Shown here piece after piece: positions 1 to 34,003 of a stretch of 34,003 bases of DNA. Position 1 is the stretch's first letter. Each line of letters opens with the position of its first letter. This stretch comes from an uncultured Balneola sp. (GTDB taxonomy: Bacteria; Bacteroidota; Rhodothermia; Balneolales; Balneolaceae): assembly GCA_913058495.1 (NCBI GenBank), contig CAJXQC010000031.1:1-34003 (forward strand). The letters run 5' to 3'. The position numbers and the translations under genes are program-made. A model generated the notes under the pieces. The model saw nothing but the letters and a program-made list of their open reading frames with translations, was not told the DNA's origin and ran no database searches.

Positions 1-1
1 A

Positions 2-150
2 AGTATTTAAGACGGGTTCACTGATCCTGCGCTGAATAATCCTAAAGGTCTTCGTACATTCTGAGAAAATGATGATCCTCTTCACCTGAAAGGATTATTC
101 CTGCTTTGCAGACGCATTCGGATCATGCTCACTTCTCCGTCTTAAATACT
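2..150 (+). repeat. ~149-nt long-hairpin element, copy A
   Basis: Seen directly: bases 2-15 (agtatttaagacgg) are the exact reverse complement of 137-150. Further in, 22-27 (tgatcc) pairs with 120-125 and 28-31 (tgcg) with 113-116 across a 3-nt bulge. Bases 35-43 (aataatcct) pair perfectly with 91-99. A small hairpin, ctgc-ttt-gcag (101-111), is bulged out on the 3' side, and a ~47-nt apical loop begins aaaggtcttcgt (44-55) and ends cctgaa (85-90). A second element with the same order of parts lies at 33852-33999 on the other strand. No coding potential is evident. It could be a structured RNA or a folded-DNA mobile element; which one cannot be told from here. The assigned strand is the one on which the shared loop motif reads 5' to 3'. 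Confidence 0.65.
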
Positions 151-216
151 AAGGGCGAATGAATTTTTCTAGAACGATCACTATTAAACTGTCAATGAAT
201 TATATAACATCAACAG

Positions 217-235
217 TCCTGAACTTGTTTCAGGA
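217..235. repeat. short 7-bp hairpin
   Basis: tcctgaa and ttcagga form a perfect 7-bp stem around a 5-nt loop (cttgt). There is no downstream T-run on the plus strand, so it is not an obvious terminator. It sits in the 150-320 gap, where I see no gene. It looks like one of the small dispersed palindromes common in intergenic DNA of this group. Confidence 0.5.
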
Positions 236-322
236 TCTTTGAGGGGCTTCCTATATTTCAATCTTATTCAAACAAATCATCAAAGTATTTATCCTTTATA
301 ATGCCCCCTTCTGTTTTTATTA

Positions 323-352
323 CGTAGGGGTGATTCATGAATCACCCCTACG
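323..352. repeat. REP-type perfect palindrome 1 (30 bp)
   Basis: cgtaggggtgattca is followed directly by its exact reverse complement, a 30-bp palindrome with no spacer. It is a variant of the palindrome at 804-841 (GTAGGGG-YGATTCA half-site). It forms the 3' end of the truncated transposase remnant at 323-549, whose reading frame runs into it as VGVIHESPL. RAYT transposases are known to act on REP palindromes of this kind, so it is probably a substrate of the neighbouring enzyme. Confidence 0.8.
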
Positions 353-549
353 ATTGGTTTGTTATCAATAATTTCGATAATTCCGCGGATATGATTGGGC
401 ATAACTACAAATGCATCCAAATTTATATTGTCGCGAATGGTTTCTGTTTTAAACTATTCATAATGCGCAACAACCCCACATTCATTCATATGCATTTTTC
501 CATTGACCACGTTTCCGAATACATATTCATTTCCGACAGCAAACCGGAT
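323..549 (-). pseudogene. RAYT transposase remnant, N-terminal half
   Basis: Read on the minus strand, this stretch gives NEYVFGNVVNGKMHMNECG, then VVAHYE, a TAG stop, then FKTETIRDNINLDAFVVMPN, HIRGIIEIIDNK and PIVGVIHESPLR. This matches, position by position, the part of the intact transposase (558-1115) from EYVIGDVTKGEMQMNECG to VGAIHESPLQR. About 30 N-terminal residues are missing, there is an in-frame stop, and the copy ends exactly at the palindrome, so everything C-terminal is gone. The second histidine of the HUH-like MPNHIH motif is arginine here. It lies 9 nt behind the stop codon of the intact copy on the same strand. This is a degenerate tandem copy and is not expected to be active. 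Confidence 0.75.
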
Positions 550-557
550 TCTCAAAA

Positions 558-1115
558 TTACCTGTTTTGGTAAAACCGATCTTTATTCCAATTCATCGGA
601 TTGGTTTTGATGTATTCCCGGATGTAAAACAACGATTCTTCATTTCGGATGATGTGATCATAATAACCTCGTTGCCAGATTTTGGTGCCCGGTGTTTTGC
701 GGATTTGATTGATTTGTTTGGCGGTATTCATTTTATACCAACCAATAATTTTTGGGATCAACATTTTACGTCGGTGTTTACGATATAATTCAGGGTTTAT
801 GTTCCTTTGTAGGGGCGATTCATGAATCGCCCCTACAAAGGGATTTGCATTAACAATTTCAATTACACCATGAATATGATTAGGCATAACAATATGCTCA
901 TGAAGAATGGTATTGGGATACCGGGTGTCAATTCGTTTCCAATAATATAATGCCAGAATCCCACATTCATTCATCTGCATTTCACCTTTGGTCACATCTC
1001 CGATTACATATTCTTTTTGATTGGTACAAATGGTGATGAAATAATATCCCGGGCTGGAATAATCGTATCCCTGCAAACGCATGGATTGTCGGTTTGGGAG
1101 TTTCTTCTGCTTCAT
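558..1115 (-). CDS. REP-associated tyrosine transposase (RAYT, IS200-like Y1 family)
   Basis: This is a single-domain Y1 (HUH) transposase of about 185 residues, the usual size for RAYTs, which nick and move REP palindromes as single strands. Motifs seen are an N-terminal RLQGYDYSSPGYYFITICT block, the metal-binding motif HIVMPNHIHGVIE, and WQRGYYDHIIRNEESL, which carries the catalytic tyrosine region. The start chosen is the ATG at 1115 (MKQKKLPNRQS), which fits family N-termini. An in-frame ATG at 1145 would add ten residues. The striking feature is the stretch VGAIHESPL between the HUH motif and the second half, which is the translation of a perfect palindrome (804-841). The gene is flanked by two truncated relatives on the same strand. 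It appears complete and may be active; its host range of targets is inference. Confidence 0.9.
   Translation of the reverse strand: MKQKKLPNRQSMRLQGYDYSSPGYYFITICTNQKEYVIGDVTKGEMQMNECGILALYYWKRIDTRYPNTILHEHIVMPNHIHGVIEIVNANPFVGAIHESPLQRNINPELYRKHRRKMLIPKIIGWYKMNTAKQINQIRKTPGTKIWQRGYYDHIIRNEESLFYIREYIKTNPMNWNKDRFYQNR
804..841. repeat. REP-type perfect palindrome 2 inside RAYT (38 bp)
   Basis: cctttgtaggggcgattca is followed immediately by its exact reverse complement, giving 38 bp without spacer. It lies inside the reading frame of the transposase at 558-1115 and is translated there as VGAIHESPL plus flanking residues without breaking the frame. Its core is shared with palindrome 1 (323-352) and, more loosely, with palindrome 3 (1251-1290). 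Confidence 0.85.
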
Positions 1116-1141
1116 GATATACAGTAAGACGGGTTGAGACG

Positions 1142-1290
1142 GCATTCCTTACAAAAATATCCCCGAGATTTTTCCAGATGTGTTTTGCGGATGAATTCGA
1201 CCTGTTTGGTAACGGATGAATTAAACAATGAATGTATCATTGGGACCAATTTCCATGTAGGGACGAATGGCGATTCGTCCCTACATGGAA
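1142..1290 (-). pseudogene. RAYT transposase remnant, C-terminal half
   Basis: Minus-strand translation gives LVPMIHSLFNSSVTKQVEFI followed by RKTHLEKSRGYFCKEC. This matches the RAYT segment IPKIIGWYKMNTAKQINQIR-KTPGTKIWQRGYYDH of the intact copy and, even better, the canonical RAYT pattern (IPxIIxSFKSAVTKQI). The DNA is also recognisably similar (tgtgttttgcggat is shared). The N-terminal half is absent: the fragment begins at a palindrome (1251-1290), in the place where the intact gene has its own. The last ~20 residues are missing too. It is a broken tandem copy upstream of the intact gene. Confidence 0.65.
1251..1290. repeat. REP-type palindrome 3 (18-bp stem, 4-nt loop)
   Basis: ttccatgtagggacgaat and attcgtccctacatggaa are exact reverse complements separated by ggcg. 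The half-site tGTAGGGaCGAaT is related to the GTAGGGGCGATTC half-site of palindromes 1 and 2 but is a distinct subtype with a small loop. It marks the 5' end of the C-terminal RAYT remnant. Confidence 0.8.
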
Positions 1291-1376
1291 TGTGCAATGA
1301 ACACACCGAATGTATACAGAATTACAGGCTCATTTTTTTTTCCTGTTCCCAAGCAAGTAGCAGAGCTGCACAAAAG

Positions 1377-1538
1377 CGCTTAAAAGAAGGAATGGTCTTC
1401 GCCTTCGACGGCTTCCACGCCTGGACCTTAGACTCCGGCGGAACCAAAACGATGAGCGAGGAAGAAATGGCAGGAATTACCGAAAACGGCGCGGAGTATT
1501 TGATTGCACCGCAGGAAGAGTTGGTTTTGGTGGGGTGA
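1377..1538 (+). pseudogene. C-terminal stub of an M24-like metallopeptidase
   Basis: The frame reads LKEGMVFAFDGFHAW, TLDSGGTKTMSEEEMAGITE, then NGAEYLIAPQEELVLVG and stop. The pattern (L+xGMVF near the start, then GG...E...T..G.E.L) resembles the last ~50 residues of M24 family Xaa-Pro aminopeptidases, where the late glutamate is a metal ligand. No upstream catalytic half is present. Immediately upstream another frame reads VPKQVAELHKSA before a TAA at 1381-1383, which looks like the preceding helix of the same protein thrown out of frame. I therefore read it as a 5'-deleted, frameshifted remnant cut off by the RAYT array. The family assignment rests on a short match and is tentative. Confidence 0.4.
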
Positions 1539-1551
1539 TTAGAATAAGTAT

Positions 1552-3531
1552 TTATTCGATGATAGGAATACCAATACTTTTCAAATAATTAAACGTAGGA
1601 TCATAATACTCTGGTTTTCTTGTATGATCTTCTTCATTTCCTTCTGGTACAACAATGATCATTCCCTGACGAGCTCTGGTGAGCAAAACTCGATAAGCAT
1701 TTTTTAGATATGTTTGACGTTCTTTCTTGTGAATGTTTTGCCATTTACTCCCTCTAAATGAATGAGTCTTCCAACCGCTTTCGGAGTATCGCAGGTCGCC
1801 ATCCCACATGATACATGACCAATCTAATTCTAGACCTTGAATATGAAATTCTGTAGCAACTTGTTCTAAGTAATAAGAAGAGCGTACGTCATTTTTGTCA
1901 TTTAGAAAGTAATGAATAGGATTCATTGGCGACTTAACATCGACTGCAAAAGGCTTTAAGCGCTCAGCTTGAGAAGAGACAACAAGCCCATAACGCTCAC
2001 TCCCACGCGCTTGTTTTTTAAGCCAGCTCTTAGCTTTTTTAAGATCACGAGTTATAACAACGGGATACTTGTTTGAAATACTAGCCAGAGACTGAGTCGC
2101 TTTATCTTTATCTAAATCTAATAAGTATTTTACAAATTTAGAAAGATTTTCGGCTCTAAAAGACCTCATCGAAACAGATAAATGCAATTTTTCATTTAAA
2201 TGAACTTTTGTGACTTTATTTAATTTCGAAATAGCATCTTCAGCTTCATATTCTGTTTCAGTAAGATTTGGGGAAATAAAAACCTCCCAATTATTAAACC
2301 GTTCTTTTATCGCTTTTAACCATTCTGAAATTCCTGCTTCACCTGTATTTATTTCTTGCCCTCCACCAACTAAACAAATTATTAAAGCCCAGTCATCATG
2401 CCGATCAAGACAAGAGATTAAGAATTCAGGCTCAGAAGAATCAAAGTCATCAATGCCCTTTCTTCTTTTCATAAAATTTGATGTCTGCTTTTTAGTCCAA
2501 GCTCTCTGCGCTTCATCAAAAATGGCGACATGATCTATTGGTGCTTTTTTATCTCTTAAATATTCATCCCTATAATGGTGGATATTTTGAATAAACGTCT
2601 TAACGCTTGCCCGGGCTCGGCTTTTAGTTAGCTTATTACCTCTTTTTTTTTCTCTTCTGACATTATCTCTTGCTAAAGCTTCCTGTAGAATTGTTACTAA
2701 AGGAGCGTTTCCAGAGAGGTATACACTTGCATCTCCATTTTGGTGGTTTAGATGTTCTGTGGCAACGTTCAAACCAACCAAAGTTTTTCCGGCACCAGGC
2801 ACTCCGGTAACAAAGCAAATATATTTTTTCTTTTCCTTATTGGCGCGATCTATCAAGTCCGAAATAAATGAAGTAGTTTCAGTTAAATTCTTTGCGCTAG
2901 CATCGTTTCGTGTAATTTCGTCAACAGAGTGTTTACTGTATAATGAGAGGGCAGCTTCTATAATGGTAGGCGTGGGAGCATAGCTACCGCTAGAATACCG
3001 ATCCCCATCAATAGAGTTGTCTTCACCTTGAAATTGAACAGATAGAACTAGAGTCTTTCTAAGATCTAATTTATTAGTTTTAATAGGAATAAATAATCCA
3101 TCATCATGCGATGTGGTTGAAATCTCGGGAGAAGAGCTTTTTGCATGAGTAGCCACTAATATCGGTATAAGAACTAAATCATGGCTTGGTTTATGAAAGT
3201 TTTTTAAATCTAATGCATAATCCCAAACTTGATCGATATCATGTCTTTGAAACTTAGTTTCACCGACTTTAAACTCTACTACGAAAATTATATTCTGTAT
3301 AACTAGCAATACATCAACTCGACGTCCCATTCGTGGAATAGAAAACTCGAAAAATATTTCACCATCAAAATCGATGAGGGCATTTTTTAAGATCTCAATT
3401 TGAGCATCCCATGCTTGACTTTGTGTATTGCGTGTATCAAAATTATCCGAAAGCGAAATTTCACCAATAATTTGAGAAGGTTCTTTCCCAAGAAATGATT
3501 TGATAGTGTCTCTATAAAAATAATTAAGCAT
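1552..3531 (-). CDS. PD-(D/E)XK nuclease + DUF2075 (SF1-type) helicase protein
   Basis: This 659-residue protein has two parts. Residues ~55-125 carry a restriction-like nuclease signature: RVDVLL (Asp73) followed by VVEFKVG (Glu86, Lys88). From ~235 on it is a DUF2075 helicase: Walker A GVPGAGKT (243-250), Walker B VAIFDEAQ (335-342), motif III-like VGGGQE (~388-393), SMRSFRA (~454-460), the motif V-like stretch ATEFHIQGLELDW (~559-571) and the motif VI-like stretch YRVLLTRARQGM (~613-624). All motifs are intact. Its start codon overlaps the stop of the 90-residue gene upstream (TAATG), so the two are probably translated together. Nuclease-DUF2075 fusions have been linked to antiphage defence (from memory, the staphylococcal Nhi type), and the setting beside transposase debris fits that. 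A general nucleic-acid processing role remains possible. Confidence 0.8.
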   Translation of the reverse strand: MLNYFYRDTIKSFLGKEPSQIIGEISLSDNFDTRNTQSQAWDAQIEILKNALIDFDGEIFFEFSIPRMGRRVDVLLVIQNIIFVVEFKVGETKFQRHDIDQVWDYALDLKNFHKPSHDLVLIPILVATHAKSSSPEISTTSHDDGLFIPIKTNKLDLRKTLVLSVQFQGEDNSIDGDRYSSGSYAPTPTIIEAALSLYSKHSVDEITRNDASAKNLTETTSFISDLIDRANKEKKKYICFVTGVPGAGKTLVGLNVATEHLNHQNGDASVYLSGNAPLVTILQEALARDNVRREKKRGNKLTKSRARASVKTFIQNIHHYRDEYLRDKKAPIDHVAIFDEAQRAWTKKQTSNFMKRRKGIDDFDSSEPEFLISCLDRHDDWALIICLVGGGQEINTGEAGISEWLKAIKERFNNWEVFISPNLTETEYEAEDAISKLNKVTKVHLNEKLHLSVSMRSFRAENLSKFVKYLLDLDKDKATQSLASISNKYPVVITRDLKKAKSWLKKQARGSERYGLVVSSQAERLKPFAVDVKSPMNPIHYFLNDKNDVRSSYYLEQVATEFHIQGLELDWSCIMWDGDLRYSESGWKTHSFRGSKWQNIHKKERQTYLKNAYRVLLTRARQGMIIVVPEGNEEDHTRKPEYYDPTFNYLKSIGIPIIE

Positions 3532-3803
3532 TATTTTATTTGTATAAAATATTCATGAATAAAATCTGAAATTTGCTCATGTTCGTCATCAAACTTTAAA
3601 ACAATACTTGAATTAAGAGAATCAATAAAAGAGATAATTTCATTTTCGTTGTTTAGCTCATTTAAAAAGAGAAGCAAGGGATTTTTAGGATTAAAATCGT
3701 CGTTCAAATAATATATAATATCATTCTTAAAAGTATCTCTATAATTAGTTGATTCTTTGTATAAATAAGTCTTTAAAGACCTGATCTTATTCTCGTATTT
3801 CAT
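3531..3803 (-). CDS. 90-residue protein coupled to the nuclease-helicase
   Basis: I do not recognise this small protein. It is rich in Asn, Asp, Glu, Ile and Phe, probably mostly helical, and has no signal peptide or membrane segment. The C-terminal half is acidic (FDDEHEQISDFIHEYF). The reading frame is real on circumstantial grounds: its TAA shares one base with the ATG of the nuclease-helicase (TAATG), and its ATG lies 7 nt after the stop of the oxidoreductase gene with a purine-rich AGTAAGAAA in front. The tight coupling suggests an obligate partner such as a specificity, sensor or immunity subunit, but that is inference. By eye its codons are more AT-rich than those of the neighbouring oxidoreductase. 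Confidence 0.65.
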   Translation of the reverse strand: MKYENKIRSLKTYLYKESTNYRDTFKNDIIYYLNDDFNPKNPLLLFLNELNNENEIISFIDSLNSSIVLKFDDEHEQISDFIHEYFIQIK

Positions 3804-3810
3804 TTTCTTA

Positions 3811-4839
3811 CTAGTTCGTTACCAAAACAACCTTCCCGATATTCCTCCGTTCTTCGATGTAGCGGTGGGCTTCGCCGGCTTCTTCGAGGGTGAAGGTTTT
3901 GTCAACATGCGGTCGAACCCAGCCGGTTTCTACGCCATCCAGAATGGCTTTCATCCATAAAGCGGCTTTATCAGATTCATGCCACAAATGACCGAGATTT
4001 ACGCCATACACGCCACGGTTTTTATCTAGCAGAGAAAGCGGTTTAAAGGTGGGCATTTTCAGAACTGTTTTTATGAGTTCGAACTTGGCTCTTAATCCGC
4101 CGGAGGAATTTATACTGGCAACGGAAATTCCAAACATTCCCAACCGACCGGTAGCACGAAGAGCTCGATAGCTTTTCTTCCATTCGTCGCCACCCAAAGG
4201 ATCGGTGATCAGTTCCACACCGCGTTTATTGGTCAGCTTCATGAGTTCGTCGAACCAATCTTTGTTTCTGTAATCAATGGGGTGATCCAATCCTCGTTCT
4301 TTAAGGAATTCATGCTTGCGCTCGCTGGCTGTTCCGTAGGTTTTGGCGCCAATGTGTTTGGCAATATCCAATTGAGCTAAGCCAACGCCACCACCGGCAT
4401 TGTGAATGAGAACGGATTCTTCTTTTTGGAGTCCGCCCATGCCTACCAATAACGCCCACGCGGTCAAATAGGTAACCGGAATGGATGCAGCCTCTTCAAA
4501 AGACAGCCTTGCCGGTTTTTCATACACTTGTTTTTCTTTCAGTACCACTTGTTCCGCCTGACCTTTAAATCGGCACAATCCGATCACTTCTTTACCGATC
4601 CAGCATTTATCAATTTCCGAACCAACTTCTGTAACGATTCCCGAGACTTCATAACCCATCACACACGGCGTTTTTGGTCCGTCGGGATATTGCCCTTTTC
4701 GGGCAAGGATATCTGCGAAGTTCAATCCGGATGCTTTTACCTGAATGAGGAGTTCGTCTTTGTTGGGAGTCAGATCAGGAACTTCCTGAACCTGAAGGAC
4801 ATCATAACTTCCGGTTTTGGTATAAACGAGTTGGCGCAT
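3811..4839 (-). CDS. MDR-family oxidoreductase, VAT-1/quinone reductase-like
   Basis: This is a 342-residue medium-chain dehydrogenase/reductase without the zinc ligands of alcohol dehydrogenases. The N-terminal GroES-like fold includes VKASGLNFADILARKGQYP (residues ~35-52) and GYEVSGIVTEVG, typical of the QOR/VAT-1 subgroup. The Rossmann NADPH site is HNAGGGVGLAQLDIAKHIGA (~146-165). It probably reduces quinones or enones using NADPH in the cytoplasm; the substrate is unknown. The protein is full length with an ATG start at 4839. It is the first of three closely spaced minus-strand genes, but the two downstream ones look like an inserted cassette rather than functional partners. Confidence 0.85.
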   Translation of the reverse strand: MRQLVYTKTGSYDVLQVQEVPDLTPNKDELLIQVKASGLNFADILARKGQYPDGPKTPCVMGYEVSGIVTEVGSEIDKCWIGKEVIGLCRFKGQAEQVVLKEKQVYEKPARLSFEEAASIPVTYLTAWALLVGMGGLQKEESVLIHNAGGGVGLAQLDIAKHIGAKTYGTASERKHEFLKERGLDHPIDYRNKDWFDELMKLTNKRGVELITDPLGGDEWKKSYRALRATGRLGMFGISVASINSSGGLRAKFELIKTVLKMPTFKPLSLLDKNRGVYGVNLGHLWHESDKAALWMKAILDGVETGWVRPHVDKTFTLEEAGEAHRYIEERRNIGKVVLVTN

Positions 4840-4911
4840 ATCAAATCAATTTTGAATTCATTTTATTATAGCCACAAAAGCACAGAAACACGAAAGTAAA
4901 TTAAAGGGATT

Positions 4912-4981
4912 AACCACAGAGAGCACGGAGGTTTTTTGGGAAATGTTTTAACCACAGAGGTCACAGAGGTTTTGGGGAAGA
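4912..4981. repeat. ~70-bp direct repeat, copy 1
   Basis: This stretch, beginning aaccacagagagcacggagg and running through gggaaatgttttaaccacag, is nearly identical to 6189-6258. Each copy itself contains two tandem aaccacagag-type motifs. The two copies lie on either side of the small membrane protein gene at 5743-6183, in the same orientation. Partial inverted forms (ctctgtggtt at about 4994-5003) follow within 20-30 nt, so RNA from the region could fold back on itself. Confidence 0.75.
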
Positions 4982-4993
4982 AGTTTAATTATT

Positions 4994-5237
4994 CTCTGTG
5001 GTTATATGTTTTGACCCCATCTGTCTTCTCCTTGGATAAGGAGAAGGACTCGTTGATGAAATTTTGAATGTGATTCTGAATTCCCCTCCTTATGAAGGAG
5101 GGGCGAGCTGGCCAGGAAGGAGAATGTGAGTAGGAGTCGGGGAGGTCGGTGAGGTGAAAATTTATTTAAAACCACAGAGTGCACAAAGGTTTTTCGAGGG
5201 AAGTGGACTTTGATAATAATATCTGAACTGGTTTAAG
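4994..5237. repeat. nested hairpin and aaccacagag repeat block
   Basis: This gene-free stretch contains a 10-bp hairpin at 5024-5047 (arms tcttctcctt and aaggagaagg, including one G-T pair), an 8-bp hairpin at 5083-5103 (cccctcct / aggagggg), and another single copy of the accacagagtgcacaaagg motif at 5171-5189. None of the arms is followed by a clear T-run. The short open frames here are by-products of the repeats. I see no gene. Confidence 0.6.
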
Positions 5238-5277
5238 AGTCTCCCTCCCTAAAGTTAGGGAGGGAACAAGGGTGGGT
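5238..5277. repeat. 40-bp direct repeat with hairpin, copy 1
   Basis: agtctccctccct-a-aagttagggagggaacaa and onward to gggtgggt matches 6366-6405 with a single difference. Inside it tccctccctaa pairs with ttagggaggga around a 2-nt loop (5242-5265). The similarity to the other copy continues upstream (taatatctga ... agtct in both). Together with the 70-bp repeat, this means a multi-part module flanks the gene at 5743-6183. Confidence 0.75.
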
Positions 5278-5303
5278 TAGAGAATTGATACGAAGATTCT
5301 AAA

Positions 5304-5429
5304 TCTCCCTTTGAAGGGAGACAGATCGAACACTTGTGTGAGATCAGAGGGATGTTGTGCAGCTTCTGAGCTAGCAAAATGCACAACATCCTCCGTCCGC
5401 CATTCGGCGGACACCTCCTTCAAAGGAGG
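5304..5429. repeat. cluster of four hairpins ending in a terminator-like arm
   Basis: In order: tctccctt-tg-aagggaga (5304-5321); gatgttgtgca pairing with tgcacaacatc across an 18-nt loop (5351-5390); gtccgcc-attc-ggcggac (5395-5412); cctcctt-ca-aaggagg (5414-5429) followed by gttttt. The last could terminate plus-strand transcripts, but no gene ends nearby on that strand. The remaining gap, 5430-5742, holds only a short ggact-aa-agtcc palindrome (5521-5532) and the presumed promoter of the next gene. Confidence 0.6.
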
Positions 5430-5742
5430 GTTTTTAAAAACCTTGTACAAAAGCTAGCAAGCGCTTCAACACTAAGTTTGTATGAATGGGAAATTTAATT
5501 TCATTAATAGGTAGCCGGTCGGACTAAAGTCCTCTCTGGTGAACTTGATACTGATTGTTGTTAGTGATTTAGATTTTCTCAGTTAAACCAGTCAGAATTT
5601 TAATCCGCAACGGGTTAAGAATTGGTTGGAGAGCCTTTTAAGTTTTGAAGATTTTTAACATTAGGTAAATCTCACTTCAATATTTTAGCAGAAAGGGGTA
5701 AACTTAAACTTTTAAGGTATAATTAAAGAGTAAGGTTAAAAA

Positions 5743-6183
5743 ATGGGGCAACAACAAATCCTGTTGATTTTGCTGGTAACTGTGATCGTGGGGATCGCAA
5801 CAGTGGTGGCAATTAATACAATGTCCAGTACATTACAGCAAAACAATATTGACGCTGTTCGGGTTGATCTGTCAGTAATAGCGGCACAGATGCAGTCGTA
5901 TTATCAAAAACCAAGAGGGATGGGCGGAGGAAGCAAATCTTTTGTTGGTATTACATTCGAAAAAATTGCGTTTCAAGCAGACTCAATAGATGCTACCGGA
6001 ATGCTTGCACGAAATGGCAATGCAATATTTAAAATTGAATCAGCTACTAATGCAGAGGTCGTATTAACAGCTCAGCCGAGAACAGGTCCGGTAATGACTT
6101 TTGAGGACCTCTCTAATTCAGAGATAACTCAACTCGCTGAGGTTAGACTTTCAGAAGTAGTAATGCGGTATCAGATCGAGTAA
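5743..6183 (+). CDS. pilin-like small membrane-anchored protein
   Basis: This is a 146-residue protein that starts with MGQQQILLILLVTVIVGIAT, a very short polar head followed by a single hydrophobic helix (~5-25). The rest is a soluble domain with several predicted beta strands and a YYQKPRGMGGGSKSF loop (~50-65). The head-helix-domain layout resembles type IV pilin or pseudopilin precursors after a minimal leader, but the usual G-F-x-x-x-E cleavage signature is not present, so processing is uncertain. A possible TATAAT (5718-5723) lies 20 nt upstream of the ATG. It stands alone between two blocks of shared direct repeats. No pilus assembly genes are in view. A filament subunit is a guess; an anchored surface protein is the safe reading. 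Confidence 0.6.
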   Translation: MGQQQILLILLVTVIVGIATVVAINTMSSTLQQNNIDAVRVDLSVIAAQMQSYYQKPRGMGGGSKSFVGITFEKIAFQADSIDATGMLARNGNAIFKIESATNAEVVLTAQPRTGPVMTFEDLSNSEITQLAEVRLSEVVMRYQIE

Positions 6184-6188
6184 AAGGG

Positions 6189-6258
6189 AACCACAGAGTG
6201 CACAAAGGTTTTTTGGGAAATGTTTTAACCACAGAGGTCACAAAGGGATTAGGGGTGA
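6189..6258. repeat. ~70-bp direct repeat, copy 2
   Basis: This copy of the repeat at 4912-4981 begins 5 nt after the stop codon of the pilin-like gene. The central stretch gcac..aggttttttgggaaatg and the following aaccacagaggtcac are shared. Downstream, tctctgtgttctttgtggtt (about 6270-6289) is a near-complementary arm, giving an imperfect hairpin that could act as the 3' end of the gene's transcript. Confidence 0.75.
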
Positions 6259-6309
6259 AGGTATTTTGTCTCTGTGTTCTTTGTGGTTGTAAAGAAACCC
6301 ATCCCTGTT

Positions 6310-6493
6310 CCTTCCCTTCGTTGAGGGAAGGGGACGTTGTAATTAATATCTGAGTGGAGTTATAAAGTCTCCCTCCCTGAAGTTAGGGAGGGAACAAGGG
6401 TGGGTCAGGAAAGACAGGTAATTGTTTTAACCACAGAGCGCACAAAGGTTGTGAGACGAAGATGTTTATTTAGGCTCTGTGAACTTTGTGATT
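6310..6493. repeat. second repeat block: hairpins and 40-bp repeat copy 2
   Basis: This block contains the hairpin ccttccct-tcgttg-agggaagg (6310-6331), the second copy of the 40-bp hairpin repeat (6366-6405, stem tccctccctga / ttagggaggga), and another aaccacagagcgcacaaagg motif (6429-6448) with its near-complement ctctgtgaactttgtg (about 6475-6490). The order of parts repeats the order seen at 4912-5277. No gene is visible between 6184 and 6528. Confidence 0.65.
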
Positions 6494-6528
6494 AGTAACC
6501 GGAGAGTTCATGTTGGTATAATGAATTA

Positions 6529-6894
6529 TTAAAACGGGAGATCATCATCCATGTCGTCGAAGTCTTTATCGAGGGTAAAACCTTCGGTGCTGGGCGGTGG
6601 CGGTGCTTGTTCTTGCTGATTTCCGGATCCGTGCTCTACTTTCCATGCTTTTACATCGGTATACCAATTGCCTTTATACTCACGGCTTTGAATATCGATA
6701 GAAACCGTAACTTCAGCATTTTGTTGAACAGCCTGAGCATCAATATTATCTCCCCATTGAGTGATACAGACTTTTCTGGGGTATTTTCCGGGAATTTCCA
6801 GAATAAAATCTCGCTTTCTCCACGGACCGTTTTTCCCTTCTCCTGATTGTTCTTCTAAAATTTGTACGACTCTTCCTTGTAACTGCAGATCCAT
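6529..6894 (-). CDS. DUF3127 OB-fold protein with SSB-like C-terminal tip
   Basis: This 121-residue protein matches DUF3127, a Bacteroidota family with a single OB-like fold (residues ~1-90, including GPWRKRDFILEIPGKYPRKV and YKGNWYTDVKAWKVE). A proline/glutamine-rich linker (QQEQAPPPPSTEGF) leads to an acidic tail ending DDMDDDLPF. That ending closely resembles the DDDIPF tip by which single-stranded-DNA-binding proteins recruit repair and replication partners. A role in binding single-stranded nucleic acid and docking partners is therefore likely, but this is inferred from the tail and fold. It is monocistronic and divergent from the sensor kinase gene. Confidence 0.8.
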   Translation of the reverse strand: MDLQLQGRVVQILEEQSGEGKNGPWRKRDFILEIPGKYPRKVCITQWGDNIDAQAVQQNAEVTVSIDIQSREYKGNWYTDVKAWKVEHGSGNQQEQAPPPPSTEGFTLDKDFDDMDDDLPF

Positions 6895-7051
6895 GGTGTT
6901 GATTTTTTAAGTTTTCATAAAGATATGGGTTTATATGGAATGATGTTAAGAAGCAGAAAACTCTTTTTGTATGATCTAGTCGTCCAAAAATTAACAAGTA
7001 ATAATTTTTCGGTAGGGCTTTTAAATACTATTATTGGAAAAATCGTACCAA

Positions 7052-10000
7052 ATGTTTGTCAGGCTTTTTATAACAGGGATCATAATTACGTGTTTTTCCA
7101 CTGAACTATGGGCACAACCCACGTTCAAAAAGACTCGCTATGCCGGCGAACAGGGGCTTTCACATAATACTGTTTTGGGTATTACAATGGATGAAAGAGG
7201 TTTTCTTTGGATTGCTACTCTGGATGGACTGAACAGATTTGACGGACTGGAAATGAAAGTGTACAGACCGAATGAAGAAGATTCGTTATCCCTGAATGAT
7301 GGATTTATACACGGTATCCACCAGCATGAAGACGGGAAACTTTGGGTAAGCACTCGTGACGGCGGCCTGAATCTTTTTGACCCTGTTACGGAAACATTTA
7401 GAAGTTTTAGTGGTCCGAAGCCGGAATCGACGGGCTTTCCGGAACATGAGATCAGTCTTTTACAGAAGGACAGCAGAGAGAACTACTGGATCGCTTTCTT
7501 TGGTCATAGTACAGGCTTGGTAAATCCGGAAACAAAAATATACTATCCAGCCAATATTGTTGATGGAGAAACGGAAAAAAAAAGAACCTCTGTTAACGCT
7601 TTTCTGGAATTTGGCGATGGAAGCATGCTTTTTACGTCATTGAACGGATTGTTTTATTTGCCGGCCGTGGAAACAGAAAAAATTCTAAGTACCCCTGAAT
7701 CTGATCAGAATATCTATTCAGTTCCGGTCCGTTATTCTGATTCCAACCCATTTCCAAATACAGTAAATATGAAGGTTGATTCCGGGGGTGAACTTTGGGT
7801 AAACCTGGTTACAACGGGATTGGAAAAAATGTCTTCAGCTTTTATCCCTGATTTTCTGAAGAAAAGTATGGAAACAGGTGTAGTGAGTAATTCTTCCGGA
7901 AACTTGGTAGTGGAAAGAGATGGGTTTTTAATATCGGGATATCTCAGCAACCAACTTCTTTTTGTGGATCTTGAAAGCGGAAAGAAAAGTATTTCAAAGT
8001 TCGATTCGGGAATTAATTTACAGGGAGCTACTTACATTTATGAAGATCCGAATCAAGAGCTCTGGGTGTATACCTGGGGAAGCGGCTTTTATAAACTTGA
8101 ACAAAAGAAAGGGGTTACTCTCGTTAATAATACGACACATCCGGGCACATTTGAGTCAGATTTTATGCTTGGTTTTGAAGAAGATGAGAATGGGTTTTGG
8201 ATAGGAACGGGAGCAGAGGTGCAGTTTTATGATCCCGACAAAAAAGAAATTACAGCATTTAATGACCGATTGTCAAACACTCAGATTTATGGAATATGGG
8301 ATATTGAAAGAGAGGAGTCAGGACTATGGATCGTTACTGTGGAAAAAGGATTGGTGTTTATCGGAAATGAAGAATTAAAAAAGAGAAAGGGGATAAAAGC
8401 CCATCGGTTTACAAATCAAAACAGCATAATTAAAAGCAAAAATCTGCACACTGTATTTAAAGACTCCCGAGGTTGGCTGTGGTTGGGATATGAAGGTGAG
8501 GGCGTCCAAATAGTCAAAAATCCGGAAGCGTTGATCACAGGATCAGTTTTAAATATCACAGAGCTGAGAACTGATTCTGAAAGCGAACAACCAGATATTT
8601 CTTCGGAGAATATCCGTGAATTTTATGAAGATCGTTTTGGGAATATCTGGGCCGCTACAAACGACCGTGGCTTTGACCGGATATCAATTCAGGGACAGGA
8701 AATCTTATCAATACGAACATTTCAAAATGAACCCGGAAATGTAAGATCGCTTCCTCACGATGATGGGAGAAGTATTTTTCAGCACACAGACACAACTTAT
8801 TGGTTTGCAACTTATGGGGGAGGCATCGCAAAATGGAATTCCTCAACCGATATTATCACCAGATATACTACAGAAGACGGGCTTCCAAATAACAGTACGT
8901 ATAGTGTGATCGGAGAAAAAGAAACGCAATATATATGGACGAGCACAAATTCGGGCTTAGCCAGACTTGATACGAGAACGGGAGAATTCAATGTCTTAAC
9001 TGAAGAAGACGGTTTGCAGAATAATGAGTTTAACACCGGTGCTTATTTAATGTTACAGGATGGAAGGTTGATCTTTGGCGGAATTAACGGATTTAATATC
9101 ATTGATCCTGCCGAGCTTAAAAAGAATGAAAGAGTTCCGCCGGTTTACATCACCAAGATCAATTTGTTTGACGAACCATTTCAGACTGACACTTCAGCTA
9201 CTGCGATCAGGAATGTAGAACTGGCTTATAATGAGAACTTTCTTTCTTTCGAATTCGCTGCTCTGGATTTTGAAAACCCAAAACAAAATCAGTTTGCTTA
9301 TAAAATGGAAGGAGTGGATGCAGATTGGGTGTATTCAGGGAACAGAAATTTTGCAGGCTATCCTAACCTGGCGCCGGGTGAATATACATTCAAAGTAAAG
9401 GCTTCCAATAATGACGGGATATGGAATGAAGCAGGCGCAAGCATTAACATTGAAATCACTCCTCCCTGGTGGCAAACAGTTTGGTTTAGATTGGCTTCAG
9501 GACTGCTGTTGTTAGCAGGTATCGTTTTTGGAGTAAGATATTTTTCTCAGAAAAGACTTCGAGAGCAGATCAGAAAAATGGAAATCGAAAACAAGCTCAG
9601 AAATGAGAGAGAACGAATTTCCAGAGATCTTCATGACCACGTAGGATCGCAATTGGCAAATATAATGTCCGGGTTGTCGCTGGCTGATAAGTACAATCAG
9701 ATCGATAATAAAGAGAAGTCCTCCTCTCTGATGAACTCGCTACGGGGTGATGCAGAAGTAACCATCAAGCAACTGAGAGATACCATTTGGGCGCTTAACC
9801 AAAATGAGCTTAACCTGTTGAACTTCAAAGATCATCTGCAAAGCTATTTTAACAATCAGACGGCTTTTAAAGAATCTCTCATATTTAACTATGAGATTCT
9901 GGGAAACAAGGAAACAAAACTGTCTTCCACGCAGGCATTAAATCTTTTCAGAATAATTCAGGAAGCTTCACAGAATACACTGAAGTATGCAAATGCTGAA

Positions 10001-10201
10001 ACGATCAGTATAAAATTGCATCAAAAAAACGGGTCTTTACTGATTTTTATAAAAGATGATGGCTCCTTTAAAGGAGATCAAAAGACGTTTAACGGGGGAT
10101 ATGGCTTCGGGAATATGGAAAAAAGAACGAAAGAATTGGGAGGTAATATCTCAGTGAATACAGAGGATGGAACTGAGATCAAGGTAAACATACCGATATA
10201 G
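7052..10201 (+). CDS. Reg_prop/Y_Y_Y sensor histidine kinase (NarL/LytS-like HisKA_3)
   Basis: The product is an inner-membrane sensor kinase of about 1049 residues. I chose the ATG at 7052 because MFVRLFITGIIITCFSTELW followed by AQ is a proper signal peptide; the in-frame TTG at 7034 would add six residues in front. Residues ~25-700 are a periplasmic propeller of two-component-regulator repeats (recurring G.LW..T..GL.. units such as GFLWIATLDGLNRFDG). A Y_Y_Y domain follows (~720-805), then one membrane helix (~811-830), and a HisKA_3 dimerisation domain with RDLHDHVGSQL, the first His (about residue 861) being the phosphorylation site. The HATPase domain has IIQEASQNTLKYANA and GGYGFGNMEKR. 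The LuxR-type response regulator 67 nt downstream is the obvious partner. The ligand is unknown; related proteins often sense polysaccharide or nutrient cues. Confidence 0.92.
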   Translation: MFVRLFITGIIITCFSTELWAQPTFKKTRYAGEQGLSHNTVLGITMDERGFLWIATLDGLNRFDGLEMKVYRPNEEDSLSLNDGFIHGIHQHEDGKLWVSTRDGGLNLFDPVTETFRSFSGPKPESTGFPEHEISLLQKDSRENYWIAFFGHSTGLVNPETKIYYPANIVDGETEKKRTSVNAFLEFGDGSMLFTSLNGLFYLPAVETEKILSTPESDQNIYSVPVRYSDSNPFPNTVNMKVDSGGELWVNLVTTGLEKMSSAFIPDFLKKSMETGVVSNSSGNLVVERDGFLISGYLSNQLLFVDLESGKKSISKFDSGINLQGATYIYEDPNQELWVYTWGSGFYKLEQKKGVTLVNNTTHPGTFESDFMLGFEEDENGFWIGTGAEVQFYDPDKKEITAFNDRLSNTQIYGIWDIEREESGLWIVTVEKGLVFIGNEELKKRKGIKAHRFTNQNSIIKSKNLHTVFKDSRGWLWLGYEGEGVQIVKNPEALITGSVLNITELRTDSESEQPDISSENIREFYEDRFGNIWAATNDRGFDRISIQGQEILSIRTFQNEPGNVRSLPHDDGRSIFQHTDTTYWFATYGGGIAKWNSSTDIITRYTTEDGLPNNSTYSVIGEKETQYIWTSTNSGLARLDTRTGEFNVLTEEDGLQNNEFNTGAYLMLQDGRLIFGGINGFNIIDPAELKKNERVPPVYITKINLFDEPFQTDTSATAIRNVELAYNENFLSFEFAALDFENPKQNQFAYKMEGVDADWVYSGNRNFAGYPNLAPGEYTFKVKASNNDGIWNEAGASINIEITPPWWQTVWFRLASGLLLLAGIVFGVRYFSQKRLREQIRKMEIENKLRNERERISRDLHDHVGSQLANIMSGLSLADKYNQIDNKEKSSSLMNSLRGDAEVTIKQLRDTIWALNQNELNLLNFKDHLQSYFNNQTAFKESLIFNYEILGNKETKLSSTQALNLFRIIQEASQNTLKYANAETISIKLHQKNGSLLIFIKDDGSFKGDQKTFNGGYGFGNMEKRTKELGGNISVNTEDGTEIKVNIPI

Positions 10202-10268
10202 ATAAATACCAAATTCGGGGTATAGCTAATAACTTGGGGATGAATGATATTTCTTCAAAAGATTGATT

Positions 10269-10958
10269 ATGGAAAGTAAAGAGCCGGAAAAAAAAATAAA
10301 GGTGGCCATTGTCGAAGATCATGACATCTTCAGAAAGAGGCTGACGGAATTGTTGGGGTTTTATGATGAGCTGGAGTTGGTTTTTACAGCAGATTCGGGA
10401 GAGGCGTGTTTAAAGCATGTGTTTGAGTCGGAGCCGGCGAAAATGCCGGATGTAATTTTAATGGATATTGAGCTTCCGGGAATATCAGGTATAGAAACGA
10501 CTTTTCAGCTTAAAGAGAAATTCGAAGAGATTGACATTATTATGTTCACGGTTTTCGAAGATGATGAACGTCTTTTTGAATCCATTCAGGTTGGAGCTAC
10601 AGGTTATTTACTGAAAGACACCGCTATTGATGAAGTAGTATCATCTTTGAAAGAAGTAAGAGAGGGAGGATCACCGATCACTCCTTCTATTGCAAGAAAG
10701 CTGATCGGAATGGTTTCTAAACCGAAAAATGACAATTCTTCTAAATCAGAACCGGAAGTAGTTCCGTTTGATCTGAGTCCGGCAGAAATTCGAATTCTGG
10801 AACAGGTTATTGATGGAAAATCAAACAAAGAAATAGCAGAAGAGGTATTTCTGAGTCCATGGACAGTGAAAACGCACATCAAAAATATTTATAAAAAAAT
10901 GCATGTTAATTCAAGGGCTGCCGCGGTAAGACTAGCTCTGAAAAGGGATATTGTATAA
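10269..10958 (+). CDS. NarL/FixJ-family response regulator
   Basis: The protein has 229 residues from the ATG at 10269; an in-frame TTG at 10263 is less likely. The receiver domain (~7-130) has the acidic pair in VAIVEDHDIF, the phospho-acceptor Asp66 in DVILMDIELPG, the switch residue region MFTVFEDDE and the conserved lysine in GYLLKD. A short polar linker rich in Ser/Lys/Glu leads to a LuxR-type helix-turn-helix (~168-228, LSPAEIRILEQVIDGKSNKE and IYKKMHVNSRAAAVRLAL). It is presumably phosphorylated by the kinase encoded immediately upstream and then binds DNA. The likely targets, including the exported protein gene that follows, are inference. Confidence 0.92.
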   Translation: MESKEPEKKIKVAIVEDHDIFRKRLTELLGFYDELELVFTADSGEACLKHVFESEPAKMPDVILMDIELPGISGIETTFQLKEKFEEIDIIMFTVFEDDERLFESIQVGATGYLLKDTAIDEVVSSLKEVREGGSPITPSIARKLIGMVSKPKNDNSSKSEPEVVPFDLSPAEIRILEQVIDGKSNKEIAEEVFLSPWTVKTHIKNIYKKMHVNSRAAAVRLALKRDIV

Positions 10959-11072
10959 GCTGATTTCACAGTAAAAATACTCCGTTCGGGTGATTTATTA
11001 ACAACTGATTTATAGTGAAGTTTGAATGGCAGCAGTTTTTGCCGCTGTTATTACTAATTAATCAGGATCAAG

Positions 11073-13199
11073 ATGAAGAAATTAACGTTACTATTTTTAG
11101 GGGTACTATATTTTTCCTCACCTCTTTTTGCACAATCAAAAACGGTTCAAGACTGGATCGCATCACAATATTCGAACGCTTCACATCAGGCGTTTATTTA
11201 TCAGGCGTCACCCCAAACAAGAATGCTCGATCATGAGGTTTTAACTGCCGGAATAGAAGAAAAGAAAGCTTTTTTGGCCGAATACAATCAGCTTAAACGA
11301 AAAGGCGCTTTTGTAAATAATCCGGATACTACCTGGAGATTTGAAGAGTACAAAGCACCTCAAGATTCTATGTACAGGCCACGATCGTATGGACAGCTTT
11401 GGTACGAAGGTGATGTTGCATCAGGAGATTATGTATACAGTAACGAATCGTTTAAGTGGCATCCCGATAGTTTAGAGTTGTTTCCGGATCGTCATAGTTA
11501 CAGCAGGATTTATGAGTCAGGAAATGACACTAGTGAAGCGGTTTATTTCAATAACTGGAGCCGAACACCGTATTATGGGGTAAGAACGGCAATTATAGAA
11601 GAGCCGACAGGTGGAGCTGATTACGAGACTTTTTCGGAGAATTTAAATCCGGTTTTTGGGTGGCAAAAATATGCCCACGAGTTCAGTTATCGGGATGAAA
11701 ATGGCTGGGATACACTGAGAGTCTCAGAAAGATATGATTCTGAAACGATGGAATACTATCTCGAATCAGAGCAAAAATATATTTCTAATGAAAGCTACAG
11801 TCTAAACTCATATAAATCTTATAATTTTGACGGGTCTATCGGATATTGGAGCTATGATTATACTAAATTTGGAGAGGGTGGCAGATATATTTATCAGGTT
11901 TCAAAGCAGTGGAATAGCACCAAAGAAAAGCTGGTTGGCAGGGACAGCCTTCATTTTAAGTATGAGAATAATGTGATTGAAGGAATGCAATATTCCTGGG
12001 GAGATTCTCTGTGGATAGCTCAAGGTCTATACAAGACATTCCAAAATCCAAATGATGAAACCGTTGTAGATAGCATTATAAATTACAGCGTCTATCCTGA
12101 CAGTTTAGATGAAAACAATAGACCTGTAATTGATGAAGCGATAATTCGTACGGAATTTGAATACGATATCAATGGGAATCAAACAGAAGTGAGAACATAT
12201 AGTCTTATTGAAGGAACATTAAGTCTAACGAGCAGAACTGTTAGAACTTGGGAGTTAATAGGAGAATATCATGCAGTTGTCCGGCAGGATACATATTCCA
12301 GAGATTTCACAACGGGAGAGCTGTATAAATCCGGATTCTTTGAGCGTTTTTATGATGAAGCAGATTCAAATATCGGCGATCGAACTTTTAACCTTAATGC
12401 TGCCGGTGACACTACCTATGGAAGAGGAAATCAATCGCTCACTCTTGAAGATGGAACCAGGGTTTACGTAACTCTGCAATGGGATTTTAATTTAAAAGAA
12501 CTAGTTCCTCAGTATTACAGAGCGTATCCAAGATCAGTTTTTGGGGAAGGTGGGTACCTGAATCAAAGCACTTATTCTGATATGATTACAAACAGCGGAA
12601 CCAGGAGCATAAACGTTGGAGGAAATTATCCCGGTGTATTTAATGATGGTCCTATACCAATATCTTCAGGGGACACGCTCTCATTTTTTGTAAGCGCAAT
12701 AAATATGGATTTTTCAAAACCGGATGTCGCGATTACAAACATGCCTTCTACTGCTACTTTTGATTCTGAGACTAGAAAATTTTGGTGGATAGTTGACGAG
12801 GAGAAACCGGGTCCAATGACATATACAGCAACCAATAAAAAAGGAAGCTCAGAGACAGTGGTTTATTTTGCAAACATTGAAACCGTAAATGATGATGGCA
12901 ATCCGGTTTCCAACGAAGAGGACGATCTCGGCCCAAAAGACTTCACGTTGAAGCAGAATTATCCAAACCCGTTCAACCCAAGTACAAATATCAGTTTCAA
13001 TTTACCTCAAGCTTCTGATGTGAGTTTGAAAGTGTATAACATGCTTGGTCAGGAAGTAGCAACTCTGGTAAGTGAAAGGCTGGGAGCCGGAGCTCAAACG
13101 GTAACCTTCGATGCCAGTAATCTTTCAAGTGGAATGTACATCTACAGAATACAAGCGGGCACTTTCAGCAAAACCAAAAAAATGATGCTGATCAAATAG
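11073..13199 (+). CDS. T9SS type A-sorted exported protein
   Basis: This is a 708-residue exported protein with signal peptide [20 protein letters not shown] cleaved before QSK. The body (~30-530) is Tyr/Asn/Ser/Asp-rich with repeated patterns such as [17 protein letters not shown] and [12 protein letters not shown], reminiscent of long beta-structured surface proteins that echo YD/RHS-like units, but I cannot name a family. Residues ~532-612 resemble an Ig/cadherin-like putative module ([27 protein letters not shown]). The last ~83 residues are a type A sorting domain for the type IX secretion system: [40 protein letters not shown] and a final KKMMLIK. The protein should be exported across the outer membrane and attached or released. 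It lies behind the two-component pair, which suggests co-regulation. Confidence 0.85.
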
Positions 13200-13231
13200 C
13201 AGTTCAAAATTGAGGGGTCAATGGTTAAAAG

Positions 13232-13260
13232 GGATCAGGTAGAAATATCTGATCCTTTTT
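13232..13260. terminator. bidirectional intrinsic terminator
   Basis: ggatcag (13232-13238) pairs with ctgatcc (13249-13255) around a 10-nt loop. Runs of A before the stem and ttttta after it give a T-run on both strands. It lies between the convergent T9SS protein gene and the VOC gene, overlapping the stop codon of the latter. Confidence 0.8.
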
Positions 13261-14323
13261 ATTTCATACGATTAAACTTTAACCCTGAAATCACCCAGTT
13301 CGGGAGGTTCTTTTCAGGATCACGTTTAGTCATATCTATGAACCACCCTAATTTTTTCATGATGGGGACCTTATGCGTTTCCACAAATTCAATAAGTGTT
13401 CCGTCCGGATCTTCAATGTATGTAAAACGACCGGCAGCCTCTCCCATATCAAAACTTTCTGCACTGTCTACGGTAAATGGAAATCCCTTAGCCACACATT
13501 CTCTTTTTAACGCATCCATGCCTTGCACATCAAAACAAAGATGAATAAATCCGATGTCTCCCCAATATCGGTCTTCAAATATCTTTTTAGGATTTCGGCG
13601 TCCATCTTCACTTTGGACAAGCTCGATCTCAGTTGGACCAAACATTTGGCTAAAACCACCTTTTCTGGGTTGAGAGTGTCTGAGCAACACTCTTCGAAAC
13701 TTAGTCTGCCCCGAAGGCAGTCCATTCATATCTTCAAAGATGTCAGTTTCGTCATAAACAACTTCATCATAGCCAAGAACATCAGAATATAATGTTCGTG
13801 CTTTGTCAATATCTGAAGAGCCAATGATCGCACCGGAAACACCACCGGTAAGACGGCGCTCCTTCGTTTTGAACCATCCCAATCCTTTCACAACGTTAAA
13901 AATGTTTCCGTTTAGATCTTCAACAAAAAAGTTCAGATCTCCGGAAGGGTTTTCTTTTAAAGGAGTAAGAACATTCAACCCGGCAGCAGTAAATTGTTCG
14001 TACGATTTAGCAACATCGTAGGATTTGATCTTACAGCAGTTTATACCAAGATCGCCCATTTGTAATTCAAAATCAGCGGCGACAGGCTCACGACTTGTAT
14101 ATTGCCAGATTTCAAATCCACCACCACCGCGCATATTTAAGGTAAGGATCGCGGTTCTTTCATGCGGCTTTCCTCCGGTGTAAGGTAACATCAGGTCTGC
14201 TGTAGCGGAGTCTTCAAATACTTTGATGTCCATACCAAAATAATTTTTATACCAGTCGGTGGCTTCATGAACATCAGAATTTCCAATTCCAATTTGCTGT
14301 ATTCCGGCAATTACTTTTTTCAT
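13259..14323 (-). CDS. two-domain VOC (glyoxalase/dioxygenase fold) protein
   Basis: This 354-residue protein contains two vicinal-oxygen-chelate modules. The first (~1-145) begins MKKVIAGIQQIGIGNSDVHE and ends FVEDLNGNIFNVVKG. The second (~160-325) begins SGAIIGSSDIDKARTLYSDV and includes IGFIHLCFDV and YIEDPDGTLIEFVETH. The His (in FIHLCF) and Glu (in IEFVE) of the second module fit metal ligands of the family, whereas the first module has Gln where the first ligand His is usual, so only one half may be catalytic. The architecture resembles hydroxyphenylpyruvate-dioxygenase/glyoxalase relatives, but the substrate is unknown. It lies 26 nt downstream of the TlpA-like gene on the same strand and is probably cotranscribed. 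Confidence 0.8.
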   Translation of the reverse strand: MKKVIAGIQQIGIGNSDVHEATDWYKNYFGMDIKVFEDSATADLMLPYTGGKPHERTAILTLNMRGGGGFEIWQYTSREPVAADFELQMGDLGINCCKIKSYDVAKSYEQFTAAGLNVLTPLKENPSGDLNFFVEDLNGNIFNVVKGLGWFKTKERRLTGGVSGAIIGSSDIDKARTLYSDVLGYDEVVYDETDIFEDMNGLPSGQTKFRRVLLRHSQPRKGGFSQMFGPTEIELVQSEDGRRNPKKIFEDRYWGDIGFIHLCFDVQGMDALKRECVAKGFPFTVDSAESFDMGEAAGRFTYIEDPDGTLIEFVETHKVPIMKKLGWFIDMTKRDPEKNLPNWVISGLKFNRMK

Positions 14324-14349
14324 AATATTTTTAAGGAGCTTTTATTTGA

Positions 14350-14949
14350 TTAGAAACTACGAAGAAATTCTTTGAACCCCGAAGTGTTATAATCGGCCAT
14401 TCCTCTTCTTTCAGTAACAATTTTACCGTCGGGGGAAATCACATAAGTTGTAGGAACTACTGTGGAATTATAAGTGCCGGGTTTTCTGCCATTCAGGAAG
14501 TAAACCGGAAAAGTATATTCTTTTCTTTCAAGATAGCTTCGGGCTTTATTATGATCTTCATCCAATGATAACATTACAAACTGAATACTATCACTTTCTA
14601 CGGATTCGTAAAGAGCTTGAATATTGGGCATTTCAGCTATACAAGGCGGGCACCAGGTTGCCCAAAAATTCAGAAAGATCGTTTTGCCTTCAAACTCTTC
14701 TAATGTTGATTCGCTTCCATCCAAAGAAAGGAGAGGAAGGTTATAATTTGCAGCACGGTACTGGTTTTCGGGAAGCTCTGTATCAGGAGTCATCAAGCCG
14801 GTCCATAGCAAAACGCGTTGCAGGTTTCCAATAACAGGGACATGTAATCCGGAAAAGTACAAGATACCGATAACGCCCAAAATACATCCCCATTCAATAA
14901 GCTCTCGCTTAAATGACCTTTGTTTTTTTGATGAGGTTTTATTGTCCAT
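14350..14949 (-). CDS. membrane-anchored TlpA/ResA-like thioredoxin
   Basis: The protein has 199 residues: a cytoplasmic lysine-rich head, one membrane helix (~18-36), and a periplasmic thioredoxin fold starting near residue 68. The redox motif WCPPC (Cys100 and Cys103) sits in LNFWATWCPPCIAEMPN, and the cis-proline loop is VVPTTYVISPDGKIV. Members of this family reduce or exchange disulfides of periplasmic proteins such as apocytochromes c. It is the first gene of a two-gene unit with the VOC protein. Cytochrome-maturation genes are not in view, so the specific client is unknown. Confidence 0.88.
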   Translation of the reverse strand: MDNKTSSKKQRSFKRELIEWGCILGVIGILYFSGLHVPVIGNLQRVLLWTGLMTPDTELPENQYRAANYNLPLLSLDGSESTLEEFEGKTIFLNFWATWCPPCIAEMPNIQALYESVESDSIQFVMLSLDEDHNKARSYLERKEYTFPVYFLNGRKPGTYNSTVVPTTYVISPDGKIVTERRGMADYNTSGFKEFLRSF

Positions 14950-14960
14950 GTTGTTTAAAA

Positions 14961-14995
14961 TAAAAAAGCCCTGAACAAAAGATTGATCAGGGCTT
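14961..14995 (-). terminator. intrinsic terminator of the OmpA gene
   Basis: aagccctga (14966-14974) pairs with tcagggctt (14987-14995) around a 12-nt loop. On the minus strand the stem is followed by a run of seven consecutive Ts. It sits 18 nt beyond the stop of the OmpA-family gene and just upstream of the TlpA-like gene. Confidence 0.85.
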
Positions 14996-15013
14996 AAAGG
15001 TAGAAATTATATT

Positions 15014-16480
15014 CTACTTATAAGAAATGTTTAGTTCCACTCTGCGATTTTTTAAACGACCATTGGCGGTATCATTTGTAGTGAGAGGTCTTGTTTCACC
15101 ATAACCAACAGCTTTAATTCTTGAAGCGCTTACGCCTCCGTTTACAAGATGCTGCTTTACAGCCTCAGCACGTAATCTCGAAAGCTCTAAGTTATAGTCA
15201 TTATTTCCACGATTGTCGGTATGCCCTTCAATACTCAATCTCAGATCTTCATCGTCACTCATTATTTTAACAAGTTCATCAAGATCATCCAAAGAAGTGG
15301 GGTCAATATTTGCAGAGTTAGTTGCAAACAGAAGGTTCTGAAAAATCACATCCAGTTTACGTTTTACATCGGCAGTAACTTCGGGACATCCATTATTAGG
15401 TTTTATGCCTTCCAGAGAAGGACAGTTATCTTCTTTGTCGATAATTCCGTCTCCATCGCTGTCAGGGCAACCTCCAAATTCAGCTGTTCCTGCAAAAACA
15501 GGACATAGATCTACTGAATTTTTGATCCCGTCTCCGTCATCATCAGGGCATCCGTCAGTTGCAGTTGTTCCTTTTACTTCGGGGCAAAGGTCTTCACCAT
15601 CCGGAATTTTATCTCCATCGCTATCAGCACAGCCCTGAAATTCGGGAGAACCTGCAATGTTTGGGCAAGCATCTTCAAAATCTACAATCGAATCTCCGTC
15701 CGAATCAGCACAACCTCTGTTTGCAGCAGTTCCGGCAACATCAGGGCAAAGGTCTTGAGAGTTGATAATTCCATCAGAATCATTATCAGGACAACCATTT
15801 GTTTCCGGAGAGCCGGCGGTATCAACACATTTATCAACTTTATCTTTTACCCCGTCTCCGTCTGAATCTTTAGCTCCGGAAAGCCTGAACTTTAATCCAA
15901 CTGAAGCAACAAAAAAATCATCATGATCTTGTTGGTCTACTCCAATGACACCATCAATTTCATCATTGAAAGTTCTGTTATATGTTCCTTTGAACTCTAA
16001 AGAAAGGCCTTCCGAAACGGGAACATTAAATCCCGCTACAATTGGGATTGCAAATGATAAATTATCTTCAATGCTCTCTTGTTCTCCAAAAAAGTAAGTT
16101 AAACTTGCTCCAGTACCTACAAAAGGCTGGATCGATGCATCTACATTTAGGATGATCCCGTTAGCAAGATTAAAATGTGTAGTAAAATTATTATTTAGGA
16201 AATACTTATTAAACCTGTTAGATCCATAATCAGTATCGAGTAAACCATAATTTAAGGAGTAATTAAAGTTAAAAGATCTACTTATATATTGATGAACTCC
16301 AAAACCCGCTGATATATCTTTAATAATGTCGAAAGAGGCCATTTCATTTCCGAAGTCTCCATCGTATTGATGGTTTCCTATATTCAATGAAAGCCAAGTT
16401 CTGTTATCAGAATTTTGTGCAGTAACCCCAAATGAAGTGATTCCAATCATTAAGAGGAATAAAAATATCGTTCGTTTCAT
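15014..16480 (-). CDS. OmpA-family protein with thrombospondin type-3 repeats
   Basis: This is a 488-residue outer-membrane protein: signal peptide (1-21, ending GVTA), N-terminal beta-barrel (~25-200), and six calcium-binding TSP type-3 repeats (~205-365; DSDGDGVKDKVDKC, DNDSDGIINSQDLCP, DSDGDSIVDFEDACP, DSDGDKIPDGEDLCP, DDDGDGIKNSVDLCP, DSDGDGIIDKEDNCP). A C-terminal peptidoglycan-binding OmpA domain follows (~375-488) with IEGHTDNRGNNDYN and LSRLRAEAV, ending NRRVELNISYK. The repeats form a rigid calcium-loaded spacer between barrel and cell-wall anchor. The gene has its own terminator and appears monocistronic. Confidence 0.92.
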   Translation of the reverse strand: MKRTIFLFLLMIGITSFGVTAQNSDNRTWLSLNIGNHQYDGDFGNEMASFDIIKDISAGFGVHQYISRSFNFNYSLNYGLLDTDYGSNRFNKYFLNNNFTTHFNLANGIILNVDASIQPFVGTGASLTYFFGEQESIEDNLSFAIPIVAGFNVPVSEGLSLEFKGTYNRTFNDEIDGVIGVDQQDHDDFFVASVGLKFRLSGAKDSDGDGVKDKVDKCVDTAGSPETNGCPDNDSDGIINSQDLCPDVAGTAANRGCADSDGDSIVDFEDACPNIAGSPEFQGCADSDGDKIPDGEDLCPEVKGTTATDGCPDDDGDGIKNSVDLCPVFAGTAEFGGCPDSDGDGIIDKEDNCPSLEGIKPNNGCPEVTADVKRKLDVIFQNLLFATNSANIDPTSLDDLDELVKIMSDDEDLRLSIEGHTDNRGNNDYNLELSRLRAEAVKQHLVNGGVSASRIKAVGYGETRPLTTNDTANGRLKNRRVELNISYK

Positions 16481-16577
16481 ATTGTAATCCGCTGGTTAAT
16501 TTTCTTGGATTACACTAAAGGTAGGTGTTAAAGTTCCGAATCTATCGTTTAAATTTTTTAATTAAAGACTTTTAAGG

Positions 16578-17246
16578 TTATATAAATGAGGATATTTCAT
16601 TCAGATCTTTCTTTTTAATATCCGGAACCTTCACATCTTCAGCCGGGTAGCCAACAACCAGTAATAAGAATGGTTTTTCATTTTCAGGCCGGTTCATTAC
16701 TTCATTTAAAAAGCCCATAGGACTTGGAGTATGAGTAAGAGTTGCTAGTCCTGCGTTATGCAGAGCAGTGATCAGCATCCCGGTTGCAATACCAACAGAC
16801 TCTTTCACATAGTAATTTTTCTCTTTGTTTCCTTCTTCATCTAAGGCATAACTTTCTGAGAAAATTCCTATCAAATAGGGAGCTTCTTCCAGAAAGGGCT
16901 TGTGTTCATCAGTGTCAAACTGCTCGAGGTCGTCCAGCCAGTCTTGAGGAGCACGTCTGTGGTAAAACTCATGCTCTTCATCTTCAGCAGCATCGCGGAG
17001 TTGCTTCTTTATATCTGCCGATTCAACAACAGCAAAATGCCAGGGTTGTTTGTTTGCACCATTGGGAGCTGTTCCTGCTGCCAGAATACAGTTTTCTATG
17101 ATCTCTCGTGGAATTTTTCGTGAAGAAAAGTCCCGTACGGTTCTTCTTCTCTTTAGGTCTTCATAAAAATTAATCGCTCTCTCTTTCATTTCTTCAACTG
17201 GATACTCTTTATAATCTTTATGAGGCAAAAACTGGTACTTATTCAT
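16578..17246 (-). CDS. nitroreductase-fold flavoprotein, iodotyrosine deiodinase-like
   Basis: This 222-residue FMN protein has [14 protein letters not shown] (phosphate-binding arginines, ~33-46), the [19 protein letters not shown] block (~56-74) and [13 protein letters not shown] (~164-176, with a Thr at 173 near the flavin). In the lid region Glu91, Tyr95 and Lys116 have the E-x3-Y-x20-K spacing of the residues by which iodotyrosine deiodinase (IYD) grips the zwitterion of a halotyrosine; the surrounding W..DL....[11 protein letters not shown] also follows IYD. Reductive dehalogenation of halotyrosines or related compounds is therefore a reasoned prediction; a general nitroreductase or flavin reductase is the alternative. 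No partner gene is adjacent. Confidence 0.82.
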
Positions 17247-17410
17247 TGTGTCTTATCGGAATTTTAAGATTTAATTGATGGTACGAAATATAGATGAGAG
17301 AGAAAGTAAAGTTTTAATAACAGAAGTCGCTTCATTACGATTCCTGTGCAAATTATTATGTCCTTGAACAAGGCACAATAAAGTAGAGCCAGTTTATCTA
17401 AATCTGAGAT

Positions 17411-19549
17411 TTAATTATGAGTGATTTCTGAATAAACGAAATCTCTCCATTCTTTTAATTCGGTTAGTCGTTCCGAATATCTTGCTCTGAGTGGGAGTTG
17501 GTCGATTGAGCTGATCAATAAATCAGCATCACCAATAGACTCATTTAGTACAAGCCACTGAATCATTTCTTCATAAATATCAAACCAGTCAGCGTTTAAT
17601 GACTCTTTAGATATAAAAGAGGTAGCAGTTGGCAGGTAGTAATTTACAATTCCTAACTCTATTGCTTTAGCGGTTGTCATCATTTTAACAGGAGTGTTTA
17701 ACATGACAAGATTGTTAGCCAAAGGTACTTTATTTTTATATCGAGCTGTCAGAAAAGCACTCCAATTCAGAGAGTCAGATCTGAGTTCATAAGAATATTT
17801 AAAATTGCGAGCATCGGAAGAGTCTATTTGTGGCTTTAATTGTTGAAGTAATTTCTGAGCCGAGGAAATGTCACCATGAAGAAACAGCGCATCTGCATTT
17901 AAGATCTGCAAACTCAGAAGAGTATCAGAAGCATCAAATGCATACAAAGCAGTGGCATAATTTCTGTGCAAAAGCTGTTCTCTGAGCCAGTCTCTCTTTA
18001 TAAGCTTATTATCAGGATTGAGCTCGTAAAGCTGCTCAATGGTTTTTAAAGCTTTGGCAGAATCTTGATTTGAAACATGGAAATTAAATTCGTCCCATAA
18101 CTGCTGTTCTTCAGTGAATGCGTGAGGACAATGTTTTTGAAATAAAGATCTCCTGCTGAAAATGAATTCAGAAATTTGCCTATCAACAGAATCAATTTCT
18201 ACGGCCTTTAAATGCTGATGCCAGCCATCGACCAGTTCATCAAAAGATACAGGGTAAGAGTTTTTAAAATCATTGGTGGGGTACGCTTTTTTAAAATTCT
18301 CAACAGGATAATTATTCAGGAGAAATTGTACAAAAGAACCGGCTGTGGTATAGCTGATAGAAGAAGCAGAACTGTAGAAACCGGAATTGGAAAGCGCACT
18401 CTTCATTTGTTTGGGAGAAGGATAGGAAGATTCAGCAGAAATGATCTGGTCTAAATTTGACTCGGGTGATGCGTCTTTTGCAATGGCCTCAGCAATTCCT
18501 TCTATCATTCCTATACTCCAGCTGCCATTGAAAAGGGAGTTGCCAAACTGCTTGGATATTACATGAACCATTTCATGTTTCAGAGCTCCATCCAGATGCT
18601 GTTTGGCAATGTGAAGCTGATCCTGATCTAACCAAATAGGCACATAACTGGTGAACTTTGCCCCAACCAATTTTTTCTTCTGCCAGGCATTTGCATAAAT
18701 ATAACTCTCAATTTTTCTGCCTTCAGGCCAATCTATTTCTAGGATATCGATGATCTGTTGAAAATGAAATTCATGCCGAAGAGCCCAATATTCCATTTCT
18801 TGATCAGTAAAATTGCCTTTATCAAAATACAGGTCAAAGTGCTCGGATTGATATTGAGCTGAAAGTTCATTTTTGAGAGTTTCGCGTGGGGTTATAACTC
18901 CCATTTCATCCAGGTTCAGATAGCTGAACAACAGACACCCCAGAGCTAAAAAAGTGACGATTTTATTTTGAGAGTTTTCTGACCAGTTCGGAAGGATCCA
19001 AAGCAGGATAATCCAAAGAAAAGTAATCCACCGAAAGAAAAGCAGGTTTTCACTAACCTTAAGAGCTTCATCATAAATAGGACCCGGCCATGTGCCCCAA
19101 ACATGATTGAAAAAGTAGACCTGAGGAAGTGTAAAAAACTCAATCATCCAAACACCGAGACTGCAAACTAAAAGTATAAAAAAGGAAAAAAGAGCAGGCG
19201 CAGGAAGGTTCATCGTTTTGCATAAACGACCTATGGACGCTCCAAAGAATACACTTGGTGCCGGAAGTAAAATCCAGAATGCAAATCCGTCAAAAGTTAA
19301 ACAACCATTGATAAGAGAAGAGATAAACAAAGGAATGGCAATAATATAAATATAGCCCATTATGCCGATCGCTAAACGAAATGAACGTCCTTCATCTTTA
19401 GTTTTTGCCAAAGCTATTGCTGAAAGGAAACAACCAATAATGGAGGCAAGAAAAGCAGATTCAAAATGGAGGTCTTTTAACAGTGGAAATAAAAGTAAAA
19501 GTGAGCCCAGAGCAAGAGGAAGAAGTATTTTCAGATAATGCCTTTTCAC
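17411..19549 (-). CDS. polytopic membrane protein with gluzincin (peptidase MA-like) domain
   Basis: The 712-residue protein starts at a GTG (19549), three bases after the stop of the DoxX-like gene. Residues 1-215 contain about seven membrane helices. A zinc peptidase domain (~235-450) follows, with HEMVH (325-329) and a downstream glutamate in GMIEGIAEAIA (Glu350) as probable third ligand, the arrangement of the peptidase MA family. The C-terminal ~250 residues are helical with TPR-like character (e.g. LKTIEQLYELNPDNKLIKRD). The fused membrane part suggests a protease acting at the cytoplasmic membrane; the topology and substrate are unknown. It is coupled to DoxX. Confidence 0.75.
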   Translation of the reverse strand: MKRHYLKILLPLALGSLLLLFPLLKDLHFESAFLASIIGCFLSAIALAKTKDEGRSFRLAIGIMGYIYIIAIPLFISSLINGCLTFDGFAFWILLPAPSVFFGASIGRLCKTMNLPAPALFSFFILLVCSLGVWMIEFFTLPQVYFFNHVWGTWPGPIYDEALKVSENLLFFRWITFLWIILLWILPNWSENSQNKIVTFLALGCLLFSYLNLDEMGVITPRETLKNELSAQYQSEHFDLYFDKGNFTDQEMEYWALRHEFHFQQIIDILEIDWPEGRKIESYIYANAWQKKKLVGAKFTSYVPIWLDQDQLHIAKQHLDGALKHEMVHVISKQFGNSLFNGSWSIGMIEGIAEAIAKDASPESNLDQIISAESSYPSPKQMKSALSNSGFYSSASSISYTTAGSFVQFLLNNYPVENFKKAYPTNDFKNSYPVSFDELVDGWHQHLKAVEIDSVDRQISEFIFSRRSLFQKHCPHAFTEEQQLWDEFNFHVSNQDSAKALKTIEQLYELNPDNKLIKRDWLREQLLHRNYATALYAFDASDTLLSLQILNADALFLHGDISSAQKLLQQLKPQIDSSDARNFKYSYELRSDSLNWSAFLTARYKNKVPLANNLVMLNTPVKMMTTAKAIELGIVNYYLPTATSFISKESLNADWFDIYEEMIQWLVLNESIGDADLLISSIDQLPLRARYSERLTELKEWRDFVYSEITHN

Positions 19550-19552
19550 AAC

Positions 19553-19861
19553 CTAACCGATTTTGAGTTCAGCAGCCCAATACACCCAATAAATGAGTAG
19601 GAACTGTAATGGGAGTCGAAGCAAAGTAAGGACGGTGTATAAACTCCATCCCTGCTTTTGATAAGCTTTTAAGAACATATCGATATTTGCCGGGAAAACT
19701 GCGATGAGTAACAGGATCAACCCCCAAGCCGCATATGTTTTAGAAAAAGGAATCAAAATCCCAATTCCTCCCAATACTTCAGCAACTCCACTCCAAAAAA
19801 CCATTGCTTTGTGGTTCGGGATATAATTCGGCATAATTTTTAAAAAAAATCCGGGATTCAC
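19553..19861 (-). CDS. DoxX-like membrane protein, start codon uncertain
   Basis: From the GTG at 19861 the frame encodes 102 residues with about three membrane helices, including FWSGVAEVLGGIGILIPFSK and AAWGLILLLIAVFPANIDMF, characteristic of the DoxX-like family. The frame is open further upstream to a TAG at 20006-20008, and the codons just before the GTG read VIIGILFICIGIYHF, which looks like the missing first helix of the family, yet contain no ATG, GTG or TTG. Either an ATT/ATC start is used, or the 5' end is damaged. A methionine in another frame (19999, MNLKKVTAMKLL) is not connected. The gene runs straight into the peptidase gene with only three bases between. Confidence 0.65.
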   Translation of the reverse strand: MNPGFFLKIMPNYIPNHKAMVFWSGVAEVLGGIGILIPFSKTYAAWGLILLLIAVFPANIDMFLKAYQKQGWSLYTVLTLLRLPLQFLLIYWVYWAAELKIG

Positions 19862-20078
19862 AAAATGGTAAATACCTATACAGATGAATAGAATTCCAAT
19901 TATTACTGTGTGAGTAGATGGAGAAATAATAGCCGGGTTTGTTAATATTATGGATGATACTGATTCAAAAGCTTCATCGCTGTAACTTTTTTCAAATTCA
20001 TAAGTCTAACAACTGCGGGATTGAAACATCAATGAATGAAAACCGTACGGAGTTTAGAACAAAAATCGGAGTTTGAAA

Positions 20079-21029
20079 ATGGACAGAGCAAAAAGATTTA
20101 AAATACAAGTTGCAGTATCGATGGTATTCACATTTGCGATAATGTTGACTGCAGTAAAGATGGGATGGGCGCAATCATCGGATGATGCATACAAAATTGA
20201 ACGCTTTGCAGTAAATGATGGAGTCGAGATTAGTGTGGAAACATCAGGCGGAAGCATAGATGTAATTGGTAAAAATACAGACGAAGTTACTGTGGAAATG
20301 TACGTTCGAAAGAGAAACCGCTATGTGCAAGCCAATGATGAAGATTTGAAAGGTTGGGAGATCGAGATATCTGAGCGAAACAATAAAATTACAGCTCATG
20401 CTAAAAGAGAAAATTCAAGAAACTGGAACTGGAATAGAAATACACCTTCTGTTTCATTTGTGGTTTATGCTCCGGTGAAATCTACAAGTGATGTGAGAAC
20501 CTCCGGCGGAAGTATTGAGATGATGAATTTAGAGGGAAAACAATCCGGAAGAACAAGTGGAGGTTCTATTCGTGCAGAAGCTATAATAGGAGACCTCACT
20601 ATCAGAACTTCGGGTGGATCTATTACACTAAATGAAATTGTTGGAACTACAGAAGCAAGAACCAGTGGCGGAAGAATTAAGGCTGAAAATGTTGAAGGGG
20701 ATCTGGATGTAAAAACCTCCGGTGGAAGTATTTCTTTGGAAGGAATTTCAGGTAGTGTGGATGCCAGCACAAGTGGAGGGTCAATAAATGCAGAAATAAC
20801 AAAGCCGAATGATTTTATTAACCTAAGGACATCCGGCGGAAGCATTACAGTAACGGTTCCGGAAGAAAACGGCTATGACCTGGATTTGGATGGAAATCGT
20901 GTAAGAGCAGAATTAAAAAACTTTACCGGGGAATATGAAAAAGATGAAATCAAAGGAACTGTAAATGGTGGGGGAGTTAAAATCAGGGCTAAAACTTCCG
21001 GCGGTTCCATTCGTCTTAACTACAGATAA
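20079..21029 (+). CDS. exported DUF4097 beta-solenoid protein with TSGGSI rungs
   Basis: The protein has 316 residues from the ATG at 20079 (an in-frame TTG lies 6 nt earlier). A signal peptide or anchor helix at ~8-31 ends MGWAQ. The motif TSGGS/RI occurs nine times; copies two to seven start exactly 18 residues apart (codons at 20499, 20553, 20607, 20661, 20715, 20769), the next after 20 and the last after 55. This is the DUF4097 family, thought to form a stacked beta-solenoid. The codons used for the repeat vary widely (acatcaggcgg, acaagtggagg, acttcgggtgg), so the motif is kept by protein-level selection and not by recent duplication. Its function is unknown; a periplasmic or surface location is likely. 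It is monocistronic with its own terminator. Confidence 0.85.
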   Translation: MDRAKRFKIQVAVSMVFTFAIMLTAVKMGWAQSSDDAYKIERFAVNDGVEISVETSGGSIDVIGKNTDEVTVEMYVRKRNRYVQANDEDLKGWEIEISERNNKITAHAKRENSRNWNWNRNTPSVSFVVYAPVKSTSDVRTSGGSIEMMNLEGKQSGRTSGGSIRAEAIIGDLTIRTSGGSITLNEIVGTTEARTSGGRIKAENVEGDLDVKTSGGSISLEGISGSVDASTSGGSINAEITKPNDFINLRTSGGSITVTVPEENGYDLDLDGNRVRAELKNFTGEYEKDEIKGTVNGGGVKIRAKTSGGSIRLNYR

Positions 21030-21062
21030 GCATTTCATATCATACAAACTATTGTTAGTTAT

Positions 21063-21097
21063 AAAAGGTGAGGGTGGATAGTCCTCACCTTTTTTTA
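21063..21097 (+). terminator. intrinsic terminator after the DUF4097 gene
   Basis: aaaaggtgagg (21063-21073) pairs with cctcacctttt (21083-21093) around a 9-nt loop, followed by more Ts. It lies between convergent genes and also offers a shorter T-run on the minus strand, so it may serve both. Confidence 0.88.
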
Positions 21098-21098
21098 T

Positions 21099-22406
21099 TT
21101 ACTTCATTTTATAGATAACGCCACTTTTCATTACAAAAGTAATATTCTTCAATTCGCTGATGTCTTCTAATGGATTTTTATCCACAGCAATAATATCAGC
21201 TGATTTTCCTTCTTCAATGGATCCTATCTGATCTTTCAATCCCAAAAGCTCCGCTGCATTCAGAGTTGCTGTTTTGATGGCGTGACTTTCGCTCATTCCG
21301 TAATCAACCATGATCTCAAACTCGCGGGCATTTTCGCCATGTTTACTGACTCCGGAATCTGTACCGAAAGCAATTTTAACTCCACCTTTTAACGCACGTT
21401 TAAAAGAAGCTTCTACAACAGGAACAACAGTGTTTATTTTATCAACGATAGCAGGGGGAATTTGATCGTTTACTGACAACTCATCTCGAACAGATATGCC
21501 CGCTAATAAAGTAGGAACTAACCAGGCGTCGTTTTCTAAAAATAACTTTACAGATTCATCATCTAGATATGAACCATGATCAATTGAACTCACACCTGCT
21601 CGCAGAGCTGCATTTATTCCATCTGCAGCGTGAGCATGAGCAGCTACTTTTCTGTCTAAACTATTCGCAGCTTCTACAATGGATTTCATTTCTTCATCGG
21701 TAAGCTGCTGACTTAAGCCGGCAGCGGTATTACTTAAAACGCCTCCTGTTGCCGTAATTTTAATTACTCCGGCGCCTTGCTTTACTCTGGCACGAACAGC
21801 TCTTCTGCAATCATCTGCCCCGTCACAAATGCCGACATTTTCATCCAGTTCAAGTATTTCTGTTCTGTACCCGTGCGAATCCCCGTGACCTCCGGTAGCA
21901 GAAATAGCCCCTCCGGAATAAATAATTCTTGGACCGGCAATGAGACCCTTGGCTGTGGCTCTTTGTATAGCACCGATCAGTTCAGCATCGGCTCCAAGAT
22001 TTCGAACGGTAGTAAATCCGGCGTGTAATGTTCTTTCCAAATAAGGCAAAGATTTGAAAGCCAGATCCTGCTCATTCATTGTTGTCCACTCGTGTGGATT
22101 AGCATCCGGATCTCGCTCTCCGGTCAAATGTGTATGCATGTCAATAAACCCCGGCATCACAAATTTATCTTTCAAGTCGGTTACTTCTGCATCATCAAAT
22201 CCTAATTCTGATGATGATTTAAAACCCGAATGAACGCTTTCAATTGCGCCGTTCTTAATTACCACTGTTTGGTTTGATAAAGGTTTTTCTCCGGGTATAG
22301 CCAGAAGAGAACCGGCATGAATGATCTTGATATTATTCTGAGCGGATAATGAAGCAGATAAGATCAGCGCCAAAAGAATTACGAAAAGAGATTTAATGTA
22401 TGACAT
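21099..22406 (-). CDS. exported amidohydrolase (imidazolonepropionase/prolidase-like)
   Basis: This is a 435-residue metal-dependent hydrolase with a signal peptide (1-22). The amidohydrolase metal site is complete by eye: FIDMHTHL (His91, His93), a lysine in GVIKITATGGV suited to carboxylation, AHAHA, SIDHGS and the catalytic Asp in FGTDSGV. The late segments (LGLKDQIGSIEEGKSADIIAVDKNP, split across two lines of this family's usual C-terminal beta-domain) are typical. Relatives act as exported Xaa-Pro or Xaa-Arg dipeptidases or on cyclic amides; the substrate cannot be fixed here. It is divergent from uvrA across a 168-nt gap that should hold both promoters. Confidence 0.85.
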   Translation of the reverse strand: MSYIKSLFVILLALILSASLSAQNNIKIIHAGSLLAIPGEKPLSNQTVVIKNGAIESVHSGFKSSSELGFDDAEVTDLKDKFVMPGFIDMHTHLTGERDPDANPHEWTTMNEQDLAFKSLPYLERTLHAGFTTVRNLGADAELIGAIQRATAKGLIAGPRIIYSGGAISATGGHGDSHGYRTEILELDENVGICDGADDCRRAVRARVKQGAGVIKITATGGVLSNTAAGLSQQLTDEEMKSIVEAANSLDRKVAAHAHAADGINAALRAGVSSIDHGSYLDDESVKLFLENDAWLVPTLLAGISVRDELSVNDQIPPAIVDKINTVVPVVEASFKRALKGGVKIAFGTDSGVSKHGENAREFEIMVDYGMSESHAIKTATLNAAELLGLKDQIGSIEEGKSADIIAVDKNPLEDISELKNITFVMKSGVIYKMK

Positions 22407-22574
22407 AATCGAGAGTTAGTTTTTTTTGAATTACACAATGTATTGAAAGTGAGTGAGATCAAGAAATAAAAAGCAATAGATTGAAATCTAATATCAAAAA
22501 CTTTTGTTGAGAAGGATGCCCAAATAAATGAATCAAAACATTATATTGAAGGTTCGATTTTAATAACGGAGAAT

Positions 22575-25382
22575 ATGTCCACAAAAGAAACGGCTACTGT
22601 TGAAGCAAAAGAGGAAGCGCTGGAACGACCAATTATAATAAAAGGCGCGAGGACTCATAATCTCAAGAATATAGATGTAGAAATTCCGAGAAATAAGCTC
22701 ACGGTTATAACGGGGGTTTCGGGCTCCGGAAAATCGAGCCTGGCTTTTGATACTATTTATGCGGAGGGACAGCGACGTTATGTGGAAAGTCTTTCCAGCT
22801 ACGCAAGACAGTTTCTGGAAAGAATGGATAAACCGGATGTCGATTTTATGCAAGGTATTTCTCCGGCTATGGCTATTCAGCAAAAAACCACTTCTAGCAA
22901 TCCACGCTCAACAGTAGGAACAACAACCGAGATCTATGATTATTTGCGGTTGCTGTTTGCACGAATTGGGAAAACAATTTCTCCGGTATCCGGTAATCAG
23001 GTTAAAAAAGACACTCCGAAAACTGTTATTGAAGAGGTTTTTAAGCTGATGGAAGAAGGAGATCGGTTTTATGTTCTTTATCCGATCCCACAACACGAAA
23101 AAAAGAAACTGGATGAAGAGCTGAAGGTTTTAAAGGAAAAAGGATTTAGCAGGCTTCTGAATATCAATGACGAAAGCATAATAGACCTGACCGATGGCGA
23201 AATCGATGCAAAAAAGATCAAAAGAAAAGAGTTCAGGGTTCTTGTAGATCGCTTGATCCTGAAAGATGACGAAGCAACCATCACAAGGATAGCCGGATCA
23301 CTGGAAACAGCTTTTCAAAATGGAAGCGGAAGGTTATCCATTAAAAAAAGAAATGGAGATGAATTCCCTTTCAGTGAACGATTTGAGCTGGATGGAATTG
23401 AGTTTACAGAACCAACACCACAAATGTTCTCGTTCAACAACCCGTTTGGCGCCTGTCCCAAATGTGAAGGTTTTGGAAAAGTATCGGGTATAGATGAAGA
23501 TCTCGTGATTCCTGATCATGAAAAGACGATCCGAAACGGAGCTATTGCACCATTTACCACTCAGAAGTTTAGTACCCACCTGAGAGATCTGATAAAGGTA
23601 GCGTCGGAAGAAAAATTTTCAATTGATACTCCGTTTTCAGAGTTGCCTAAAGAAGTAAAAAGCATAATCTGGAAAGGAAAAGGGAACTATATCGGAATCT
23701 GGAACTTTTTCGATACAGTGAAAGATCAGGCGTATAAAGTCCATATGCGTGTGTTGTATTCACGCTATCGAGGATATAGTCGATGCCCGGAATGTGAGGG
23801 ATATCGGGTAAGAAAAGATGCGCAGTATGTGAAAGTTGGAGGAATGCATTCGGGAGAGGTTTCTGAACTAACGATCGGTCATGCAAAAGACTATTTTGAT
23901 GGACTTGAGCTCACAGAATTTGAACAAGGAGTGGCAGGACAGATCTTGTATGAGATCAGAAAAAGATTGAAATATCTGGATGAAGTCGGGTTGGATTATC
24001 TTACACTGGATCGACTTGCAAATACATTGAGTGGAGGTGAGTCGCAAAGAATAAGTTTGGCGAATGCTTTGGGAAGTTCCTTGATCGGTAGCATGTATGT
24101 TTTGGACGAACCAACAATTGGTTTGCACCCTAGAGATAACGATCGGTTGATCAAAATTCTGGAATCTCTGAGAGATATTGGAAATACGGTTTTGGTTGTG
24201 GAACACGATCCGGAAATGATGAAGGCAGCCGATAATGTAATTGATATCGGGCCTTTTGCAGGAGTACATGGTGGAGAAGTAGTATTCGAAGGTAACTTTG
24301 AAAATCTGCTGAAATCGGATACGCTTACCGGAAAATTTCTAAGCGGGAGAAAGCAGATCGAAGTTCCGAAAAAGCGTAGAAAAGGAAATGGAAGATCAAT
24401 AAAACTTGAAGGAGCCAGCGAGCATAATCTCAAAAATGTAGACGTAGAGTTTCCTTTGGGAAAAATGGTGGTAGTAACCGGCGTTTCAGGATCAGGGAAG
24501 TCTACACTGGTGCACGATACGGTTTATGCAGGTATCCAAAAACATATAGGTTCTTATAACCAGAAAGTAGGACGGTTTAAAGATCTGTCCGGAATGGCAA
24601 GCGTTCACAATTTAGAAATGGTAGACCAAAGCCCGATCGGCCGTTCTTCCAGATCAAATCCGGCAACCTATACCAAAGCGTTTGATGGAATTCGGGATGT
24701 GTTTTCGAACACTCGTCAGGCAAAAATAATGGGCTACACTCCGGGACATTTCTCCTTTAATGTACCGGGCGGGAGATGTGAAAACTGTCAAGGCGAAGGG
24801 ATTCAGAAAATAGAGATGCAGTTTATGGCTGATATCGAACTTGTTTGCGAAGTTTGTAACGGCGCGCGTTTCCGAAAGGATGTATTAGCTGTAAAATACC
24901 GGGGTAAGAGTATACATGACGTACTGGAAATGCCGATTTCTGAAGCTATAGAGTTTTTTGTGGATGAAACCACGATCATAAATAAATTACAGCCGCTCGA
25001 AGATGTTGGATTAGGATATTTAAACCTGGGCCAAAGTGCTACAACTCTTTCAGGTGGAGAAGCTCAGCGTGTGAAATTGGCAAGATTCCTCACCAAACAA
25101 AGCTCCGAACACACCATTTACTTTTTTGATGAGCCCACAACTGGATTGCATTTTGAAGACGTAGCAAAACTTCTGGAGGCATTTAATGAATTGGTTAATT
25201 CCGGTCACTCTGTAATAATCATTGAACACAATCTGGATATAATTAAATGTGCCGACTGGATCATCGACGTTGGACCGGAAGGTGGTTTTGCGGGCGGACA
25301 GATTGTAGCAGAAGGTACACCTGAAGACATTGCAAAAGTGAAAGAGAGCTATACAGGGCAGTATTTGAAGGAATATTTATAG
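22575..25382 (+). CDS. uvrA: excinuclease ABC subunit A
   Basis: This is the 935-residue damage-recognition ATPase of nucleotide excision repair, full length. The first ATPase half has Walker [15 protein letters not shown] (~47-60) and signature [15 protein letters not shown]; the second has [14 protein letters not shown] and [15 protein letters not shown]. The C-terminal zinc module is intact ([11 protein letters not shown] ... CEVCNGARF). In the first half, the usual CPxCG pair just before the LFSFNNP segment is absent ([15 protein letters not shown] instead), although ACPKCEGFG follows; so the first zinc site lacks two of its four cysteines, as I recall for other Bacteroidota copies. No uvrB is nearby. 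It stands alone between a divergent and a convergent gene. Confidence 0.95.
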
Positions 25383-25412
25383 AGAAGCGATAACGGAATC
25401 CAAAGTGTAATT

Positions 25413-26603
25413 TCACTGATCATATGGAATATACCTTTCCCACTTCCAGGGCGTGTACACATCGCCAATAGTTATTTCTAAAAGCTCTTTAAAGATCCCT
25501 TCTGCATTATCGCTGTTGCTCATGATAATGATGCCCGTTTTTTGTTCCGGAAACATAATTGAATAGTGTTCCCATCCCTGATCACTTCCTTCTTTAAAGG
25601 CGCCGTATCCATATGGAGATTTCAGAAGACCCCAGCCCATTCCGTAACTTAATTCGATATCATCATTTTCATCTGTATCCTGCCAGGCCTCTACTCCAAA
25701 TTGTGCTTTTGAGTTAATTCTTACTGATGGATAGAACATCAATTGAGCCAGCTCGGAGTTACCTGAGGCTTCGCGCAAAACATGTCCAAAGAATTTAGCA
25801 TAGTCTTCAGGAGTGGTTTCCATAGAGCCCGCAGCATTGGCTTCATCTTCGGTATCTTTGAGAATAGCTTCGTGTTCAGATGTGTGTCCATTAACAAAAA
25901 CTCCTTCAAAACGCTCTTGCCAAACATAACTGGTCATAGACATCTCCAGAGGGTCAAAGATTCTTTCCTTTGCAAGTTCTTCTAATCCTTTTCCCGTTAC
26001 CTTTTCTATAGCGTATTGTAAAAGCATCATGCCTTCTCCCGAGTAGCTGAATCGCGCACCCGGATCAAAGAAAAAGTGAATTTTTCCATCTCTGTCAAAA
26101 TCGAAAGATCTATCTAACCAGCGCCAATTCGGAAATCCCGTGGAATGATTCAGACACATTCTTGCGGTAATATCTTTATAGCGGTCATCTCCGGCTAGAT
26201 TGGCAAATCCGCGCCATTCTTTTTCAAATTCCAGCTCAGGAATGGGTACATCAAAATATTCCTGAAGCGGTGTATCCAGATCGATAATTCCATCAAGAAC
26301 GAGATCAGCTACTAAATAGCCAAAAACCGCTTTACTGAAAGACGCCCCGTAAAAGATATGGTCTGTGGTTAGCGTATCTTTAGTTTCATAGTTAGCATAA
26401 CCAAACCCTTTTTGATAAGCTATTTCATTATCATTGAAAATAGTAACTGCCAATCCTGTGATCTCTGCCTCATCTATGAGGGTTTGAATACGTTGTGTAA
26501 GATCTTTTTCTGAAATGGTGTTCCCATCAATATGCTCGACATTGTCTTGAGAGCAACTGCTGAATAAGATCAGAATAGAAAGAAAGAGTAGAGAATATGT
26601 CAT
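25413..26603 (-). CDS. serine hydrolase lipoprotein, beta-lactamase (class C)-like
   Basis: The protein has 396 residues. An N-terminal lipobox-like LFSSC (Cys17) suggests a lipoprotein. The serine beta-lactamase/transpeptidase-like fold shows the nucleophile motif SFSK (Ser88, Lys91), the tyrosine motif YSG (Tyr187), LNHSTGFPNW between them, and a late QGWEHYSIMFPEQKTGIIIM segment taking the place of the KTG/HxG strand. This group includes esterases, D-aminopeptidases and penicillin-recognising enzymes; true beta-lactamase activity is not implied. It is convergent with uvrA, with 30 nt between them and no clear terminator. Confidence 0.85.
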   Translation of the reverse strand: MTYSLLFLSILILFSSCSQDNVEHIDGNTISEKDLTQRIQTLIDEAEITGLAVTIFNDNEIAYQKGFGYANYETKDTLTTDHIFYGASFSKAVFGYLVADLVLDGIIDLDTPLQEYFDVPIPELEFEKEWRGFANLAGDDRYKDITARMCLNHSTGFPNWRWLDRSFDFDRDGKIHFFFDPGARFSYSGEGMMLLQYAIEKVTGKGLEELAKERIFDPLEMSMTSYVWQERFEGVFVNGHTSEHEAILKDTEDEANAAGSMETTPEDYAKFFGHVLREASGNSELAQLMFYPSVRINSKAQFGVEAWQDTDENDDIELSYGMGWGLLKSPYGYGAFKEGSDQGWEHYSIMFPEQKTGIIIMSNSDNAEGIFKELLEITIGDVYTPWKWERYIPYDQ

Positions 26604-26757
26604 TATAAAATCTATGAAAGTTATCGTCCCTTTCGTTTAAAAGACCATGATGTTTCAAAAAGGAGAAAATACTCTCCGGCAGACCTTAAAATAGAATATG
26701 GAACCATGTTTGTTGAATTGAGTTGAAATACTGGTAACAAATAATAAAAAACCTGAT

Positions 26758-27348
26758 ATGAACACTATTCAAAGATTTTGCTCTCTATTTATCATCTTAC
26801 TTTTAACAGTTGGACTTTCATCACAATCGGAAGCTCAATCACTACCTGAGTTTGGTGTAAAAGGAGGATTAAACTATTCAACCTTTAACGATACCGAAGA
26901 TGTAGAATACAAAACCGGATTTCTGATCGGTGGATATGCAAATTTTAAAATTCCATTAAGCCCAATATCTGTACAGCCGGAGGTTTTATATGCGCAGTAT
27001 GGCGCAGATGTTGAAGATTCAGATGCAAGTTTTGTAGTTAATTATGTGCAAGTTCCGGTATTATTGAAATTTGGCTTTGATACCCCGGCAGCTAAACCAA
27101 ACGTTTATTTTGGGCCATATATGAGTTTTAACACAAAGGCAGAAATAGAAAACGATGATGGGTCCTTAAACTTAGAAGACAATGTTAAAGATACCGAATT
27201 TGGTGTTGTTGTTGGAGCCGGAGTGGATGTTAGCAAATTAAGACTGGGCTTGAGATATACAGCAGGTTTAAGCAATGTAGCTGATGATGACTTTAATGAT
27301 TCTGCAAAAAATGGAGCCATAGCACTTACCGTTGGTATCGCATTTTAA
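26758..27348 (+). CDS. PorT-like outer-membrane beta-barrel protein, paralogue 1
   Basis: This 196-residue protein has a signal peptide (ending SQSEA before QSLPEFG) and an eight-strand-type barrel. It shares with the next two genes the blocks EFGVKGGLNYS, SVQPEVLYAQYG, YVQVPVLLKFG, VYFGPYMSFNTKAE and the C-terminal GLRYTAGL ... GAIALTVGIAF, ending in an aromatic residue as outer-membrane barrels do. It is followed by its own terminator, so it is expressed at least partly apart from its paralogues. Function unknown. Confidence 0.85.
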   Translation: MNTIQRFCSLFIILLLTVGLSSQSEAQSLPEFGVKGGLNYSTFNDTEDVEYKTGFLIGGYANFKIPLSPISVQPEVLYAQYGADVEDSDASFVVNYVQVPVLLKFGFDTPAAKPNVYFGPYMSFNTKAEIENDDGSLNLEDNVKDTEFGVVVGAGVDVSKLRLGLRYTAGLSNVADDDFNDSAKNGAIALTVGIAF

Positions 27349-27420
27349 ATTGAGAATAACAGGGGAACAGTTTTAGATCAGAACCTCTAGTTATTCCAAT
27401 TAATTTTAATATTTTAAGCG

Positions 27421-27452
27421 GGCCTTTTCTTAATTGAAAAGGTCTTTTTTTT
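27421..27452 (+). terminator. intrinsic terminator after barrel paralogue 1
   Basis: ggccttttc (27421-27429) pairs with gaaaaggtc (27436-27444, one G-T pair) around a 6-nt loop, followed by eight Ts. Confidence 0.88.
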
Positions 27453-27481
27453 GTTAACTAAAAGGAATTTCAGGCGGGGTT

Positions 27482-28102
27482 ATGAGCAGAGGATTTGTAG
27501 TATTCAGTATTGCATTAGCAGTTTTTTTTACAACAGAGGTAAAGGCACAATTCATTTCAGAATTTGGACTAAAAGGTGGGATTAATATCTCAAAAATAAG
27601 CAACGTGGATGAAACAAATTATAAAGCCGGAGTTCTTGCAGGGATATTTTTGGAAGTTGATATCCCCAACACATCATTTGCTTTCCAAACTGAGTTACTT
27701 TCTGTTCAATACGGGGATAAAGACTCTAACTCCGAAGAAGTTCGTAGGCTTACCTATTTTCAAATACCATTCCTGATAAAATATGGGATTAGTTTACCTG
27801 ACTCTGATATTTCTCCCGTTGTTTATTTTGGGCCATATGCAGGCTTTAATTATAAAGCAGTAGTTGAAGATAAAGGCGGAAATGTAAGTGGGGATGGAAA
27901 CATAAGGAGCATTTCCGATGACATAAAAGATAATGATTCGGGTTTATTATTTGGGGCGGAACTTGGCATTAAAGAGTTCAGGTTCGGGCTTAGGTATACT
28001 ACGGGATTTACTGAAGTTTTTGAGGCAGGCATGTCTGATGGTGAGAAGAATAGAGCATTAGCTTTTACTATTGGAATAGCGCTTAATAAAAAAAATAATT
28101 AA
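27482..28102 (+). CDS. PorT-like outer-membrane beta-barrel protein, paralogue 2
   Basis: This 206-residue paralogue of the preceding gene has a signal peptide ending EVKA before QFISEFG. Conserved blocks are EFGLKGGINISK, FQTELLSVQYG, YFQIPFLIKYG, VVYFGPYAGFNYKAVVE and FRFGLRYTTGFTEV. It differs mainly in loop regions (e.g. GGNVSGDGNIRSISDDIKDN), as expected for surface-exposed loops, and ends in a short NKKNN tail after the last strand. It lies 67 nt upstream of paralogue 3 with no visible terminator, so the two may share a transcript. Confidence 0.85.
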   Translation: MSRGFVVFSIALAVFFTTEVKAQFISEFGLKGGINISKISNVDETNYKAGVLAGIFLEVDIPNTSFAFQTELLSVQYGDKDSNSEEVRRLTYFQIPFLIKYGISLPDSDISPVVYFGPYAGFNYKAVVEDKGGNVSGDGNIRSISDDIKDNDSGLLFGAELGIKEFRFGLRYTTGFTEVFEAGMSDGEKNRALAFTIGIALNKKNN

Positions 28103-28169
28103 CCCGAAGTAGACTAAGAACTCTGTCTGTATTCACTCAGAAAACAAAAACCAGTACATATTAGAAATA

Positions 28170-28745
28170 ATGAAAAAAAATTATAAGATCGGGGCATTAG
28201 GGATAGTTTTAATAGTACTTACTTCTATAGCTTCGAAGGCTCAAAATCTTCCTGAATTTGGAGTAAGGGTAGGCATAAATTCTGCTACTATCACTAATTT
28301 AGAGGGAACGGATAGAAAGACAGGGTTGCTGGCAGGGTTTTATATCGAGTTTGATATCCCGGAGAGCCAGTCTTCTGTACAGCCTGAATTACTTTATGTT
28401 CAGTATGGTGGTAAAGATGCTAATTCAGATGCTTCACAGTTATTTAGCTATCTCCAGATTCCTGTGTTACTAAAAATTGGCTTTGGGGATGAAGAAGTAA
28501 AGCCGAATATGTTTTTTGGTCCTTATCTTGGATTTAGTGTTAAATCAGAGTTTGATAATGGTTCCGGGGGCACTATTGACCTAGTTGGAGCAGTAAATGA
28601 CATTGATTATGGAATGGTACTAGGAGCGGGCGTCGATGGTGATAAATTCCAGTTATCACTTCGCTATACAGCAGGGTTGAATAATATTTATGATGAAGGT
28701 GAGAAAAACAGTGCAATAGCGCTTGTATTCGGTATCGCTTTCTAA
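28170..28745 (+). CDS. PorT-like outer-membrane beta-barrel protein, paralogue 3
   Basis: This 191-residue third member of the tandem has a signal peptide ending ASKA before QNLPEFGVRVG. It carries SSVQPELLYVQYGG, YLQIPVLLKIGFG, MFFGPYLGFSVKSEF, LSLRYTAGLNNI and the final SAIALVFGIAF. It is closer to paralogue 1 than to 2 over the QPELLYxQYG block. A strong terminator follows. Confidence 0.85.
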   Translation: MKKNYKIGALGIVLIVLTSIASKAQNLPEFGVRVGINSATITNLEGTDRKTGLLAGFYIEFDIPESQSSVQPELLYVQYGGKDANSDASQLFSYLQIPVLLKIGFGDEEVKPNMFFGPYLGFSVKSEFDNGSGGTIDLVGAVNDIDYGMVLGAGVDGDKFQLSLRYTAGLNNIYDEGEKNSAIALVFGIAF

Positions 28746-28764
28746 AAGATAAATTTCCTATTAT

Positions 28765-28797
28765 AAAGCAGTTTCAAATTACGGAACTGCTTTTTTT
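28765..28797 (+). terminator. intrinsic terminator after barrel paralogue 3
   Basis: aaagcagtttc (28765-28775) pairs with ggaactgcttt (28783-28793, one G-T pair) around a 7-nt loop, followed by four more Ts (28794-28797). It ends three bases before an in-frame GTG at 28800, which argues for the ATG at 28812 as the start of the next gene. Confidence 0.88.
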
Positions 28798-28811
28798 ATG
28801 TGATCTACTTT

Positions 28812-29540
28812 ATGCAGAAATTTCTAGTCATTTTCTTTCTGGTAGTTGTATCAACTCAGCTTTCATATGCTCAAAAAAATCGTTTTGGGATGAAGTCCGG
28901 AGTTGCGTTTTCAAGTATGACTCATCAGCAAACAGAGATCGGCACGGCAAATATAGAGTGGGGTGGAGCCTCTTCTTACCAAACAGGGATATTTTACAAC
29001 AGAAGACTTGAGAATTCATTGCTGTCTTTTCAGATAGAGGTTGATTATAAAAAACTTGGCACTGTATTCAGGATAAATGATGTTGACCCGAGAGTGGCTT
29101 CTTCAGCAAAAGCGAATTACAGGTTTGAGCATATTGGTTTTTCTGTATTACCGCGAATCGATCTTTTTCCGGATAATAAAATCAATCCCAATTTCATGAT
29201 TGGTGGTATCATGGAAGTTAAAACAAACTCAGAGGTGATATTTACATCAAATATACCTGATCCGGACAGATCGCTGGACAATTTCTTTTTTGGTGGAGAT
29301 ATAAATGAACATACGGAAGATTTTTTATACGGCTTTGTAATGGCCGGGGGGATAGAAATTGCAACAAAACCTGTAATAATCACTCTTGAAAGCCGATATA
29401 CATCTTTATTTACACCGGTTTTTAATGAAAGTGTAGAACAAATGCCGCCAAACCAACAAACATCTATTTTAAAAATAATGGAAGACAGCAGACACAATTA
29501 TTTTAGTTTTCTAATTGGCTTCAACTTTTATTTTGATTAG
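28812..29540 (+). CDS. outer-membrane beta-barrel protein (divergent fourth)
   Basis: The protein has 242 residues from the ATG at 28812, giving signal peptide MQKFLVIFFLVVVSTQLSYA. An in-frame GTG at 28800 abuts the terminator and is unlikely. The barrel shares the general plan of the three upstream genes (FGMKSGVAFSSM, LSFQIEVDYKKLG, FSVLPRIDLFP, VIITLESRYTSLF, FSFLIGFNFYF) but not their specific blocks, so it is a distant relative. It lies 45 nt before the ABC permease gene. Function unknown. Confidence 0.75.
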   Translation: MQKFLVIFFLVVVSTQLSYAQKNRFGMKSGVAFSSMTHQQTEIGTANIEWGGASSYQTGIFYNRRLENSLLSFQIEVDYKKLGTVFRINDVDPRVASSAKANYRFEHIGFSVLPRIDLFPDNKINPNFMIGGIMEVKTNSEVIFTSNIPDPDRSLDNFFFGGDINEHTEDFLYGFVMAGGIEIATKPVIITLESRYTSLFTPVFNESVEQMPPNQQTSILKIMEDSRHNYFSFLIGFNFYFD

Positions 29541-29585
29541 TTATTACTGAAGGCGTAAACTCTATCTAATTCATCAAAGGGCGTC

Positions 29586-31133
29586 ATGTTTGGCCGGCTA
29601 CTTGCTTTAAATTGGAAAATTTTTGTTTCAAACCTCAACAGGTTTCAACTGTTGCTGTTGATAGGTTATATCATGTTTTTGGGAATCATGACTGTTAATC
29701 TGGTTGGGACAGCGATCGTTGTGATTTTATTGGATACCGATCCCTGGATGAAAACACAAATTCCCTGGCTCACCCCCGAGATCTATACTTTTCTGCTCTT
29801 AGTTTTTGCAAACTCCTATTGGGTTATGCACTTCTCTTTCACAAATCTGAGGCTATTAAACATTGCAGAAAACAGAAAACTGCTTGGGTTTGGGTTTCCT
29901 TTGAAAAGACTTTCCCGATATTTGATGATCATAGGATTTTGTCATCCTGTGAATATCATTTACAATTTTACCTGGCTCGTGTTTTTGATGATTCAGGTTT
30001 CTCATTTTTATCAAGTATTGATCGGAGTAGCGGCAATTATCTTTAATTATGTGCTTATTTATTCTATCAAACACCGTTTCATCAAGATTGTGGAAAGAAA
30101 GTTTATAGCGGTAGTTGTTGGGTTTTTATTTTTGATATTTGGCTTGTTTCAGGCGGTATCGCTCTTTGCCGAAAACTCACAGGAGATATTTGTTCAAATT
30201 GTTCCGAGAGTAGAAACACTAAACAGTTTTTTATCCTGGAGCCCGGGCGGTTTACTTATACAAACTGTAAATGTTGAATACGGATGGACAACAGCAGTTA
30301 TAATTTTCGGATTTCTAACTTTGTTGATCGGATTAATTTTAATCGATCACTTTAGGAAAACCTGTGAAGGCTTAATAAATCCTACAATCAGAAAGGTTGA
30401 GCAACAGACAAGCAAGTTATGGGCTTTTCTAAGACGCGTGATGGGAATAAATGCAGGAAAATATTACTACTATGTGATGATTCATCCATATAACAAACTG
30501 CAATTGCTTACGCTGGCAGTAGTTCCGGTTGTTTATGTTCCGATCCTTCTCCAGGTAAAATACAGTGCCGCACAGACTATTTTAATTCCGACTATACTTG
30601 CAGGGATTCCAGTAGCATTGCTCGCAATGGGAATGGCAAATATGTATGGGTACGAAAACAGGGAATTGCTTATGCATTTACAGTTTCCGATAAAGCTGGA
30701 AAAACAATTGAAAGAAAGGTTCTTGGGGGTGATTATATTTCCATTACTGGTTTTCTATATAATCACAATTTTTGAATTATTATTAATACCACAAATTGTT
30801 GGTGTTTATAAGATATTTGTTGCAAACACCTTCTTTTTTCTTTGTTTTATGGTGCTTTTTATATGGAGCTCATATTATCAATACCAAAAGGCTACGTATT
30901 CCTCAATGAGCTATAAGCATCCTATAATACCACAAAAAGTAACCTTCGTAATTACATTCGTAATTTTTTCGATGGGATATCTCATTTTTGTACCATTAGA
31001 AAATCTGGAATGGTACAGAATTACGATTATGAGCGTGGTTATTGTTGTAATAGGAGTTTACCTTTGGAGACATATGAGCTTTCTTGTAAATCTGTTCAAA
31101 AAGCAGATACTGAAAAGACTTTGGACTGAATAA
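29586..31133 (+). CDS. ABC-2-type transporter permease
   Basis: This 515-residue integral membrane protein has about twelve hydrophobic helices and basic loops. The opening MFGRLLALNWKIFVSNLNRF is the type seen in bacteroidotal exporter permeases. No catalytic motif is expected. The probable ATPase partner is encoded at 32029, separated from it only by lgt, all three being on the same strand with 29 nt and then an overlap between them. The direction is probably export; the substrate is unknown. Confidence 0.7.
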   Translation: MFGRLLALNWKIFVSNLNRFQLLLLIGYIMFLGIMTVNLVGTAIVVILLDTDPWMKTQIPWLTPEIYTFLLLVFANSYWVMHFSFTNLRLLNIAENRKLLGFGFPLKRLSRYLMIIGFCHPVNIIYNFTWLVFLMIQVSHFYQVLIGVAAIIFNYVLIYSIKHRFIKIVERKFIAVVVGFLFLIFGLFQAVSLFAENSQEIFVQIVPRVETLNSFLSWSPGGLLIQTVNVEYGWTTAVIIFGFLTLLIGLILIDHFRKTCEGLINPTIRKVEQQTSKLWAFLRRVMGINAGKYYYYVMIHPYNKLQLLTLAVVPVVYVPILLQVKYSAAQTILIPTILAGIPVALLAMGMANMYGYENRELLMHLQFPIKLEKQLKERFLGVIIFPLLVFYIITIFELLLIPQIVGVYKIFVANTFFFLCFMVLFIWSSYYQYQKATYSSMSYKHPIIPQKVTFVITFVIFSMGYLIFVPLENLEWYRITIMSVVIVVIGVYLWRHMSFLVNLFKKQILKRLWTE

Positions 31134-31162
31134 CAAATATCTAAAAGCACACTACTTTACTT

Positions 31163-32032
31163 ATGCTTCCTATACATCTTGATCTCGGCTTTACTCAGAT
31201 CTATTTCTATGAAGGAATTTACTTCCTGATCTCTATTGTACTCGGTATATGGTGGGCAAAAGTCCGCGTTGAAAAATACGGTGGGAAAGTAGAAAAATTT
31301 GAAGGTCTGGTCGTGTGGTCTATTGTAGGAGCCTTAATTGGAGCTCGGCTTTCTCATTATGTATTTTGGCAATCAGATGTGTTCTTCGAAAACCCGGGAG
31401 TAATTTTTAGTCCGACCGGAGCAGGAAACAGCATTACAGGTGGATTGGTCGGTGGAATGCTCGGTGGTTATTTCTATGTAAAACGAAACAATATGAATTA
31501 CTGGGAATACTTTTCATTGCTTTCACCGGGGGTGTTATTAGGACAGGCTGTTGGTAGAATTGGGTGTTTTCTGAACGGAGACGCTTACGGAACGGCAACA
31601 AATTCGTTTCTTGGCGTTCAATTCCCCCGCTATGCAACTACCATCCCCAGTTTTGAAACGGAATACAGGCTTTCAAGTCCGTCGTGGGAATCAACTACAG
31701 GTTTACCCGGGCAGACAGAAACGTTAAGTGCACCTGTACATCCCACACAGCTGTATGAAATGTTTGGTGATGCAGTATTGATTTTGATCGTTCTTTGGGT
31801 GTTTAAAAAGATCTGGGATACGGATAAAAAATCTCCACTTATTTTCTTTATTCATACAGGTGGATATTCTCTATTGAGATTTGGGCTGGAATATATTCGT
31901 GCCGACAAAGAAGGAATTACCATGTTCGGAATGAGTAATCTGCAAATGGCATTATTACTTTACGGTTTATTTACTATTGGTTATGCCACAAAATATTATC
32001 TCAATAAAAGACCTAAAAAGGGAATTAAATGA
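31163..32032 (+). CDS. lgt: prolipoprotein diacylglyceryl transferase (atypical Lgt)
   Basis: This 289-residue, seven-helix inner-membrane enzyme would add diacylglycerol to the lipobox cysteine. Lgt hallmarks are GARLSHYVFW (~60-69), GQAVGRIGCFLNGDAYG (~127-143), HPTQLYE (~193-199) and RFGLEYIR near the end. Two residues important in the E. coli enzyme differ: the histidine of its HGG motif is Thr here (SITGGLVGG), and the asparagine of RLGN is Cys (RIGC). The retained arginines fit an active enzyme of the divergent GCF type, but that is inference. The last four bases overlap the start of the ABC ATPase gene (ATGA), so they are translationally coupled. Confidence 0.85.
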   Translation: MLPIHLDLGFTQIYFYEGIYFLISIVLGIWWAKVRVEKYGGKVEKFEGLVVWSIVGALIGARLSHYVFWQSDVFFENPGVIFSPTGAGNSITGGLVGGMLGGYFYVKRNNMNYWEYFSLLSPGVLLGQAVGRIGCFLNGDAYGTATNSFLGVQFPRYATTIPSFETEYRLSSPSWESTTGLPGQTETLSAPVHPTQLYEMFGDAVLILIVLWVFKKIWDTDKKSPLIFFIHTGGYSLLRFGLEYIRADKEGITMFGMSNLQMALLLYGLFTIGYATKYYLNKRPKKGIK

Positions 32033-32787
32033 GTGAAGCCATTTCCATAAAAGGGCTGATCAAGAGCTATGATGATAACATAGTTCTAAAGGAATTGGAT
32101 CTTAGTATTCCAAAAGGTTCTATTTTTGGATTGATCGGACCCAACGGTGCAGGAAAAAGCACACTGATCGGGGTTCTTACAGGATTACTGTCTTTTGATG
32201 ACGGATACATCACCATAGATGAAATGCGCTTTATAGATGAGAACGAAGAAGCAATAAAAAAGGAAATAGCGTCAGTTCTTCAACCGCCCCTGCTGTTTGA
32301 GCAGTTTACAAGTATAGAGTTTATTGAGTATGTGTGCGAAATTTATGAAATAGAGAAAAAAGGACTTATAGAAAAGGCTTACTCTCTGATGGATTTCTTT
32401 GAGATCAAAGATTTTGCCAAAACAAAAATTCATAAACTTTCGTCCGGAAGTCGTAAAAAACTCGCTTTTGTCACGGCCGTTTTAACAGAACCCATTGTGT
32501 TGTTACTGGACGAACCTTTTGAGGCTGTGGATGTAATTTCTATTGAAAGAATGAAAACGGTTCTGCGTAAACTGAAAGACAAAGGTGTGACCATGATCAT
32601 TACCAGCCATATTCTGGAAGTTGTGGAGAACCTCTGTGATGATATTGCAATATTACATCAGGGAAGAATTATTGCCTATCTGGATTCTATCAGCAGAAAA
32701 AGCCTGAAAGAGCATTCAACACTTCAGGAGATCTTTTCTGAATATGTAAAAGTGGAAGGTAAAGACGATATTGTGGATTGGTTGTAG
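32029..32787 (+). CDS. ABC transporter ATP-binding protein
   Basis: This 252-residue ATPase has Walker A GPNGAGKST (~37-45), a Q-loop in SVLQPPLLFEQF, the signature LSSGSRKKLAF (~140-150), Walker B VLLLDEPFEAVD and the switch histidine in ITSHI. The signature lacks the usual glutamine (LSxGxRKK) but is acceptable for the ABC-2 exporter subgroup. It starts inside the stop codon of lgt. It most likely energises the permease encoded at 29586. Confidence 0.9.
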   Translation: MSEAISIKGLIKSYDDNIVLKELDLSIPKGSIFGLIGPNGAGKSTLIGVLTGLLSFDDGYITIDEMRFIDENEEAIKKEIASVLQPPLLFEQFTSIEFIEYVCEIYEIEKKGLIEKAYSLMDFFEIKDFAKTKIHKLSSGSRKKLAFVTAVLTEPIVLLLDEPFEAVDVISIERMKTVLRKLKDKGVTMIITSHILEVVENLCDDIAILHQGRIIAYLDSISRKSLKEHSTLQEIFSEYVKVEGKDDIVDWL

Positions 32788-32881
32788 AGTAGTAGTAAGA
32801 TGTAAGATTTGAGACATAAGATTTCAGGCTTATTTCGCACGCTCTGTGGCGGAACTAAGACCACAACAGATTTAAACAACT

Positions 32882-33724
32882 ATGCAAACATTTCAAGACA
32901 GTTTTTCTCAATTTTTTGAGCGGGCACTAAGCTCAGCGCCGACTATTATCAGCGGAATAATTGTGCTGATAATTTTTATAGGATTTGGTTTACTCGCCAG
33001 TCGCGGATTAAAAAGACTGTTGGGAGCACGGGCTACATCCACCAAAAAACTGCGTCTTGTAATGAGATTGACCCGATGGGGATTTTATCTGATCGGTGCG
33101 GTCATAGCCCTCCATATTATGGGGCTTACGAAAGCAGCATCAGGAGTTCTGGCAGCCGGTGGAGTTCTGACAGTTGTATTGGGATTTGCTTTCCGGGAGA
33201 TTGGAGAAAATTTACTTGCCGGGTTATTCATGTCTTTCAGCCGGTCTTTTGATGTCGGAGATCTTATAGAAAGTAATGGGATTCAAGGAATTGTAAAACA
33301 GATCAATATCAGAGATGTGCACGTGCGTACCGGCGATGGAATCGATATTTTTATTCCGAGTGCGATCATTTTTAAGAATCCACTGAATAATTATACGAGA
33401 GACGGGCTTCGTCGATCCAGCTTCAGCATTGGAATTGATTATGGAAATGAACCCAAAAAGGCCCTCGAATATTTGATGGAAGCAGTCAAATCAACCGAAG
33501 GAGTGCTTGAAGATCCGGCGCCTGCCGTAATCCTGTCCAGCTTTGCAGATAACTACATTCAAATAGAAGTTCAATTTTGGATCAATACCTTTTTAAAGAA
33601 CAGCGATCTGCAGCAGATTAAAACAAAAGTGATGGACGTCAGCCATGCTACACTCAGAAAAAACGGTTTTACATTCAGCTCTGAGGTTAGCACGGCCATA
33701 GAAATGTTAAACAAGGAAAGCTAA
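32882..33724 (+). CDS. MscS-family small-conductance mechanosensitive channel
   Basis: The protein has 280 residues: three membrane helices, of which the third is the pore-lining segment (ASGVLAAGGVLTVVLGFAFR, ~88-107), followed by the MscS beta-domain (SFDVGDLIESNGIQGIVKQI, ~124-143) and the alpha/beta cytoplasmic cage (to ~275). The size and order match E. coli MscS. It opens under membrane tension to release solutes after osmotic downshock. It is 94 nt behind the ABC ATPase gene and probably a separate unit. Confidence 0.92.
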   Translation: MQTFQDSFSQFFERALSSAPTIISGIIVLIIFIGFGLLASRGLKRLLGARATSTKKLRLVMRLTRWGFYLIGAVIALHIMGLTKAASGVLAAGGVLTVVLGFAFREIGENLLAGLFMSFSRSFDVGDLIESNGIQGIVKQINIRDVHVRTGDGIDIFIPSAIIFKNPLNNYTRDGLRRSSFSIGIDYGNEPKKALEYLMEAVKSTEGVLEDPAPAVILSSFADNYIQIEVQFWINTFLKNSDLQQIKTKVMDVSHATLRKNGFTFSSEVSTAIEMLNKES

Positions 33725-33851
33725 ATTAGCATAGCAATACATTTCCAAACGATAGGTCATTCTTGTATAGATTTAGATAATACACTTACAAAAGTTGCCC
33801 TGTGTATAATCCTGGCGTTTTCAGAAAAGGCTTCCAACTATACCGACCTTT

Positions 33852-33999
33852 AGAATTATTGGAGAGCCAAGAACGCAATGAAAGCGACGGCTCCGAAGGA
33901 GCAATCATTACATTCAGGCTGATTTGTGAATGTGTTCAGTAAGAACGGAGACCTTTTGTAATGATTAGTCGATGTAATGGAGTTCGCGCCAATAATTCT
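33852..33999 (-). repeat. ~148-nt long-hairpin element, copy B
   Basis: Seen directly: agaattattgg (33852-33862) and ccaataattct (33989-33999) are exact reverse complements. Bases 33968-33985 pair with 33871-33888 at 13 of 18 positions, all five mismatches being pyrimidine-pyrimidine. Bases 33957-33966 pair perfectly with 33903-33912, and gctcc-gaa-ggagc (33890-33902) is a side hairpin. On the minus strand the apical loop begins aaaggtctccgt and ends cctgaa, matching copy A (2-150), and the order and spacing of all parts agree. The stems have different sequences in the two copies but still pair. It lies in the gap after the MscS gene; no coding potential is evident. The bases between 33725 and 33851 hold nothing I recognise. 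Confidence 0.65.
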
Positions 34000-34003
34000 T
34001 GTC

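What the first reader, a model, noticed from the sequence alone, without database searches (positions are those of the whole stretch)
1552..3803. Candidate two-gene defence unit: 90-residue partner plus nuclease-helicase
A PD-(D/E)XK domain (Asp73, Glu86, Lys88) is fused to a complete DUF2075 helicase and coupled by TAATG to a small unknown protein. The unit appears AT-rich by eye, is adjacent to transposase debris, and ends where no other gene of a pathway follows. Nuclease-helicase fusions of this type have been tied to antiphage immunity, but a dedicated small upstream partner is not something I know for them.
Basis: partly seen in the sequence, partly recalled or inferred. Interest (0 to 1): 0.65.

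Follow-up and report, generated by a model that had tools for sequence, protein, structure and literature searches.

The report
Swappable helper gene beside DNA-cutting defences
A small unnamed acidic protein sits here beside a candidate anti-phage nuclease-helicase, and its relatives sit beside many different restriction and defence systems in other bacteria, so it looks like a shared accessory of such systems and not the private partner of one enzyme.

Summary
The 659-aa gene is a full-length match to PADLOC's candidate PDC-S41 (PD-(D/E)XK plus SLFN-g3/DUF2075 helicase; catalytic residues invariant in 23 of 23 sequences). It is coupled by TAATG to a 90-aa gene ("small90") with no significant match in four family libraries. 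Together they fill exactly the gap between the stop codons of an ADH gene and a peptidase-gene remnant. In 6 of 7 genus relatives that site holds a different restriction-type locus: a defence hotspot.

"Dedicated partner" is not supported. Small90 is a conserved family (dN/dS 0.08-0.31; five-helix model, pLDDT 94; no fold match) found beside at least eight kinds of restriction or defence locus. Of 38 assessable intact copies, 37 have such a gene next to them and one has it two genes away. Of 4 broken copies, one is directly beside an intact system, one is two genes from an intact system, one is beside a methyltransferase remnant and one has none. Partner type hardly tracks the small90 tree. 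Only 2 of 22 PDC-S41 genomes in the phylum sample have small90.

Best reading: a horizontally exchanged defence cassette with a shared accessory, perhaps a brake on self-damage. The brake is inferred; PDC-S41 often lacks small90, so it is no essential antidote.

The parts
1552..3531 (-). PDC-S41 nuclease-helicase, 659 aa: N-terminal PD-(D/E)XK domain and C-terminal SLFN-g3 (DUF2075) helicase domain
   Evidence: PADLOC PDLC05014 E 1.7e-290; PF09848 E 1.4e-81
3268..3315 (-). PD-(D/E)XK catalytic core: D73 (3313-3315), E86 (3274-3276), K88 (3268-3270)
   Evidence: invariant in 23 of 23 aligned sequences
2782..2805 (-). Walker A, GVPGxGKT, residues 243-250
   Evidence: invariant except the x position in 23 sequences
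2512..2517 (-). Walker B acidic pair D339-E340
   Evidence: invariant in 23 of 23
3531..3803 (-). small90: 90-aa acidic all-helical protein of an unnamed family
   Evidence: no match in Pfam, PADLOC, PHROGs and one at E 0.16 in NCBIfam; 31-sequence family; pI 4.74; AlphaFold2 pLDDT 94.2; dN/dS well under 1 in relatives
3720..3746 (-). most conserved motif of small90, residues 20-28, N-Y-x-D-[ST]-F-K-x-D
   Evidence: Y21, D23, F25 invariant; N20, K26, D28 in at least 29 of 31
3529..3533 (-). TAATG overlap of small90 stop and PDC-S41 start
   Evidence: read
3811..4839 (-). zinc-type alcohol dehydrogenase/quinone oxidoreductase gene: right edge of the hotspot, core in the genus; small90 starts 7 bases after its stop codon
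   Evidence: 8 of 8 genus genomes; Pfam; the next genes differ between relatives
1365..1538 (+). 3' end of a peptidase gene (M24-type by my reading), left edge of the hotspot; its stop codon is 13 bases from that of PDC-S41
   Evidence: 84-90% nucleotide identity to the 3' end of a gene beyond the defence genes in G001, G006, G007; the fragment itself has no Pfam match
558..1145 (-). Y1/REP-associated tyrosine transposase
   Evidence: NF047646 E 1.7e-13, below its cut-off; PF01797 E 4e-4, below cut-off

Best explanation
This is a compact, horizontally exchanged defence cassette. SHOWN: two coupled genes fill the space between two flanking genes at a site where relatives hold other restriction-type loci. 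The large gene has an intact nuclease site and intact helicase motifs. The small gene belongs to a conserved unnamed family that keeps company with at least eight kinds of restriction or defence locus. INFERRED: PDC-S41 is a single-chain translocating nuclease that degrades invading DNA, in the manner of type IV restriction enzymes; NUDIX domains fused or adjacent to two homologues hint at sensing of modified DNA. Small90 is not a subunit of this enzyme but a modular accessory acting on something common to these systems. My leading guess is an acidic brake that limits self-damage when a nuclease cassette enters or is expressed. The parallel is that in one group of loci it is divergent from an XRE regulator that heads the nuclease operon, as a divergent gene can be in regulator-controlled restriction-modification systems.
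For: PDC-S41 full-length match and intact active sites. Hotspot: 6 of 7 genus relatives have a different restriction-type locus directly after the same ADH gene (some labels by reading, see full report). Small90 family: 31 aligned sequences, acidic in 32 of 32. Neighbours identified by Pfam and PADLOC. 27 of 27 assessable intact loci have such a gene within 463 bases; so do the window and the three further loci. In a later Flavobacterium sample, 6 of 7 new intact copies are directly beside one and the seventh is two genes away. Partner type is not significantly clustered on the small90 tree (19 changes against 20.6 shuffled, 32 of 200 as low), while K6, N20, D23, K26, D28, K70, D72 and D80 are each kept in at least 28 of 31. 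Eight loci place small90 divergent from XRE and the nuclease operon; in L069 a perfect 13-bp inverted repeat lies between (0 of 300 shuffles). NUDIX fused to PDC-S41 in L031 and adjacent in L103.
Against: L127 has an intact XRE-PDC-S41 beside a small90 broken by stops and frameshift, and L073 an intact McrB/DUF2357 pair two genes from a broken small90. 20 of 22 PDC-S41 genomes of the sample have no small90. So it is not an essential antidote. The R-M loci already have a methyltransferase for self-protection. The window copy has no XRE and no operator. In the seven XRE loci other than L069, the longest perfect inverted repeat is weak (12 to 220 of 300 shuffles reach it). The GACT...AGTC pair in 6 of 8 was picked after seeing the sequences, those loci are related, and L052 and L069 lack it. 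The NOV_C partner shows some clustering on the tree (26 of 500 shuffles as low). No fold match supports any function. An acidic pI is common and does not show DNA mimicry.
Confidence: 0.48

Rival explanations
1. Small90 is a guard or trigger: a separate small effector or sensor that backs up a restriction system when phage inhibits it, so it is carried with whichever system is present.
For: Would explain association with many systems and the conserved polar motif, presence beside systems that already have a methyltransferase, and survival of systems without it.
Against: No catalytic motif seen, no fold match, no known toxin or sensor family.
Confidence: 0.23
2. Small90 is a hitchhiker or a resident gene of defence hotspots with no functional tie to the systems.
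For: Eleven Flavobacterium loci share one site near an hpf-like gene, with similar small90 genes beside different systems. Two broken copies keep an intact system nearby (L127 adjacent, L073 two genes away), so loss of small90 does not go with loss of the system.
Against: Loci in Balneolaceae, Cytophagaceae, Weeksellaceae, Crocinitomicaceae and others have other flanks, yet a restriction or defence neighbour. Start-stop overlaps with the NOV_C gene recur (gap -7 in six loci and in L024). Found in only 15 of 239 Flavobacterium genomes, so not a fixed resident.
Confidence: 0.18
3. Small90 is the dedicated regulatory or structural subunit of PDC-S41.
For: TAATG coupling in the window; XRE-PDC-S41 with divergent small90 in 5 of 27 assessable intact loci.
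Against: 2 of 22 PDC-S41 genomes of the phylum sample; closest full-length PDC-S41 relative has HNH instead; 22 of those 27 small90 genes have other partners; L127.
Confidence: 0.05
4. PDC-S41 is a DNA-repair nuclease-helicase and not a defence protein.
For: RecB-like nuclease plus helicase domains also occur in repair enzymes (recalled).
Against: Sporadic (22 of 394 genomes), absent from 7 of 7 genus relatives, sits in a site filled by restriction-type loci in 6 of 7 relatives, next to such genes and regulators in some others.
Confidence: 0.06

Closest known systems
PDC-S41 (PADLOC-DB 2.0 phage defence candidate; single-gene by my reading of the name)
   Same: Same protein over the full length, E 1.7e-290.
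   Different: Here it is translationally coupled to small90; in relatives the coupled slot holds HNH, XRE or other genes, or none.
Schlafen group 3 helicases (PF09848)
   Same: Complete helicase domain match.
   Different: No Schlafen RNase core listed; the N-terminus carries a PD-(D/E)XK site instead.
Type IV PLD-helicase-DUF3427 restriction enzymes with NUDIX (PADLOC mREase_IV)
   Same: Nuclease plus helicase in one chain; NUDIX fused or next door; occupies the same hotspot in two relatives; also a small90 partner.
   Different: PLD nuclease and a different helicase family; only generic ATPase or helicase matches are shared.
C-protein controlled restriction-modification systems
   Same: XRE regulator gene precedes the nuclease gene, with a divergent gene on its other side; passages of PMC4824078 say that a C gene typically precedes and sometimes overlaps the REase gene.
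   Different: The divergent gene is small90, not a methyltransferase; operator evidence is firm only in L069; the window copy has no XRE.
Small restriction-modulating proteins such as Ral, Lar, ArdA, Ocr (recalled, not compared by sequence)
   Same: Small, acidic in part, acting on restriction systems.
   Different: Those are phage, prophage or plasmid proteins acting against resident restriction; small90 travels with the systems, and no relative was found in the phage or plasmid collections.

Membership tests
PDC-S41 | Full-length match to PDLC05014 | tested here: met
   residues 1-657, profile 1-652 of 657, E 1.7e-290
PDC-S41 | PD-(D/E)XK triad and Walker motifs intact | tested here: met
   invariant in 23 of 23 aligned sequences
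PDC-S41 | Proven antiphage activity | not testable with these tools
   no paper naming PDC-S41 in the held library; function is a PADLOC candidate label
Schlafen proteins | Schlafen RNase core domain | tested here: not met
   Pfam scan to E 1 lists only the helicase domain and other families, none a Schlafen core
Gabija, Hachiman (two-component nuclease-helicase systems) | Match to their PADLOC models | tested here: not met
   five families listed at E up to 1 in PADLOC for the large protein and none for small90; neither system among them
Dedicated two-gene system (small90 plus PDC-S41) | The two genes co-occur across genomes | tested here: not met
   2 of 22 PDC-S41 genomes; 5 of 27 assessable intact small90 loci
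Toxin-antitoxin or obligate immunity protein | Effector not found without its antidote | tested here: not met
   no small90 in 20 of 22 PDC-S41 genomes; L127
C-protein controlled operon | XRE regulator plus operator repeats upstream of the nuclease gene | tested here: inconclusive
   XRE in eight relatives' loci; significant repeat only in L069; post hoc GACT...AGTC pairs in 6 of 8; absent in the window
DNA-mimic restriction inhibitors | Small acidic fold laid out like DNA | tested here: inconclusive
   acidic in 32 of 32 sequences; no significant fold match; surface charge layout not computed

The most novel reading that the evidence does not exclude
Small90 is the first recognised member of a host-encoded, system-independent restriction accessory: one conserved helical protein, acting through one common target, that bacteria attach to mechanistically different DNA-targeting immune systems (with PLD, HNH and PD-(D/E)XK nucleases; type II, type IV, Ssp) to hold self-damage in check or to guard them against phage inhibitors.
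Probability: 0.32. Interest if true: 0.82.

Novelty: new variant of a known kind. Interest (0 to 1): 0.55.

Why it matters
Accessory proteins of restriction systems are normally thought of as belonging to one system. A small protein conserved across systems with different nuclease folds would point to a shared weak point of restriction immunity (self-damage, timing of expression, or phage inhibition) and give a handle on it. It would also be a genomic marker for restriction loci in Bacteroidota that present libraries miss, and it shows that the coupled slot beside PDC-S41 is filled by different genes in different lineages.

Tried and rejected
Dedicated partner: rejected on neighbour counts. 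Essential antidote: rejected by L127 and by PDC-S41 genomes without small90. Of four broken copies, L127 is beside an intact PDC-S41, L073 is two genes (1.76 kb) from an intact McrB/DUF2357 pair, L077 is beside a 74-aa methyltransferase remnant, and L128 has none of the reference families near it. I lowered the best explanation from 0.50 to 0.48 and the novel case from 0.33 to 0.32, and raised the hitchhiker from 0.15 to 0.18 and the guard from 0.22 to 0.23.

Weak small90 hits at E 7e-4 to 6e-3 (L013-L017) were dropped: L014, L015 and L016 lie inside large other frames (two of them helicase-like by reading), L017 holds stops, and L013 was not resolved. None came back in the profile search at E up to 1e-5. 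Viral contigs (candidates not confirmed), plasmids and phages gave no small90 relative. No solved structure by sequence (profile search best E 0.03, kinases, taken as chance; PDC-S41 best E 0.062). Foldseek PDB best E 2.6, viral best E 0.3; VIA best Z 5.5 to 8p49, below what helical bundles may give. The first AlphaFold run with 8 sequences was poor (pLDDT 56); 31 sequences gave 94.2. Literature: no paper with 'PDC-S41'; five with 'DUF2075', none of the library with 'DUF2075' and 'defense' together; listings only. [quoted passage not shown] PMC4824078 and PMC3874152 were seen as passages only.

The near/far control with PADLOC gives members per family, not per gene, and lists only 25 families (of 117 and 89), so it is a rough contrast. 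53 adjacent genes: TmtA models 8 (NOV_C genes), PDC-S41 5, one REase_II model 4, mREase_IV 3 members. 53 genes sampled from 130 at least four positions away: one methyltransferase-like model with 3 members, the other 24 listed with one member each, among them AbiE, MzaB and PDC-S02 models, so the far genes are not free of defence genes. In one search the reference proteins were picked from the neighbours themselves; their identity as restriction or defence proteins rests. L056 was left out of all tallies because the contig ends beside small90. The M24, hpf, AbrB, TPR and several Vsr, XRE and methyltransferase labels are my reading of sequence. The pI of L063 (5.20) was computed with extra upstream residues.
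Full report
OBSERVATION. The two frames exist as described. The 90-aa frame (3531-3803, minus) and the 659-aa frame (1552-3531, minus) share one base in TAATG. The large protein has a complete SLFN-g3 (DUF2075) helicase domain behind a PD-(D/E)XK domain, and it matches PADLOC's candidate PDC-S41 end to end. In an alignment of 23 sequences, window included, D73, E86, K88, the Walker A motif and D339-E340 are invariant. The 90-aa protein ("small90") has no match in Pfam, PADLOC or PHROGs and only one at E 0.16 in NCBIfam. The cassette is AT-rich (0.342; small90 0.231; window 5001-34003 0.392).

THE SITE IS A DEFENCE HOTSPOT. The ADH gene that ends 7 bases before small90 is present in 8 of 8 genomes of the genus. 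PDC-S41 is in none of the 7 relatives. Directly after the ADH gene, 6 of 7 relatives carry another restriction-type locus. G001 has an HNH gene and a NUDIX/PLD-helicase-DUF3427 enzyme, and G007 the same by reading. G002 and G003 have a Vsr-like gene (reading) and a methyltransferase. G006 has a C5-methyltransferase-like gene, an XRE gene and a 304-aa gene without a Pfam match. G005 has a DUF4007 locus like that of the Ssp locus L019. G004 has none of these. On the far side lies an M24-type peptidase gene (reading) in G001, G006 and G007; its 3' end survives at window 1365-1538 with 84-90% identity. The exchanged segment in the window is therefore just these two genes, between two stop codons.

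SMALL90 IS A REAL, CONSERVED FAMILY. A search of 394 genomes of the phylum found eight clear members including the window's own. A scan of genome contigs with a five-sequence alignment gave 30 loci. Thirty-one sequences align over the whole length, with K6, L14, Y21, D23, F25, F46 and I56 invariant. In 32 sequences the pI is 4.05-4.75 (5.20 for L063, computed with extra residues) and the net charge about -4 to -16. dN/dS is 0.08-0.31 in 8 close pairs, which share some sequences. AlphaFold2 with the 31 sequences gives a confident five-helix bundle (pLDDT 94.2, pTM 0.83) with no significant match in PDB or the viral library.

ITS NEIGHBOURS ARE RESTRICTION AND DEFENCE LOCI OF MANY KINDS. Of the 30 loci, two hold a broken gene (L073, L077) and one lies at a contig end (L056). 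The remaining 27 of 27 have a restriction or defence gene within 463 bases. By Pfam and PADLOC these are: NOV_C gene with C5 methyltransferase and an NgoFVII-C-like gene, NUDIX plus PLD-helicase-DUF3427 (mREase_IV), MrcB_N or AAA_5 gene with DUF2357/PDDEXK_7, another AAA_5 gene with an unassigned partner, HNH, Vsr, N6/N4 methyltransferase, a type II REase, and PDC-S41. One search adds an Ssp locus (L007), an AIPR locus (L011) and one more NOV_C locus (L012). As a further test I searched 239 Flavobacterium genomes: 15 have small90, in 16 places, 7 seen before and 9 new. Of the 9 new loci, 7 have an intact small90: 6 directly beside a system (one of them an HNH gene) and one (L122) two genes from a related HNH gene. 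Over all 42 assessable loci (the window, 29, three, nine): of 38 intact copies, 37 are next to a system and one is two genes away. Of 4 broken copies, one is next to an intact system (L127), one is two genes from an intact system (L073), one is next to a methyltransferase remnant (L077) and one has none of the reference families nearby (L128). L075 is counted as intact although its C-terminus is altered, and L066 stands beside a truncated enzyme.

PARTNERS ARE SWAPPED. On the small90 tree, partner type is not significantly clustered: 19 changes, shuffled mean 20.6, as low in 32 of 200; NOV_C alone is somewhat clustered (6 changes, 26 of 500 as low). Close small90 pairs have different partners: L007 (Ssp) and L048 (HNH); L052 (PDC-S41) and L053 (type IV); L058 (NOV_C) and L060 (PDC-S41); L059 (NOV_C) and L061 (PDC-S41). 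Position also varies: upstream, downstream with start-stop overlap, or divergent across an XRE gene. Seen from the other side, 22 of 394 genomes have PDC-S41 and only two of them, the window's and G178, have small90. The closest full-length PDC-S41 compared (75.5%; L004 is at 75.0% over 612 residues, its upstream side cut) is coupled to an HNH gene; others have XRE, a C5 methyltransferase two genes upstream, or no clear coupled gene.

HOW IT MAY WORK. For PDC-S41, the intact nuclease and helicase sites and the hotspot support a DNA-degrading defence enzyme. One homologue is fused to a NUDIX domain and another is followed by a NUDIX gene, as in the NUDIX/type IV pairs. This hints at discrimination by modified bases, but rests on 2 of 28 loci with a recognised PDC-S41 frame, some of them duplicates. 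For small90, constancy of a polar motif across different partners argues for one common target and against a partner-specific subunit. In eight loci small90 is divergent from XRE, which precedes the nuclease genes. L069 has a perfect 13-base inverted repeat between them (0 of 300 shuffles). In the other seven the longest perfect repeat is weak (12-220 of 300 shuffles), but six of them, related Flavobacterium loci, have a GACT...AGTC pair, a pattern I chose after seeing the sequences. It resembles the GACT-tat-AGTC operators of C.PvuII-like controllers (passage in PMC4824078). In such systems the nuclease is held back until the cell is protected (general knowledge). That parallel is why I favour a brake, at perhaps one chance in three; a guard against phage inhibitors is the next best. 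L127, L073 and the many PDC-S41 genomes without small90 show it is not an essential antidote.

KNOWN OR NEW. The nuclease-helicase is a known candidate. Small90 is unnamed in the four family libraries searched. I could not search the literature for it by sequence, and the keyword searches made were about its partners, so I cannot exclude that it has been mentioned. The finding is a new accessory family attached to known kinds of defence system.

Noticed in passing
L086-L092 (genus relatives), window 3811-4839 flank: The 3' end of the ADH gene is a strain-variable defence hotspot: several different restriction-type loci in six of seven relatives.
   Followed up: partly
L031:1495-3867(-): A PDC-S41 homologue carries an N-terminal NUDIX domain in the same reading frame (790 aa).
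   Followed up: partly
L103 (MT836127.1): A record named 'Bacteriophage sp.' (unverified) from a human faecal sample reads like a bacterial defence island: PDC-S41, NUDIX, Z1 (Pfam), and Vsr-like and C5-methyltransferase-like genes (reading).
   Followed up: partly
L069:7877-7979: Perfect 13-base inverted repeat between an XRE gene and small90 (0 of 300 shuffles).
   Followed up: partly
L055:8279-8464(+) and same place in L058, L060, L061, L065, L069, L075: A 61-aa Cys-containing gene (weak Zn_ribbon_Elf1 match, below cut-off) follows small90 in Flavobacterium and Algibacter beside different systems.
   Followed up: no
L086:3068-6442(-): The NUDIX-linked type IV enzyme of G001 ends in a peptidase S24-like domain (E 4e-5, just above the cut-off).
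   Followed up: no
L065:5192-5656(+), L075:5180-5653(+), L124:1221-1466(+), L127:8096-8554(-): Another small gene family of about 81-157 aa lies close to PDC-S41 or the type IV enzyme in several Flavobacterium loci.
   Followed up: no
L073:10019-14254(+): Intact McrB/DUF2357 pair two genes away from a small90 copy with an internal stop.
   Followed up: partly
window 4937-5284 and 6215-6496: Short intergenic repeats that match several places next to the ADH gene in genus relatives.
   Followed up: no
L048 (LKNA01000193.1): A MAG labelled Chitinophagaceae has a small90 94% identical to that of G026, a genome of the window's own family; the bin or its label may be wrong.
   Followed up: no
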